A DNA stretch of 64,000 nt, taken from NCBI RefSeq assembly GCF_000153105.1, contig NZ_CH672376.1, positions 2,411,817 to 2,475,816 of the forward strand, written 5' to 3'. How positions within the stretch are numbered: position 1 is the first letter of the stretch; each line of letters starts with the position of its first letter. Shown here in pieces: positions 1 through 64,000 of this stretch. Below the pieces are notes generated by a model. It was not told where the DNA came from and searched no databases. It worked only from the letters and a program-made list of their open reading frames with translations. The position numbers and the translations under genes were made by a program. The stretch is from Blastopirellula marina DSM 3645. Lineage in GTDB: Bacteria > Planctomycetota > Planctomycetia > Pirellulales > Pirellulaceae.

Positions 1-104
1 GTGGTCGAAGCGGGAGCGAATGGGGACTATTTGTTCAGATTGCTGAAATGAATTCTAGCCCGTTCCTGACTCTCTTGAGTCAACACCGGATGGCGCAGCA
101 TCTT

Positions 105-141
105 GTTGCTAAAGCAACCCAACCAGTTCTGGGCGAACTGG
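105..141 (-). terminator. Two small hairpins after the SulP gene
   Basis: Two perfect short inverted repeats follow the frameshifted SulP stop at 158: a 7-bp stem (123-129 with 135-141) and a 5-bp stem (105-109 with 114-118). Neither is followed by a clear U-run, so intrinsic termination is uncertain. No gene is recognised in positions 1-157. Confidence 0.3.
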
Positions 142-157
142 CCGGGCCACCCAAGTC

Positions 158-1914
158 TTACGTCGTCACGTCGTCTTTCGACTTTTCGATCTTCAAGATT
201 CGTTCGGTCGTCACGTGGTACTGCGGTTCTTCGGCGTGGTTGACCGTGACGATCGCGTGGGCCCGGTCGAGCATCTGGCGGCACTCAGGGCTCAGGTGGG
301 TCAACACCAGATGTTTCCCTGTTGCTCGTACTTCTCGGTCAGGCCGGTGATTGCTTCTAGGCCCGATTGGTCATAGACCCGCGTGTAGTAGAAGTCGATC
401 ACGACATCGTCTGGATCGTTCTCGGGATCGAACAGCTTTTTGAAGCTGCTGACCGAAGCGAAGAAGAGCGGTCCATGCAACTGATAGACTTTGCCCCCCA
501 GTTCGTTGACCTTGATGTCGGCGCCGATGTTCTTAGAGTGTTGCCAGGCGAAAACAAGCGCCGAGACGATCACGCCCAAGATCACCGCCGTCGCCAGATC
601 GTGCATCACGGCCGTGTAGCCGGCGACGACCAGCATCACGAAATAATCGCTGATCGGCACTTTGCCGAACGTTTGGATCGACGCCCACTCGAACGTGCCG
701 ATGACGACCATGAACATCACGCCCACGAGCGCGGCCATCGGGATCATCTCGATCCAAGGGGCCAAAAACAGCACGAACGCCAGCAGGCAAACCGCCGCCG
801 TGATCCCTGACAATCGCCCGCGACCGCCAGAGTTCACGTTAATCAGCGACTGCCCGATCATCGCACAACCGCCCATGCCGCCAAACAGGCCGCAGACGAC
901 GTTGGCGATCCCCTGCCCTACGCACTCGCGATTGCCGCTGCCTTGCGTCTCGGTGATTTCGTCGACCAGCGAAAGCGTCATCAATGATTCGATCAAGCCG
1001 ACCGCCGCCAAAACCAACGAATAAGGCAAGATGATCCAGAGCGTCGCCAAAGTGAGCGGCGGCAACATATACTGCAAAAAGAAGAGCTGCGGCAGGCCGC
1101 CTGAGAGGCCGGTCGTTTCTGGCGTGACGCTCGCGATCGCCGCGGCGACTTCCGGCGTGAGTTCGGCGTCGGCGACGACGACCGCCGGTCCATGCCCGTC
1201 GGTCGGTTCACCACCGCGAGCGGCGTCGGCCGCTTTTGATTTCGCGTTGGTCACCAGCATGTCGCCGACCGTCATCACGACATGATCTTGATTTTTCGCC
1301 GCCAGCGACGTGTCGAGCGTTTGATTGAGCACGACCGAAGCGATGGTCACCAAGAGCAGCGCGGCGAGCGAGGATGGAATCGCTCGGGTGAACTTCGGCA
1401 GCAGCCAGATGATCGCCATCGTCAGCGCCGTCAGCGCCAGCATGATCCAAAGGACCGGGCCGCGCAGATAAGTCAGAACGCCGAGGTCATTGATCGTTTG
1501 AAAACTGCCGAACTGGGCCATGCCGATCACGATCGCCAGGCCGTTCACAAAACCGAGCATGACCGAATGCGGCACCATCCGGATCAATACGCCCAAGCGG
1601 GTTAGTCCGAAGGCGATCTGCAAAATTCCGCACAAAATAACGGCGGGAAAGAGATATTCAATCCCATGCATCGCGACCAGCGAAACGACGATCACCGCCA
1701 TCGCTCCGGTGGCTCCAGAGATCATCCCCGGCCGGCCGCCAAAGATTGCAGTCAGCAGACCCAGGAAGAAAGCGGAGTAGAGCCCGATCACCGGTGAGAC
1801 CCCAGCGACGAAGGCGAACGCAACCGCTTCCGGCACCAGCGCCAGCGCGACGGTTAGCCCCGAGAGGATGTCGTTTTTGAAGTTTTGTTGCTGCGATTGG
1901 AAAAAATGAAGCAT
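158..1914 (-). CDS. SulP-family anion permease with STAS domain, -1 frameshift near the 3' end
   Basis: Inner-membrane SulP permease (sulfate or bicarbonate class) with many hydrophobic segments from residue 15 to about 450, then a cytoplasmic STAS domain. The N-terminal part ([31 protein letters not shown]) is typical of the family. There is a long polar loop around residues 200-265. The zero frame stops at 301-303, in mid-STAS, giving 537 residues. Shifting -1 at the heptamer G_GGA_AAC (plus positions 313-319) continues the STAS domain ([15 protein letters not shown]) to a stop at 158-160, giving about 585 residues, a normal family length. Either one G was lost (mutation or sequencing error) or the shift is programmed. 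Family assignment is firm. The substrate is unknown. Confidence 0.9.
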
Positions 1915-2275
1915 CGGTATTGTTTTATGGGTTGTGGGGCAAAGGAAGGCGGAATCGAACCGGGGCGAAAAGTCGGTCGACTTTCGTCCCTCAGGATCGG
2001 ATCGACCTGGAGCGCTGCCGGTAGAGGATCGACGCGGACCAGCGTGCTACGGCGGAGAGAACCGTGCAGAGGGAATCAAAAATTGGTCAGCGTGGCTGGG
2101 CGTCATAGTTGTGTCAGGCTACTTGGCTGATCGACGACTCGCAAGGTGGAAAATAAGTGCTGCGGAAAATTAATTTCCGTTGATTTTGTTAAGCGGGTGT
2201 TAGCGGGGGAGTTGTTTCCTCTGTGCCCCCGTTTGCACGCATGCCAGCTGAAAAGCTTGGTCGGTGGATGGCCGC

Positions 2276-2332
2276 AGAAGATGGGGTCAGGTCCCCCTAT
2301 GGCAGCGACGTGGCGACCTGACTCCATCTTCT
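2276..2332. repeat. Palindromic REP-like element
   Basis: Arms 2276-2292 and 2316-2332 are 17 nt and complementary except for one G/T position, separated by 23 nt. The core GGGGTCAGGTCCCC resembles the shorter palindrome at 8933-8959, which carries ACCTGCCCCCA. Presumed extragenic palindromic repeat. Family membership is inferred from only two copies. Confidence 0.55.
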
Positions 2333-2368
2333 GTCCCCTTTTTCCGGCATGCGGATCGCGTTCGCCGG

Positions 2369-2396
2369 TTGCTGTCTACCCGCGAATTGCTATATT
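2369..2396 (+). promoter_or_regulatory. Candidate sigma-70-type promoter of rpmB
   Basis: TTGCTG (2369-2374) and TATATT (2391-2396) are separated by 16 bases and lie about 50 bases before the rpmB start. The -10 box is good and the -35 box matches the consensus at four of six positions. Inferred from sequence only. Confidence 0.4.
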
Positions 2397-2445
2397 GGCG
2401 GTTTCCGCGCCAGTACAAGATCTATGTAGTCAGGATGAAACGGCT

Positions 2446-2724
2446 ATGGCCAAGACATGTGAAATCTGCGGCAAGGGTCCGCAGGTCGGCAATCAAGTGA
2501 CCCTCCGTGGTAAAGCGAAGTACCTCGGCGGCGTTGGTACGAAAATCACGGGCATCACGCGCCGTAAATTCAAGCCGAACTTGCAGATTGTCAAAGCGGT
2601 GAAGCCGAGCGGCGAGCACAAATCGATGCAGGTTTGCACCCAGTGCATCCGCAGCGGCCGTGTGAAGAAGGTCGTTCGTCACAAGCCGTTCAAGTTGCCG
2701 TCTGAAGAAAAAGCGGCGAAGTAG
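2446..2724 (+). CDS. rpmB: 50S ribosomal protein L28
   Basis: A 92-residue large-subunit ribosomal protein. It begins MAKTCEICGKGPQVGN and contains the L28 signature with RRKFKPNLQ. Two Cys pairs (CEIC near residue 5 and CTQC near residue 66) form the four-cysteine zinc-ribbon variety of L28. The ATG at 2446 was chosen because the conserved protein starts exactly there. The frame is open upstream to 2146, but that stretch carries the palindrome and promoter-like boxes and is unlike L28. An AGGA lies 12 bases upstream. gatC follows after 41 bases, so the two may be cotranscribed. Confidence 0.95.
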   Translation: MAKTCEICGKGPQVGNQVTLRGKAKYLGGVGTKITGITRRKFKPNLQIVKAVKPSGEHKSMQVCTQCIRSGRVKKVVRHKPFKLPSEEKAAK

Positions 2725-2765
2725 GTACGGTTGTTTCCCTGAAGCTCGGACGCTGGAGATTTGCG

Positions 2766-3056
2766 ATGAGCCTTTCTCAAGACGACGTCAAAAAAGTGTC
2801 GCTATTGTCGCGGCTGCTTCTCACTGAGGAGGAGTTGACGACGATGACCGAGCAGATGAGTGATATCGTCGGCTATGTCGAGCAACTGAATGAGCTCGAT
2901 ACGACCGACGTCGAACCGATGGCCCACGCGGTCGAACAGTTCAACGTGTTCGCCGCCGATGAGCGTGCGCCTTCCCTCTCTCGCGACGAGGCGCTGGCGA
3001 ACGCTCCCAAGCGGGACGACGAATGTTTTCGCGTCCCTGCCGTATTGGGCGAATAG
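2766..3056 (+). CDS. gatC: Asp-tRNA(Asn)/Glu-tRNA(Gln) amidotransferase subunit C
   Basis: Small 96-residue GatC, which wraps around GatA and GatB to stabilise the amidotransferase. Family hallmarks are present: an N-terminal helix (DDVKKVSLLSRLLLTEEEL), the central VEPMAHAVE segment, and a C-terminal DDECFRVPAVL typical of the family's FxVPxVL end. A GGAG ribosome-binding site lies just before the ATG. It precedes gatA by 126 bases, in the usual C-A-B order. Confidence 0.95.
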   Translation: MSLSQDDVKKVSLLSRLLLTEEELTTMTEQMSDIVGYVEQLNELDTTDVEPMAHAVEQFNVFAADERAPSLSRDEALANAPKRDDECFRVPAVLGE

Positions 3057-3182
3057 TTTCGCGAACCGTCGTACACTTGGCGACATGGCGCTGCAGCGGT
3101 ATCGTGTGGGCAGTGTTTCTTGACGCTTAAGCACGTTGTATCTTGACGCTCCACCACCCAACTTGCGGACTCCGGGGAACTG

Positions 3183-4724
3183 ATGTCTTTGATCCACGCC
3201 TCCGCCGCACAACTGCTGACGCAGCTTGAGTCGGGCGAGATTACCTCGGTCGAACTGACCAAGGCCTGCCTGGCCCAGATCGATGTCGCCGACAAACAAG
3301 TTGGCGCCTTTCTGAAGGTCATGAGCGAGTCTGCTTTGGAGCAAGCCGAAAGCGTCGACACGCGGCGCAAAAAAGGAGAAAAGCTGGGTCGTCTGGCCGG
3401 GGTTCCGGTGGCGATCAAAGATCTGCTTTGCACCAAAGGGGAAACGACCACGTGTGCGTCGAAAATGCTGGAGAACTTCGTTCCTCCGTATGACGCCACG
3501 GTGATCGCGAAGCTGAAAGCGGCCGACGCCGTTTTGATCGGCAAGACAAACATGGACGAGTTCGCGATGGGCGGCTCGACCGAAAACTCGGCTCTCGGCG
3601 TGACCCGTAATCCGTGGGATTTGAAGTGCGTGCCCGGCGGATCAAGCGGCGGTGCAGCCGCTTGTTTGGCCGCTTCGATGGCGCCGCTGTCGATCGGTAC
3701 CGACACCGGCGGTTCGATTCGCCAGCCGGCTTCGTTCTGCGGCGTGGTCGGATTGAAACCGACCTACGGCGTGGTTAGCCGATTTGGCCTGATCGCGTTC
3801 GCCAGCAGTCTCGACCAGATTGGTCCGATGGCCCGCACCGCCGAAGACGCCGCCATTTTGCTAGAAGCGATCGCCGGTTATGACCCGCACGATTCGACCT
3901 CGGCCAATGTGAAAACGCCTGCCTACTCGCAGTCGGTCAAACAGCCGCTCAAAGGTTTGCGGCTGGGCGTGGTGAAAGAACACTTTGGCGATGGGCTCGA
4001 CAGCGAAGTCGAACAAGCGACTCGCGAAGCGATCAATGTCTACAAGTCGCTAGGCGCGACGGTGACCGACGTTTCGCTCCCCCACAGCAAGTACGGCATC
4101 GCCGTCTATTACATCATCGCTCCGAGCGAAGCTTCGAGTAACCTGGCTCGCTTTGACGGCGCTCACTATGGGCATCGAACCAACGAAGCGGCGATGCTCG
4201 AGCAACTCGCCCAAGAACGAGCCGCGCTCGAAGCGGCTGGCGACGAAGTCGGCCTGGCGAAACTCGATACGTCGCTTGTTCGCATGTATCGCCAAAGCCG
4301 AGCCGAGGGCTTCGGACCGGAAGTCAAACGCCGCATCATGCTGGGGACTTACACGCTGAGCGCCGGCTACTACGACGCCTATTATTTGAAGGCGCTGAAG
4401 GTTCGCCGCTTGATCCGGCAAGACTATGACGCGGCGTTCAAGGATGTCGATCTGGTCATCGGACCGACGGCGCCAACGCCGTCATTCGCCGCCGGAACCA
4501 AGACCGACGATCCGTTGTCGATGTATCTGGGCGACTTGTATACCGTGACCGCCAACCTGGCGGGGATCGGCGGAATTTCGATTCCGTGCGGCTTCTCGAA
4601 GGCGGGCCTGCCGATTGGCTTGCAACTGCAAGGTCCGCCGCTGGCCGAAGAGCGTCTGCTGCAAGCGGCCCATATGTTTCAAACTGCGACCGACTGGCAC
4701 CAGCGGAGACCGGAACTGTCATGA
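3183..4724 (+). CDS. gatA: Glu-tRNA(Gln)/Asp-tRNA(Asn) amidotransferase subunit A
   Basis: Amidase-signature glutaminase that supplies ammonia to GatB for converting mischarged Glu-tRNA(Gln). At 513 residues it is a normal length. The Ser-cisSer-Lys triad is visible: Lys near residue 79 (VAIKDLL), cis-Ser near 154 in [10 protein letters not shown], and nucleophile Ser near 178 in [11 protein letters not shown]. Its stop overlaps the gatB start by four bases (ATGA at 4721-4724), indicating translational coupling. GatCAB in one cluster implies indirect Gln-tRNA synthesis. A glnS elsewhere cannot be excluded from this window. Confidence 0.97.
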
Positions 4725-6193
4725 GCGAGTCGCTTTACGAAATTGTCATCGGACTCGAAGTCCACGTTCAGCTGGCGACGCAGACCAAGCTGTTCTGTCG
4801 CTGCAGCACGCAATACGGTGCGCCGCCCAACACGCAGACCTGCCCGGTTTGCTTGGCGATGCCTGGTTCGCTGCCGGTGATGAATCGCACCGCGTTTCAG
4901 CTGGGACTGAAGACCGCGTGTGCGCTCAACTTGCAGATTCCCAACTTTACGAAGTGGGATCGCAAAAACTACTACTACCCCGACTTGCCGAAGGGCTACC
5001 AGATCAGCCAGTACGATTTGCCGATGTCGCAAGACGGCTTTTTGCTGATCACCGATCCGAAGGGGCAGTTTGAGCCGCGTAAGGTCGGCATCATCCGCGC
5101 TCACCTGGAAGAAGACGCCGGCAAGAGCATGCATGACGAAGCGGCCGGCAAAGCTGATAGCCGTATCGACCTGAACCGCACTGGTACGCCGCTGCTGGAG
5201 ATCGTCAGCGAGCCGGACATGCGTTCGCCGCTGGAAGCGAAGGCCTATCTGACCGAGCTGAAGTTGATTCTTGAGTATCTCGGCGTTTCGGACTGCAACA
5301 TGCAGGAAGGATCGCTTCGCGTTGACGCCAACGTCAATCTGCATCTGCAGACGCCGGAAGGCAAAGTGGCGACGCCGATCGTCGAGATCAAAAACATGAA
5401 CAGCTTCCGCGCCGTCGAGCGCGCGATCGCCTTTGAAGCGGAACGTCAGTACGAAGTCTGGCTGGAAACGAAGCAAAAGATCGGCGACGTCGCGAAGCAG
5501 ACCCGCGGTTGGGACGATCAGGCCCAAGTCACGCGCGCCCAGCGTTACAAAGAAGAATCGAGCGACTATCGCTACTTCCCAGAGCCGGACTTGGCGCCGG
5601 TCACCACGACCGATGAAGAGATCGCCGCTGTGAAAGCGGAATTGGGCGAACTGCCGCGGCAGATTCGTGATCGTCTCGAAGCGCAGTACAAGATTCCCGC
5701 GTACGACGCTGACGTGATCGTCAACCAGGGTCAGACCACGGTCAACTACTACGAAACCCTCGCCAAGAACTCAGGCGACGGCAAATTGGCCAGCAACTGG
5801 GTGCAGCAGGAAGTGTTGCGCGTGCTGAAAGAGCGTTCGCTCGAGATCGACGCGTTTCCGATTTCGACCGAGCGCCTGGCCGAACTTGTCAAAGCGGTCG
5901 CCGGCAAAGAGATTGACGGCACGCGGGCCAAGGATGTCTTTGCCGAGATGCTCGACTCGGGCAAGTCGGCGCCGGAAGTGATGAAGGAAATGGGCATCGA
6001 AAAGGTCGACGACTCCGAACTCGAAAACCTTTGCCGCGAACTGCTCGAAGCGAATCCCAAGGTATTGGCCGACCTCAAAGAGGGAACGCACAAAGCGGTT
6101 GGCGCTTTGATCGGTCAGGCGAAAAAGAAAAATCCCAATATCGATCCCGGCACATTCCGTCAGATGTGCATCGATATGTCCGCCAAAATGTAG
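4721..6193 (+). CDS. gatB: Asp/Glu-tRNA amidotransferase subunit B
   Basis: A 490-residue GatB, the kinase/transamidase subunit that activates the mischarged tRNA and adds ammonia. The N terminus ([11 protein letters not shown]), the [17 protein letters not shown] segment and [13 protein letters not shown] are family signatures. The C-terminal third ([13 protein letters not shown], then [15 protein letters not shown]) is the YqeY-like tRNA-binding tail. The ATG at 4721 is fixed by homology and by its overlap with the gatA stop. An upstream extension to 4586 is out-of-frame gatA sequence. Confidence 0.97.
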
Positions 6194-6202
6194 AAGTCTG
6201 CG

Positions 6203-6991
6203 ATGGCCGCCTCGGGGATCATCACGCTGCTGACCGACTTCGGCGCTGACAGTCCCTACGTCGCCGAAATGAAGGGAGCGATCCTCTCGGTCTTTCGCCG
6301 TGCGACGATCATCGATTTGACCCATAGCGTCGCGCCCCAAAATATTCGGCACGGCGCCTATCTGTTGGACCGAACCTATCGCAGCTTTCCGTATGGCGCC
6401 GTCCATGTCGGCGTCGTCGATCCCGGCGTTGGCAGTCAGCGGAAGATCATCGCGGCCGAGATCGAAGGGCAAATGTTTGTCTTGCCCGACAATGGGCTGT
6501 TGTCGGTGGTCGCCGCGTCGCGCAAAACTTCGCAACTTCGCGAAGTTGCCAATCCCCGGCTATGGCGCAGCAACGTTTCCGCGACCTTTCATGGACGGGA
6601 TGTAATGGGGCCGGTCGCCGCCTATCTAGCCGCAGGAGGAGATTTTGCCGAAGTTGGGCCAACGCTTGGCGCAATGACACGCTTGGATTTTCCAACGGTT
6701 TCGCACAGCGACGGCACTATTCGCGGAGAGGTGCTTTACGCCGATTCGCTGGGCAACTTGGTGACCAATCTCACCAAGGGCGATCTTGCGGATCACGCGA
6801 TTTCGTCGATCTCCATCGATGAACGGGATGTCGGGTCGCTTGCGTCGACCTATAGTGAGCGGAGCATCGGCTCTTCGATCGCATTGTGGGGGTCGAGCGG
6901 GCAGCTGGAGATCTCCATCGTCGGCGGTAATGCGGCCACTTGGATGGGGGGGGGATTTGCCGGTAGGATCACAATTGAAGTTAAGAGTTGA
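6203..6991 (+). CDS. SAM hydroxide adenosyltransferase (DUF62 family)
   Basis: A 262-residue member of the DUF62/SAM hydrolase family, which splits S-adenosylmethionine into adenosine and methionine using water. The start ITLLTDFGADSPYVAEMKGA, the VDPGVGS loop and FVLPDNGLL are characteristic. The N-terminal domain spans residues 1-165 and the C-terminal barrel the rest, ending NAATWMGGGFAGRITIEV. It lies 9 bases after gatB. A run of nine Gs at 6946-6954 sits in the final codons, but the frame is intact. The biological role of this family is poorly defined. Confidence 0.9.
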   Translation: MAASGIITLLTDFGADSPYVAEMKGAILSVFRRATIIDLTHSVAPQNIRHGAYLLDRTYRSFPYGAVHVGVVDPGVGSQRKIIAAEIEGQMFVLPDNGLLSVVAASRKTSQLREVANPRLWRSNVSATFHGRDVMGPVAAYLAAGGDFAEVGPTLGAMTRLDFPTVSHSDGTIRGEVLYADSLGNLVTNLTKGDLADHAISSISIDERDVGSLASTYSERSIGSSIALWGSSGQLEISIVGGNAATWMGGGFAGRITIEVKS

Positions 6992-7070
6992 CTGGTCTTC
7001 ACTTTAGGTGCAGGCAAGACGCTTGGCGAAATAGCGCAATCTGGCTAGAATCGCCGCTGACGCTCTTCAT

Positions 7071-7394
7071 GTGAAATCCTTTCTCCCTTCATCTGAGGCC
7101 CGACCTGTGGCGGCGAAACTAGTCGGCAGCATCACCGCAATCTCGGAATCCGGCGACCTCATCAGCGACATCTCGCATGACCAGTTAGCCGATGCGCCGC
7201 GAGATGAAAAGACGACCATCACCTGCGATGAACATCGTACGCTAGGGATCTATCCGGCCGATCATCAGCAACCCGAGATGACCTACGTCGCGGTCATGGG
7301 AGGAAGCGGCTTTCTCGAACTTTGCATCGTCGGCGAAAGCGCCGCAGCGTTTCTCGGCATTCGCCCCGGCGCGAAAGTTGAGATTTCCTGGTAA
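7071..7394 (+). CDS. Stand-alone C-terminal domain like that of SAM hydroxide adenosyltransferase
   Basis: Up to 107 residues starting with GTG at 7071. Another GTG at 7107 would give VAAKLVGSITAI as the N terminus. The sequence (VGSITAISESGDLISDI, TYVAVMGGSGFLELCIVGESAAAFLGIRPGAKVEISW) matches the pattern of the C-terminal barrel of the enzyme encoded just upstream (ALWGSSGQLEISIVGGNAATWMGGG), with no catalytic N-terminal domain. It lies 79 bases after the full-length gene. It may be a partner, regulator or remnant of a duplication. The function is unknown. Confidence 0.75.
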   Translation: MKSFLPSSEARPVAAKLVGSITAISESGDLISDISHDQLADAPRDEKTTITCDEHRTLGIYPADHQQPEMTYVAVMGGSGFLELCIVGESAAAFLGIRPGAKVEISW

Positions 7395-7493
7395 CCTGCG
7401 GAGCGTCGGGTGATCGTTACGAAGACGCGGTAAGAGCATGGCGCTGGCCGTGGCGCCTGGCTACTGAACTTTGAAACTCACTCTCTTGCGATC

Positions 7494-8858
7494 GTGATGA
7501 ATTTAACTCACCAGCAGCTGCGCGACTGGGACCGTTCGGCCCATTGGCATTCGTTCACGCAGATGGCCGAATACGAGCCGCTGATAATCGAGCGCGGCGA
7601 AGGCTGCATGTTGTACGACATCGATGGCAACGCCTACCTCGACGGGGTGAGCAGCCTGTGGTGCAACACCTTCGGCCATCGCCACCCCAAGATAGACCAA
7701 GCGATTCGCGATCAGCTGGACAAAGTGGCGCACGTCACCAATCTGGGGTGCTCCAGCGTTCCAGCGGTTGAGTTGACCAAGCGAATTGTCGATCTGACGC
7801 CGGGTGAATTAAACCACGTCTTCTACGCGTGCGATGGTTCGTCGGCGGTCGAAGTGGCGCTGAAGATGGCGTTTCAATATTGGCGACAGCGCGACGATCC
7901 GCGGCCGAAGAAGACAAGCTACATCGCGTTTCACGAAGCGTACCACGGCGACACGTTGGGCGCCGTTAGCGTGGGCGGGGTCGAGATGTTTCACGACATG
8001 TTCCGCCCCCTGCTCTTCTCGGTCCATCGGTTGCCATCGCCGGATCGTGATCATCTGCCGGCTGGGGTCACGTCCGAAACGGCTTGCCGCTACTATCTCG
8101 ATCAGCTAGAAGCGGTGCTGAAAGAGCATCACGAGACGATCGCCGCTTTGGTGATTGAGCCGCTGGTGCAAGGCGCCGCCGGCATGTTGATGCAGCCAGA
8201 GGGCTACTTGCGCGGTCTGCGTGAGTTGACGACCAAGTATGACGTGTTGCTGATCTTTGATGAGATCGCCGTCGGCATGGGACGAACCGGCACGATGTTC
8301 GCATGTCAGCAAGAAGCGGTGACGCCCGATTTTCTCTGTTTGGGCAAAGGACTGACCGGCGGTTATTTGCCGCTCAGCGTCACGGTGGCGACGACCGAAG
8401 TTTGGAACGCTTTTTTGGGCGCCTATGCCGAGCGGAAGACTTTCTTCCATGGGCACACGTTCAGCGGCAACCCACTGTTGTGCGCGGCGGCGCTGGCGAC
8501 GCTTGATATTTTTGCAGAAGAAAAGATCCTGGATCAATTGCCGGCGAAGATCGCGCATCTCGAAATGCGGTTGGCCGAACTGATCGACCATCCCCATGTC
8601 GCTTCGGTGCGGCAATGCGGTCTGATCGCGGGAGTCGAACTGGTTGCTGATAAGGAAAGCGGCCAGGCGTATCCCTGGACCGAGCGGCGTGGTTGGCGGG
8701 CCTGTCGACATGCGACCCAAAACGGCGTCTGGCTCCGTCCCCTGGGGAATGTGATCGTGATCATGCCGCCGCTTTCGATCACTTTGGCCGAGATTGACCG
8801 CATTTGCGACGCCGCAAAAGCGGGAATCGGCCATGCGGTCGCCCCTTGCGGGGAGTGA
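7494..8858 (+). CDS. bioA: Adenosylmethionine-8-amino-7-oxononanoate aminotransferase
   Basis: Class-III PLP aminotransferase of biotin synthesis that converts KAPA to DAPA with SAM as amino donor. At about 450 residues it is a normal length. Visible features: the N-terminal WHSFTQM, DGVSSLWCNTFGHRHP, YHGDTLGAVSVGG, DEIAVGMGRTG, and the PLP lysine near residue 285 in CLGKGLTGGYLPLS. GTG at 7494 and ATG at 7497 are both possible starts. The WHxFTQM motif favours BioA over related diamine aminotransferases. No other bio genes are adjacent. Confidence 0.92.
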   Translation: MMNLTHQQLRDWDRSAHWHSFTQMAEYEPLIIERGEGCMLYDIDGNAYLDGVSSLWCNTFGHRHPKIDQAIRDQLDKVAHVTNLGCSSVPAVELTKRIVDLTPGELNHVFYACDGSSAVEVALKMAFQYWRQRDDPRPKKTSYIAFHEAYHGDTLGAVSVGGVEMFHDMFRPLLFSVHRLPSPDRDHLPAGVTSETACRYYLDQLEAVLKEHHETIAALVIEPLVQGAAGMLMQPEGYLRGLRELTTKYDVLLIFDEIAVGMGRTGTMFACQQEAVTPDFLCLGKGLTGGYLPLSVTVATTEVWNAFLGAYAERKTFFHGHTFSGNPLLCAAALATLDIFAEEKILDQLPAKIAHLEMRLAELIDHPHVASVRQCGLIAGVELVADKESGQAYPWTERRGWRACRHATQNGVWLRPLGNVIVIMPPLSITLAEIDRICDAAKAGIGHAVAPCGE

Positions 8859-8932
8859 CGGTTCGTTAGAACATAAAGGATTGGTTGCATTCGCTGCGGC
8901 AGTGCGGTTCTGACAATAGCTGATGCGGAGCC

Positions 8933-8959
8933 AGAAATTGGGACCTGCCCCCATTTTCT
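8933..8959. repeat. Short palindromic REP-like element
   Basis: An imperfect palindrome around the core GGGACCTGCCCCCA in the 145-base gap between bioA and mqnE. It shares the CAGGTCCC-type core with the longer palindrome at 2276-2332. It may also form a hairpin in the bioA 3' end. Confidence 0.45.
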
Positions 8960-9003
8960 GATCATTGATTGATTCTGGATTTGAAGTAGGAAGCTGTACT
9001 CCC

Positions 9004-10158
9004 ATGACTGCACCTGGCCGAATTTCGCTCGATACGATCGCCAAAAAAGTCGAAAACGGTGATCGGCTCACGTTGGACGAAGGGGTTTACCTCTATCAGG
9101 ACGACGTGCCGCTGAACGATGTCGCCGCGTTGGCCAATCTCGTCCGCGAGCGGAAGAACGGCAATTTCGCCTACTACAACATCAACACGCACCTGAACGC
9201 GACCAACATCTGCGTCTATCGGTGCAATTTTTGCGCGTTTCGGGCCGACCTGCGCGACCCCCGCGGTTACGCGATGAGCGACGAGCAAATCATTGCCCGC
9301 GGCCAGGAAGCGGTCGACAACGGTTGCACCGAGATGCACATCGTCGGCGGTTTGCATCATCAGAAGAAGTACGAGTGGTACGTTAACGTGCTGCGTCTGC
9401 TGCATGACGCTTTTCCGACGTTACACCTGAAGGGTTGGACGGCGGTCGAGATCAACTGGTTTGAGTTCTTGACGAAGAAGTCAGTGGAAGAAGTGCTGAC
9501 CGATTTGCTCGATGCCGGCCTCGGCAGCATGCCCGGCGGCGGCGCCGAAATCTTCCATCGTGAAGTCCGGGATCAAATCTGCGAACACAAAGCGAACTCG
9601 AACAAATGGTTCGAGGTTCATAGCACCGCGCACAAGATGGGCATTCGCACCAATGCGACCATGCTATACGGCCATATCGAAAATGCGTTTCACCGGATCG
9701 ACCATCTAATTCGGCTGCGTGAATTGCAAGACCAGACCGGCGGATTCCAGACGTTCATTCCGCTCGCGTTCCATCCCGACAATACCGAACTGGCCGCGCT
9801 GCGAAATTTGAAAAAGCCGTCGGTGGTGATGGACCTGCGGACGATGGCGATCTCGCGACTGATGCTCGATAACTTCGACCACATCAAAGCCTACTGGATC
9901 ATGCTCGGCATCGAGACCGCCCAGACCGCGCTCGCGTATGGCGCCGATGATCTCGACGGCACGGTTCGGCACGAGCTGATCTATCACGACGCCGGTGCGA
10001 CGACGCCTGAGGTCTTGTCGGTCGACGACATTCGTCGCCTGATCGTCGAAACGGGGCGCGAGCCGATCGAGCGAGACACGCTCTATCGTCGCGTCGAGCG
10101 TGACGGCGATAACCCATCCGCTTGGACGGTGGGCGAACAAGTTGCCGTCGGCAGCTAG
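9004..10158 (+). CDS. mqnE: Aminofutalosine synthase (radical SAM, menaquinone synthesis)
   Basis: Radical SAM enzyme of the futalosine route to menaquinone. It joins SAM to 3-[(1-carboxyvinyl)oxy]benzoate to form aminofutalosine. At 384 residues it fits MqnE. The [4Fe-4S] cluster motif CVYRCNFC lies near residues 70-77, preceded by NINTHLNATNIC and followed by EMHIVGGLHH, a signature of the CofH/MqnC/MqnE group. The ATG at 9004 was chosen over an in-frame TTG at 8965. MqnE rather than MqnC is inferred from the overall motif pattern. The other mqn genes are not in the window. Confidence 0.88.
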   Translation: MTAPGRISLDTIAKKVENGDRLTLDEGVYLYQDDVPLNDVAALANLVRERKNGNFAYYNINTHLNATNICVYRCNFCAFRADLRDPRGYAMSDEQIIARGQEAVDNGCTEMHIVGGLHHQKKYEWYVNVLRLLHDAFPTLHLKGWTAVEINWFEFLTKKSVEEVLTDLLDAGLGSMPGGGAEIFHREVRDQICEHKANSNKWFEVHSTAHKMGIRTNATMLYGHIENAFHRIDHLIRLRELQDQTGGFQTFIPLAFHPDNTELAALRNLKKPSVVMDLRTMAISRLMLDNFDHIKAYWIMLGIETAQTALAYGADDLDGTVRHELIYHDAGATTPEVLSVDDIRRLIVETGREPIERDTLYRRVERDGDNPSAWTVGEQVAVGS

Positions 10159-10302
10159 ACAGCCTGCAGAAATCGAATCGCGGCGCACTCTTGAACGCCG
10201 CGTCACGGCAGTCGACAATGGGACTCTCCCATATCGCCAGATTCTTCGTCGCCCGTTGCGCACGTTTTGAACGGGTGCGATTTATTCGAACCGATTGGAC
10301 AC

Positions 10303-10393
10303 TAGCCCGCAGCGCCAGCGAGGGAATTCGGTTGGCGATGCTAACTCGGAGCGAAGTGGCGAGCCGCATTTCCCTTACTCGCGCTTCGGGCTA
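10303..10393. repeat. Inverted repeat, TAGCCCGAAGCGC-type family (copy 1)
   Basis: Arms 10303-10326 and 10370-10393 are near-complementary (TAGCCCGCAGCGCCAGCG... against ...CGCGCTTCGGGCTA), with three mismatches in 24. The element is related to the perfect copy at 57023-57126 and the half copy at 36228-36251. It occupies the 268-base gap between mqnE and the esterase. Confidence 0.7.
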
Positions 10394-10426
10394 TGAAGAC
10401 AAAACTCTTGCCGAAAGACCGATCTA

Positions 10427-11254
10427 ATGCGATTCTGTTACGCCGCTTCCCTTGCGCTGACTCTGTTGGTTTCTTCCGCTTGGCAAACGTCCGTCGTCGC
10501 CGCCGAGTATCAGACCGAAAGCGATATTCCATATCGCGAGGGGGAGACGCTTACCGACTACGAGCAGGAACGCTGCAAGCTCGACGTTTATTACCCGGCC
10601 GACACAAAGAACTTCACAACCGTCGTCTGGTTTCATGGAGGCGGATTGACCGGTGGTCGCAAATCGGTTCCCAAGGGACTGCAGAACAAAGGGTTCGCGG
10701 TGGTGACGGTCAATTATCGACTGAGCCCCCAGGTGAAGGCGCCAGCCTACATCGAAGACGCGGCGGCGGCGGTCGCTTGGACATTTAAAAACATCCAGCG
10801 ATTTGGCGGCGATCCGAACAAGATCTTCGTCAGCGGCTCGTCGGCAGGCGGCTATCTCACCAGCATCGTCGGGCTCGATAAACGTTGGTTGGCCGCGCAT
10901 GAGATTGACGCCAACAAGATCGCCGGACTTGCTCCGTTAAGCGGACACGCATTCACCCACTTTACAATCCGGGGCGAACGGGGCATCGGCCCGAATCAAG
11001 CGATTATCGATGAGCTTGCTCCGGCGTATCATGCTCGCCAAGACGCACCGCCGATGATTTTGGTCACCGGCGATCGCGAGCTTGACATGCTAGGACGCTA
11101 CGAAGAGAACGCCTATCTCTGGCGCATGATGAAAGGTTTGGGAAACAAACAGGTCGAACTGTACGAAATGGGTGGGTTCGACCACGGCGGCACGGTCGAT
11201 CCCGGCTGCCAGTTGGTGGTTAAATTTGTGAAGAAGTACTCGGCCGACGACTAG
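10427..11254 (+). CDS. Secreted alpha/beta-hydrolase (esterase/lipase-like)
   Basis: A 275-residue protein with a signal peptide (about residues 1-25, ending in SVVAAEY) and an esterase fold. HGGG (oxyanion hole) lies near residue 67, the nucleophile elbow GSSAG near residue 138, an acidic residue in VTGDRELD, and the histidine in GGFDHGG. The family is the carboxylesterase/BD-FAE-like group acting on ester bonds. The natural substrate cannot be read from sequence. It is probably periplasmic. The gene ends tail-to-tail with the next small gene, overlapping by four bases. Confidence 0.82.
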   Translation: MRFCYAASLALTLLVSSAWQTSVVAAEYQTESDIPYREGETLTDYEQERCKLDVYYPADTKNFTTVVWFHGGGLTGGRKSVPKGLQNKGFAVVTVNYRLSPQVKAPAYIEDAAAAVAWTFKNIQRFGGDPNKIFVSGSSAGGYLTSIVGLDKRWLAAHEIDANKIAGLAPLSGHAFTHFTIRGERGIGPNQAIIDELAPAYHARQDAPPMILVTGDRELDMLGRYEENAYLWRMMKGLGNKQVELYEMGGFDHGGTVDPGCQLVVKFVKKYSADD

Positions 11255-11517
11255 AATCTCAAATAGAGCAAGTAACCCAGATAGGCCGAAGCGGCGATCA
11301 CGACCGAGCCAAACAGACGCGGTCGTCGCAGTACGAATTGATCAATGTCGACACGTTGATCCAATACGGCCCACCAACGATCGGTATCTACCCAGCTGCC
11401 GCTGATACCTGCCAGACGTTGGAAACAGCTGGGACATACTACGGCTACGATTCCGGCGACGGCGGAAAGGCCAAGCAACGAAACCAGCAGCGAGAAAGTG
11501 GGCAGCGAAAAGTCCAT
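11251..11517 (-). CDS. Small membrane protein, unknown function
   Basis: An 88-residue protein with two hydrophobic segments, about residues 5-30 (FSLLVSLLGLSAVAGIVAVV) and 68-88 (SVVIAASAYLGYLLYL). A polar stretch between them contains CPSC followed by FQRL and a WVDTDRWW patch. No family is recognised. It is upstream of nothing on its strand and convergent with the esterase. The coding call rests on the coherent membrane topology. Confidence 0.6.
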   Translation of the reverse strand: MDFSLPTFSLLVSLLGLSAVAGIVAVVCPSCFQRLAGISGSWVDTDRWWAVLDQRVDIDQFVLRRPRLFGSVVIAASAYLGYLLYLRF

Positions 11518-11607
11518 GGTCGGTTGGCTCCAAATTGACCAGAAGGCGGGCTACTTGGGGAAATCTACCTCGAAAACCTTCTGTGGGCAAAATCCGGGCG
11601 GGGAGAT

Positions 11608-13743
11608 TTACGCGATATCGCCGATTTCTAACGATTTTCCGTAGCGAATGAAGACCATTCGCCGCAGCTTTTCCCACTTGGCGTCGGCCAGCGCCGGATC
11701 GGCGGCGATAATCGACCGCGCGTCGGCTCGAGCTTTTTCGAGCAGGTCGCCGTCGCGCTGCAGATCGGCGATCCGCAGCGGCGGCATCCCATGCTGTTTG
11801 AAACCGAACAGGTCGCCGGGGCCGCGGAGACGAAAGTCGAGTTCCGCCAATTCAAAGCCGTCGTTCGATTTGGCGAGCGCTTCCAGGCGTTCGCGAGAAT
11901 GATCGGTCTTCGGGTCGGCGAAGATGCAGAGGAAGCCAGCGTGACTACCGCGACTGATCCGACCGCGCAGCTGATGCAACTGGGCCAATCCGAAGCGTTC
12001 GCCCCCTTCGATCGTCATAACGACGGCGTTAGGAACGTCGACGCCCACTTCGATTACCGAAGTGGAGACGAGCGCTTGAATCTCACCTGCGCGAAACTTG
12101 CGCATCGTCTCTTCTTTGTCTTCGGCGCTCATCCGGCCATGCAAAAGCCCGAGCCGAAACTCCTCGAGCTCGCCGTTGGACAAGGTCTCCAGCAATTGCT
12201 CGGCGCTGGCGCTGTCGGCCGATGACGATTCGTCGACCAATGGCGCGACGACGTAGCCTTGTCGTCCTTCACGCAGCTTTTTGCGAAAGAACTTCCACCA
12301 CTTTTCCCGCTCTTCCTCGGTTCCGATGTAGGTATGAACCGGTTGTCGTCCAGGGGGAGCTTCACGAATCGAAGAGACGTCGAGATCACCAAACAGCGAC
12401 ATCGCGATCGTCCGCGGAATCGGCGTCGCGGTCATCACCAGGTAATGCGGATCGAGACCGGCGCCGCGCAATTGCCCACGCTGTTTGACGCCAAACTTGT
12501 GCTGTTCGTCGATGACGACCAGCCCCAATTTATGGAATTCGATTTCGCTGGCGATGATCGCTTGGGTTCCGACCAAAAGTTGCACTTCGCCGGCGGCAAG
12601 TTGCGCGAGCAGCTCACGGCGTTGTTTTTCGGTCAGCGTGCCGGTCAACAGGCCCACGTTCACTTTCGCTTTGGCCAGCAGTTTGCCCAGCGTGCGTACA
12701 TGTTGCCGGGCCAAGACTTCAGTCGGCGCCATCAGCGCCGCTTGAGCGCCAGCGGCGACGGCGGCCAGCATCGCATACAGCGCGACAATCGTCTTGCCGG
12801 AACCGACGTCTCCCTGCAACAGGCGATTCATCGGCACGTCGAGCGCCAGGTCTCTGGTGACTTCGGCGACCGCCTGGTTTTGCGCTTCGGTCAACTCAAA
12901 GGGGATCAGGCGGCGGATCCGTTCGTCGATGCGGCCATCAATCGGGATCGACATCGAATGCCGGTTCGACGTTAATTGATATCGCCGCACCGCCAAAGCA
13001 AGTTGCAAGACAAGCAGCTCTTGATAGATAAAACGCCGCTGCGCCGCGGCTCGCGCGTCGTGATCATCGGGAGCATGGATCTGCAAGATCGCGTCATGCA
13101 CCGGCATTAGGCCATGCTCGTCCAGAAACGTTTGCGGCAGCACTTCTTCGATCTCTTTGCGATAATCTTCGACCGCATGATGGACCAGCCGCCGCATCGC
13201 ACCTTGGCGGATTCCTTCGGTCAACGAATAGACCGGGAGAATCTTGCCGCCGATTTCTTCCTGTTCATCTTCCAGTACTTCAGCGATCGGATGGGCCATT
13301 TCCCAGCGGAGCCCATTGAGGGTTGGTTTGCCGGACATCAATACGCGGCGACCTTCGCTGAAACGGCGCCGCAAAAAAGGTTGATTGAACCAGATTGCCC
13401 GCAGATATTGCTCGTCGCTGCGAATCAAAACGCCTAGCACGGATCGTCCAGGGGCGGTGTTGCGAAGCGAGATCTCTTCGACCGTGCCGATCACGCTGGC
13501 AATTTCGTCTTCGACCAGTTGCGCGATCGGAATCACGTCGCGGACATCTTGGTAGTCACGCGGGAAGAAAAAGAGGAGATCGAGCGCCGTAAAAATATTG
13601 AGCTTCGCCAGCTTCTCGGCGCGCTGCGGTCCGACTCCCTTCAGAAACTGCACGGGAGTACGGAGACGTTCGAGCGATGGATTGACGCTGGGAGACGACA
13701 TGCTCGCCATTTTAGCGAGAGATTCGTGGGATGCGACGGGCAT
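11608..13743 (-). CDS. recG: ATP-dependent DNA helicase RecG
   Basis: A 711-residue branch-migration helicase that reverses stalled forks. An N-terminal wedge/OB domain opens with LKGVGPQRAEKLAKL. The helicase core has Walker A GDVGSGKT near residue 312, the DEQHKFGVKQR box (DEQH variant) and TATPIPRTIAM, and the C-terminal part has QLHQLRGRISRG and FGFKQHGMPPLRIADL. The length is normal. The first ATG (13743) is used. Internal ATGs within the next 15 codons are equally possible, since the conserved part starts near residue 25. Confidence 0.96.
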   Translation of the reverse strand: MPVASHESLAKMASMSSPSVNPSLERLRTPVQFLKGVGPQRAEKLAKLNIFTALDLLFFFPRDYQDVRDVIPIAQLVEDEIASVIGTVEEISLRNTAPGRSVLGVLIRSDEQYLRAIWFNQPFLRRRFSEGRRVLMSGKPTLNGLRWEMAHPIAEVLEDEQEEIGGKILPVYSLTEGIRQGAMRRLVHHAVEDYRKEIEEVLPQTFLDEHGLMPVHDAILQIHAPDDHDARAAAQRRFIYQELLVLQLALAVRRYQLTSNRHSMSIPIDGRIDERIRRLIPFELTEAQNQAVAEVTRDLALDVPMNRLLQGDVGSGKTIVALYAMLAAVAAGAQAALMAPTEVLARQHVRTLGKLLAKAKVNVGLLTGTLTEKQRRELLAQLAAGEVQLLVGTQAIIASEIEFHKLGLVVIDEQHKFGVKQRGQLRGAGLDPHYLVMTATPIPRTIAMSLFGDLDVSSIREAPPGRQPVHTYIGTEEEREKWWKFFRKKLREGRQGYVVAPLVDESSSADSASAEQLLETLSNGELEEFRLGLLHGRMSAEDKEETMRKFRAGEIQALVSTSVIEVGVDVPNAVVMTIEGGERFGLAQLHQLRGRISRGSHAGFLCIFADPKTDHSRERLEALAKSNDGFELAELDFRLRGPGDLFGFKQHGMPPLRIADLQRDGDLLEKARADARSIIAADPALADAKWEKLRRMVFIRYGKSLEIGDIA

Positions 13744-14286
13744 TGGATGTCGGCGCCGCGTCGCCCATGTCGAACGCCAGGTCGAGAAACTTGCTCAGCA
13801 AAGCGAACCGGTCGCAGGGCTCACTCTTGTGGTTGGGACGATCAAAAATCAGATCCTCGCATGAGATGCGAAGCCGGCTCGCTTCTGGGAGCGCGTCTCG
13901 CACTTTGGGCGGGGGTATTTCCCCATTTGTCGGGGGACGTTTTGCAGGATTCGCGCCGCGGGTATTGCTTAGGAATCGGGCAGTTTCTCAATAGTTTTTT
14001 GAACAGTGATGGACGTTTGGCTCCCATCCACTCATGAAATAAGTTGGACGCAAATTATATCTTAAGTTGCAGTATTCGCGGATATTGCGAAATGTCACAC
14101 ATTGTGATCGCGTTAGTGGTGTTCATCACTCTGTTGCCGCTTGGCGAAACTCTCATGCATTACCAGAGCGTGATGAGGTAATTGGTGCAATCCGATGCTT
14201 GGCATGCGATTTGTGCTTCATGCTTTCTCCGCAGTCTATTCCTGTCTAATTATCCCCCCATTTGTCGCTATTTAGTTGGAGCCGCT
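13744..14286. other. Intergenic region between recG and the DUF1559 gene
   Basis: About 540 bases between divergently transcribed genes. Open frames here show no recognisable protein character and overlap one another. The last 250 bases are AT-richer than the surroundings and probably carry the promoters for the DUF1559 gene, but no clear -35/-10 pair was found. Confidence 0.4.
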
Positions 14287-15303
14287 ATGCGTCGCACAAA
14301 GTCTTGTTCTGGTTTCACCCTTGTCGAACTGCTGGTGGTGATCGCGATCATCGGCGTCTTGATCGCACTGCTGTTGCCGGCGGTTCAAATGGCGCGTGAA
14401 GCCGCGCGCCGGATGTCTTGCACCAACAACCAGAAGCAGTTGGGGTTGGCGCTGCACAACTACCACGACACGTTTTTGACCTTTCCGCGGTACAACCAAA
14501 AAGGAGAAGTCTCGGGCGCTTCGACTTCCTATTCCTGCGGCCCGCACGTAAAGATGTTGCCGTTTATCGAACAAACTGCCGTGTACGATCAAATCAAGAC
14601 GGCGACGGGGAACTTCTACCAAAATGCGAGTAACGCGGAATCCTTGATTCAGAACAACCGAATTTCCGGATTTGTTTGTCCTTCGGACGGCGTCTTTCCG
14701 GACTCGACGCGAGAAGGCAATTGCAACTATCCGTTTTCGGCAGGATCGAATATCGGATGGACGATTTCGCAAACGTTGCAGAACGGCGTTTTCAATTTCG
14801 ACAGCGAGAACAACTTCGCGGCGATCACCGACGGGACGACGAACACGATCATGGTCGGCGAGCACCTGACGGGAGATGCGAATGACACGATCTACCGAGT
14901 CGTGTCCGACGTTGTCCGGGGACTTTCGTGGTCAGGGAACGAATCGACGTCGCAGGGAGCAATCACTCAAGCCACGCTCGACGCCGCAGGTTCCGCGTGC
15001 GAAGGCAACAAATCGAACCATAGCAGCTACTCCGCATTGCGTTGGAACCGAGGCACTTTTGAGTATGTGATGTTCAACACGATGGCGACGCCCAACTGGA
15101 AGTATCCCAGTTGTATGACCTCTAGCAGCACTAGTAATCACGGCAGCTCGTCCGGAATTTATGCGGCTCGCAGTCGCCACCCCGGCGGCGTGAACGTCAC
15201 GCTAGCGGACGGTTCGGTCCGCTTTCTGACCGATACGATTAATTTGCAGACGTACCACGCGATGGGAAGCCGCAACGGAGGAGAAGTGGCGCAACTGCCT
15301 TAG
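14287..15303 (+). CDS. DUF1559 protein with type-IV-pilin-like N-terminal methylation motif
   Basis: A 338-residue protein typical of planctomycetes, where such genes occur in many copies. The N-terminal prepilin signal is clear (GFTLVELLVVIAIIGVLIALLLPAVQ), with cleavage expected before F, followed by AREAARRMSCTNNQKQLGLALHNYHD, the DUF1559 start. The C terminus HPGGVNVTLADGSVRFLTDTI is the family H-x9-DG tail. It is probably an exported pseudopilin-like protein, and its function is unknown. The ATG at 14287 was chosen because the prepilin motif starts there. A small lipoprotein gene follows after 53 bases. Confidence 0.93.
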   Translation: MRRTKSCSGFTLVELLVVIAIIGVLIALLLPAVQMAREAARRMSCTNNQKQLGLALHNYHDTFLTFPRYNQKGEVSGASTSYSCGPHVKMLPFIEQTAVYDQIKTATGNFYQNASNAESLIQNNRISGFVCPSDGVFPDSTREGNCNYPFSAGSNIGWTISQTLQNGVFNFDSENNFAAITDGTTNTIMVGEHLTGDANDTIYRVVSDVVRGLSWSGNESTSQGAITQATLDAAGSACEGNKSNHSSYSALRWNRGTFEYVMFNTMATPNWKYPSCMTSSSTSNHGSSSGIYAARSRHPGGVNVTLADGSVRFLTDTINLQTYHAMGSRNGGEVAQLP

Positions 15304-15356
15304 GGATGGTTGCTGCTGATTCAACTCTTGTTCTATTTCAGTTAAGGAAGCGCAGT

Positions 15357-15665
15357 ATGTCTCGATTGTTTCGTTCTATCGGTTTGTTGTTATTGGTGGG
15401 TTGTCTGCTGGGCTGCGGCATGTCGGGGGACGGAGCGGTAAGGGTTGTTCCGCCAGCCCCGGATGCGAAGGAAACGCTTCAGCAGATTGCTACAAGCGGG
15501 AATCTAAAAGCCGTCAAGCAGCGGCTCTATGAAGAAATCGATGGAATGCGCGAGGCCAGGCCGCAACAGGCCGAAGAGTTGATGGCCGATTTTAAGCAAC
15601 TGTCGGCCGAGAAAGATCCGGCGGCCATCAAAGCCAAAGCCCAAGAGATGGCGGACAAGTTGTAA
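15357..15665 (+). CDS. Small lipoprotein downstream of the DUF1559 gene
   Basis: A 102-residue protein with a lipoprotein signal (LLLLVGCLLGCGMSG, lipobox LLGC near residue 21), then a short helical, charged domain rich in Ala, Glu and Lys. The ATG at 15357 is preceded by AAGGAAG. Small lipoproteins commonly follow DUF1559 genes in planctomycetes, which suggests cotranscription. The function is unknown. Confidence 0.75.
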   Translation: MSRLFRSIGLLLLVGCLLGCGMSGDGAVRVVPPAPDAKETLQQIATSGNLKAVKQRLYEEIDGMREARPQQAEELMADFKQLSAEKDPAAIKAKAQEMADKL

Positions 15666-15687
15666 GTCGCTAAGGTCCGCCAGGTCC

Positions 15688-15751
15688 GTAGGGTCCGCTA
15701 TGCGGACCATTGGAATCTCTAGCGATTCTCGGTCCGCATAGCGGACCCTAC
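15688..15751. terminator. Perfect 21-bp inverted repeat between convergent genes
   Basis: Arms 15688-15708 and 15731-15751 (GTAGGGTCCGCTATGCGGAC plus one base, and its complement) are perfectly complementary around a 22-base loop. It lies between the lipoprotein gene and rnhA, which converge. It may end transcription in both directions, or be a mobile palindrome. There is no T-run. A partial match (TAGGGTCCG) occurs at about 24003. Confidence 0.55.
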
Positions 15752-15759
15752 AGCTACAG

Positions 15760-16218
15760 CTACTTAAACTTCTGGCATGCTTCGACCGCAAGCTCGTCAC
15801 AGCGTTCATTCTCGGGATGTCCGCTGTGACCGGCGACGCGGGTATATTTGACTTGGTGCTTCAGCAACAGTTCGTCCAGCTTGCGCCAAAGTTCTTCATT
15901 CTTCACCGGCTTCCAGGCTTTGCCTTCTTTGCGCCGCCAGCCGTTTTGTTTCCATTTCGGCATCCACTCCGACATTCCTTTGCCGACGTAGACGCTGTCG
16001 GTAAACAACTCGACGCGACACGGACGATTGAGCGTGCCGAGCCCTTCGATCACCGCTTGCAACTCCATGCGGTTGTTGGTCGAGACTTCTTCGCCGCCGG
16101 AACCTTCCAACTCTTTGCCGGTGCCGTGATGACGCAGGATAAACGCCCAACCGCCGGGGCCGGGATTGCCGCTGCAAGCGCCATCGGTGAACAGGGAGAC
16201 TTCGGGCTCGAACGGCAT
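15760..16218 (-). CDS. rnhA: Ribonuclease HI
   Basis: A 152-residue enzyme that cuts RNA in RNA-DNA hybrids. The four acidic catalytic residues are visible: Asp in LFTDGACSGNPGPGG, Glu in NNRMELQAV, Asp in ELFTDSVYV and Asp in NERCDELA. It includes the basic handle region WKQNGWRRKEGKAWKPVKN. It is full length and close to the E. coli type. Confidence 0.96.
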   Translation of the reverse strand: MPFEPEVSLFTDGACSGNPGPGGWAFILRHHGTGKELEGSGGEEVSTNNRMELQAVIEGLGTLNRPCRVELFTDSVYVGKGMSEWMPKWKQNGWRRKEGKAWKPVKNEELWRKLDELLLKHQVKYTRVAGHSGHPENERCDELAVEACQKFK

Positions 16219-16282
16219 AGGGCAGTCGCTAAGCAGAGGGTGAACGAACTAACGACGTGCAATCGCAGGCATGTGCGATCGG

Positions 16283-18193
16283 CTACGACAAGCTTCGCTG
16301 AGAAGGAGCGGCGGCGGCGTCTGTGGTCGAATTGCCGTTAGGCGAAGTTGGTCCGTTGATGCGGGGAAACTCGCCGCTCGATTTACTCAGATCGTTAAGC
16401 TTACTGCGAAATGTCGATTGCGAAAGGTCGGGTCCTTCGTCCGCGATCCAAGGAATGCGAATCGTGAAGGTGCTGCCAGAGCCGAGTTGGCTTTCCATCT
16501 CGATCGATCCGTCGAGCAGCTTACAGATTTCCATGACGATCGAAAGTCCGAGTCCGGTGCCGGAGAACTCTCGCGTCAGCGAGTCGTTGCGGGGCGAAAC
16601 GGCGCCTTGGCGGAATTTCTCGAAAATGATCTCGCGATCTTCTTCGGCGATGCCGACGCCGGTGTCTTCCACCGCCAGCTTCATCATGTCCGCTTCACGC
16701 GAGACGCGACAAGTGATGCGGCCCCCTTCTGGAGTAAACTTGATCGCGTTGGAGAGCAGATTGGTCAATATCTGCTGCAGCTTCGTTTGATCCTGGAACA
16801 TCGGCTCGCCTCCGTCATGCACGTCGCACTCGAGGTCGAGATTCTTTTCTTCGATCAATGAACGAACCATGTCGCAGTTGGCGCGCACGACCGCCGCGAC
16901 TGAAAACTCGCTGGGGCGAACCTCCATGCGTCCGCTTTCAATCTTCGCCAGATCAAGAATATCGTTGATCATGTCCAGCAGCAGGCGTCCTGACTTTTGA
17001 ATGTTTTGCACGTAGCGTTTTTGTTTGTCGTTCAGACTGTCGATGTCGCTAAGCACGTCAGAAAAGCCGAGGATACTGTTGAGCGGCGTGCGCAGCTCAT
17101 GACTCATGTTCGCCAAAAAGTCGCTTTTGACGCGGTTCATTTCGTACAACTGCACGTTGACGCGGGCCAGCTCGTCAACCTTGTTATCGAGATCGTCGTT
17201 GGCCAGGTGCAATTGATTTTGCGCATCAATCAAGTGGCGCAGCATTTTGTTGAACGACGCGGCGAGATCTTCAAACTCGTCGTTGGTGCGGATGTCTGCA
17301 CGGACCGACGTATTGCCGCTGGTCACTTGTTCGCTCACCTCACGCAAGTGATTAAGCGGCTTGACGATCACATATTTGACAATCAGGTAGAGCGCCGCCA
17401 TCGACAGGGCTACCGTGATAATGCCGGTCGCCACAAGGAACGCAAAGTTCTTATTCAGCGCCAGTTGCGTTACGTCATCTGGTTTGGTGATTTTGACGAC
17501 GGTGAACGGCAGGCGATCTTCGGTCGCCGGTTGCCCCGCCGGAAACGCAGCCGCAACATCGTTGTTATGACAGAGCGTGCACGAATACTTCCAATAGATC
17601 GGCTGGTAGTAAACGTAGGTTTTGCTGCTGTCGTTGTACGAAGAACGCGAGACCGGCGAATATTCGATCAAGTTTTTGTCATCGGTCTGCGGTTTGAACT
17701 TCACCCACTCTTCGTCGACGACCTTCGTTTCCAGCTCGGGAGTCGCTAAAAAGCGTTGCAAGATTTCTTTGTCGCGAGTCTCTTGCTCGTACTGCAGTTC
17801 GGCCAGCGTTTGATATTCTTCCTCGTTGGCAGGCAGCGAGATTTTTTCCTCTTTGTTCAGCGTCCGCGCCAAAGCCCGGGCCTCAGGATCACGAACGAGG
17901 ATTTCCCAGTCGTAGTCAATGTACTCCAGCTCCAAACCGGTCTCGGCGACATAGGCGTCGTAGCCGGGCTGCGACGTCTTCTCGTTGCTTTGCCAGTGAA
18001 TCTTCAGCAGGACCGCATCGACCAGCAAACGGCCGGTCGCTTCGTTCTTTTCGTGCACCAATTGTTCGGTCGATTGGCCGTACCAGGTGAAGCTGCCCAT
18101 GATGAGCAACAGCAAGCAAGTCCCGAACAGAAAGCGGCACTTTCGCTCGAGATTGGTTTCGCCGAGAACGCGTTTTAGCGAGCGGTAAGACAT
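16283..18193 (-). CDS. Membrane sensor histidine kinase with periplasmic CxxCH motif
   Basis: A 636-residue kinase. TM1 is at about residues 22-40, then a periplasmic domain of about 200 residues resembling DUF3365-type sensors, containing CTLCH near residue 205, a possible c-type haem site. TM2 lies at about 250-275, followed by HAMP, a coiled-coil linker, and HisKA with FLANMSHELRTPLN (phospho-His near 364). The HATPase_c domain has N (NLLSNAIKFTPEGG), G1 (EDTGVGI) and G2 (GTGLGLSI) boxes. No response regulator is adjacent, so the partner is unknown. The domain order is clear. The redox or gas-sensing role is inference. Confidence 0.9.
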   Translation of the reverse strand: MSYRSLKRVLGETNLERKCRFLFGTCLLLLIMGSFTWYGQSTEQLVHEKNEATGRLLVDAVLLKIHWQSNEKTSQPGYDAYVAETGLELEYIDYDWEILVRDPEARALARTLNKEEKISLPANEEEYQTLAELQYEQETRDKEILQRFLATPELETKVVDEEWVKFKPQTDDKNLIEYSPVSRSSYNDSSKTYVYYQPIYWKYSCTLCHNNDVAAAFPAGQPATEDRLPFTVVKITKPDDVTQLALNKNFAFLVATGIITVALSMAALYLIVKYVIVKPLNHLREVSEQVTSGNTSVRADIRTNDEFEDLAASFNKMLRHLIDAQNQLHLANDDLDNKVDELARVNVQLYEMNRVKSDFLANMSHELRTPLNSILGFSDVLSDIDSLNDKQKRYVQNIQKSGRLLLDMINDILDLAKIESGRMEVRPSEFSVAAVVRANCDMVRSLIEEKNLDLECDVHDGGEPMFQDQTKLQQILTNLLSNAIKFTPEGGRITCRVSREADMMKLAVEDTGVGIAEEDREIIFEKFRQGAVSPRNDSLTREFSGTGLGLSIVMEICKLLDGSIEMESQLGSGSTFTIRIPWIADEGPDLSQSTFRSKLNDLSKSSGEFPRINGPTSPNGNSTTDAAAAPSQRSLS

Positions 18194-18303
18194 GCTCTGC
18201 CGAAAAAGATACGGAAATTTAGGGTACTCGTAAGCATTCTAGAGGTTTGGACCGCTCGGAGCCAGACAGATTCGCACCCCCGGAAGTACTGGTCTGGCGC
18301 GAT

Positions 18304-20580
18304 TTACATCATATCGACCGGGTCGACATCGATGGTCCAGATCACCTCGTCCGGCGATTTCGTCTTCACGGCGACCATCTGCACCGCCTTGCGCAGCTTC
18401 TCGCCGTCGAGTGATTTCAGCAGCAGATGAAAGCGATATTGGCCCCGCAGTTTTTCAATCGGCGCGGCCGCGGGACCTTGCAAATGCAGCTCCAGTTCTA
18501 GTTGAATCGCGACCTTTTGCAGCTGTTTGGCGAACTCATCCAGAAACGCTTCAGGGGCCGCCGCGGTCTCGCCCCGAGCGACCAGGCGAACCATCTTGGC
18601 GAACGGGCTGAACAGGAATTTCTCGCGAAAAGGAAGCTCGCGGCCCGCGAAGAGGGTGTAATCGTGCCGCGCCGCCGCTTCAATCGCCGGGTGATCAGGG
18701 CTGAGCGTTTGCACCAAGACTTGGCCACCCTTGTGCCCACGACCGGTTCGCCCGGCGACCTGGGTGATCAGCTGGAACGTTCGTTCGCCGGCCCGCACGT
18801 CGGGAAAGTGCAAAGCCGTATCGGCGTTGATCACTCCGACCAAGGTGACATTGGGAAAATCGAGTCCTTTGGCGATCATCTGCGTGCCGACCAAGATCTT
18901 CGCGTCGCCGCAGCGGAAACGCTCAAGCGCCGCTTCGTGCGAACCTGGCTTTTTCATCGTGTCGCTATCCATCCGCAGACACTCGACACCTGGAAAACGG
19001 GCTTTGACTTCCGCTTCCAGCTTTTGCGTTCCATAGCCGAAAAAGTGAATTCCGGTAAAACCGCATGACGGACAGCTCTTGGGCGCCGCTTGGCGATAGT
19101 CGCAGTAATGACAAATCGCCATGTTGTCGGCCAAGTGGTGCGTCAGCGCGATTTCGCACTCAGGGCAAACTACTTTTTCGCCGCACGCAGGACATTGAAT
19201 GTGGGTCGCATAGCCGCGACGATTGAGGAGCAAAATCATCTGACCGTCTTCTTCAATCGTCCGCCGCATCGCTTGATACAGGGGGCGACTGATTGCGCCA
19301 CGGCCGATGCTTTTTCGATCGACCCGCAGATCGACCGTCTTCACGTCGGGCAGCGGATAGTTATTCACTCGGCGCGGCATCGAAACCAGCGTGATCGCGC
19401 CGGTTTGCGTTTGCCGCCAACTTTCGAGCGAAGGAGTCGCTGACCCGAGGATGAGCGGCGCGTTTTCACTTTCCGCCCGCCAGGCGGCGACATCCCGTGC
19501 ATGATAGCGGGGGGACGAGTCTTGCTTGAACGATGAGTCGTGCTCTTCGTCCAAGATGATCATTCCCAGACGCGGCGTGGGGGCGAAGATCGCGCTGCGA
19601 GCGCCGACCACCACCGGAATATGACCGCTGGCGATCCGTTTCCACTGCCAATGCCGCTCGACGTCGTTCATGTGGCTGTGCAGCAGCGCAATTTGGCTAA
19701 AGCGGGCCCGAAATCGCTGCTTGGTTTGCGGCGTCAAACTGATCTCCGGCACCAGCACGATCGCCTGTTTGCCGGCGGCGACGACACGATCAATCGCTTG
19801 CAAATAGACCTCGGTCTTGCCGCTGCCGGTCACGCCGTGTAGCAGCACCGTTTGATGTCGCTCTTCGTCGACGGCGTGCAAGATAGTTTTCAGGGCCGCG
19901 GCTTGATCTTCGTTCAACTGTTTCGAGGGCTCGGCTTCGGCCGGCGTGTCATCAAAGTGGGCGAAGCTGACGCGGCGGACTTCGACGTGGACCAGTTTTT
20001 TCTTTCGCAGCGCCATGATCGGCGCTAGCGTGCAGCCGGCGGCTTGCGCTAGTTCTGGAGGAGTGAACGCTTTGCCCGCGGCGGCCAAGATGGTCAGCGC
20101 GGCATGTTGCTTGGGGGGCAATTTGAGCGTCGCTAGTTGCATCGCCGTTTCCCGCGGCACCGTCAGCAGCGTTACTTCGCGCGTACCGGCGTTTCCGCGG
20201 ACCGCTGCGGGGACGACCGCTTCTAATACCTGACCCCATGGGCAAAGATAATATTCGGCCATCCAACGCGTCAGCCCCAGCATGGTGCGACTGAGGAGCG
20301 TGACGTCGTCGACCACTTCATGGATCGACTTCAATTTGTTGGGCAGGACCTGTTTGGCGCCAACTTCAACGCAGTATCCTTGCACCAAGCGATCGCCGCG
20401 ACCAAAAGGGACGCGCATGCGACGACCGGCGACGGCGACGGGCGCCAGATTTTCTGGCACCAGATAGTCGAACGGTTGCTGCGGCCCGGTCGAGAAGACG
20501 ATCTTGGCGACGACGTGCGAAACAAGGTCGTCGACTTCCCAGGGCGCCGGCGCGGTGTTGAATAGGTCTTGTTGCTTCAC
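18304..20580 (-). CDS. priA: Primosomal protein N' (replication restart helicase PriA)
   Basis: DEXH helicase that reloads the replisome at abandoned forks. The 3'-DNA-binding domain starts near VFSTGPQQPFDYLVPENL. Walker A is GVTGSGKTEVY, followed by DEEHDSSFKQD, and the paired zinc sites (CPACG, CPEC, CHYC, CPSC) lie around residues 463-510. A start at ATG 20772 would run 73 bases into the divergent nadD gene and add sequence unlike PriA. A GTG at 20580 (VKQQDLFNTAPAPWE) gives 758 residues and is preferred, though no strong ribosome-binding site is seen. Confidence 0.93.
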   Translation of the reverse strand: MKQQDLFNTAPAPWEVDDLVSHVVAKIVFSTGPQQPFDYLVPENLAPVAVAGRRMRVPFGRGDRLVQGYCVEVGAKQVLPNKLKSIHEVVDDVTLLSRTMLGLTRWMAEYYLCPWGQVLEAVVPAAVRGNAGTREVTLLTVPRETAMQLATLKLPPKQHAALTILAAAGKAFTPPELAQAAGCTLAPIMALRKKKLVHVEVRRVSFAHFDDTPAEAEPSKQLNEDQAAALKTILHAVDEERHQTVLLHGVTGSGKTEVYLQAIDRVVAAGKQAIVLVPEISLTPQTKQRFRARFSQIALLHSHMNDVERHWQWKRIASGHIPVVVGARSAIFAPTPRLGMIILDEEHDSSFKQDSSPRYHARDVAAWRAESENAPLILGSATPSLESWRQTQTGAITLVSMPRRVNNYPLPDVKTVDLRVDRKSIGRGAISRPLYQAMRRTIEEDGQMILLLNRRGYATHIQCPACGEKVVCPECEIALTHHLADNMAICHYCDYRQAAPKSCPSCGFTGIHFFGYGTQKLEAEVKARFPGVECLRMDSDTMKKPGSHEAALERFRCGDAKILVGTQMIAKGLDFPNVTLVGVINADTALHFPDVRAGERTFQLITQVAGRTGRGHKGGQVLVQTLSPDHPAIEAAARHDYTLFAGRELPFREKFLFSPFAKMVRLVARGETAAAPEAFLDEFAKQLQKVAIQLELELHLQGPAAAPIEKLRGQYRFHLLLKSLDGEKLRKAVQMVAVKTKSPDEVIWTIDVDPVDMM

Positions 20581-20699
20581 GAGCGATGGTGGGTGCAGAT
20601 CAGCGCTTGGATGGTCGACGCGGAAGTGGGGAGTTACATTGAATTGTAACGACTTCTGCACTGCGTCCGGCGGCGATCTAGAAAAAGCGAAAGAGTTCA

Positions 20700-21320
20700 A
20701 TGCGTCTGGGAATCTTTGGAGGCTCGTTTTCGCCGGTTCATTTTGGCCATTTGCTGTTGGCCGAATATGCACGAGAGCAGCTTTCGCTAGACGAAGTTTG
20801 GTTCACGCCGGCCGCGATTCCTCCGCACAAGCTCGACCAGCAATTGGCCGCCGACGCCGATCGAGTTGCAATGTTGCAACTCGCGATCGCCGGAAACGAA
20901 GCGTTTAGCGTCTGTCCGCTGGAACTGGAACGCGGTGGGGTTAGCTTCACCGTCGACACGCTGGCCGAGATCCGCAAGCGGTGGCCGCAGGCAGAGCTGT
21001 TTCTGTTGATCGGCGGCGACACGCTGGCCGAATTCTCGACCTGGCGCAGTCCAGAGAAAGTTTGTCAGCTGGCGGCGCCAGCAGTGATGCGACGTCCTGG
21101 TTCGCCGGAACCCGATTGGAGCGTCTTGGCGCCCTATTGCTCGGCCGAGCGCCTGGCTGTTTTTGCCGGCAATCTGGTTGATGTGCCGGGAATTGGACTC
21201 AGCAGCACCGAAATCCGCCGCCGCTGCGCCGCCGGCGAGACGATCCGCTATCAGCTTCCCCGCTCGGTCGAAATGTACATTCAGACCAAGCGGCTGTTCG
21301 GTTTTGCGGGACTGCCGTAG
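20700..21320 (+). CDS. nadD: Nicotinate-nucleotide adenylyltransferase
   Basis: A 206-residue enzyme of NAD synthesis that adenylates nicotinate mononucleotide. The N-terminal nucleotidyltransferase motif GIFGGSFSPVHFGHLLLAE (HxGH-type) and the C-terminal GIGLSSTEIRRR (ISSTxIR motif) define NadD. It is divergent from priA with about 120 bases between the preferred starts. The length is normal. Confidence 0.95.
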   Translation: MRLGIFGGSFSPVHFGHLLLAEYAREQLSLDEVWFTPAAIPPHKLDQQLAADADRVAMLQLAIAGNEAFSVCPLELERGGVSFTVDTLAEIRKRWPQAELFLLIGGDTLAEFSTWRSPEKVCQLAAPAVMRRPGSPEPDWSVLAPYCSAERLAVFAGNLVDVPGIGLSSTEIRRRCAAGETIRYQLPRSVEMYIQTKRLFGFAGLP

Positions 21321-21382
21321 AAAAATTCGGGCGCCATTGCCACGGCGTTGCGTGGTAAGGATTGTGCGCGAAAAAATGTCGT

Positions 21383-21667
21383 CTAAGCGGCTCGTCTCGT
21401 GCGGCTCGTGAGCGATTGCAGCGACGCCGGCAGCGGGATTGTCGCGAGCGCTTCATCTTGGGCGATCGCATCCAAGACTTGCATCAGTTGTTCGTGCGAA
21501 TCGAGCGAGAGATCCAGGAAGATCCATTTTTTGCCGGCGACTTCGCAGCTTCCGCCGCCGCTGCCGTCGAGCCATTCGCGGCGGACTTGATACCCCAGTT
21601 GCTCGGCGGCGGTAACAGCTTGTTCCAGCAAATCGAGCGTATGCATGCGCAGAATCCTTTGCGACAT
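21383..21667 (-). CDS. Conserved-looking small protein, unknown
   Basis: A 94-residue soluble protein (LLEQAVTAAEQLGYQVRREWLDGSGGGSCEVAGKKWIFLDLSLDSHEQLMQVLDAIAQ) with a clear alternating helix/strand pattern and no membrane segment or signal. It lies convergent to nadD and divergent from the histidine kinase. No family is assigned. The coding call rests on the structured composition and the free intergenic position. Confidence 0.65.
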   Translation of the reverse strand: MSQRILRMHTLDLLEQAVTAAEQLGYQVRREWLDGSGGGSCEVAGKKWIFLDLSLDSHEQLMQVLDAIAQDEALATIPLPASLQSLTSRTRRAA

Positions 21668-21856
21668 TGGGGGATCTGTATCGGGGGCGCCGATTGTAGC
21701 GGGTTCGGTTTGAGTCGCGAAGAGGAAAACGACGATACGTTCATATGCGGTAAAACTCCATTTCCCATGACTTTAAGAGACGCCGACAGGGAAGATTCGG
21801 CAGCTTTGTGAAGTCCAGCAGGGTGGGAAGTTTCTAGAAGGAAAGGCAGGACGCGC

Positions 21857-22693
21857 GTGTCAAGGAAGACGTCGGCGGACACAGATTCCCCCAACCAGCC
21901 ATCGCTCGAAGAGCAAGTCGAAACGCTCAAACGGCGTCTGGCTGAAGCCCAAAAGTTCACCGCACTTGGTGAACTGATGAGCTCCACTACACACGAATTC
22001 AACAATGTCCTGACATCGGTCATCAACTACGCCCAGATGGGGCTGCGCCATCAGGACGAAGCGACCCGCAATCGCTGCTTTGACAAAATTCTGGCCGCCG
22101 GCCAGCGGGCCGCAAAGATCACCACCGGCGTGTTGGGCCTGGCCAAAAACCGCAGTGATCGTCGCGAACCGACCGATCTGACGCCGCTGGTCAAAGACGC
22201 GATCATGCTGCTGGAACGGGAGATGCAAAAGTATCGCGTCGAATTGGACGTTCAGCTGGACGACGTCCCCCCTGCCCTGGCGATCGGCAATCAGATTCAA
22301 CAGGTGTTGCTCAACCTGTTGATCAATGCTCGCCAAGCGATGCCCAAGGGAGGCCGTTTGGTCGTTCGCTTATCGCATGACGCCGCCGAAGGCGTTGTCA
22401 GCTTGATGGTGCGTGATAGCGGCACCGGCATCCCGGCTGATCAATTGCCAAAAATTTTCGATCCTTTCTTCTCGACGAAAAGTGGACCAGACGAAAGCGG
22501 CAAAGGAGGCACCGGGCTGGGACTTGCGACTTGCCGCGATATCATCGAGGCGCACGAGGGGAAGATCCGCGTGCAAAGCACCGTCGGCGTCGGCACGGCG
22601 TTTACGATACGGCTTCCCGCTGTGAACCCAATCGTGCCGCAGGCGGTCATCAAGCCTGCAGCCAGTGTGACTTCGTCGGCTGCAACGCGATAG
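21857..22693 (+). CDS. Soluble histidine kinase (HisKA-HATPase)
   Basis: A 278-residue cytoplasmic kinase with no transmembrane segment and no obvious sensor domain. A short N-terminal coiled coil (LEEQVETLKRRLAEA) leads to the H-box ALGELMSSTTHEFNNVLTSV, with N-box LLNLLINARQAMPKGG, G1 VRDSGTGIP, F-box FDPFFSTK and G2 GGTGLGLATC. It resembles NtrB-type kinases lacking PAS. It starts at GTG 21857. No response regulator adjoins. Downstream is the attenuator leader of DAHP synthase, about 100 bases away. Confidence 0.9.
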   Translation: MSRKTSADTDSPNQPSLEEQVETLKRRLAEAQKFTALGELMSSTTHEFNNVLTSVINYAQMGLRHQDEATRNRCFDKILAAGQRAAKITTGVLGLAKNRSDRREPTDLTPLVKDAIMLLEREMQKYRVELDVQLDDVPPALAIGNQIQQVLLNLLINARQAMPKGGRLVVRLSHDAAEGVVSLMVRDSGTGIPADQLPKIFDPFFSTKSGPDESGKGGTGLGLATCRDIIEAHEGKIRVQSTVGVGTAFTIRLPAVNPIVPQAVIKPAASVTSSAATR

Positions 22694-22798
22694 TAAAGAC
22701 CTGAAGCTGCGTCCCCGTTTGGACGTTTTCCTTATGATTAGCGAAGAATGCGATAGCGCCGAGCAGAACGACTTGCGTTCGCCGCTCGGACAGTCATA

Positions 22799-22879
22799 AT
22801 GACCAACATGATCGTGCGAAACAGCTACTTTTGGCAGTCCTTTACCTACTTTACCGGTGGGCCTGGAGGAGCTGCGTAG
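22799..22879 (+). CDS. Aromatic-rich leader peptide of the DAHP synthase attenuator
   Basis: A 26-codon open frame (ATG 22799, TAG 22877-22879) whose codons 10-18 read YFWQSFTYF: three Phe, two Tyr and one Trp in nine codons. It ends GGPGGAA. Such clustering of Phe, Tyr and Trp directly before the first enzyme of aromatic amino-acid synthesis is the hallmark of a ribosome-mediated attenuation leader. A second in-frame ATG at 22808 is an alternative start, and no strong ribosome-binding site is visible. The final codons overlap the antiterminator strand (22859-22869). Peptide synthesis is inferred. Confidence 0.75.
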   Translation: MTNMIVRNSYFWQSFTYFTGGPGGAA

Positions 22880-22944
22880 ACGCACAATCGCTAATACGAG
22901 TCACTTTCAGGCCCTGAACTTCCTTAGAAGTTCAGGGCCTTTTT
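22859..22944 (+). promoter_or_regulatory. Transcription attenuator: antiterminator and terminator alternatives
   Basis: The strand GGGCCTGGAGG (22859-22869) can pair with CTTTCAGGCCC (22904-22914) in an 11-bp helix with two G-U pairs. That helix would occupy the left arm of the terminator at 22909-22940, so the two structures exclude each other. The ribosome at the leader stop codon would cover the first strand and allow termination. Stalling at the early Tyr-Phe-Trp codons would leave it free and promote read-through. The pairings are seen directly. The regulation is inferred from trp/phe-type attenuation. Confidence 0.7.
22909..22944 (+). terminator. Intrinsic terminator in the DAHP synthase leader
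   Basis: A perfect 14-bp stem (22909-22922 with 22927-22940) with loop CTTA is followed by a T-run to 22944. It lies 39 bases before the DAHP synthase ATG and 29 bases after the leader-peptide stop. It could also serve the upstream histidine-kinase transcript. Confidence 0.88.
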
Positions 22945-22983
22945 CGTTTAACTACAGCGTTTTTCAATCGGAGCACCCAGGCA

Positions 22984-23997
22984 ATGATCGTGGTAATGCA
23001 GCGTGGAGCCGGACAGGCGGAGATCGAACACATGGTAAAGCGAGTCGAGAATTTAGGACTGAAAGCGCACGTGATTGTCGGCGAGGAACGGACCGTGATC
23101 GCGGCGATCGGCGACAAACGTGAAGAGATGAAAGAATCGCTGGAAAGCGGGCCCGGCGTCGCCGCGGTGATGCCGATCCTTGCGCCTTACAAAGTTGCGA
23201 GTCGCGAGGTGAAACCAGAGTCAACGCAGGTGGTCGTCCGCGATTTAAAAGTTGGCGCCGGTTCGTTGGGCGTGATCGCCGGACCTTGTTCGGTCGAAAG
23301 TGAAGAGCAACTGATCACGACTGCCCGTGCGGTCAAAGCGGCTGGCGCGACGGCGCTGCGCGGGGGAGCGTTCAAGCCGCGCACCAGTCCTTACGCGTTC
23401 CAAGGGATGAAGGAAGAAGGACTGAAGCTGCTGGCCAACGCTCGGGAAGAAACCGGTCTGGCGATCGTGACCGAAGTGATGTCTCCCGAAGATGTCGAAC
23501 TGGTCGCCAAGTACGCCGATGTGTTGCAGATCGGCGCTCGCAATATGCAGAACTATCGCTTGTTGGAAGCATGCGGCCGCGTCGACCGAGCGGTGCTGTT
23601 GAAGCGCGGACCGGCCGCGACGATTGATGAACTGCTGTTGGCGGCTGAGTACATCCTGAACGAAGGAAACCAGAACGTCATGCTGTGCGAACGAGGGATC
23701 CGCACCTTCGAGGCGCATACGCGCTTCACGTTGCCGCTGGCGACCGTTCCTTACTTGCACCAGAAGACTCACTTGCCGGTCGTGATCGATCCGAGCCACG
23801 GCACCGGGCACGCTTACCTGGTCGAAGATATGTGCGCCGCGAGCGTCGCAGTGGGCGCAGATGGCTTGATCATCGAAGTTCATCCGAAGCCGGAAGAAGC
23901 GATGAGCGACGGCTATCAATCACTGACGCTGCCGCAGTTCGCCCAAACGATGGCCAAGTGCCGCAAAGTGGCCGATGCGCTGGATATCCAGATGTAG
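22984..23997 (+). CDS. aroF: 3-deoxy-7-phosphoheptulonate (DAHP) synthase with N-terminal ferredoxin-like domain
   Basis: A 337-residue enzyme that joins phosphoenolpyruvate and erythrose-4-phosphate, the first step of the shikimate pathway. Residues 1-70 are a ferredoxin-like regulatory domain ([21 protein letters not shown]), as in Thermotoga-type DAHP synthases. The catalytic barrel has [47 protein letters not shown] and DPSHGTGH. Besides possible allosteric control through the N-terminal domain, the sequence shows a leader-peptide attenuator upstream. The symbol aroF is used in the Bacillus-like family sense. Confidence 0.93.
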
Positions 23998-24014
23998 GCC
24001 GGTAGGGTCCGGCT

Positions 24015-26210
24015 TTACGGCGCTCGCATTTTGGCGAGCGCCTCGGCCAGTTCCTGTTGTTGCGGCTGCGGCAAGCGAACGAGCAGATGTTTGCTCGGTT
24101 CGTCGTAGAGCAGTGCGAATTCTGGATCGTCGGCGATCGCAAGTTCGGTCTTCAAGCGATGGATCAAAGCGGCGGCTTGCGTAGGGCCGTCGGCGAGTTC
24201 GTTGATGGGATAGAGTTCGACAAAACCGTTCTGCGCGATGTCGGACTTCATCGCGATCTGCAGCGTGCGCTCGTCGATCATGCGGAAGTCCATTTCCAGC
24301 GGTTTCAGCAGCGACTCCAGCGCTTCACGCAATGTGACGTCGATCGCAAACATCGTTCCCTTGGTATCGGGATTCCAGCCTTCTCGCAGTAGCGACTCCC
24401 AGTCGATCAAGATGACTGTTCCGGTCGCATCTTCCAGTTGTTCGACAATCTCGAGCAGTTCGGCCGGTTCGGCGAAACTGAGCTGCACTTTTTTGTCGAG
24501 CATCGCCGCCGCTTGTTCGCTGCGCGGCTGCAGCTTGAATAGCTTGGCGTCGTAGCGACTCAGCGGCGATTTGCCGCGAGCGACACGCAGCTTTTCAACC
24601 GTCACCATCGCCTGAAAGATTGTTTTCGAGTCGGCCGACAACAGCAATTCCTTTTTGCCGGTGCGGCAAGTGTAGGTTCCGCCTGCGCCTTGCCACGAGG
24701 TCGGTTCGACCAGATGCGTCAGCGTATAGGCGAGTTCGGCCATCGCTTTTTCGTCCGTCGCCAGGTCGTCGGCCGGAAAGCGAATCGTGGGAGGTTTGTC
24801 GCCGGACTGTTTCAACGGCACGATCCGAATGTGATCGGCCGTTACATCGACCGACATCCGCAACGGTTCGACCGCCGCGCGGAGGAGATTTCCGGTATTG
24901 GTCCCGCTGAGGTTGATGTCAATCTTCTTGTCCCCTGCGACGTCAGCCGATTGCAGCGCCAGCGGATCGACCGAGATCGGAATCGTACTCCAGCGGATTA
25001 AGTTGCGTAAATGATCCATGAGCGGGATCTTCCGAAACTTGGCGCTGAGATACGGGTCATTCAACCGGGCGGAGATGTTGACCGTTCGCGGCGCCGGCTT
25101 TTCGACGATCGGCCCCGGCGGCAGCGGCTCATCCGATTCGGGGACTGCAGGGACAGGCTCATCCGTATCGACGATCGAATCCGACGTGGGAGCGTCGAAC
25201 ATCGATTCGTCAAACAACGGGAACGCTTCGCCCAACACGCCGGTGAGCGGATCGTTCGCGAACTTCATCCGCTGTTCGTCGGTCGTCTCGGGCGCTTCAA
25301 CCGCGGCGTCTTCGATCGAAGGTTTGGCTCGAACCGGATCATCAAACAGGAACGGATTCTCTTGGGGTTGGGTCTCGTCGAGCGGCATCTCCACCGGATC
25401 GGCCTTGGCGACCGCCGCCTTCATCGGCATAGGATCGGCGTCTGCCGGCATGGCCGCTTCGACTGGCGCTGCTTCATCCGTCGCTTGATTCTCGACCGGC
25501 GTCTCCACGGCGATTTTCTCGTCAGGCGTCTCCGCTGCGGGCGCTGGTTTTTCGGCAGGCGACTGGGGAGCCGAGTCGACCGGCGACGTCGCGATCGGCG
25601 CATCACTCTGAGCGACTGGAGTATCGTCAAGCAAGATCGCTCTCACGACCAGCGCCATCAGCAGACCACCCACGACCACGCCGCCGCCGATCATCGCGAT
25701 CAGACGATACGTCGCAAATTTTGGCGCCACGGGGATCGCGGCGGGAGTCTCGCTTGGCGAAGGCTTGGCTGCCGTCGATGAAGACTGCGGCGTCGCTTCG
25801 GCAGGCGACGGATTTTCTGGCGGCACGTCGTCCGAGAGCATCTGGGCGGCGTTGGCGAACAGCTCTTCAGAGCTCTCGGCGGGCGACGCTGCGGCGGCGG
25901 CCGGGCACGGCGCTACTGCTGGCCGGGACGTAGCGGCGGTTTTACTCGACGGCGTTTTTTTAGCGGCGTTTGACTTGGCGCTGCTCTTTGGCGGCGCTTC
26001 GGTAGGCGGTAGATGAACCGTCTTTGCGTTGGCTGCGTCCGCCGCCGATAGATCGGAAGCCGCGCCGGGCGCGATGATCTGCACCATGCTGCCGCATTTC
26101 GGACAAGGTAAAATCTGTCCGATCAACTCCGCATGTTTCACGCGGAGAGGCGCTTGGCAGGTCGTGCATCGGATCGAGAAAGGTTCCACGTCGTTACGGC
26201 TTTGGGTCAA
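24015..26210 (-). CDS. Zinc-ribbon membrane protein with STN-like repeats
   Basis: A 731-residue protein not assigned to a named family. Residues 12-45 hold a zinc ribbon (CTTCQAPLRVKH...CPKCGSMVQI). A low-complexity Ala/Pro/Ser stretch follows, then one transmembrane segment at about 167-195, then a second long acidic, proline-rich linker. The C-terminal half has repeated alpha-beta modules resembling secretin/TonB N-terminal (STN) domains, such as LSFAEPAELLEIVEQLEDATGTVILIDW followed by LREALESLLKPLEMDFRMIDERTLQI. It lies 12 bases after the pseudokinase gene, whose C terminus carries a similar module, so the two are probably cotranscribed and may act together at the membrane. Confidence 0.75.
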   Translation of the reverse strand: MTQSRNDVEPFSIRCTTCQAPLRVKHAELIGQILPCPKCGSMVQIIAPGAASDLSAADAANAKTVHLPPTEAPPKSSAKSNAAKKTPSSKTAATSRPAVAPCPAAAAASPAESSEELFANAAQMLSDDVPPENPSPAEATPQSSSTAAKPSPSETPAAIPVAPKFATYRLIAMIGGGVVVGGLLMALVVRAILLDDTPVAQSDAPIATSPVDSAPQSPAEKPAPAAETPDEKIAVETPVENQATDEAAPVEAAMPADADPMPMKAAVAKADPVEMPLDETQPQENPFLFDDPVRAKPSIEDAAVEAPETTDEQRMKFANDPLTGVLGEAFPLFDESMFDAPTSDSIVDTDEPVPAVPESDEPLPPGPIVEKPAPRTVNISARLNDPYLSAKFRKIPLMDHLRNLIRWSTIPISVDPLALQSADVAGDKKIDINLSGTNTGNLLRAAVEPLRMSVDVTADHIRIVPLKQSGDKPPTIRFPADDLATDEKAMAELAYTLTHLVEPTSWQGAGGTYTCRTGKKELLLSADSKTIFQAMVTVEKLRVARGKSPLSRYDAKLFKLQPRSEQAAAMLDKKVQLSFAEPAELLEIVEQLEDATGTVILIDWESLLREGWNPDTKGTMFAIDVTLREALESLLKPLEMDFRMIDERTLQIAMKSDIAQNGFVELYPINELADGPTQAAALIHRLKTELAIADDPEFALLYDEPSKHLLVRLPQPQQQELAEALAKMRAP

Positions 26211-26222
26211 CGTCCGGCAATG

Positions 26223-29200
26223 TTATTTTTTCAGCTGAAAGGGCGTCGGCAAGGGAATTCCCTTTTTGGTCGACACGGCTCGCGTAGTTATCAATATAAC
26301 CTTGTCCCCGTCCGGTTTCTCCGGATCGGGACCAATTACATAAACAAGTTTTTGGTCAGCTTCGTCCGGCGACTTGACAGTCGTGATCGGATTCGCCTTC
26401 ATTAGCAGCGCAATCAGCACCTCTTCGGCCGGCTTGTCCATCATGTTGAACTGGCGGATCTGCTGGTTTTGGGTGATGCCGTCCAACTGCAAGTCGCCGC
26501 CGACCAGTTTGACCGGCACACCGACTTCATCGCCGAAATCACGCATTGCAAAATCGAGCGAATTTTGCGGAAAGGCCAAGCTGATCTTCTTTTTCAGCTT
26601 GTCTTCGATCGTTTGCGGTCCCCCGCTCCCGCCGCCGGCAACGGTCGTAGGGGGCGCTGCGGCGCTTCCGCCGGAAGAGGCCGAGATGGTTAACTCGGTA
26701 GCCGCCAGCAAGTTGGGCGCGGCGTACGAAGGAAGCGCGATGTTGATGATCGCCTGTTTTCCATCCTCGCCGGTCCGGGCAAATTTGTGAGCGAACTCCA
26801 ACATCGTCGGAAATTTACTTCCCAGCGATTGCCAATAGGGGGGGTGGGCCCCAGCAGCGTGATCGCATTCGAGATCAACTTCGACCCGCCCAAAATTCGA
26901 GCTCTCAACGATTCGGCCAACGAGAACGGCTCGGCCGCGAGGGAGCCGATAAAACGTCCTTCGGTATAGCAATAGGTGTCGTCCAGCTGGCAACTGACGA
27001 GCCCGGCCTGAATCATATCGCCCAGAAACCAGCCGACCGGTTCTTTCAAACCGGCGAGCGCACCAGAGCTAAGCGGCGACTGCGCCGACTGCAAATAGCG
27101 GGCGTCAAACAGCAAATTAAGCGTCCGCTGATCATCCGAACTGCGTCGCAGTTGTTCCAGCTCAAGCGGCAATAGGGGTGCGGCTCCGCCGGTGGCCGCG
27201 ATTGCCGAGATGTCGCTTTCGGCGCCCATCACAAAGCTGCGTCCACTCTCGGACGGCAGCGGATAAAACGACCAGGCGCCCAGCTTGAAGTATTGCGCCG
27301 GAGCTTGACCGACGGTCTGTGCTCCGCCCCACTTCGACATTAAGTTGGTCGCTCCTTTTAGGCGAACGACCATCGTCGGTTGGGCAGGCGGCGTTGTCGG
27401 CCCATAAGCGACGGTCGCCGTTTCGACTTCGTTCCAGCCAAATCCGCTCGTCGTTTCCCACCCTTTCCAGACCGCGTTAAACTGCGGACCTAGCGACTCC
27501 AACGCTTGGCGGCCTGCTTCGCTGCCGGTCAATTCGGGGACGCGGAGGGTCAGAACGCTTTTCAATCCGGCCGGCAATCCAGCGAGCGTGATCGGTTCTC
27601 CCTGGGTCGGCGACGCCCACAGCGTTCTTTGATCGTCGGCGATCAGTTGCACCGGATTGTCGCCGGTCGGCGGCTGCGGCATGGGATTGGTGGGGCCGCC
27701 GCCATCTGGATTGGCAGGCGGATCGGTCGGATCGACGGCAACCGGCGGCGGATCGTTATCGGCGATCTGCTCGTTCTCATCCGGCATGTTCTGCAGCACC
27801 CATACGCCGGCGCCCAGCATGCCGATGGCCAGCAAGCCCAGGACGACCAGTTGGGTGATCCGCTTCGCTTTTTTCCGTTTGCGGACGCGTTCGGCCAAGC
27901 CGGTCGCGCGACTTTCTCCTTGCACGCCGCCTAAAGCAGCGCCGCCAACAGGCATCGCGACCGGCGCCGCGACTGGAGTCGCCACCGGTACGGCCATCGG
28001 CGGAGCACCATAGCCGGGCATCGTTGGAGGCGCCCCCGGCGTCGGCATTCCCGGTGCGCCGGGAAATGGCATCCCTGGCGCGCCCGGAAAGGGAGCGGCC
28101 GTCGGCGGTGAAAAATGTTGCGGCATTCCCTGTGGCGGAGTCGCGCTAGGGGGAGGCGACATCTGCGGCAGCGTTTGTAAATAACTGCCCAGGGTCGGCG
28201 GCGCTGTCACCACCGGAGGATTGAGTTGGGTCGGATCGACCAGCGGCGTCAGTGCGTTGACCACATCGCTCGCCGACTGATAACGCACCGTCGGGTTCTT
28301 CGCCATCATGTAGGCGATCGATTGAAACAGTTGCGGCGGAATTGACGGCGCCTGGGCGATCGGCTCGGCCGCATGTCGACTGAATTTTTGGGCGAGATCG
28401 CCGCCGGCGAACGGCGGATTTCCGGTCAACAGATCGAACAGGATGCAACCGAGCGCATAAATATCGCTGAGCCGCGTTGGCGCCGTCCCGGGAGTCGACA
28501 GCTCTGGCGCCGTGAAATCGGCGCGGCGGAGCGTCGCTTCGTCACTCTTGCTCCAGTCGGCAGGCGTCGGCAGCGCCAGCGGGTTGTGCATCAACTTCAA
28601 GTTGCCGTTGGCTTCTAACCACAACGCGTCGGTAGTTAGATCGCCCTGAATCATCCCCGCACTATGCAGGCGATCCACGGCCTGCGTCGCTTGGCGGACC
28701 AGCCGCGTGCAGTCAGCCGGCGGGACCGGTTGTCCCGGACCTGGACGACTTTCTTGCAACGGATTCCCGGTTGGCTCTTCGGTCGCCAAAAAGTAATTGC
28801 CGCTCACTTCCACTAGTTCGTAGCAGCGCCATAGATGCGCGTGTGACGCGGCGCAGCGACTGCGAATCTGTTGCTGTACGACGGCCCATTTCTGCGCGTC
28901 TTCGATCGTCGACTTCGGAATCTTGTGCAGCAGAACCGGCTGTCCCGATGCGATATGCTCGGACCGATAGGCGCCGGAGAGCATGCCGGAGTCGATCCGA
29001 TCAAGCAGCTTGTAGGCGCCTAATTGAAAAGGGCCTGACTTGCCGGCCAGGATAATCCGCGCTTGATAGGGAGTGATCGCCGACTCGCCGATGAGCCATT
29101 TGGCGAGCTTTCGAGGATCGCTCTCCCCTTCGGCAAGTTGCTTGTAGCTTTCGTGAAGCTGCTGGCAGCGCTCCTTGGGCAGCAAGTTGCTTTTCAGCAA

Positions 29201-29236
29201 CAGTTTCCAGAATTCATGAGTGTTGGCGACGGCCAT
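26223..29236 (-). CDS. Membrane pseudokinase with C-terminal STN-like domain, frame interrupted at a G7 tract
   Basis: One gene read in two frames. The first frame runs from ATG 29236 to 26690 (848 residues). After residue about 797 its sequence becomes unlike protein, while the +1-overlapping frame continues HPPYWQSLGSKFPTMLEFAHKF to 26223. Adding one base in the run of seven Gs at 26838-26844 gives a single 1004-residue protein. Residues 75-335 resemble a Ser/Thr kinase, but HRD is replaced (IQGDLTTDAL) and DFG is absent (NLKLMHNP), so catalysis is unlikely. A Pro/Gly-rich linker, one TM segment near 458-480 and a C-terminal STN-like module (about 875-1000) follow. Indel, slippage or sequencing error are all possible. 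Confidence 0.8.
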
Positions 29237-29455
29237 GCGCTGGGAAGTCTTGCGGGGAGGAAATCGTGGGACGGAAACAGAGCGTCAGCAGCAGTTAAGT
29301 CTCTAGGACTGTTTAGCTTACATTCTTTTGGGGGTTCTCGGCAAAGAGAATGCAAAAATCGGATCCAACTGCGGTTTTCGCCCCTCACGGGGAAAATCTT
29401 CCCTGGTTATAGCAATTATTCACCCCTCCCGCTATTTCCGGGGGGCATGCGATCG

Positions 29456-30484
29456 CTAACTTCCCAGTTTCTTCAAGGTGGCCGCCGCTGCTTCGATTTG
29501 TGGGCGATTTACGTCCAAATGGGTGACGGCTCGCACCGCTTGGGCGCTGATCGCCATCATTGCGACGCCAGCTTCTTTCAGATGAGAGACGAACTGGGCA
29601 GCCGTTCCGATTCGCGGATCGACACGGAAAATGATGATGTTGGTATCCACTGTCTCCGGCGTCAGCGAGAGCCCTGCCGTGTTTTGGACGGCGTTGGCCA
29701 ACATCTGGGCGTGCTCATGATCTTCGGTCAGCCGCTCACGGTTGTGCTGAAGTCCGTAGAGCGCTCCGGCCGCGATGATGCCGGCCTGACGCATCCCGCC
29801 GCCAAACAGCTTCCGATGGCGTCGAGCCTCGCGCATCATGTCGGCCGGGCCGGCCAGACACGAACCGACCGGCGCGCCGAGCCCTTTGCTGAAGCAGACG
29901 CTAACCGTGTCAAAATGCTTTCCCCAATCGGCCAACGAAACGCCGGTCGCCGCGACCGCGTTAAAGAGCCGCGCCCCATCCAGATGGGTCTGTAGTCCGG
30001 CGGCGTGGGCCCAACGGCAGATCTTTTCGACATATTCGTAAGGCTGAACCTTGCCGGCGCCGCGATTGTGGGTGTTCTCGAGACAGACCAGTCGCGTGCG
30101 AACCATGTGGTCGTTTTCGGGCCGAATGAGTCCGTCATGGAACTGTTCCGGCGTCAAAACGCCATATTCCCCTTCCAGCGTGTGCGTCGCAATTCCGCTC
30201 AGTTGGGCGAAGGCGGCTTGCTCATAGTTGTAAACATGACAGCCGACCTCACAGAGGAATTCATCCCCCGGTTTACAGTGAATCCGAAGCGCGATCTGGT
30301 TGGTCATGCTGCCCGAAGGCATGTAGACCGCCGCTTCTTTCCCCAGCAATTCGGCGGTGAGCCGCTCGAGCCGATCGACTGTTGGATCGACATCGATCAC
30401 GGCATCCCCCACTTCGGCGTTGGCCATCGCTTGCCGCATCGCCGCGGTCGGTTGGGTGACGGTATCGCTGCGGAGATCAATCAT
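29456..30484 (-). CDS. ltaE: Low-specificity L-threonine aldolase
   Basis: A 342-residue PLP enzyme of the beta-eliminating lyase family that splits threonine or allo-threonine to glycine and acetaldehyde. It begins [20 protein letters not shown], has [12 protein letters not shown] and [10 protein letters not shown], and the PLP lysine lies near residue 198 in [14 protein letters not shown]. It is divergent from rlmKL with 179 bases between. The 219 bases between it and the pseudokinase show no recognised feature. Confidence 0.93.
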
Positions 30485-30663
30485 CGCGGTCCTCTAAGCT
30501 GGGAATCATCGAAAATGGGAAGTCCCGTTCTTCAATTATCCGCTTTCTGCGCTGAGAGCCAAGCCGACGGCGGGTTCGCGGGGGCCAACTCATTCGCCAA
30601 TAGGGGCCAATCGGGTAGGATGAACGGTTTCCCCGCAGCCTTTCGCTAACCATAGAGAGTTCG

Positions 30664-33063
30664 TTGGACGACGCATACGACTTATTGGCCGCCGCCGCGT
30701 TCGGCATCGAGAAGGTCGCCGCGCGCCAGATCGAGCAACTTGGCTACGAGCCGAAAATCATCGGTTCCGGCAAGATCCTGTTCCGCGGCACGATGGCCGA
30801 CGTGGCGAAAACCAACCTTTGGCTCCGGACCGCCGATCGCGTGCTGATCCGGCTCGGTACGTTTCATGCCGACGACTTTGGTCTGCTGTTTGACGGCGTT
30901 CGCGCGTTGCCGTGGGAAAAGTTCATCCCGGCTGACGGCTGCTTTCCGGTCAACGGACGTTCGCTGAAATCGCAACTTTCCAGCGTTCCGGCCTGCCAGA
31001 AAATCGTCAAAAAGGCGATCGTCGAACGACTCTTGGCCGAACACAACGTCACCGAACTGCCCGAAACCGGCCCGCGCGTCACGGTCGAAGTGGCGATGCT
31101 AGAAGACGAAGCGATCCTAACGATCGACACGACCGGCTCTAGTTTGCACAAGCGCGGCTATCGCACCTTGGTTGGCACGGCGCCGCTGAAGGAAACGTTG
31201 GCCGCTGCGATGATCGATCTCAGCTATTGGAAGCCGGGTCGGCCGCTGATTGATCCCTTCTGCGGCAGCGGCACGATCCCGATCGAAGCGGCGCTGGTCG
31301 CGCGGAACATCGCCCCCGGTCTGACGCGCGAGTTCGATTTTGAAAGCTGGCCGATCACGCCGCCCGAGTTAATCTCGGACCTGCGCGCCGACGCGCGAAA
31401 AGCGAAGTTGAAAAAATTGGAGCGCCCGCTGCTGGGCTTTGACGCTGACGCCGACGTCTTGCGACTCGCGAGACAGCATGCCAACGCGGCCGGCGTGGCG
31501 CATGATGTTCGTTTTGAGCAACGTGACTTTCGCGATTTGCAGAACGACGATGAATATGGCTGCGTCATCACCAATCCGCCGTATGGCGAACGAATCGGCG
31601 ATCCCCGCGAACTGATCGAGTTGTACAAATCGTTCCCGCATGTGCTGCGACGTCTGCCGACCTGGTCGCACTATGTGCTGACCGCCGAGTCGCAGTTCGA
31701 GAACCTGATCGGCCAGCGCGCTGACCGTCGCCGTAAGATCTACAACGGCCGGATCGAGTGCCAACTTTATCAGTTCTACGGACCACGACCCCCAAAAACG
31801 CAGGACGCAATTGCGTCGCCGGCGAAACCGACCTCGACTCCCCCGACCATCGCCGATGCGTGGGACGAGGAGGAGGATGACGACGCTCAGGTTCAATCGC
31901 CTAAGATAGCGGTGAAGCCGTCGCCGCGTCGTAAATCGCCGGAAAGCGAGGCCGCGTCTCACACATCCACGCCTAGCGAAGTTACCGAAGACGATATCGC
32001 ACCAGGCGAAACTCCGCAAATTGAAGTCGCGGCGGACGACGGTCCGCCCAACGAAGCTCCACCGCGCAAGTCTCCCCCCGAGCCGGCCTTCAAACCGGCT
32101 TTTGGTGGAATCTCGGCCAAAGGCGAAGAGCAGGCCGAACTCTTCCGCAATCGCTTGGTCAAACTGCAGCGTCATCTGCGCCGCTGGCCAAAACGGGGAG
32201 TCCATTGTTATCGCTTGTATGAGCGTGATATCCCCGAGATCCCGTTGGTGGTCGATCGCTATCACGACTATTTGCACATCGGCGAGTATGAACGTCCGCA
32301 CGATCGCACGCCGGCTCAACATGCCGAGTGGTTGGATCGCATGTGCGATGTCGCCGCCGACTCGCTGGAGCTTCCGCGTGAAAACGTTTACGGCAAGACC
32401 CGCGTCGTGCAGCGCGGCGACCAGCAGCATCAGCGACAAGACGATCGTCGATTGACGATCAACGCCGAGGAAGGGGGCTTCCAGTTTGAGGTCAACATGT
32501 CCGACTATGTCGACACCGGACTCTTCCTCGATCATCGTATTGCCCGCGGGATGGTTCGCGACGAAGCGAAAGGGAAGCACTTTCTCAATCTCTTCTGCTA
32601 CACCGGCGCATTCTCGGTTTATGCCGCCGGCGGCGGAGCAGCCAGTACGACGTCGGTCGATCTCTCTCCCACTTACGTCGCTTGGGCCGATCGCAATTTG
32701 CGCCGCAATGGATTTCGGGGCAACGAGCATCGCCTGCTGCAGGGGGACGTGATGGAGTGGCTCCGCGCTCCAGTTGATGAGACCTACGATTTGGCGGTGA
32801 TCGACGTGCCGACCTTCTCGAACAGCAAACGCACCGAAACCGTCTGGGACGTGCAACTGGACTATATCGAGGCGCTCGAGTTGTTGATTTCGCGAATGTC
32901 GCCGGAAGGCGTGATCTATTTTTCGACCAATTTTCGCCGCTTTAAATTCGACGAATCGCTCTTCGAGGGGGTTTCGATTCGCGAAATCTCGAAGAAGACA
33001 ATCCCCGAAGACTTCCGCAACAAGCGAATCCATCGCTGCTGGCGGATGATTGTACGCCCCTAA
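30664..33063 (+). CDS. rlmL: Bifunctional 23S rRNA methyltransferase RlmK/RlmL
   Basis: A 799-residue fusion that methylates G2445 (N2) and G2069 (N7) of 23S rRNA. An N-terminal THUMP region covers about residues 1-160. The RlmL methyltransferase has DPFCGSGTIPIEA near 197 and the catalytic TNPPYGERIG near 301. The RlmK part has NLFCYTGAFSVYAAGGG near 642 and VIDVPTFSNSKR. Between the two lies an extra Pro/Glu/Ala-rich linker of about 105 residues (375-482). Translation starts at TTG 30664, which fits the conserved N terminus (DDAYDLLAAAAFGIEKV). Confidence 0.93.
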   Translation: MDDAYDLLAAAAFGIEKVAARQIEQLGYEPKIIGSGKILFRGTMADVAKTNLWLRTADRVLIRLGTFHADDFGLLFDGVRALPWEKFIPADGCFPVNGRSLKSQLSSVPACQKIVKKAIVERLLAEHNVTELPETGPRVTVEVAMLEDEAILTIDTTGSSLHKRGYRTLVGTAPLKETLAAAMIDLSYWKPGRPLIDPFCGSGTIPIEAALVARNIAPGLTREFDFESWPITPPELISDLRADARKAKLKKLERPLLGFDADADVLRLARQHANAAGVAHDVRFEQRDFRDLQNDDEYGCVITNPPYGERIGDPRELIELYKSFPHVLRRLPTWSHYVLTAESQFENLIGQRADRRRKIYNGRIECQLYQFYGPRPPKTQDAIASPAKPTSTPPTIADAWDEEEDDDAQVQSPKIAVKPSPRRKSPESEAASHTSTPSEVTEDDIAPGETPQIEVAADDGPPNEAPPRKSPPEPAFKPAFGGISAKGEEQAELFRNRLVKLQRHLRRWPKRGVHCYRLYERDIPEIPLVVDRYHDYLHIGEYERPHDRTPAQHAEWLDRMCDVAADSLELPRENVYGKTRVVQRGDQQHQRQDDRRLTINAEEGGFQFEVNMSDYVDTGLFLDHRIARGMVRDEAKGKHFLNLFCYTGAFSVYAAGGGAASTTSVDLSPTYVAWADRNLRRNGFRGNEHRLLQGDVMEWLRAPVDETYDLAVIDVPTFSNSKRTETVWDVQLDYIEALELLISRMSPEGVIYFSTNFRRFKFDESLFEGVSIREISKKTIPEDFRNKRIHRCWRMIVRP

Positions 33064-33168
33064 TTTAGGCGGGGACGGGTCTTTCGTGATCGCTTCCGAG
33101 CGAACAAAATAGGACGCTCCCCTGTCCAATCCACCGTCCGCCCCACCTAGCCGCCGCCTGAAAGCAAG

Positions 33169-34530
33169 ATGGCCGAAATCGCTTTGAATATTGCCCGCAT
33201 CGACGCTCGCCGCGACGACGTTGTCGCCGAACTTGCCGCGCTCCGCGAAAAGCTGAGCCCCCGCGGCAATGTGGTGAGCGAAGCTGGCCGCCGCCGGACG
33301 ATCGACACGTTTGGCGAGCCCCTCTCGCCGCAGCAAGTGGTTGAGCGAATCTGTCACGAGGTTCAAACCGAAGGTTTGGCCGCCGTGCTCCGTTACGGCG
33401 AAAAGCTCGACGGTAAACAGCTAACGGCCGAAACGATTCGCGTGCCGCAGGCCGAACTCGTAGCGGCGCATGCTGCCGCGGCGCCGGAGTTCCTGGAAAC
33501 GATTCGCAAGATTCGCGAGAACATCTGGCAATTTCAAACCGCGATCCTGCACCAAGACGTTCAAGTTGATCGCGCCGACGGCGTCTATTTGCGACAGCGC
33601 TATTTGCCGCTGCAAAGAGCCGGGCTCTGCGTACCCGGCGGCGCCGCCGCTTATCCGTCGACCGTATTAATGACCGCCGTGCCGGCCTTGGCCGCCGGCG
33701 TAAAAGAGCTGGTCGTGGTCGCTCCGCCGACTCCGTTTGGTTCGTACAACGCCGATCTGTTGGCGACCTGTCATGAGTTGGGCGTGACCGAAGTTTATCG
33801 CATGGGGGGCGCTCAAGCGGTCGCCGCGATGGCTTACGGAGTCGAAGGGATTCCGCAGGTCGACAAGATCGTTGGCCCCGGCAACTTGTTTGTCGCGCTC
33901 GCCAAGAAGCATGTCTACGGCGAGGTCGACATCGACTCGATCGCCGGACCAAGCGAAGTGGTCGTGATCGCCGACGAGACGACGCGTCCCGATTACACGG
34001 CCGCCGACCTGTTAGCCCAAGCCGAACACGCGCCCGGCGCCAGCATCTTGATCACGTGGAGCCCCGAAACGTTAGAAGCGACTTACGCCGAGCTGAACCG
34101 GCAAGTCGCCCAGCTTGAGCGCTGCGATCTGACGGTGCAAAGTCTCGAAGCGTTCGGCTGTTTGATCTTGGCCGAAGACGCCGAACAGGCCTGTCGATTG
34201 GCCAACGAGATCGCGCCGGAACATCTGCATATTGCGACCGACAACGCCGAGTCGCTGTTGGACCAGATCCCCAATGCGGGCGCAACCTTCTTGGGCAATT
34301 ATGCTCCAGTCGCATTAGGCGATTACGCCGCGGGACCTTCGCACGTGTTGCCGACCGGCGGAACGGCGCGATGGGCGAGCGGACTGTCGGCCAATGACTT
34401 TCTCCGCTCCAGCAGCGTGATTCACTATAGCGAAGCCGGCATTCGCGCGATCGCGCCCCACGTGCAGCGCATGGCCGACAAAGAAGGGCTGACCGCCCAT
34501 CGCCGCAGCGTTGATATTCGCGTTTCCTAG
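33169..34530 (+). CDS. hisD: Histidinol dehydrogenase
   Basis: A 453-residue zinc enzyme for the last two steps of histidine synthesis. Visible: YLPLQRAGLCVPGGAAAYPSTVLM, GGAQAVAAMAYG, the KIVGPGNLFVALAKKHVYG region, DSIAGPSEVVVIAD, AEHAPGA and GPSHVLPTGGTAR. It opens a compact hisD-hisC-hisB run with gaps of 23 and 2 bases. No leader peptide rich in His codons was found upstream. Confidence 0.97.
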   Translation: MAEIALNIARIDARRDDVVAELAALREKLSPRGNVVSEAGRRRTIDTFGEPLSPQQVVERICHEVQTEGLAAVLRYGEKLDGKQLTAETIRVPQAELVAAHAAAAPEFLETIRKIRENIWQFQTAILHQDVQVDRADGVYLRQRYLPLQRAGLCVPGGAAAYPSTVLMTAVPALAAGVKELVVVAPPTPFGSYNADLLATCHELGVTEVYRMGGAQAVAAMAYGVEGIPQVDKIVGPGNLFVALAKKHVYGEVDIDSIAGPSEVVVIADETTRPDYTAADLLAQAEHAPGASILITWSPETLEATYAELNRQVAQLERCDLTVQSLEAFGCLILAEDAEQACRLANEIAPEHLHIATDNAESLLDQIPNAGATFLGNYAPVALGDYAAGPSHVLPTGGTARWASGLSANDFLRSSSVIHYSEAGIRAIAPHVQRMADKEGLTAHRRSVDIRVS

Positions 34531-34553
34531 TTCCCTACCCTCGAGCTTTCGCT

Positions 34554-35615
34554 ATGTCTTTCGTGCGACCAGAGATCGACGCGATGGCCGGTTATGTTCC
34601 CGGCGAACAGCCGCAGGCCGGCAAGTTCATCAAGCTGAACACCAACGAGAACCCGTATCCGCCGTCGCCGGCCGTCAATCGCGCTATCAAAGAACGGCTC
34701 GATCAGGGGCTCGAACGCTATCCCGATCCGATGGCGACATCATTCCGGATGCGGGCCGCCGAAGTGTTGGGCGTCGAGCCTGATTGGATTATGTGCGGCA
34801 ACGGTAGCGATGACATTCTAACCATCGTCACGCGAGCCTTTGTCGGTACGGGGCAATGGTTACGATTGCCGACTCCCAGCTATGTTCTCTACAAAACGCT
34901 GGCCGAGATTCAAGGATCCGACAGCGAAGAGATCGCGTTCAACGACGATTGGTCGTTACCGACCGAGTTCTCGACCGGCAGCAATCAATTGCGTCTCGCC
35001 TTTTTGCCGAATCCGAACAGCCCGTCCGGCACCATCGTACCGAAGGCGCAAATCGCCGCCGCGGCCGACGCGCTCCCCTGCCCTTTTCTGGTCGATGAGG
35101 CGTATGTTGATTTCGCCGAAGAGAATTGCGTGGATCTGGTCAAGCAAAACGACAAGATCCTCGTCTCCCGCACGCTGAGCAAATCGTACGCGCTGGCCGG
35201 ACTGCGGTTTGGTTATGTCGTCGCGCAGCCGCATGTGATCGCGCAACTGCTAAAGGTCAAAGACTCGTACAACTGCGACGCGCTGTCGATCGCGGGCGCT
35301 ACGGCGGCGATTGATGATCAACAGTGGCTCGCCGACAATCGGGCCAAGGTGATCAAAACGCGGAAGCGGATGACCGATAAAATGCGAGAAATCGGCTTCA
35401 CCGTACCTGACTCGCAAGCAAATTTCGTCTGGGGAACCTTCCCCGGTCGGAATCTGAAGGCGCTGTACGAGTTTCTCAAACAGAATCGAGTGCTCGTCCG
35501 ATACATGCACTATCCAAACTATGAACCGGGAATTCGAATCTCGGTTGGCGGCGAAGATCAGATCGACGCCTGTCTGATGTTGATCGAAACCGCTTTGGCT
35601 CAAGGAATCGCCTAA
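34554..35615 (+). CDS. hisC: Histidinol-phosphate aminotransferase
   Basis: A 353-residue class-II PLP aminotransferase that converts imidazole-acetol phosphate to histidinol phosphate. Visible: [41 protein letters not shown], and the PLP lysine motif [17 protein letters not shown]. It lies in the his cluster, with the hisB start two bases after its stop. Confidence 0.95.
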
Positions 35616-35617
35616 CT

Positions 35618-36211
35618 ATGTCGCGCACCGCGAAAATCAGCCGCCAAACGGCCGAAACGCAAATCGAATTAGAACTGAACCTTGACGGCGAAGGAAAAAG
35701 CGAGATCGCCACCGGCGTCGGTTTCTTCGACCACATGCTTGAGTTGTTCACGCGACATGGCTGCTTCGATCTGAAGGTCAAAGCGAACGGCGACTTGCAC
35801 GTCGATCAGCATCACACCGTCGAAGATGTCGGCATCTGCTTGGGCCAGGCGATCCGCCAGGCGATCGGCGACAAGAAGGGAATCCGTCGCTACGGGCACT
35901 TCACGCTGCCGATGGAAGAGACCCTCTGCACCACCGCGATCGATCTGTCAGGTCGTTACTTCCTGGTCTTCAACGCCCAGTTTCATTCGTCCAAGATCGG
36001 CGAGTTCGATAGCGAACTGGTCGAAGATTTCTGGCAATCGACCGCCGCCAACGCGCTGTGCAATCTGCACGTCAACGTCTTTTACAGCCGCAACAGCCAC
36101 CACGTCGCCGAAGCAATCTTCAAGTCGGCCGCAAGAGCGCTGCGGATGGCGGTGGAGCGGGATCCGCGAATGCCGGGTGTTCCAAGCACCAAAGGGACGT
36201 TGTCGGAGTAA
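35618..36211 (+). CDS. hisB: Imidazoleglycerol-phosphate dehydratase
   Basis: A 197-residue monofunctional dehydratase, without the histidinol-phosphatase domain found in E. coli HisB. The manganese-binding histidine clusters are visible: [24 protein letters not shown] and [17 protein letters not shown]. It is the last gene of the hisD-C-B run and is followed by a bidirectional terminator. Confidence 0.97.
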
Positions 36212-36227
36212 GGAAGAAAAGCGGAAA

Positions 36228-36251
36228 TTCCCTCGCTCGCGCAGCGGGCTA
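36228..36251. repeat. Half element of the TAGCCCGAAGCGC-type family
   Basis: The 24 bases TTCCCTCGCTCGCG...CGGGCTA match one arm of the inverted repeats at 10303-10393 and 57023-57126, but no second arm is present. It is probably a degraded copy. Confidence 0.6.
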
Positions 36252-36273
36252 GTGTTTTGTTGGACGAACTACA

Positions 36274-36314
36274 AAAAAACGGCCGGCTGTTCTTTTGAAC
36301 GACCGGCCGTTTTT
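36274..36314. terminator. Bidirectional terminator between hisB and phosphofructokinase
   Basis: An A-run and ACGGCCGG pair with CCGGCCGT and a T-run, around a TTTT loop closed by GTTC/GAAC, with one mismatch and one wobble in the stem. The A-run on one side and T-run on the other make it suitable for ending both convergent transcripts. Confidence 0.85.
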
Positions 36315-36337
36315 GGATTGGCGAACTTAACAACTTG

Positions 36338-37633
36338 TTAGTCGTTGATGTAAGTCTCGAGGAAGCGAGCCAAGCGATGGAAATCGCTCATCGGGTTGAT
36401 GTAGCGAACGACCGTGACCAACGTTTCTGGATCAACCAGATTCTCGAACGCGACGTAGTGCAGGTTTAACTGACCCGAGACCGAGACCATCACGCCGTTC
36501 AGCCCTTCTTCGACGAGGGCGCGATAGGCGCCGACGCCCAGTTGGCTGCCGAGCATCACGTCAAACGCGTGCGGCTTCGAGCAGCGAGCTTCGTAGCCCA
36601 ACTGCAGGCCGGTCACTTTGCGGCTGCGGCCGGTCTGTTCTTCGTAGCGTTTCGAGATCCATTTGGCGAACTGGCGGCCCAAGCTCACTTCGGTGATCGA
36701 GATGTGACCGTGATCGTCCCGTTTGATCCCTTCCAGGTATTCTGGCGGCAACATTTCGGCCAAGCCTTCGGCCAGGATGATGACGCCGAATTTTTTCCCT
36801 TCCGCTTCGCGGGCGAGCATCGTTTTGACGATGCGGTCGACGACTTTATCGACGTTCATCACCTTTTTCGTGCGGCCGTCCACTTCTTCCTCTTTGCCGA
36901 CATAGTCGCCGATGATGTCTTCGACGCTAATCACCAGACTCGCTTCCCCCGCGATCGCCGTGCCGTACGGCAACCAACCGGCGCTGCGGCCCATGCATTC
37001 GACCAGGAAGTAGGCTTGGCCCGCTTCCGCATCGTAGAGCAAGTTGCGGACTTCGCCGGCCAGGAAATCGACCGCGGTGAAGTAACCGAAGGTAAAGTCG
37101 ATCCCCATGTAGTCGTTGTCGATCGTCTTGGGCAAATGCACGACCGGGATCTTCTGGCTGCCTTCCGGCAAGGTCTCTTGAAACAGCTTGAATTTGTTAG
37201 CCGTCTTTAGCGTGTCGTCGCCGCCGATCGAGATTAATGCGTCGACCCCCAACGAGCAGAGCGCGTCGTACGTGGTCTGCAGCGGCGCCGAACGCTCTGG
37301 ATCTTTCAAGTGATCGGGATGCGAGACTTGCTTGCCGGGGTTGGCCCGTGCGGTGCCGATCATGATGCCCTGCTGAGCACGCGAGCGCGAGAGGGCTTGA
37401 TGATCGAGCATGATGTAGTCGCGGCCCAGTTCCATCGGGCGATCGGGACCAAACTGCATCAGGTTCGAGTAACCATGCTTGATGCCGAGGACTTCGACGT
37501 CGTTTCGGAGAAACGAAACGGCCGCAGTCGAAATCACGGCATTCGCGGCCGGCGCCGGACCACCGGCGAACAGGATCGCCACGCGGCGGAAGTTGTGTTG
37601 CTTTTTCGGGGGGCGGGCCAACGTGTTGGGCAT
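36338..37633 (-). CDS. pfp: Phosphofructokinase, probably pyrophosphate-dependent
   Basis: A 431-residue PFK-family enzyme acting on fructose-6-phosphate in glycolysis/gluconeogenesis. Visible: FAGGPAPAANAVI, ISIGGDDTLKTANKF near residue 136, HLPKTIDNDYMGIDFTFGY near 171 and CMGRSAGWLPYG. The GGDD sequence (Asp where ATP enzymes usually have Gly) with PKTIDND is the established signature of PPi use. This is inferred, not tested. The C terminus ends DFHRLARFLETYIND. It is convergent with hisB. Confidence 0.88.
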   Translation of the reverse strand: MPNTLARPPKKQHNFRRVAILFAGGPAPAANAVISTAAVSFLRNDVEVLGIKHGYSNLMQFGPDRPMELGRDYIMLDHQALSRSRAQQGIMIGTARANPGKQVSHPDHLKDPERSAPLQTTYDALCSLGVDALISIGGDDTLKTANKFKLFQETLPEGSQKIPVVHLPKTIDNDYMGIDFTFGYFTAVDFLAGEVRNLLYDAEAGQAYFLVECMGRSAGWLPYGTAIAGEASLVISVEDIIGDYVGKEEEVDGRTKKVMNVDKVVDRIVKTMLAREAEGKKFGVIILAEGLAEMLPPEYLEGIKRDDHGHISITEVSLGRQFAKWISKRYEEQTGRSRKVTGLQLGYEARCSKPHAFDVMLGSQLGVGAYRALVEEGLNGVMVSVSGQLNLHYVAFENLVDPETLVTVVRYINPMSDFHRLARFLETYIND

Positions 37634-37770
37634 CGAGGTGACTCCTGACGGACCGGTGAAAGCGGACGCGTTTCGGCGTTGATGGAAACTACTGCCGATA
37701 AAACGGCAAGATGGGTCAAAGATCTGATTGTATTGAGCGTTGCGCGGGCCACAAGTTTACGCACTTTGAC

Positions 37771-37797
37771 CAGGGGGACGAAAATTCCCCCTACTGA
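37771..37797. repeat. Short palindrome in the accC-pfp gap
   Basis: AGGGGGA and TCCCCCT-type arms flank CGAAAAT in the 285-base gap between accC and pfp. Without a T-run it is not a clear terminator. Nothing else was recognised in this gap. Confidence 0.4.
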
Positions 37798-37918
37798 CGC
37801 TTCCCCAAGCCGTATGGGAATCCAAACGCCGCAACAGCGAGCGTGAGGCGCTGCGTCGCGCGTTGCAGATCCACGCAAACGCAATTTTTTTTCGTCGCGC
37901 CGGCAGGACCGGCAGTCG

Positions 37919-39265
37919 TTACGACTGCAAAAAGGTCCGTTCGACAAATGTCGTGTCGATCTTCCCTTCGGCAAACGCCGAGTGGCTTAGCAGCTTTTTA
38001 TGGAACGACGCGGTCGTGCGAATCCCGTCGACCCGAATTTCGTCTAACGCACGCTGCATGCAGCGGATTGCGTCTTCACGCGTTTTGCGATGGACGATCA
38101 ACTTGCCGATCATCGAATCGTAGTGAGGCGGAACGGTGTAGCCGCTGAAGACGTGCGAATCAAACCGGACGCCGGGGCCGCCGGGGGCGATAAATCGCTC
38201 GATCTTGCCGGGGCACGGCATGAAGTTGCGATCAGGATCTTCAGCGTTGATGCGACACTCGATCGCGGCGCCGGTGACTTGAATATCGTCCTGCGTGAAC
38301 GGTAAGCGTTCGCCGGCTGCGATTCGGATCTGCGTTTGAATCAGATCGACGCCGGTCACCATTTCGGTAACGGGATGCTCGACCTGAATGCGAGCGTTCA
38401 CTTCGATGAAGTAGAAGTTCTCGTCCTTGTCGACGATAAACTCGACCGTGCCGGCGTTCGTGTAGTCGGCGCCTTGAATCATGCGAACCGCGGCGGCGCA
38501 AATTGCATCGCGCGTTTTGGCCGACAGATTCGGCGCCGGGCTCTCTTCGATCAGCTTTTGATGACGACGCTGCGTCGAGCATTCGCGCTCAAACAGGTGA
38601 ACGACGTTGCCATGATGATCGGCGACGACCTGCACTTCGACGTGACGCGGGTGTTCGACGTACTTTTCTAGATAAACGCCGCCGTTGCCGAACGCCGCTT
38701 GGGCTTCGTTTTGGGCTTGCTGCAGCGCGGTCTTCAGCACCAGGTCGTTCGCCGCGACGCGCATCCCTTTGCCACCGCCGCCGGCGGTCGCTTTGATCAA
38801 GACCGGAAAACCGATCTCGTGGGCGGTCTTCAACGCTTCTTCGTGATCTTCGATCAGTCCGTCCGAACCGGGAACGACCGGCACTTCGGCCGCACGGGCC
38901 ATTTTGCGGGCTTCGTTCTTGTCGCCGAGTCGCAGCATCGCTTCGGGCGAGGGGCCGATAAAGTCGATGTTGCAGCTGCGACAGATCTCGTTGAATTGGG
39001 CGTTTTCGGCCAGAAAACCATAGCCGGGATGAATCGCTTCAACGTTGCCGACTTCGGCGGCGCTGATGACGCGATCGATCTTCAGATAGCTCTGGGCGCT
39101 TTTGGCGGGGCCGACGCAATACGCTTCGTCCGCGAGCTCCAGATAGGAAGCGCCGCGATCGGCTTCGCTAAAAATAGCGACCGTTTCGACGCCAAGCTCT
39201 TTGCAAGCGCGGATGATTCGCAGGGCGATCTCGCCGCGATTCGCAATCAGAATGCGGTTGTACAT
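37919..39265 (-). CDS. accC: Acetyl-CoA carboxylase, biotin carboxylase subunit
   Basis: A 448-residue ATP-grasp enzyme that carboxylates biotin on AccB in the first step of fatty-acid synthesis. Visible: N-terminal [32 protein letters not shown], the glycine-rich loop [48 protein letters not shown] and [10 protein letters not shown]. It follows accB by 33 bases on the same strand. Confidence 0.97.
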
Positions 39266-39298
39266 GAGTTGGTCCGGGTGCGGGACAGTAACGCGCTC

Positions 39299-39772
39299 TT
39301 AGCCGCGCGGGTCGACCTTGAACAATGGCTGGCCGTACTCGACCGGATCTTCGTTTTTGACCATGACGGAGACGATCTTGCCGGTCAATTCGGCTTTGAT
39401 CTCGTTAAAGACCTTCATCGCCTCGATGATGCAAACGACCGATTCTTCGCCGATATGATCGCCCACTTTGGCGAAGTTCTCTGAGTCGGGCTTCGGCTTC
39501 GAGTAGAACGTGCCGACCATCGGGCTATTGATCGTCACCAAGTGCGAATCGTCGGCAGCCGGAGCAGCGGCCGGTGCGCTGGCGACGGGGGCCGGAGCGG
39601 CGGCCATTGGGGCCGGAGCATAAGCGACGGTCGCGCCCCGTTTCATTTGGATCTGGCGTTCCCCTTCCCGGAGATCGATCTCTGAAAGCTCGTGTTCTTT
39701 CATCAATTCGATGATTTCTCGCAACCGATCGAGATCAAAGACGCCGCTCGCAGCGGGCTCAGACTTGGCCAT
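39299..39772 (-). CDS. accB: Biotin carboxyl carrier protein of acetyl-CoA carboxylase
   Basis: A 157-residue carrier. An N-terminal helical segment (LDRLREIIELMKEHELSEIDL), an Ala/Pro-rich linker and the C-terminal biotinyl domain (SPMVGTFYSKPKPDS) end with the biotinylation site CIIEAMKVFNEI, where Lys receives biotin. It lies between pepQ and accC, a common bacterial order, but without the efp gene often found there. Confidence 0.97.
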   Translation of the reverse strand: MAKSEPAASGVFDLDRLREIIELMKEHELSEIDLREGERQIQMKRGATVAYAPAPMAAAPAPVASAPAAAPAADDSHLVTINSPMVGTFYSKPKPDSENFAKVGDHIGEESVVCIIEAMKVFNEIKAELTGKIVSVMVKNEDPVEYGQPLFKVDPRG

Positions 39773-39872
39773 GGATCGAAGGTCTCCAGAACGCGGCGTA
39801 GGGCCGCTTAGTCTTGTGGGAAAGGAAGCGTCAGCGATTTGCCGATGACGCTCTCGTTGAAATCTTTAGGGC

Positions 39873-40964
39873 TCAATCGAAATCTTTGGGTACGCTGGTC
39901 AAAACTTCGTGTCCGTGTTTTGTCACCAGCACATCGTCCTCAATGCGGACGCCGCCAAACCCAGGAATATAGATGCCCGGCTCCACGGTGACCACCATGC
40001 CTACCTGTAGGGGGCGGGTTTGAGAACTATTAAATCGGGGCGCCTCATGGACTTCGAGGCCGATGCCATGGCCGAGGCCATGACCAAAACGTTTGCCGAA
40101 ACCAGCGCTGGCGATCTCTTCACGAGCCGCTTTGTCGACATCGCACATCAGCGCACCAGGCTTGATCGCAGCGATCGCACGGAGCTGAGCTTTTAAGACA
40201 ATGTCGTAAATACGCTTGATTTTTGGCGAAATTTTACCGGTCGCTAAAACACGCGTCAAGTCGCTCACGTACCCCCCTGCGAGCGCGCCCCAGTCGATCA
40301 GGACGAAACTGTCTTCGCCCACTTTCTTCTCGCTGGGGACTCCATGCGGCAATGCGGCTCGCTCTCCCACGCCGACGATCGGGGGGAAACTAAGCGCTTT
40401 ACCGCCGAATCTTCGGACTTGGTATTCCAGGTCAGCGGCGATTTGGCGTTCGGTTTGATCGGGGTGAAGCCCGGCGCGGACCACGGCGAACGCTTCCTCG
40501 GCGCAGTAGATCGCCTGGCGGATGGCGGCGATTTCCTCGGCGTCTTTGATCTCGCGCAACTCTTCGACCAGTCCGGCGGCCGGAATCAGCGCAATTTTGG
40601 CCAGCTTGCCGGCAAGTTGATCGCGCAGCGCGACGGTGAGCGAAGTCGACTCAAACGCCAACTGCGTGACGCCGGACGCTTGGATCATTTTTTGGACGGA
40701 AGTCAGAATCGACTTTCCCGGCGTACGGCTCTCGAGATTCAGCCCCGGGCACTCTTCTTCCAATTGCTGCGTATAACGCGGATCGCTGAGCAATACCTCG
40801 GTATCGGGGGTGACCAATAGGTAGCTATCGTGCCCAGTAAAGCCGGTCAGATAGCTGACGTTGTGGACGTTGGTCACCAAGATCGCATCGGCGGCGGCTT
40901 TCTTGACCAACTTGCGAAGCTTGTTGCGTCTGGCGGCGAAGCGATCGTTGTCAGCTGGCGGCAT
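39873..40964 (-). CDS. pepQ: M24-family aminopeptidase (Xaa-Pro peptidase type)
   Basis: A 363-residue pita-bread metallopeptidase that removes residues before proline. The metal ligands are visible: Asp in LIDWGALAGGYVSDLTR, His in GHGLGHGIGLEVHE, Glu in VTVEPGIYI and Glu in GGVRIEDDVLV. The start at 40964 (MPPADNDRFAARRNKLRKL) fits the family. The frame is open to 41453, but that would overlap the divergent thioredoxin gene and is unlike the family. It is upstream of accB. PepQ versus PepP naming is uncertain. Confidence 0.9.
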   Translation of the reverse strand: MPPADNDRFAARRNKLRKLVKKAAADAILVTNVHNVSYLTGFTGHDSYLLVTPDTEVLLSDPRYTQQLEEECPGLNLESRTPGKSILTSVQKMIQASGVTQLAFESTSLTVALRDQLAGKLAKIALIPAAGLVEELREIKDAEEIAAIRQAIYCAEEAFAVVRAGLHPDQTERQIAADLEYQVRRFGGKALSFPPIVGVGERAALPHGVPSEKKVGEDSFVLIDWGALAGGYVSDLTRVLATGKISPKIKRIYDIVLKAQLRAIAAIKPGALMCDVDKAAREEIASAGFGKRFGHGLGHGIGLEVHEAPRFNSSQTRPLQVGMVVTVEPGIYIPGFGGVRIEDDVLVTKHGHEVLTSVPKDFD

Positions 40965-41117
40965 CGGTGATTCGGCGGATTGGGGAGATTGGTGTAAACT
41001 CGCTAAGCAGTAGCCGTCCCAGATCCGATTTTTCGGCTTTTTCGTTTCTCCGCAAGGTTGGTGAAGCGGTCCAACGACGACAATCCCCTTTTTTATTTCG
41101 TAACGCGACGAGCAAAC

Positions 41118-41981
41118 ATGCCGCAGCAGAGCCCCTGGATAGTTGAAGTAACGCCTGAAAACTTTGAAACCGAAGTGCTGGAACGGTCTCGTGAAGCGCC
41201 GGTGGTTGTCGATTTTTGGGGCGCTTGGTGTCAGCCTTGCCAAATGCTGATGCCGATCTTGGAAAAGCTGGCCGTTGAGATGGCGGGGAAGTTTTATCTG
41301 GCCAAAGCCGATACCGAGGTCGTTCCGCAATTGGCCGCTCAGTTCAACGTCCAAGGGGTTCCGGCCGTCTTCGCGCTGCGCGACGGAGCAGTCGTCGATT
41401 TCTTTGACGGCATGCGGCCCGAAGAGTTCGTACGCGGCTGGATCGAGCGGCAACTTCCGAACCAGGCCGAGACGCTATTGGCCGAAGTTCGCAATACGCT
41501 GGGCGCTGAGCCGTCAGCTGTCGAAGCGAAATTACAGCAAGCGATCGAGCTCGACCCGAAGCTGGATGTCGCGAAAATCATGCTGGCCGAGCACTACTAC
41601 GACCAACAGCGTAACGACGAAGCGACGGCGATGATCGCGACGCTCGAAGAACGCGGTTTTCTCGAGCCGGAAGCGGAAAAGGTGAAAGCGGCGCTCGAGC
41701 TACGCAAACTAGGGGACGCGGCCGGCGGAGTCGAAGCATGCCGCGCCGAAATGGCCGTCAGTCCCGACGACGCCGAGAAGATGCTGAAACTGGCCGAGTC
41801 TCTGGCCGCCGCCGGCCAATTTGAAGAATCGCTCGAAACTGCTCTCGCGGTTGTCCGCAAAGACCGCGCCGGCCACGGCGAAACCGCGCGACAGTTGATG
41901 GTGGATGTCTTCCGACAGTTGGCCGATGACGAAGAGTTGGTGAACAATTATCGGCGGAAATTGGCGACGGCGTTGTATTAG
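41118..41981 (+). CDS. cnoX: Thioredoxin-TPR protein (CnoX/YbbN-like)
   Basis: A 287-residue protein with a thioredoxin domain (residues 1-115, VVVDFWGAWCQPCQMLMPILEKL, keeping both active-site Cys as WCQPC) and a C-terminal helical repeat region for chaperone-partner contact. This is the arrangement of CnoX, a chaperedoxin that guards proteins from oxidation. The start is ATG 41118, divergent from pepQ. An upstream start at 41058 adds unrelated sequence. The redox role is inferred from the intact CxxC. Confidence 0.85.
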   Translation: MPQQSPWIVEVTPENFETEVLERSREAPVVVDFWGAWCQPCQMLMPILEKLAVEMAGKFYLAKADTEVVPQLAAQFNVQGVPAVFALRDGAVVDFFDGMRPEEFVRGWIERQLPNQAETLLAEVRNTLGAEPSAVEAKLQQAIELDPKLDVAKIMLAEHYYDQQRNDEATAMIATLEERGFLEPEAEKVKAALELRKLGDAAGGVEACRAEMAVSPDDAEKMLKLAESLAAAGQFEESLETALAVVRKDRAGHGETARQLMVDVFRQLADDEELVNNYRRKLATALY

Positions 41982-42029
41982 AGCGCGGCATTTCGATACG
42001 AATACTAGTATCGCGGTTTTCTTTCGGTC

Positions 42030-42707
42030 TTATCCCGTCAATTCGGCCAACAACGCATCCGCGTTTTCCAAATCATCAAACAACAAATCGGGTTCGCTCA
42101 TCGCCAGCTCTTCGCGGAGGAAAACTCCGGTCGCAACTGCCGCCGCTTTGGCCCCGATCGCTCGGGCGCAGCGGACGTCGTTCGCGGTGTCGCCGATGAC
42201 CCAGATTTGATCGCCGCGGACGGCGTGGCCAAGATGAGCTTCGCAGGCGTCCTTCGCCGCTTGGGCGACATCGTTGCGATCGGGATGCTGATCGCCGTAT
42301 CCGCCGAACTCGAAATGATGCATCAAGTCGTAGTGCGTCAGCTTCAGGTAGGCGCCTTGGGCGACGTTGCCGGTCAGAAGTCCCAAAACGATGTCGTCTC
42401 GTTCGGCAAGTTGATTGAGCAGCGCTTCGATACCGGGCAAGACGCGTCCGTCGCGCAGCGGCAGATTGCGGGCGAGTCCCGCCATGTAGCTGCTGAGGAA
42501 TTTGTTCCACGCTTCGTCGGTCAACGGCATGTCATGCGCGTCAAATAGTTCTTGCGCGATGCCGCGATCGGTCTTGCCGCTGACGCGAACTTCGGTCGTC
42601 AGCACGTCAATTCCGGCAGTCGATTGAAACGAAGCGATCATCGCATCTTTGCCGGCGGCGGCGGTGTTGATCAACGTTCCATCGATATCGAACAGGCAGA
42701 TTTTCAT
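42030..42707 (-). CDS. HAD-family phosphatase (phosphoglycolate phosphatase-like)
   Basis: A 225-residue haloacid-dehalogenase hydrolase. Motif I is DIDGTLINT (Asp nucleophile), motif II is LLTGN, a Lys follows in the KLTHYDL region, and motif III-IV is WVIGDTANDVRCARAIGAK. A cap region (residues 15-90) matches the Gph/PGMB type. The substrate is unknown. It lies 21 bases after the HtrA gene on the same strand and is probably cotranscribed with it. Confidence 0.85.
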   Translation of the reverse strand: MKICLFDIDGTLINTAAAGKDAMIASFQSTAGIDVLTTEVRVSGKTDRGIAQELFDAHDMPLTDEAWNKFLSSYMAGLARNLPLRDGRVLPGIEALLNQLAERDDIVLGLLTGNVAQGAYLKLTHYDLMHHFEFGGYGDQHPDRNDVAQAAKDACEAHLGHAVRGDQIWVIGDTANDVRCARAIGAKAAAVATGVFLREELAMSEPDLLFDDLENADALLAELTG

Positions 42708-42728
42708 ACGTATTTCTTTAACGCGGCG

Positions 42729-43916
<1,188 letters not shown>

Positions 43917-43972
43917 GGAGCCTCTCTAGGCGTTGGGGGGCGAGGGGAATCGCCACCGCTCATAAAAAGAAG

Positions 43973-44043
43973 CTGGGGAACTAGGATTTGAACCTAGACT
44001 GACAGAGTCAGAGTCTGTAGTGCTACCGTTACACTATTCCCCA
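43973..44043 (-). tRNA. tRNA-Gln (anticodon CUG)
   Basis: A cloverleaf read on the minus strand. The acceptor stem TGGGGAA pairs with TTCCCCA, the anticodon stem ACAGA/TCTGT encloses loop CTCTGAC with anticodon CTG, and the T arm contains GGTTCAAATCC. No CCA is encoded. It decodes CAG, and is a substrate for the GluRS/GatCAB pathway encoded earlier in the window. Confidence 0.95.
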
Positions 44044-44211
44044 ATCGGTTTGTAAAGAGTATTGCGTAAGTCGCTTGTCGTCAAGGGATTCAGCCGCTGG
44101 CTATCTAGCGCTGCGGCTGATAAACTATGTCAAAACTAGTGGGGGAAACGAGCGAGTGGTTCGCGCAGCTACTTCCGCCCCTTTCGCTATTCCACTGACG
44201 CAGCCACGCCG

Positions 44212-45888
44212 ATGAGCAGTTATCTAGTCGCGGTCAACGGATCCGACGCCGGAAAAAAAATCTACCTGGCGGGCGAAAAGTTCGTCATGGGACGCCACCC
44301 GGAGTGCGATATCTTGGTGGATGCCGGCGCTGTCAGCCGCCATCACGCCCAGATCACCCGGAAGAACCAGGATCTTTTGATTGAGGACCTGGGCAGCCGG
44401 AACGGCACTTTCGTCAACGACACGGCGATTAATTCGCTGCAAAAGTTGAAAGATGGCGATTCGATCCGCGTTTGCGACGTGACGTTTACCTTCCATCTGG
44501 ATCAGCCGTTCGCCCCTCCCTCGGCCCGGAATCTGGGACAAACCGGAGCAGGCGCCTACGGCACGATCATGGTCGATGATGATTCGGCGCCGTCGACCAT
44601 CATGTCGCAGTTGGAAGTCTCGTCGCAAACCGGCGGCGTCACGTTGCAGGCCAGCGCTGAAGTAAAGCTGGCCGCTTTGCTCGAAATTACCAAGAATCTC
44701 GGCGGCGTCATCGCTCCGGAGGATGTCTTTCCGCAGGTGCTGAACAGCCTGTTCAAGATCTTTTTGCAGGCCGACCGCGGATTTATCATTTTGCAGGATG
44801 AAAAAGGGAAATTAACGCCGCGGTGGACCAAGACGCGTCGCCCTGGCGACGAAAATATCCGGATCAGCCGCACGGTCATCAATCATGTGATCGAGAAAAA
44901 GCAGGCGATTCTCTCGGCCGATGCGGCGGCGGACTCGCGGTTCGAGATGAGCCAGAGCATCACCGATTTCCAGATTCGCTCGATCATGTGCGCCCCGCTG
45001 ATTGATAGCGACGGCAAAGCGTTTGGCGCGCTCCAAATTGATACGCTGGACCAACGGAAGCGTTTCCAACAGGAAGATCTGGAAGTGCTGATGAGCGTTG
45101 CGACGCAAGCGGCGATCTCGATCGACAACGCCCAGCTTCACCAGCGCGCGTTGCGTCAGCAGGAAATGGAGCGTGACCTGAAGCTCGCTAGCCAGGTGCA
45201 GATCGGCTTTTTGCCGAAGGGAAAACCGGCCGCCGCTGGGTACGATTTCTTTGATTACTATCGCGCCGCCAATTCGGTCGGCGGCGACTACTACGACTAT
45301 ATTCCGCTGCCGAATGGCCGGATGGCGATTTTGTTGGGAGATGTCGTCGGCCATGGCGTCGCCGCTTCGCTGTTGATGGCGAAACTCTCGGCGGACGCGC
45401 GGTATACGCTCGCTTCGATTGAAGATCCGGCGGTTGCTTTTGCGACGCTGAATAACACCTTCAGCGAGAGCATTCCGGACGATCAGTTTGTGACTCTAGT
45501 CTTGAATATCTTGAATTTCGAGACGCACGAGATGACCGTGCTGAACGCCGGTCACATGCCGCCGATGCTTCGCCGCAACGATGGGACGGTCGACGAAATT
45601 GGGGAGCCTGAGATTAGCCTGCCGCTGGGCGTGTTTCCTGATTTGGAATATGAGAAGGTCACCATCCCGATCGCCGTAGGGGAACGCATCATTCTTTATA
45701 CCGACGGCATCAACGAAGCAATGGACGCCGACGGTGAGCAGTTTGGCATTCCTCGCGTGCGAGAACGCGCCCAAGAGCAATTCCCGTCGGTCGCACAACT
45801 CGGCCAGGCGATCGTCAAAGACGTTCGCGAGTTTATGGGCTCGCAGTTCGACGACATGTGTCTCGTCTGCTACGAGCGGCTGGAATAG
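44212..45888 (+). CDS. FHA-GAF-PP2C (SpoIIE-type) signalling phosphatase
   Basis: A 558-residue cytoplasmic protein. An FHA domain spans residues 5-95 (MGRHPECDIL, SRHHAQI, DLGSRNGTFVN), for binding phosphothreonine. A GAF domain spans about 150-310. A SpoIIE/PP2C serine phosphatase spans 325-558 with SVGGDYYDYIPL, LGDVVGHGVAASLLMAKL, LNAGHMPPML and LYTDGINEAMD. It likely dephosphorylates a partner protein under control of a phosphoprotein or small ligand. No anti-sigma partner is adjacent. Confidence 0.93.
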   Translation: MSSYLVAVNGSDAGKKIYLAGEKFVMGRHPECDILVDAGAVSRHHAQITRKNQDLLIEDLGSRNGTFVNDTAINSLQKLKDGDSIRVCDVTFTFHLDQPFAPPSARNLGQTGAGAYGTIMVDDDSAPSTIMSQLEVSSQTGGVTLQASAEVKLAALLEITKNLGGVIAPEDVFPQVLNSLFKIFLQADRGFIILQDEKGKLTPRWTKTRRPGDENIRISRTVINHVIEKKQAILSADAAADSRFEMSQSITDFQIRSIMCAPLIDSDGKAFGALQIDTLDQRKRFQQEDLEVLMSVATQAAISIDNAQLHQRALRQQEMERDLKLASQVQIGFLPKGKPAAAGYDFFDYYRAANSVGGDYYDYIPLPNGRMAILLGDVVGHGVAASLLMAKLSADARYTLASIEDPAVAFATLNNTFSESIPDDQFVTLVLNILNFETHEMTVLNAGHMPPMLRRNDGTVDEIGEPEISLPLGVFPDLEYEKVTIPIAVGERIILYTDGINEAMDADGEQFGIPRVRERAQEQFPSVAQLGQAIVKDVREFMGSQFDDMCLVCYERLE

Positions 45889-45967
45889 TCTGCCGTCGTC
45901 GCCGAGTTTCCCGACGCTTCACGCAGCTCACGCCACCTAAGCGTGAACTGTGAGCAACCTGGCGACT

Positions 45968-46993
45968 CTATCGGCAAACGCAAGTCTCCGCGGCAAAATT
46001 CATCGGCGCTGACGGTTCGATGATCCAGATGTTGCGGAAGACGACCGGATCTTTGTGATCCTGCAATTTGATCGGCATTGGCTCGGCGCCTTCTTTTTTG
46101 CCGGCGCCCGTTTTGTTCGGGATGCGGACGTCACGTTGGACCGCGATGCCGTTGTGGAAGACGGTCAAGCGAGCGTCGCTCACCTTGTCGCCGGCGTCGT
46201 CAAAGCGAGCGGCGTTGAAATAGATGTCATAGGTTTGCCACTGCAGCGGCGGGAAGCACATGTTCATTTCTGGCGGCTTGGTGCGATAGATCGACGCCGA
46301 GTCATTGAACTCGGGCGTTTTACCGAACGAGTCGAGGATTTGCACTTCGTAGCGCTCTTGAATGTAGACGCCGCTATTGCCGCGCGCTTGCGAGCCGCGG
46401 TCGGGCATATACGGAGTGCGGAACTCGAGATGCAATTGGAAGTCGGAGACTGGGAACGTCGTGATCGTGCCGGCTTTCAGCAGCCCATCGGCTGTCAGTT
46501 TGCCATCACGGAAGAATTCGGTCGACGTACCGTCAAACAGCACGCGAGCATCATGCGGCGGTCGATGCCCTAAGGTCAAACTCTTGCGGCGAACCTTCGG
46601 CAGATCGCCGAGTTGCTGTCCCGCGGTGTTGATGACCACGGCATGATTGGGATCGACGGCAATCGTATAGGCGTCATGCTGCAACTGAATCAGGCCGCTT
46701 TGCATCTCGCCCTGCAGGGCCAGTTTGGGACCATTGTCCCAGCCATTGCCGGGCAGTCCCCCTTTGTATTGCAACGCCGAAAACTTGCCGTCTCCGAGAG
46801 CCACGACTTGCAGACCGGTCATTTCGTAGCTGCCGTTGGGCAAACGAAGCGGCCCGTAGAATTCGCCCTGGTAGACGAAGTCGGGGTCGTTGACGTTGTC
46901 AGGATCCACAAAGACGCGGGGATCCTGCTCGGCGGCCAAGCAGAGTGACGAAAGAAACATGAGCACGAAAAGCGGTGTGATATTGCGAAGCAT
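45968..46993 (-). CDS. Secreted DUF1080 (3-keto-disaccharide hydrolase-like) protein
   Basis: A 341-residue protein with a signal peptide (MLRNITPLFVLMFLSSLCLAAEQ). The DUF1080 concanavalin-like domain occupies about 160-341 (VLFDGTSTEFFRDGKL, FRTPYMPDRGSQARGNSGVYIQ, RYEVQILDSFG). Such proteins are abundant in planctomycetes and some hydrolyse 3-keto-glycosides. The ATG at 46993 was chosen because the signal peptide begins there. An upstream ATG at 47035 would hide it. The substrate is unknown. Confidence 0.85.
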   Translation of the reverse strand: MLRNITPLFVLMFLSSLCLAAEQDPRVFVDPDNVNDPDFVYQGEFYGPLRLPNGSYEMTGLQVVALGDGKFSALQYKGGLPGNGWDNGPKLALQGEMQSGLIQLQHDAYTIAVDPNHAVVINTAGQQLGDLPKVRRKSLTLGHRPPHDARVLFDGTSTEFFRDGKLTADGLLKAGTITTFPVSDFQLHLEFRTPYMPDRGSQARGNSGVYIQERYEVQILDSFGKTPEFNDSASIYRTKPPEMNMCFPPLQWQTYDIYFNAARFDDAGDKVSDARLTVFHNGIAVQRDVRIPNKTGAGKKEGAEPMPIKLQDHKDPVVFRNIWIIEPSAPMNFAAETCVCR

Positions 46994-47137
46994 AGGGCAG
47001 GCGTAGCGATCAAAGTGCACGGGACGTTTAGGCAAAAAGCCTAGAATAGTCTGCTTTGCATTGTGACCAATTGCAAGGTGTTAGAGCGTGCTTGCAAGAA
47101 ATCGAGCAAATTGAGACTTCCGCGGTGCGATTGGCGC

Positions 47138-47180
47138 AAAAAAAGAGGCTGCGACCTTGGTGGGCCCCAGCCTCTTTTCA
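47138..47180 (-). terminator. Terminator of the small lipoprotein gene
   Basis: On the minus strand, AAAAGAGGCTG pairs with CAGCCTCTTTT and runs into a T7 tract, 30 bases after the lipoprotein stop. The loop carries GGGGCCCACC. On the plus strand it has only a T4 run. Confidence 0.85.
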
Positions 47181-47209
47181 TCGTCGTTTAAATCAGCAGA
47201 AGCGCCGCC

Positions 47210-47398
47210 TTATTCAGGTTTGGCTTCTTCCATCGGCTTGTCTTCGGCGGCGGGAGTCGCCGGAGCTTCGGTCGATTCGGCCGGCAACGTCACTTCCGGC
47301 GTTTCGGCCGGAGTTTCCGACGGAGTTTCGGCAGTACCGCCACAACCAACCAACAAAGCCGCGCCGCAGAACATCGCAGCAGAGATCCACATCTTCAT
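47210..47398 (-). CDS. Small acidic lipoprotein
   Basis: A 62-residue protein with a lipoprotein signal (AAMFCGAALLVGCGG, lipobox LVGC near residue 19), then a tail made almost wholly of Glu, Pro, Ala and Thr (TPSETPAETPEVTLP). It has its own terminator and is probably anchored in the envelope. The tail composition resembles the insertion in the SecF part of SecDF further on. The function is unknown. Confidence 0.75.
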   Translation of the reverse strand: MKMWISAAMFCGAALLVGCGGTAETPSETPAETPEVTLPAESTEAPATPAAEDKPMEEAKPE

Positions 47399-47445
47399 AC
47401 GTAACTTCCCCCAAAATATATGAGAAACTAAAAGCTGAGCGCGCG

Positions 47446-48360
47446 TTATTCGCCTGGGAATTGGTGTCCCCGAACGCTCATTTCCACAGAGTAAAGCCCG
47501 GTACGGGCCGTCACAAACAATGTCTTTCCCTTGGGACCGCCAAACGTTGCGTTTGCCGGATGCTCAGGAAATTCAATGATTCCAAGGATCTCCCCTTTCG
47601 GGCTGATCACCTGTACGCCGAGTTTGGTCGTTACGTACAGATTGCCATGTTCGTCGATCGTCAGACCGTCGCCGCCTTGATTGTCTTCGCCCTCGGGCTG
47701 ACGAAATTGGCACAAGACCCGCTTTTCGCCAATTTTCCCCGGTCCTAAAACATCGTAGGCGTACAGTTTGGTTTCCATCGAAGGAACGACGTACAGCGTT
47801 TTTTCGTTGGGTGACAGGATCACGCCGTTGGGTGCGATGATATCGTCGATCAATCGCGTCACGACGTTATCCGCCGAGAGATAATAAACGGCTTCGACCT
47901 TTTGCGGCCAAGGAGTCGGCGCTCGATAGCGGGGATCGGTGAAGTAGACGCCGCCGTAGTGATCGCAAACCAAGTCGTTCGGCGCGTTGAATCGTTCGTT
48001 TTGGTACTTGCCCGCGAGTACTTGTAAATCATCGCCGCTTAACGAAACGCTGGCCAACTGCCCATCCATCTGACAGATCAGCAGTCGATCGTCGCGAACC
48101 ATCGTGCCGTTGGTATGGCCCGATGGCTCCAGAAAAACAGCGATCGTACCGTCGGGCGTCCGGCGATAAATGCGATTGTTGGGGATATCGGTGAAGTAGA
48201 GATTGCCTACGCCATCGGAAGCGGCGCCTTCGGTGAACCCAAAGTCCTTTTGCAAAGTACGGACTTCACCAATCGGACCAATTCCGGCGATCGGCTCAGC
48301 GAAGCAAAGCGAGATGGTCGTTAGGCAGAAGATGCCTGCGGCGAAAGCGGACTTGTACAT
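47446..48360 (-). CDS. Secreted SMP-30/gluconolactonase-type beta-propeller
   Basis: A 304-residue protein with a signal peptide (residues 1-21) and an SMP-30/LRE-like six-bladed propeller: FTEGAASDGVGNLYFTDIPNNRIYR, NAPNDLVCDHYGGVYFTDPRYR, APNGVILSPNEKTLYVVPS, GGDGLTIDEHGNLYVTTKLG. The family includes calcium-dependent lactonases. Here it is probably periplasmic and acts on sugar lactones. It sits among other carbohydrate-related exported proteins. Confidence 0.85.
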   Translation of the reverse strand: MYKSAFAAGIFCLTTISLCFAEPIAGIGPIGEVRTLQKDFGFTEGAASDGVGNLYFTDIPNNRIYRRTPDGTIAVFLEPSGHTNGTMVRDDRLLICQMDGQLASVSLSGDDLQVLAGKYQNERFNAPNDLVCDHYGGVYFTDPRYRAPTPWPQKVEAVYYLSADNVVTRLIDDIIAPNGVILSPNEKTLYVVPSMETKLYAYDVLGPGKIGEKRVLCQFRQPEGEDNQGGDGLTIDEHGNLYVTTKLGVQVISPKGEILGIIEFPEHPANATFGGPKGKTLFVTARTGLYSVEMSVRGHQFPGE

Positions 48361-48416
48361 GGGGGGCCTAACGTCATGGGGGCGGAACTTCCTGCTAGTG
48401 GAACCCGGCGAGAGAG

Positions 48417-49952
48417 TTAAGTCAAATAGTGCTGACGAATTTCTCGTAAACTTCGTAGCGTTGACTTAGGACGATCCCGACGATCGAACAAACCGGCATT
48501 GGGATAAACGTGCGCCGTCGCATCCGTGAACTGATTCCAGAAGATCGCCTGCGTTTGGGGATGCGACAAAATCAGGGGCACAAGCGACTCGACAAATTGC
48601 CGCTGGCGACGGCGACTGATCGGGAAAGTCGGCGATTCGTGGTCCGAAATCTGATGCGCCGCGCGTTTGTCAAACCGGCGCGAACTGGGAAACGTTAGCG
48701 TTACAAAGAGCGGCAGCCCCAGCATTCCCCATTGATCGAGCAGGCGAATCACCTCAAACGGATCACGAGGGAAAATGGCGCCCTCACAATCGTTAAAATT
48801 CAACTCGACGCCGACGCCGGTCACGCCCAGATTGGCGCGTACGATTTCTTCAGCAAAGTGAATCGGCGCTAGATCTCGGTGAGCATGACTCAGGTAGTCG
48901 CCCCAAGGATGGTCAAAGCTGACCAGCACCGGAGTTTGCGGATCGTTGCGGCGCATCGTTTCAATCGAGCCTACCAGCAAACGCAATTGCTGTTCTTCGG
49001 TCAGATGAAAGGCCCGCGTCGTATTGACGCCGGACGAACAATACCAGAGATCGGTCATCCCATGCAGATTGCGCGTCGCGGTCTCGACGTACTGCAACTG
49101 AAAACCGAGCAGACTGTTGAAGTCGTTATCCCACAGATAAAGCCAGTCGGGGACGTTCAAGTCGTCCAGATTGGCGACCGGTCCGCCGACGACCCGCATT
49201 CCTTGGCTGCGGCACCAGCGAATTTGCTCGCGGACTTTTTCAAAGTCGAAGCGCCCCTCGTTCGGCTCGCAATCTTTCCAGACCGGAGAGACGACGGCCG
49301 TGTTAAAAGCCGGTCGCAGCAGCGCCGAAGCGTCCGCCGATGGGTGTTCGTTGCGAATGTTCACGCCGTACAAAAAAGTCCGGTGAGGCGCATGCTCTTG
49401 AATGAAGTCGATCGCCGCGTCGCGATAGACGTTGGTGAGCTGCGCGAACGCTTCGGCCGTATGGCCAATGCATTCTTGGGAGGCGATTTGCGACGCTTCG
49501 CTGTGATGGTCGGAGGTAGCGGCGATGGTAAACGCTTCGATCGCTTCCCCCAGCGCCGCATAGAAGGCTTCGGTTTGTTCGATGTCGGCGCCATCGCAGA
49601 CCGCGATCAACGCTTTTAGGCGAGAAAGAACCCCCCGCGCAACTTCCAACGCCAGATGATAGGGCTCGGTACGAGGTCGCAAGGAGCAGGTCGCGAGAAA
49701 GTACGACTGGAACTCGTCCACGTTCCAGGGGATGCGCAATTTGACCGAATCGTCTCCCTCGAAATCGATGGAGAGGATTTTGCCGTCGTGCTGCACCTTG
49801 GATCGGCGCGGAACTTGGTCGTAATCAACGACATAGGCAGCGTCGAAACGCCGCGAAAGTCGCTCTATCGGCGGCGCATAGAATCGCAGTGCTCCCACGG
49901 GGCGCGAACCTCTTGCATAAGCGGAAACAGGAATGGCCGCAGATTTTGGCAC
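48417..49952 (-). CDS. GH10-like protein with altered catalytic region
   Basis: A 511-residue protein without a signal peptide. About residues 190-450 follow the pattern of a family-10 glycoside hydrolase barrel (FNTAVVSPVWKDCEPNEGRFDF, MRVVGGPVAN, then VTGVGVELNFND, FVTLTFPSS, and a C-terminal AIFWNQFTD). The place where GH10 enzymes have the acid/base Glu (usually a VNE motif) reads LWYCSSGVNTT, without Glu, while the nucleophile-like VELN keeps one. Activity on xylan is doubtful. The N-terminal 180 residues are unassigned. Confidence 0.65.
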   Translation of the reverse strand: MPKSAAIPVSAYARGSRPVGALRFYAPPIERLSRRFDAAYVVDYDQVPRRSKVQHDGKILSIDFEGDDSVKLRIPWNVDEFQSYFLATCSLRPRTEPYHLALEVARGVLSRLKALIAVCDGADIEQTEAFYAALGEAIEAFTIAATSDHHSEASQIASQECIGHTAEAFAQLTNVYRDAAIDFIQEHAPHRTFLYGVNIRNEHPSADASALLRPAFNTAVVSPVWKDCEPNEGRFDFEKVREQIRWCRSQGMRVVGGPVANLDDLNVPDWLYLWDNDFNSLLGFQLQYVETATRNLHGMTDLWYCSSGVNTTRAFHLTEEQQLRLLVGSIETMRRNDPQTPVLVSFDHPWGDYLSHAHRDLAPIHFAEEIVRANLGVTGVGVELNFNDCEGAIFPRDPFEVIRLLDQWGMLGLPLFVTLTFPSSRRFDKRAAHQISDHESPTFPISRRRQRQFVESLVPLILSHPQTQAIFWNQFTDATAHVYPNAGLFDRRDRPKSTLRSLREIRQHYLT

Positions 49953-50086
49953 GTAAGCTCTCTAGTCTAATCGGTTTACGGAAATCGTGCATCTATGCTT
50001 TTTGACCCGTGCTAGCCAATCCTTTTGCCTGTCTGTTAAGATTGCCGGCCTTAGGGGGTTTCTGACTCAATCGCAAGTGGCTTGAA

Positions 50087-50950
50087 ATGACTATCGATTT
50101 GCCCGTCCGACATGGCAAGGTTCGTGATATCTACGATCTGGGAGACAAGTTGCTCCTGGTCGCTTCCGATCGCACTAGTGCATTTGACTATGTGCTGCCG
50201 TCAGTAATACCTGACAAAGGTCGGGTATTAACGCAAATCAGTCGCTTCTGGTTTGAGAAGCTCGGCGTGGCGAACCATATGATTTCGATCAATGTGGCCG
50301 ACGCCGATCTGCCCAGCGGAACCGATCTGGCTTCGCTCGATGGACGCAGCATGCTGGTCCGCAAGACCGAAGTCGTGCCGATCGAATGCGTGGTGCGCGG
50401 CTATCTCGCCGGATCGGGCTGGAAAGAATATGGCCAGAGCTCCACTGTCTGCGGCATCCCCTTGCCTGCGGGACTCGATCAGAGCGCCCAGCTGGAAACG
50501 CCAATTTTTACGCCGGCGACCAAGGAAGAGTCTGGTCACGATATCAACATCTCGTACGAGCGGATGTGCGAAATCGTGGGGGAAGAGTTGGCTTCGACCC
50601 TGCGAGAGAAAAGTCTCGATATCTACACGCGCGGCGCCGCTTTTGCGCGTGAAAAAGGGATCATCATCGCCGATACGAAGTTCGAGTGGGGGATCGTTGA
50701 CGGCGAGTTGTTGCTGATCGACGAAGTCTTGACCCCCGACAGCTCGCGCTTCTGGCCCGAAGATCAGTACCAAGTTGGCGTCAGTCCTCCGTCCTTCGAC
50801 AAACAGATCGTCCGCGATTACCTCGAAACGACCAGCTGGGACAAAAACAGCACGCCGCCGCAGTTGCCGGAAGCGGTCGTTAACCAAACGCGAGCGAAAT
50901 ACATCGAAGCGTTCGAGGAACTGACCGGCCAGACGTTCCCGTGGAAATAA
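50087..50950 (+). CDS. purC: Phosphoribosylaminoimidazole-succinocarboxamide synthase
   Basis: A 287-residue SAICAR synthase of purine synthesis. It begins [27 protein letters not shown] and includes [31 protein letters not shown] and the C-terminal [15 protein letters not shown]. The longer form matches the eukaryote/planctomycete-type length rather than the 237-residue E. coli enzyme. No other pur gene is adjacent. Confidence 0.95.
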
Positions 50951-51003
50951 CGTCGACGTTGCGTATTTCTTCGTAGCTCGACGTGCAATAGGGCCCCGCC
51001 GAC

Positions 51004-52851
51004 TTATTCGCTGTCGGCGGGCGTCTTATCGGCAGCGGGTTTTGCGTCTTCGGAAGTGTCCGTCGACGTTTTGTCGTCAAGCGGCTCTTTCTCGGGCGCC
51101 GCTGCCGGCGGAATTAGGCGTTCCGCCAATAAAGTATTGCCGCGTCGTTGCGGCGATGCGAGATCGTCGACGGAAGTGAGCCAATCAACAGCGGTCTGAA
51201 GAGCGGCGGTCTGCTCTTCTGGCGTCAGCTTCGGATCTTCCGAAATCGCCATATCGGCTCGGGCTAATCCGTAACGAGCTTGCGAAGCGAACGGGATGAG
51301 CGGAAATTCTTTCAGCGTGCGGATCTCGAAGTAATCGATCGCCGATGGATACTGGGCGCTGTCGAGTGCGATCTGTCCCAGTTGATAACTGGCGATCATC
51401 TTGATTCCTTTGGCGTTCTGGATCATCTGCTCCACAAAGAATCGTTGCTGCTCGACATCGCGCGGCAGGCGCATCCCTTGGGATTGAAGCGCTTCGACTT
51501 GCTCACGGAAGTTGAGCTTGTTGACCTGCAGCTCGAAACTACGAGCAAACAAGTACATCTTACGAGCGCCGGGGCGCTGGACTTCGTTGTTGAATCGCCC
51601 CATCAGGTGCAGCAAACGGCCGATCGCCAGAGGAGAGCTTTGGTCATAGAGTTGGCGCTCCTGATAGAAGAGTTGGGCCTGGGATGGTTCCGCGGCGCCG
51701 GCGACCGGCAAATCCCGCAGTCGCAGACGAAGGCCATCTTCGGCCACAATCGGAACATCCCAGATCCGCACCTGCTCGATGCCGGCGTTCTGCAAGCTTT
51801 CGGCGACCTTGCGCGGTTCGACGGCCAGTCGCAAGCGGAGTTTGCCGGTCAGTTGCGATTCAAACGCCGCGGCGGCTTGTAGCAACGAAGTGCTGCACGC
51901 GTCAATCAATGCGGTCGCGTTTTGAAAGCTCTCGGTCGAGTAGGGATAGGCGTATTTCGATGAAGTCATCGCTTTGCTGACCGCGTCTGCTTGCCGTGCT
52001 TCGGCAAGCGTTGCGATGCCCTTCCCTGCCGAAACAGGCAAACCATAGGCCGCATCGAACAGATAAATCTGGCCGGCGATTTCGACGCCGACAACGCTGG
52101 ACTGCGGTTTTCCGTCGGCGTCGGCGAGTTCCAAAGCGAAGGCGTTAAGACCTTGCTGCCGGGCCAGATTGATGAAGATCCGCGCTCGCTCGACCGAATC
52201 TCCATAGCCAATTTGCAAGGCCTCCCAAGGTTCTCGCGCTGTGCCGGGGGCAAACTGGCTGGCCTCGTTGCGAAGCTGGATATTGCGGATGGTCCAGTCG
52301 AACAGCAAGTAAGCCGTCTTCAAGTCTTCGCGCTGGTTGTTCGAGAAGGACTCTGGCAGCGACTTGAACCAGTCGGTCATATCCGCCGACATCACGCCCT
52401 GTTGGCGAATGTAGTTGGAGAGTGAGAAGGCCCAGACGCAGCCTTCGATGTAGTCATAGTCGCTGCCGCGAAACGTATTGGGATACTTGGGATCGCGAAA
52501 ATAACTGGTCGCCAGATTTTGCATCCGCAACATGTTGCGAACTTCTTCCGGCAACTCCGCGATCATTGGATCGGGCGTCCACTCTGCGTCGAGTTTGCGA
52601 TTGTGCAACCAGCGATTTAGCGATTGCAAGACTTCGCGCTGCACAACTTCAGCGTTGAATTGATCGAGATCTTCGAGCAGCACTAGCGCTTGTTGCAGCA
52701 CGTCCGCTTGGGCGTCGCTCGACGTTTTTTGGGCGGCGGTCGTCGCCGCAGAACTTGATCCGCTGGAGGGCTTGGGTTTCGGTTTTGAACCACCGCAACC
52801 CAAGATGAGCGAAGTCAACGTCAGCAAAGCGAATAAGGAAGAGAAACGCAT
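51004..52851 (-). CDS. Large lipoprotein, unknown function
   Basis: A 615-residue protein with a lipoprotein signal (LLTLTSLILGCGGSK, lipobox ILGC near residue 19), a Ser/Lys-rich spacer and a long, mostly helical body. A stretch around residues 210-270 (GYGDSVERARIFINLARQQGLNAFALEL, then IYLFDAAYGLPV) has the shape of a transglutaminase-like core, but Ser stands where the catalytic Cys is expected. A TPR-like helical region follows at about 460-560. It ends with an acidic tail. The kdsA start follows 17 bases further on the same strand. Confidence 0.7.
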   Translation of the reverse strand: MRFSSLFALLTLTSLILGCGGSKPKPKPSSGSSSAATTAAQKTSSDAQADVLQQALVLLEDLDQFNAEVVQREVLQSLNRWLHNRKLDAEWTPDPMIAELPEEVRNMLRMQNLATSYFRDPKYPNTFRGSDYDYIEGCVWAFSLSNYIRQQGVMSADMTDWFKSLPESFSNNQREDLKTAYLLFDWTIRNIQLRNEASQFAPGTAREPWEALQIGYGDSVERARIFINLARQQGLNAFALELADADGKPQSSVVGVEIAGQIYLFDAAYGLPVSAGKGIATLAEARQADAVSKAMTSSKYAYPYSTESFQNATALIDACSTSLLQAAAAFESQLTGKLRLRLAVEPRKVAESLQNAGIEQVRIWDVPIVAEDGLRLRLRDLPVAGAAEPSQAQLFYQERQLYDQSSPLAIGRLLHLMGRFNNEVQRPGARKMYLFARSFELQVNKLNFREQVEALQSQGMRLPRDVEQQRFFVEQMIQNAKGIKMIASYQLGQIALDSAQYPSAIDYFEIRTLKEFPLIPFASQARYGLARADMAISEDPKLTPEEQTAALQTAVDWLTSVDDLASPQRRGNTLLAERLIPPAAAPEKEPLDDKTSTDTSEDAKPAADKTPADSE

Positions 52852-52868
52852 GGTTGTCGAATCGTGGG

Positions 52869-53696
52869 CTATTGGTTTTGGGAAACAGCTTCGCGAACCG
52901 CGAGCACCTGTCGAAGGAGTTTTTCCGCCGCATCCAACGGAACCATGTTCGGTCCGTCACTGGGCGATTTGTCAGGATCGGGATGAGTTTCAAAAAAGAG
53001 GCCGTCGATACCGACCGCCGCCGCCGCTCGCGCCATGGGAGGCACCATCGCTCGGTTGCCGCCGGTCGCGCCGCCCAGTCCGCCTGGTTCTTGGACGCTA
53101 TGGGTCGCATCGTAAATGACCGGTACGCCGAGAGACGACATCTCCAGCAGCGCGCGCATGTCATTGACCAGCCGGCCGTAGCCAAAAAAAGTACCGCGTT
53201 CGGTCAGCATCACGTTGGGATTGCCGGCCTCCTTCAGCTTGGCGACGACATGCTTCATGTCCCAAGGGGCCATGAACTGCCCTTTTTTTACGTTAATCGC
53301 TTTGCCGGTGTTCGCCGCGGCAAGCAGCAAATCGGTCTGCCGGGCCAAGAAAGCGGGGATCTGCAGCAGATCGCACACCTCGGCGACTTTCGCCGCTTGG
53401 GTCGATTCATGAATGTCGGTCGTCACCGGCAGCTCGAGTTGCCGGCGGACTTCGTCCAGCACGCGAAGTCCTTCGTCGATGCCGACGCCGCGAAAAGCGC
53501 CGCCGCTGGTGCGGTTCGCCTTGTCAAACGACGCTTTGAAGACCAGTTGGATCGGCAAGTTGGCGGCGATCTCTTTGAGCCGGGAAGCGATCGACAGCGT
53601 CAGATCTAGACTCTCGATCACGCAAGGTCCGGCGACAACCAGTAAAGGTTGACCGTCGCCGCACGTTAGGTTGTTGATTTTGGCCGTTCCGCCCAC
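52869..53696 (-). CDS. kdsA: 3-deoxy-D-manno-octulosonate-8-phosphate synthase
   Basis: A 275-residue enzyme that joins PEP and arabinose-5-phosphate to make Kdo-8-phosphate for lipopolysaccharide. Visible: [50 protein letters not shown], and [18 protein letters not shown]. The Cys in GPCVIES, with the His, Glu and Asp residues, indicates the metal-dependent class (Aquifex-like). Its presence supports an outer membrane with Kdo. Confidence 0.95.
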
Positions 53697-53764
53697 GTTC
53701 GCTCCTTCGGATAAGTTTCAGTTTGATTCTACTTGGAACGCTTGCCCAGGGCCGCGCGAGAACT

Positions 53765-54712
53765 TCATAAAACCGTCGCGCTACTCGCGATTTGTCGTAG
53801 GTTTTCGGCAAATTCGCGTGGAACTAAACAGCGGAACCGGGCCGGATCGACCACGATCTCCACCGGCAAAGCTCCTCCTGGATCGCCGTCAGTTTGAAAG
53901 CGAACGTCCTGCGCGTCGCTGGCAATTTGCACGCGACGACATCGTCGATAAGTGATGTCGCGACGCGCGTTCCAGCCGCCGCGCAGCAGCGAATAAAGAT
54001 AGCCGATTCCGCGTCCTAGACCTCCCTGCTGCAATATGCAGACGTCGAGCAGCCCATCCCAGGGAATGGCTTGCGGCGCGAAACTCATGCCCCATGCGTA
54101 TCGCGGCACGTTGACGACAAAGACCCATTTGCCGGTATGGTGTTCGATCTCGCCTGATTCGTTTTCTAGTTCCAACTGCAAATCCGGAAACGGATAGCGC
54201 CACGAAGTCTGCAATATCGGGCCGAAATAGGCGGATTGCGTCAAATGCCCTTTGCGCTGCGAAGCGACCTGGTGGACCACTTCGGCGTCATAGCCGACCC
54301 CGAGCATCAATAGAAACAATTGACCGTTGGCGGTCGCAGCGTCCAGCTGGCAGACGACGGCATTGGAGAGGAAGTCAATAAACGCATCGGTCGAATTGCT
54401 GATGCCCAGGTATTTTCCGTAAACGTTTTCGGTCCCGGTCGGAAAAATCGCCAACGGCACGTCGGGGCCAATCCGCGCAACCGCAGCTGCGGCGGTTCCA
54501 TCTCCTCCGGCCGAGATCACCAAGCGAACGGACGAGTCGATGACGGTTTCGAGTTCGGCCAGCGTTGTCGCGCTGGTAACGTCGTATCCCTTCTTCCGCA
54601 GCCTTAGCTTCAGACGATCGATTTTGTCATGTCGATGCAGAGGGCCAGCGATCGGATTATGGAACAGGACGATCCTCCCAGGCTCGTCTACTTGGAATGG
54701 CGGAAAATTCAC
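53765..54712 (-). CDS. Diacylglycerol/sphingosine kinase-like lipid kinase
   Basis: A 315-residue protein of the DAGK catalytic-domain family (YegS/LCB5-like). Visible: FHNPIAGP near the start, SAGGDGTAAAAVARI (the GGDGT nucleotide motif), AIFPTGTENVYGKYLGI and a C-terminal QTDGDPGGALPVEIVVDPARF. It probably phosphorylates a lipid or lipid precursor. The substrate cannot be read. It lies 68 bases upstream of kdsA on the same strand. Confidence 0.88.
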   Translation of the reverse strand: MNFPPFQVDEPGRIVLFHNPIAGPLHRHDKIDRLKLRLRKKGYDVTSATTLAELETVIDSSVRLVISAGGDGTAAAAVARIGPDVPLAIFPTGTENVYGKYLGISNSTDAFIDFLSNAVVCQLDAATANGQLFLLMLGVGYDAEVVHQVASQRKGHLTQSAYFGPILQTSWRYPFPDLQLELENESGEIEHHTGKWVFVVNVPRYAWGMSFAPQAIPWDGLLDVCILQQGGLGRGIGYLYSLLRGGWNARRDITYRRCRRVQIASDAQDVRFQTDGDPGGALPVEIVVDPARFRCLVPREFAENLRQIASSATVL

Positions 54713-55408
54713 GTTGGCTCTTAGCGGGAGAGTTAGCGGAAGCGCGAAACTTCCATGGTATCGAACGGCCTTGATAGAGATAGCCGGGTTTCCTCACGAA
54801 TATTGTTTCAGATTGAGACGAATTTTAAGCCGATTGGGGGCCTTTCCTCGGCAATTCTCAAAATGAAACAGCCTGGTGTGTCTCTAAGTCATTTTGTGAT
54901 ATCGGTTTATCGCAATTTTGATGCACGGCTATGTGCGCAAAAGGCTCGAAAACGGCCTGTATGGGGGGAATGTTTCATTCGCATGTAGCAAGGTCCAACG
55001 GATTTCCGGTTGTCTCAGATTGAGAACGCTCGATTGAGGCTTGTGTGAAATTTTTAAGTTCATGCTGTGTAATTGTTTGTGGATTTCCGCGGCATATTTC
55101 AGTGTCATTGGTCCGCCGGTTGCAACTACGGTTTCTCGCCATCTCCTCGGAGGAGGTGGCAAGCTGGCCCGTGGGGCCGCTGTCGTTCTGCACTGGGTGG
55201 TTTGCCTTGCCCCTGACGATCCAGTGTGCTGACACGTGTTGGCGCGGCAGTTGGCCCCAGTTTTATTTCTTGGCTACCGATCTGGCCGGGGCGTTGAATT
55301 GAAGTTTTTTTGCCGAGCGTGCGTTTCTTGGCACGAAAAATTCTTCTAGGACTGATCCCCCCTTCACGAATCGTGTCCTTTGTGGCACTATTATTCGTTT
55401 CCGGCATT
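54713..55408. other. Long intergenic region with clustered hairpins
   Basis: About 700 bases without a convincing gene. Three hairpins lie close together: 55139-55159 (9-bp stem, CCATCTCCT with AGGAGGTGG), 55166-55178 (GGCCC/GGGCC) and 55190-55229 (GCACTGG with CCAGTG and a bulge, then GC). This could be a structured RNA, a long 5' leader of the tRNA-Thr transcript, or coincidence. It does not match RNase P, SRP or tmRNA by eye. Confidence 0.35.
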
Positions 55409-55481
55409 GCCGGCGTAGCTCAATTGGCAGAGCGCAGCATTCGTAATGCTGAGGTTGTGGGTTCAACTCCCACCGCTGGCT
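55409..55481 (+). tRNA. tRNA-Thr (anticodon CGU)
   Basis: Acceptor stem GCCGGCG pairs with CGCTGGC (one G-U), the D arm is GCTCAATTGGCAGAGC, the anticodon stem CAGCA/TGCTG encloses TTCGTAA with anticodon CGT, and the T arm has GGTTCAACTCC. No CCA is encoded. It decodes ACG. Confidence 0.95.
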
Positions 55482-55668
55482 CTTTTGTGATCGCATGCTC
55501 CGCTAGAAATTTCGCCGAGTTCATGGCGAGGGCTTCCCCCTCGAAGCGACGCTTCTATGCCGTTCGCCATGAAGTAACCCGCGATTGTTCGGGGCTCTTC
55601 GGCATTTCGGTCGCTCGTCTCGGACGACGATGCGTTTCGCCGACCACTTGATTTGGGAGAATCGACGG

Positions 55669-56997
55669 ATGGTTCAGGGTTTGGAATTTGACTTAAAGCA
55701 TGTCGTTATGTCCAACACGACATTCGGCCCAGAAGAGATTCGCCAGATCATTCGTCTTCTCTCGAAAGACTACGCGAGCTTCGCGGTCTTGCGTGACAGT
55801 GTGGCCGAGTTGGAGTCGAGCCAGCCTGAGCGATCGCCGGCGACCAATGTTCGCCTGGGCGTTTGCATGTACATCCTGGGCCGCAATATCCGTTCGATCG
55901 ACGTTTTGTCGAATGCGGACGGCGGAGCGTTGGCCCATTTCTATCTCGGCAAAGCGAACTACGCTTTGAACCGATTTGATAAAGCGATCGAAGGTTATCA
56001 GGCCGCGCAAACCGCCGGCTACAACCGCGATGATTGTCAATTGGCGATCGTCGAAGCGCTTCGCGCCGCCAATCGATACGACGTCGCGATGAAGCAACTG
56101 GATGATCTGTTTGGTCCGATCGAGCAAACGGCCGATTACCTGTATCAGCGCGGGGCCACGGTCGCCGCGTTGGGTGGAAATCCTTCGGAAGTCGTCGCGT
56201 TGTACGAACGAGCCGTCGAGTCGGATTCGACGCATGCTGGCGCCCTGTTTGGCCTGGCGCTCGAAAATGATCGCCGCGGCAATGACGAAGAAGCGCTCGG
56301 CTACTATCAAAAGGCGGCTGCTTGCTTCCCGACGCACGTCGGCACGCTGCTCAACTTGGGCATCCTGTCGGAAGATCGCGGCGAGTACGAACGTGCCGCT
56401 CATTGCTATTCCCGCATTCTGGACGCCTATCCGAACGAACCTCGCGCCAGCATGTTCCTCAAAGACGCCCAAGCGTCGAGCGACATGTTCTACGACGAAG
56501 AAGCGCAGAAGAAGCGAGATCGTATCGCTCAGGTCCTCAGCATCCCGGTCACTGACTTCGAATTGTCGGTTCGCAGTCGCAATTGCCTGCAGAAGATGGG
56601 AATCCAGACGCTGGGCGATCTGTCTCGTTGCTCCGAGCAAGAGCTGCTCTCTAGTAAGAACTTTGGCGAAACCTCGCTGGTTGAAATTCGCGAGATGCTC
56701 AACTCGAAGGGTTTGGAGCTGGGCCAGTTCTCGTCCGACAAGGGACAGCCGGAGCCGACCATCGAAGTCGCCGGGCTTTCGCCCGACGAGCAAGCGTTGC
56801 TGGATCGCCCGATTTCGGAGCTCAACCTGTCGGTTCGTGCTCGCAAGTGCATGGTTCGTCTGGGGATTTCGACGATCGGCGAACTGGTGCGTCGCACCGG
56901 CGACGAACTGCTGGAGTGCAAAAACTTCGGCGTGACCAGCTTGAACGAAGTTCGCGAAAAGTTGACCGCCAGCAACTTAAAGTTGCGCGGCGACTAG
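55669..56997 (+). CDS. TPR protein with two RNA-polymerase alpha C-terminal-like domains
   Basis: A 442-residue protein. Residues 1-275 are tetratricopeptide-like helices (AHFYLGKANYALNRFDKAIEGY, GALFGLALENDRRGNDEEALGYYQKA, TLLNLGILSEDRGEYERAAHCY). Residues about 290-350 and 380-440 are two helix-hairpin-helix units very like the RpoA C-terminal domain (FELSVRSRNCLQKMGIQTLGDL, and NLSVRARKCMVRLGISTIGELVRR, each followed by a K-N-F-G motif). It could bind DNA or transcription regulators. ATG 55669 has GGGAGA upstream. An in-frame ATG at 55630 is an alternative. The function is unknown. Confidence 0.85.
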   Translation: MVQGLEFDLKHVVMSNTTFGPEEIRQIIRLLSKDYASFAVLRDSVAELESSQPERSPATNVRLGVCMYILGRNIRSIDVLSNADGGALAHFYLGKANYALNRFDKAIEGYQAAQTAGYNRDDCQLAIVEALRAANRYDVAMKQLDDLFGPIEQTADYLYQRGATVAALGGNPSEVVALYERAVESDSTHAGALFGLALENDRRGNDEEALGYYQKAAACFPTHVGTLLNLGILSEDRGEYERAAHCYSRILDAYPNEPRASMFLKDAQASSDMFYDEEAQKKRDRIAQVLSIPVTDFELSVRSRNCLQKMGIQTLGDLSRCSEQELLSSKNFGETSLVEIREMLNSKGLELGQFSSDKGQPEPTIEVAGLSPDEQALLDRPISELNLSVRARKCMVRLGISTIGELVRRTGDELLECKNFGVTSLNEVREKLTASNLKLRGD

Positions 56998-57022
56998 TGT
57001 CTTGGGAACGCCTACCGCAGTT

Positions 57023-57126
57023 TCTTCGTAGCCCGAAGCGCAAGCGAGGGAAATGCGGTGAGCTATTTCGAACCATGTTCGCATTTCGGCGCACATTTCC
57101 CTCGCTTGCGCTTCGGGCTACGAAGA
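57023..57126. repeat. Perfect 32-bp inverted repeat, TAGCCCGAAGCGC-type family (copy 2)
   Basis: Arms 57023-57054 and 57095-57126 are exactly complementary over 32 bases, around a 40-base loop. The arm contains GTAGCCCGAAGCGCAAGCG followed by AGGGAAAT. It fills most of the gap between the TPR/alpha-CTD gene and tgt. Related copies are at 10303-10393 and 36228-36251. It could act as a terminator or RNA processing site. Mobility is inferred from the multiple copies. Confidence 0.85.
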
Positions 57127-57139
57127 GAAGAGTTGGCCG

Positions 57140-58267
57140 GTGATATCTGTGAGCGAGCGACCATTTCGCTACGATTTGCTGCAACAAAGCGGCCAGGCGC
57201 GACGCGGCGTATTTCATACGCCGCATGGACTAGTGCAGACGCCGGCCTTTATGCCGGTTGGTACGCAGGGAACGGTCAAAGGGCTAGAGATCGGACTGGT
57301 TCGGGAGACCGGCGCCGAGATGATCTTGGGCAACACCTATCATCTCTCGCTCCGCCCCGGTGAGCAGATCGTCCGCGAGCTAGGAGGGCTGCACGAGTTC
57401 TCGGGTTGGCGTGGACCGATCCTGACCGATAGCGGCGGGTTCCAGATCTTCAGTCTCGCCCAGATGGCGAAAATCACGGAAGAAGGCGCCGTTTTCCGGT
57501 CGCATATTGACGGCTCGAAAGTCTCCTTGTCGCCGGAACGCTCGATCGAGATCCAGGAAGCGCTCGGCAGCGACGTAGCGATGGTGCTGGACCATGTGGT
57601 CGCACTGCCAAACGAAGCCGACGTGATTCGCCAAGCGTGTGATCGCTCAATTCGCTGGGCCGCGCGCTGTCAGCAGGCCGCGACGCGCGACGATCAGGCG
57701 CAGTTTGCAATCGTTCAGGGGGGGCTCGACGAAAAACTTCGCATTTATTGTGCAGAAGAATTGGGAAAGCTGGAGTTTCCCGGTTACGCAATCGGCGGGC
57801 TCAGCGTCGGCGAGCCGCCGCCCGAAATGTATCGCATTTTGGATGTGACTTGCCCGGTGTTGCCGACGGACCGTCCGCGATACTTGATGGGGGTCGGGCG
57901 TCCGGAGGATTTGTTGGAAGGAGTGCGGCGGGGCGTCGATTTGTTCGACTGCGTGATGCCGACCCGCAACGGCCGCAATGCGCTGGCGTTTACCGACGAA
58001 GGGACGCTCAGACTGCGTAACGCCAAGTATCAGACCGATAAGCGACCGATCTCGCCGACTTCCCCTGAGCGAGTTCGCCAACATAGCCGGGGCTATATCC
58101 GGCATTTATTTATGGCGAAAGAGATGCTGGGGCCCATTTTATTGACGCTGCAAAACCTGGCCTATTACCAGCAATTGATGGCCGGAGCACGTCAAGCGAT
58201 TGAAGAAGATCGCTTTGAAGCCTTTTATGAGCAGAAGATGAACTCCTGGCGAAACGGTGATGAATGA
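57140..58267 (+). CDS. tgt: tRNA-guanine transglycosylase lacking the zinc site
   Basis: Up to 375 residues from GTG 57140. GTG 57149 (starting [10 protein letters not shown]) is as likely. It exchanges G34 of certain tRNAs for the queuine precursor preQ1. Both catalytic aspartates are present: DSGGFQIFS near residue 97 and [13 protein letters not shown] near 270, with [16 protein letters not shown]. The usual C-x-C-x2-C zinc site reads [13 protein letters not shown] (58046-58084), and the distal ligand His of HNLxYY is Gln (58151-58153). It heads the tgt-yajC-secDF cluster. Confidence 0.93.
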
Positions 58268-58450
58268 GCCGCGTCGTTGGTGGTCGACGGCATTGCTGCT
58301 ATTGCCGTCATTTTTGTGAAGTCTTATTATGTGGAGTTTCACGTCCTTAATCGGACCTTGCCTTGAGGCGGTCGAACTTTCTGCGGAAAGGTCGACGCCG
58401 CGCCTTCCCGCAGCTGGGGAGTGCGGAAACCACGGGAAAGTGATAGCGCT

Positions 58451-58825
58451 GTGGATTTGACTGCTACCTACTTCGTACTACTCGCCCAAGCGGCCCCAAA
58501 GCCGGAAGCGAGCGTGCTTGAGTCCCTGATGTGGTTGGCTCCGGCCGCTTTGTTGCTGATTGGCTTTTTCCTTTTGATGCGCCCTGAACAAAAGAAGCGC
58601 AAAGAAATGGATGAAATGATCGCCAATTTGAAGAAGAACGATCGCATCGAGACGATCGGCGGCATCCTGGCGACCGTGGTGAGCGTGAAAAAAGATCAAG
58701 GCGAACTCGTTGTCCGAATCGACGAAAAGACGAACGCCGAAATGCGATTAAAAGTGCGCGCCATCGCGCGTGTTCTGGACAAGAGTGATAAAAGCGGCAA
58801 AAGCGATCAGCAAGACGAAGACTAA
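58451..58825 (+). CDS. yajC: Preprotein translocase subunit YajC
   Basis: Small single-pass membrane protein of the SecDF-YajC complex. The hydrophobic segment LMWLAPAALLLIGFFLLMRPEQKKRKE and the following NLKKNDRIETIGGILATVVSV are family signatures, with a Lys/Asp-rich tail. A GTG at 58451 (124 residues), with GGGAAAG 11 bases upstream, fits the family better than GTG 58421. It lies between tgt and secDF. Confidence 0.93.
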   Translation: MDLTATYFVLLAQAAPKPEASVLESLMWLAPAALLLIGFFLLMRPEQKKRKEMDEMIANLKKNDRIETIGGILATVVSVKKDQGELVVRIDEKTNAEMRLKVRAIARVLDKSDKSGKSDQQDED

Positions 58826-58896
58826 AGCTTCGGCTGGATCATAAAACACGAATGCGGCGGCAAATCGGCCGTCGTGCGATACTGGAGTTATCGAAG

Positions 58897-61800
58897 ATGC
58901 AAAAATACGTGGCAATGACGCTCGCGTTGGTTTTGACGGCCGCCGCCATGGCATGGGGTCCCGACGTCAACACAGAAAGCTGGCTTGGAGACATCTCGCT
59001 GACCGCTCAAGCGTCAGCACAAGATGCAGCGCTGACAGCCCCGGGTGATCCGGTGGCGCCGACGGAGACTGCTGCCGAGGATCCAGCGGTCGCCGACGGC
59101 GAAAATGGCTCGTCGCTCTTGAAATTGGTGATGGCGCTCGCGATCTTGGGCGTTCCGATCGCCGCGGGCATCTTCCTCGCCAATACGCTTCGCATGCCGA
59201 CTTACGGTTGGCGATTGGCGGTGATCTTCTGCACGATGGTCATCGGCGTTACCGCGGTCGTTCGCTATTGGCCGCCGAAGTTTGGGATCGACCTCCAGGG
59301 CGGCGTGATCCTGATCTACGAAATCGACGAAGACGAAACGAAGATCTACCTGGCCGAACAGAAGAAGACCGGCGAGGATCAGAAGCCGTCTGAGACCGAG
59401 TCGACCGCCGATCAAGATGGCGGAACGGCTTACAACATGAACGAGTTGCTCGCGAATCTGAAGAATCGCGTCAACCCGTCCGGCGTCCGTGAAGTGGTTA
59501 TTCGCGCTTACGGCAGTAAGCAAGTCGAAGTGATCATTCCCAACGCAGAGTCCGCGGATCTGGCGGTGATCAAAGACAAGATCACGACGGCCGGTATGCT
59601 GGAGTTCATGATTGTCGCCAACGCCAACGATCATGTCACCCTGTTGAATCGCGCTCGTGAATCGAAGCAGCGCGGCGAACGTTACGTCGTCAGCTCGACT
59701 GGGCGAGCCGAAGGAAAGTGGGTCGGCATTCGCAAAGATGAAGAAGGCGAGTACCAGTGGCCCAATTTTGGCTCGTTTACCGCGTCCACCGATGGCTCGC
59801 CGGTCCAAACTTCGGCGGGCTTTCTCGTTCGCGGCGGTCAATCAACCGGACAGCCGCTGCAAGTTTTGATGAAGATGGAGCCGAAGCCGCTCACCGGCGG
59901 TTATCTCACCGCGGCTCGTCGCACCTACGATACGAACAATGGATCGCTCGCGGTCGAGTTCAACCTGAACAGCACCGGCGCTTCGCTGATGTCGAAGCTG
60001 ACTCGCGACAATCTGCCCGACGATACCCGCGAACGCCAATTGGGCATCGTAATGGATGACTACATCGTTTCGGCGCCCTCGGTGCAGGGCGTGATCGGTG
60101 ATCGCGGCATCATTACTGGTCGCTTTACGGAAGCCGATATCGAAAAGCTGACCGGCGTGTTGCAGGCCGGTAAATTGCCGGTCGTGCTTCGCAAAGAACC
60201 GATCAGCGAACAGACGATCAGCGCCACGCTCGGTGACGACACCATTCGCAAGGGCCAATGGGCGGTCGGGATCAGCCTCTCTTTGGTGTTGGTGTTTATG
60301 GCGATCTACTATCGAGTCGCCGGTTTGGTCGCGTGTGCGGCGGTGCTGTTGAACTTGGTGCTAATTTTGGCGGCGATGATTTTGTTCAACGCCGACCTGA
60401 CGCTGCCGGGCATCGCCGGTTTGGTGCTAACCGTCGGCATGTCGGTCGACGCGAATGTTTTGATCTACGAACGCATCCGCGAAGAGCTCAATCATGGCGC
60501 ATCGTTACGCATGGCGTTGGTCAACGGTTTCAGCAAAGCGACCACGACCATCGTGGATGCGAACTTGACGACCTTAATCACCGCGCTGGTTCTGTATCGC
60601 ATCGGTACCGATCAAGTCCGCGGATTCGCCGTGACGCTGGTTCTAGGTATTGTGATGAGTATGTTCACTGCGATCTTCTGTTCGCGAGTCTTCTTTGACA
60701 TCGCCGAGAAGAAGCGTTGGTTGACGACCTTGAAGATGATGCCGACCGCGAGCGGAGCGAAGTTTGACTTCCTCGGCAAGCGTCAAATGGCGATGAGCAT
60801 TTCGCTCGTGTTGATCGTCATCGGCGTGATCGCTGTCGGTGCTCGCGGCAAGACGATCTTCGACATCGACTTCAACGGCGGTTCATCGGTGCAGGTCTAT
60901 TTGAAAGAAGCGTTGCCGATCGCTACGGTTCGCGAAATGGTCAGTGAGAAATTGCCGGACGTTTCGATCAGCTCGGTGACGCTGGAAGGAAAAGAAAACC
61001 AGATCTACAAGATCGACACTTCGCTGACCGGGCTTGGGAAGCTGGGCTCGATCAAAGTGACCGATCGAACTGGTAAGTCGGCTACGGTCGATCTCAGCGG
61101 CGCTGACTCGCTGCGTGAAATTACGGTCGCGATCAACAATTCGGGAACGCAACTGAACGCCGATCTGACCGCCAATCGCGGTGGTATCCAGATTCGCGAC
61201 ACCTCCAATTCGACCAGCGGCACGATGTCGATCGAAAGCGCTGGCGATTTGAAGACGGCCGAGCGTCTGAATTTGAAATTCGCGGTCGACGAGCCTCGCT
61301 ATGTGACCGGAGATATTCCGGAAGGCGTGCAGGTCGTTCAGGCCGAATTGGAAAACATCTTCCGCACCGAAAGCGGCGAGAGCATGTTGATCATGCATAA
61401 CGTCTCGGTAAGCGAAGTGGACGCCATCAAGGGCGATGAGGAACCGGAAACAACGGCGCCTCCCGAGGCGACCAGCGAAGCCGCGCCCGAGGAACCGGCT
61501 GCCGACGCGCAGTCGAGCAATCGCACGCGTCGCACCGATTTGCCGAGTGACGAGATGCTGGCGTTGGCTCAAGAAGGCGATGCAGAACCGCCGGCGGAAA
61601 CGCCTGCTCCGAAAGAGGAGACGCCGCAGACGGAAGCTCCGATGAGCGAGACTCCGAAAACGGAAACCCCTGCCGAACCTGCGAAAGTAGAGTCGCAGCC
61701 GGAAGCTCCGGCGGCCGAAATGAAAGAGCCGGCGCCGATGACGGAAACTCCTGCCGCCGAAACGCCGGCAGCGGAAGTTCCGCTGGAAGAGACGGATCCA

Positions 61801-62682
61801 GATGAAGAGCCGATCATCGACGCGGGCACAAAGATCGCCCCGCTGCAGTTCGAGTCGACTCTTACTTTTGACGAGAAAATCACGGCCCAAACGTTGCAGA
61901 GTTTGGTTTTGCAAGCGGCTGACCAGTTGGGAATCGAACGTCCGCAAATCCACCTGCTTCGCGACGGTCTGGCGATTCCGCTCGACAGTAGCGTAAGCGG
62001 CACCGAGTGGACGGTTCAACTGTCTGGCGCCAAAGAGAACGCCAGCAAGATTTTTGATTCGATTCGTAACGAATTGTCGAGCACGCCGGTTTGGCCGTCG
62101 TCTAGCAACATTGGCGCTCAGGTCGCCGGCGACATGCAGCAGATGGCGATCTTCGCTTTGGTGCTGAGCCTCGTCGGCGTGGTCGCCTACATTTGGTTCC
62201 GCTTTCAGAATCTGGCGTTCGGTCTCGCGGCCGTGGTCGCGCTGGTGCATGACGTGTTAATCACGTTGGGCGCTTTGGCGCTGACGACCTGGTTGCAGTA
62301 TGTCTTCGGCTTTTTGCAGATCGACGAAATGAAGATCAGCTTGCCGGTGGTCGCTGCTTTCCTGACGCTGATCGGTTACTCGCTCAATGATACGATCGTC
62401 GTCTTCGACCGTATTCGTGAGGTTCGCGGCAAGAGTCATGAATTGACGATTGACATGGTCAACGCGTCGATCAATCAAACGCTCGGCCGTACGATTCTGA
62501 CATCGTTAACCACGTTCATCGTGGTGGTGATCCTCTTCTTCCTGGGGGGCGAGGGAGTGCATAGCTTCTCGTTCGCTTTGGTGGTTGGCATCTTTGTCGG
62601 TACCTACAGCTCGATCTTCATCGCTTCGCCGGTGTTGGTCTGGTTGATGAATCGCGAAAAGAAGCGTGGCGCCGCGGCCTAA
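58897..62682 (+). CDS. secDF: Fused protein-export protein SecD-SecF with long acidic insertion
   Basis: A 1261-residue fusion of SecD and SecF, which use the proton gradient to help pull proteins through SecYEG. Three hydrophobic segments precede the SecD periplasmic domain (FGIDLQGGVILIYEID). The SecD membrane part has AGLVLTVGMSVDANVLIYERIREEL. The SecF part starts near 60780 (FDIDFNGGSSVQVYL) and ends with FLTLIGYSLNDTIVVFDRIRE. The first SecF periplasmic region is about 430 residues instead of about 100, including a Glu/Pro/Ala/Thr-rich stretch at residues 846-981. ATG 58897 has GGAG upstream. An ATG at 58852 is an alternative. Confidence 0.95.
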   Translation: MQKYVAMTLALVLTAAAMAWGPDVNTESWLGDISLTAQASAQDAALTAPGDPVAPTETAAEDPAVADGENGSSLLKLVMALAILGVPIAAGIFLANTLRMPTYGWRLAVIFCTMVIGVTAVVRYWPPKFGIDLQGGVILIYEIDEDETKIYLAEQKKTGEDQKPSETESTADQDGGTAYNMNELLANLKNRVNPSGVREVVIRAYGSKQVEVIIPNAESADLAVIKDKITTAGMLEFMIVANANDHVTLLNRARESKQRGERYVVSSTGRAEGKWVGIRKDEEGEYQWPNFGSFTASTDGSPVQTSAGFLVRGGQSTGQPLQVLMKMEPKPLTGGYLTAARRTYDTNNGSLAVEFNLNSTGASLMSKLTRDNLPDDTRERQLGIVMDDYIVSAPSVQGVIGDRGIITGRFTEADIEKLTGVLQAGKLPVVLRKEPISEQTISATLGDDTIRKGQWAVGISLSLVLVFMAIYYRVAGLVACAAVLLNLVLILAAMILFNADLTLPGIAGLVLTVGMSVDANVLIYERIREELNHGASLRMALVNGFSKATTTIVDANLTTLITALVLYRIGTDQVRGFAVTLVLGIVMSMFTAIFCSRVFFDIAEKKRWLTTLKMMPTASGAKFDFLGKRQMAMSISLVLIVIGVIAVGARGKTIFDIDFNGGSSVQVYLKEALPIATVREMVSEKLPDVSISSVTLEGKENQIYKIDTSLTGLGKLGSIKVTDRTGKSATVDLSGADSLREITVAINNSGTQLNADLTANRGGIQIRDTSNSTSGTMSIESAGDLKTAERLNLKFAVDEPRYVTGDIPEGVQVVQAELENIFRTESGESMLIMHNVSVSEVDAIKGDEEPETTAPPEATSEAAPEEPAADAQSSNRTRRTDLPSDEMLALAQEGDAEPPAETPAPKEETPQTEAPMSETPKTETPAEPAKVESQPEAPAAEMKEPAPMTETPAAETPAAEVPLEETDPDEEPIIDAGTKIAPLQFESTLTFDEKITAQTLQSLVLQAADQLGIERPQIHLLRDGLAIPLDSSVSGTEWTVQLSGAKENASKIFDSIRNELSSTPVWPSSSNIGAQVAGDMQQMAIFALVLSLVGVVAYIWFRFQNLAFGLAAVVALVHDVLITLGALALTTWLQYVFGFLQIDEMKISLPVVAAFLTLIGYSLNDTIVVFDRIREVRGKSHELTIDMVNASINQTLGRTILTSLTTFIVVVILFFLGGEGVHSFSFALVVGIFVGTYSSIFIASPVLVWLMNREKKRGAAA

Positions 62683-62710
62683 AACCCGCAAGCGATAAAG
62701 TTTGACAAAT

Positions 62711-62747
62711 AAAAGGGGGATGCTTCGGCGTCCCCCTTTTTTTGTGC
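62711..62747 (+). terminator. Terminator after secDF
   Basis: A 13-bp stem (62711-62723 with 62728-62740, one G-U) closed by a UUCG tetraloop, followed by a T-run. It is one of the cleanest intrinsic terminators in the window and ends the tgt-yajC-secDF transcript. The following 290 bases up to the next gene show no recognised feature. Confidence 0.93.
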
Positions 62748-63036
62748 GACCTGGGAAGTTCGCCGCGTCGTACCAATGCTTGGCGACGTGCGACAACCGT
62801 GTGCGGCATAGTCTCCCTACAGCGATTGATTCGCAAAGTCGGGAGAGTTCGCCGCGGCAAAGTTGACGCAAACGCTAGGCGAAGAACGCCGTTTCTGAGA
62901 ATTTGGATTTCCTAGAGGAAATCGCCGCATCCGTGCTAGCAATGGGTCGATAATCTATTGCTAGACGGATACATCAGGATTTGTAGCGACGGATTGCGCT
63001 CACCGCTTCATGTAGGCCCCATACTTGGGAGTCATC

Positions 63037-63963
63037 ATGCTGGGCAATTCGAAACTACTGACAATGGCGGCCATCGGCGTGATCGGCGTTGGCGCCGCGA
63101 TGCCGTATTGGTCTCGCTCCGAGCTTTCCTCTCCCCAGTCGGGTTCGTCGGGTTATGCCGATTCGCCGCGTGTGGATGCATTTATTGGACAGGATCAAAA
63201 CGAATCGCAGCCTGAGATCGCATTGCCGCCGATTCGAAAAATGGTTTCTTTGGAACCAACTTCCGGCGGGCTCGATACGGCGGCGGTCACCGCGCCGAAG
63301 CTGACCGGCGAATATCCGGCTCCAATTTCGTCGAGCAGCACGCAGCGACAATTGATCGATCTGAGTCCCCAAGGCTATCAGCGGGTCTCCATCGCTCGGC
63401 GTGACGCACCAAGCGGCTCGGTGGAATCCTTCGCAATTCCGGTCGAAATTCCGGCTCGCGACGTCTACGAGGCTCCAGAGCCGCGTCACGTCCAATCGTC
63501 GGTCGAATCGCCAGACGCGCCGAGAGAGCCGGCCAACGACCCGAAGTCGCGTTGGCAGCCGCAGACGACATCGATCGTGGTGAACAAGCCGATCATGCCG
63601 CCAGCCGAAATGCGGCAGACGCAACAACCGCCGTCATCGCATGTCGCGCACGCGCCGCCGCAATCCTTGGCGCCGGCCCAGCCGCGGCGCCGTCACCGGC
63701 TTGTCGATGGGGACACGTTGCCGAAACTTGCCGAGCGTTATTTGGGGCGAGCCGATCTCGATTGGGCGATCTTCGAGGCGAACCGCGATGTTTTAAGCGA
63801 TCCGCAACTACTGCCGCTCAAAGTAGAGATCGACATCCCCGCCGCCAGCGAGGTTGACTCGATCCGGCAAGGAACGCAGACCGCAACTCCCACGGCGATG
63901 CAGCCGCTTCAACCGCTCGGCAGTCATTCGCATCTGCGCCTGGTGCCGCTGACTCCGCGGTAG
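63037..63963 (+). CDS. Membrane-anchored protein with C-terminal LysM-like domain
   Basis: A 308-residue protein. The N-terminal hydrophobic segment (KLLTMAAIGVIGVGAAMPYW) is a signal anchor. A long Pro/Ser/Gln-rich linker of about 210 residues follows, ending in a LysM-like module (HRLVDGDTLPKLAERYLGRADLDWAIFEANRDVL). It may bind peptidoglycan or related glycan. ATG 63037 is preceded by GGGAG. A TTG at 63025 would add four residues. Its stop lies 37 bases from the end of the window. Confidence 0.75.
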   Translation: MLGNSKLLTMAAIGVIGVGAAMPYWSRSELSSPQSGSSGYADSPRVDAFIGQDQNESQPEIALPPIRKMVSLEPTSGGLDTAAVTAPKLTGEYPAPISSSSTQRQLIDLSPQGYQRVSIARRDAPSGSVESFAIPVEIPARDVYEAPEPRHVQSSVESPDAPREPANDPKSRWQPQTTSIVVNKPIMPPAEMRQTQQPPSSHVAHAPPQSLAPAQPRRRHRLVDGDTLPKLAERYLGRADLDWAIFEANRDVLSDPQLLPLKVEIDIPAASEVDSIRQGTQTATPTAMQPLQPLGSHSHLRLVPLTPR

Positions 63964-64000
63964 CGAAATCGGAGTCGTTTCGCACGGCTCCTGCCTTAGG

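Follow-up and report, generated by a model that had tools for sequence, protein, structure and literature searches.

Leader-peptide attenuation is best known in Proteobacteria and Actinobacteria. The trp, phe and his attenuators of Proteobacteria are arranged as helices 1:2, 2:3 and 3:4, and each carries a codon run that matches its pathway. The AroR-aroF attenuator of Corynebacterium glutamicum was reportedly described by Neshat et al. in 2014. According to a review, the AroR leader (Phe-Tyr-Phe), which lies before a DAHP synthase operon, senses the limitation of Phe but not that of Tyr (PMC11802643). For Streptomyces lividans, leaderless leader peptides (leuL, trpL and others) are reported whose starts were mapped by RNA-seq (PMC8079986); the main text of the same paper does not contain the terms DAHP, aroH or heptulosonate. 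In Actinobacteria, a survey reports such elements at the genes for Trp, Cys and Leu (PMC1262725). A 2016 paper on leader genes counts those of Planctomycetes by distance, and its available part does not name such an attenuator (PMC4833913). Words beginning with planctomyc- or pirellula are absent from the main text of a terminator survey (PMC2965389). Among the literature matches listed, many available in part and with subscription papers mostly outside the scope, we found no description of a leader-peptide attenuator in Planctomycetota.

Here we analyzed a locus of Blastopirellula marina DSM 3645 that is very probably a ribosome-mediated transcription attenuator of DAHP synthase (3-deoxy-7-phosphoheptulonate synthase), the entry enzyme of the shikimate pathway. 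As far as the accessible literature goes, the nearest precedent is AroR before aroF in C. glutamicum. In both cases a leader peptide with aromatic codons precedes a DAHP synthase operon, and ribosome stalling enhances transcription in the former and would do so in the latter. When the two are compared by description, AroR is actinobacterial with Phe-Tyr-Phe, whereas the present leader is from Planctomycetota and contains three Phe, two Tyr and one Trp codons. The locus resembles the proteobacterial trp, phe and his attenuators in its 1:2, 2:3, 3:4 layout and its pathway-matched codon run, but it differs from them in lying before a common entry enzyme, in mixing the codons of three amino acids and in its apparently leaderless start. 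Like the ilv-type leaders (Ile, Val, Leu), as these are generally known and as two papers present them (PMC8079986, PMC1262725), it combines in one leader the codons of more than one end product of a branching pathway; the codons here are aromatic rather than branched-chain. As with the S. lividans leaders, transcription would begin at the leader start codon, which we infer here from the position of the promoter. The mechanism is classical; it is the three-amino-acid leader, the leaderless start and the phylum that look new.

Organization of the leader region

The DAHP synthase is of the PRK08673 type with a ferredoxin-like N-terminal domain (Pfam PF00793 and PF18152), and it matches NCBIfam NF006421 with 486.8 bits against a cut-off of 335. 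The gene and the elements that precede it are as follows.

22773..22778, + strand: putative -35 element TTGCGT, 16 nt before the -10 element
22795..22800, + strand: putative -10 element CATAAT, overlapping the upstream ATG at 22799
22808..22879, + strand: leader peptide gene, probably leaderless, 23 aa (MIVRNSYFWQSFTYFTGGPGGAA), stop TAG at 22877-22879
22826..22852, + strand: regulatory codons TAC TTT TGG CAG TCC TTT ACC TAC TTT (Y F W.. F. Y F)
22845..22861, + strand: hairpin 1:2 (22845-22850 with 22856-22861), 6 pairs, taking the first bases of the antiterminator strand
22859..22869, + strand: antiterminator 5' strand (region 2), inside the last codons of the leader
22904..22914, + strand: antiterminator 3' strand (region 3), overlapping the terminator 5' arm at 22909-22914
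22909..22944, + strand: intrinsic terminator and T-run, 14-bp stem at 22909-22940, loop at 22923-22926
22970..22973, + strand: GGAG, likely Shine-Dalgarno sequence of the DAHP synthase gene
22984..23997, + strand: DAHP synthase gene, 337 aa

The original prediction placed a 26-aa frame at 22799-22879 with YFWQSFTYF at codons 10-18, and its presence was confirmed. The frame stands, but its start is probably ATG 22808 and not ATG 22799, which overlaps CATAAT at 22795-22800. In the window, by which we mean the whole 64-kb stretch of DNA that was analyzed, the attenuator leader is the sole short ORF on either strand with at least 6 aromatic residues in 10 codons. The chance estimate considered short ORFs of 12-50 aa, which amounted to 1001 distinct stops (518 + 483) on both strands.

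Competing helices at the site

The helices were found as claimed. Positions 22859-22869 (GGGCCTGGAGG) pair with 22904-22914 (CTTTCAGGCCC) through 11 pairs, two of which are G-U. The terminator stem (22909-22922/22927-22940) consists of 14 perfect pairs with a T-run at 22940-22944, 39 bases before ATG 22984, and bases 22909-22914 are common to the antiterminator and the terminator. A terminator scan recovered the same terminator and reported two terminator-like sites in 501 bases against a shuffle average of 0.5. For the 181-nt region the folding energy is −62 kcal/mol (z = −3.57), and one of 200 shuffles did as well. The antiterminator duplex with its flanking pairs reaches −23.3 kcal/mol in B. 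marina, which 3 of 30 swapped partners equalled, and hairpin 1:2 is weak in this genome, a 30-nt piece of L082 folding at −6.4 kcal/mol. The region contains the elements by which attenuators are recognized: a leader ORF with clustered product codons, an intrinsic terminator before the structural gene, an antiterminator overlapping the leader end and mutually exclusive with the terminator, and a 1:2 pause or protector hairpin.

The region was folded with masks that place the front edge of the ribosome some 12 nt beyond the point where the A-site codon begins. The antiterminator was the best structure (−28.4) when the polymerase stood at 22928 and the ribosome occupied the Trp codon (mask to 22844). 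The terminator formed with the ribosome at the stop codon (−27.2 kcal/mol). Stalls at the early aromatic codons leave hairpin 1:2 uncovered, and the hairpin was outcompeted in these folds. It had been cautioned that a ribosome stalled at the last aromatic codons would come close to the antiterminator strand. This concern proved milder than stated: stalls at Tyr 22847 and Phe 22850 do cover about 1 and about 4 bases of the strand, respectively, but even a ribosome on the last Phe codon (mask to 22862) leaves enough of the strand to form a shortened antiterminator at −15.9 kcal/mol. When the ribosome was omitted, the partial transcript to 22928 favored the antiterminator and the complete region favored hairpin 1:2 plus the terminator. 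Since the untranslated partial RNA favors the antiterminator, which speaks against a simple thermodynamic account, termination without translation would depend on kinetics or on how the complete RNA folds.

Survey of relatives

We examined 170 upstream regions of DAHP synthase homologues including that of B. marina (80 named loci, 30 from a family search and 60 fetched), 157 of which were distinct in their last 150 nt. A terminator was present within the last 420 nt in 111 of these 157, and a candidate leader in 104 of the 106 regions with a suitably placed terminator. The aromatic run was found to be kept, as 97 of the 157 distinct regions, B. marina included, have at least 4 aromatics in 10 codons followed by a terminator. 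Bearers include Blastopirellula sp. NORP48 (L003, the upstream end of which is identical to L086) and Roseimaritima sediminicola (L006, identical to L102), and candidate leaders occur in MAGs labelled Planctomicrobium, Gemmataceae and Isosphaeraceae (L043, L059, L069, L070, L077). The other 60 regions have no qualifying leader and some have no terminator, complete genomes of the same family among them; neither was found before the DAHP gene in L151-L153, L157-L159, L161-L163 and others of this family. Some of the 60 were apparently missed by the terminator scan, with L129, L137 and L148 seeming to bear leaders when inspected by eye.

Among 76 non-redundant leaders, 61 contain Phe, Tyr and Trp. 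Phe is present in all 76 and accounts for 311 of the 552 aromatic codons, while Trp makes up 95 of the 2101 leader codons. In the alignment consensus the leader ends in a GGGGCCGGnGG element, which is the antiterminator strand.

Two further arrangements were seen upstream of DAHP synthase. In L050, L074 and L080 we saw no aromatic leader; these loci have GC-rich sequence containing inverted repeats (GAGGTGGCTGC or GTGAGGCTGC ... GGCCAC or GCAGCCA), then a hairpin and a T-run, and the GC-rich sequence gave zero matches to Rfam families. In L164 the aromatic module of the leader is tandemly duplicated (QFYFASGQFYFASGQ), and its relative L168 is without the duplication.

Start codon and promoter

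The same leaders bear on the start codon. Of the 76 non-redundant leaders, 38 have an ATAAT in the 75 nt that precede the aromatic window, compared with a rate of 0.053 per 75 nt in more distant upstream sequence. The next in-frame ATG follows this hexamer by 6 or 7 nt in 28 of these 38. Because the relatives place the start 6-7 nt past the hexamer, ATG 22808 was taken as the start. A TTG precedes the hexamer by 16-17 nt in 31 of the 33 leaders with a hexamer within 20 nt of the chosen start, a start that had been picked partly by its -10. More generally, taking the candidate ORF richest in aromatics as the leader, and the start with the best -10, inflates both scores. At the B. marina site, TTGCGT-16 nt-CATAAT matches 8 of 12 consensus bases when counted by hand, and a generic promoter scan reported zero sites at the leader at its threshold; the argument for this promoter comes from the comparison with relatives. 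From the spacing we would expect transcription to start at the A of ATG 22808, and the leader is probably a leaderless 23-mer.

Conservation of the helices

Two alignments were prepared. Alignment A1 (MAFFT) contains 45 of 48 non-redundant sequences drawn from 57 with a clear -10; L081, L145 and L015 were left out. Alignment A2 contains 59 of 71 sequences, from which 12 distant or uncertain ones were removed by hand (L014, L023, L029, L030, L044, L045, L047, L052, L053, L059, L077 and L079); another 12 had been excluded before the 71 were drawn. For the terminator, the compensatory changes that had been proposed as a check were found. In the 45 sequences, 91.8% of cells are paired and 10 of the 12 aligned pairs show changes on both sides, with a covariation score that none of 500 shuffles matched.

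The conservation of the alternative pairing, which the original prediction also proposed as a check, was upheld by partner-swap tests but not by a count in fixed columns. In A1, 64.4% of antiterminator cells were paired against 62.9% after shuffling, with 61 of 500 shuffles as good, and RNAalifold on this alignment recovered the terminator alone. Since the register and the spacer length vary, partner-swap tests with a free register were used instead of fixed columns. In the first of these, 77 of 105 sequences paired better with their own partner than with 30 swapped partners on average, but only 5 did better than with every swapped partner. In a second test on 75 sequences (L081 left out), the antiterminator averaged −15.62 kcal/mol with its own partner versus −13.92 kcal/mol when swapped, and none of 20000 permutations was as good; control pairings beside it gave p = 0.11 and 0.55. 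A variant restricted to the 20 nt preceding the terminator arm did not reach significance (p = 0.12 and 0.09). With the 59 sequences of A2, the test gave p = 0.0002 for hairpin 1:2 and 0 of 20000 permutations as good for each of 2:3 and 3:4, while the control of region 2 against the spacer gave p = 0.10. Pairing of all three helices is partner-specific in these tests.

Gene specificity

Leaders before different genes were scored by one procedure. The orthologue set comprised 90 of 92 family orthologue places (G036 and G087 out), the paralogue set 20 of 58 places of DAHP paralogues about 50% identical, and the leuA and cimA sets the best-scoring 30 loci each from 70 genomes searched per gene. 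Runs of at least 5 aromatics in 10 codons were present before 58 of 90 DAHP orthologues, 0 of 20 paralogues, 0 of 30 leuA and 1 of 30 cimA genes, with the bias from choosing the most aromatic ORF also present in these gene controls. At a threshold of at least 4, the respective counts were 64 of 90, 0 of 20, 3 of 30 and 2 of 30. A terminator with a short ORF was found before only 1 of the 20 paralogues. Leu runs (at least 5) were seen before 20 of 30 leuA, 7 of 90 DAHP and 3 of 30 cimA genes, and Ile/Val runs before 20 of 30 cimA, 0 of 90 DAHP and 0 of 30 leuA genes. In close relatives and in relatives at the order level, the 400-450 nt before trpE and pheA yielded no terminator (0 of 20 and 0 of 19, respectively). 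These counts and the results for trpE and pheA indicate that, within the genes tested, aromatic control by an attenuator sits at the entry enzyme.

Related leaders before other amino acid genes

In B. marina itself, MSRISLLPLLLLTGHRPQGTA followed by a terminator precedes leuA, and an Ile/Val-bearing frame identified by eye (MPNTLITVGSQKGPITIVRIVVPGRCGLG), also followed by a terminator, precedes the citramalate synthase gene. The leuA leader is L176 (minus strand of G000:C2, terminator at 1816325-1816366). The citramalate synthase leader is L180 (minus strand of G000:C1, terminator at 809362-809407), which has a same-genus counterpart in L305. Leu-run leaders before leuA and Ile/Val-run leaders before citramalate synthase are often found in B. 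marina and its relatives. Their antiterminators are putative: the swap test gave p = 0.16 for 22 leuA leaders and a marginal p = 0.014 for 22 cimA leaders. ATAAT within 25 nt of the start was seen in 0 of 22 leaders of either kind.

A covariance model, R1, gave a single full-length match in the B. marina genome, which is the attenuator site (73.1 bits, E = 2.8e-15); a further 18 matches with E no higher than 1 each cover only part of the model. R1 was searched against 149 genomes of the family and 294 of the phylum (26 with E up to 1e-5), and 20 of the extra family matches and 24 of the phylum loci were read by eye. Thirteen of the 20 family matches precede 2-isopropylmalate synthase genes, most with Leu runs, 4 precede citramalate synthase genes, and 3 (L236, L237, L238) are without such a gene. 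The phylum loci lie before the same kind of DAHP synthase (11 of 24), a different DAHP synthase family (5), leuA (2), citramalate synthase (1) and a fusion (1, L252); the other 4 (L247, L254, L260, L262) are without a matching amino acid gene. NCBIfam assignments of nine proteins agreed with the calls made by eye: aroFGH type for L243 and L245, leuA for L229 and L232, citramalate synthase for L225, L239 and L264, DAHP synthase for L263, and a fusion for L252.

The L252 fusion (genome G159) consists of a chorismate mutase/prephenate dehydratase that continues in frame into a DAHP synthase domain, of which only the first part lies within the locus. Its leader has four consecutive Phe (FFFF) without Tyr or Trp, so the leader codons seem to follow the product. 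In another planctomycete family, aromatic leaders of similar layout precede DAHP synthase of the aroFGH type (L243 and L245 by NCBIfam; L250, L251 and L253 by eye), which suggests either reuse or convergence. L247 (genome G255) is a full-length match to the model with a Leu/Tyr-rich short frame (MKNYLLLNYLYLYLYILRKGRRGDGLS), and no amino acid gene was recognized within 600 nt downstream of it.

Alternative explanations

The attenuator may sense only Phe-tRNA, with the Tyr and Trp codons being incidental. This is a possibility that we consider rather unlikely. It has in its favor that Phe is the commonest aromatic codon and is never missing from the 76 leaders, and that AroR, with Phe-Tyr-Phe, responds to the limitation of Phe and not of Tyr according to a review (PMC11802643). 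On the other hand, all three residues are kept in 61 of the 76 leaders, and a terminator was found before trpE in 0 of 20 genomes, which would leave Trp otherwise unsensed by an attenuator-type device. Trp is a rare residue with a low usual rate, and by this yardstick it is commoner than usual in the leaders. The joint sensing of Phe, Tyr and Trp envisaged by the original prediction is therefore plausible, even though the lack of a Tyr response reported for AroR counts against it. It is improbable that the same mechanism operates from a longer transcript with translation starting at 22799. That ATG is in frame, but it lies partly within the hexamer, and the spacing of 6-7 nt in 28 of 38 relatives argues for the later start.

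The competing helices would equally suit a T-box, a riboswitch or a protein-binding antiterminator, for which the reading frame would be irrelevant. We regard such a device as very improbable because the codons track the product, being aromatic at DAHP synthase genes, Leu at leuA and Ile/Val at cimA, and because the Rfam gathering score was reached neither in any of 13 leader loci, including by the amino acid operon leader families, nor in the window region. The best Rfam match in the window was RF01719 at 19.9 bits (gathering 50), and a further scan found a tmRNA and a tRNA alone, without a leader family. There is still less reason to believe that the terminator belongs to the histidine kinase gene upstream, marking its 3' end, and that the aromatic frame arose by chance. 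The kinase gene is on the same strand and ends at 22693, but it is followed by a separate terminator-like site at 22709-22726. By tblastn, a kinase homologue adjoins only 10 of 55 leader-bearing loci, so the leader and the terminator persist in 45 loci without it. We rejected this explanation on these two grounds and assign the terminator to the DAHP gene on the latter.

Discussion

The anatomy of the locus, its conservation and the partner-swap tests support its interpretation as an attenuator, with the start codon corrected. We propose that RNA polymerase starts at or near 22808 and that the ribosome loads directly on the 5'-terminal AUG. When charged Phe, Tyr or Trp tRNA is scarce, the ribosome would stall within 22826-22852, and hairpin 1:2 would be blocked at the late codons or outcompeted at the early ones. 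Region 2 (22859-22869) could then pair with region 3 (22904-22914) and tie up the 5' arm of the terminator, such that transcription would run on into the DAHP synthase gene. When charged tRNA is plentiful, the ribosome would reach the stop at 22877 and cover region 2, and the 14-bp terminator would stop transcription near 22944.

Branch-specific attenuators were not seen before the trpE and pheA genes tested. There is about an even chance, in our estimate, that the leaderless leader acts as an OR gate for three aminoacyl-tRNAs in place of such attenuators, and that it belongs to a codon-matched set of attenuators (aromatic, Leu and Ile/Val) serving amino acid synthesis in Planctomycetota.

How separated transcription and translation are in the unusual cells of Planctomycetota is a standing question. 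If the proposed mechanism is true, the two processes would be coupled on 5'-terminal leaders tightly enough to attenuate in these bacteria, and this would bear on their separation in such cells. The locus would also serve as a natural test case for the integration of three amino acids by a single leader, and as a model for finding more of them.
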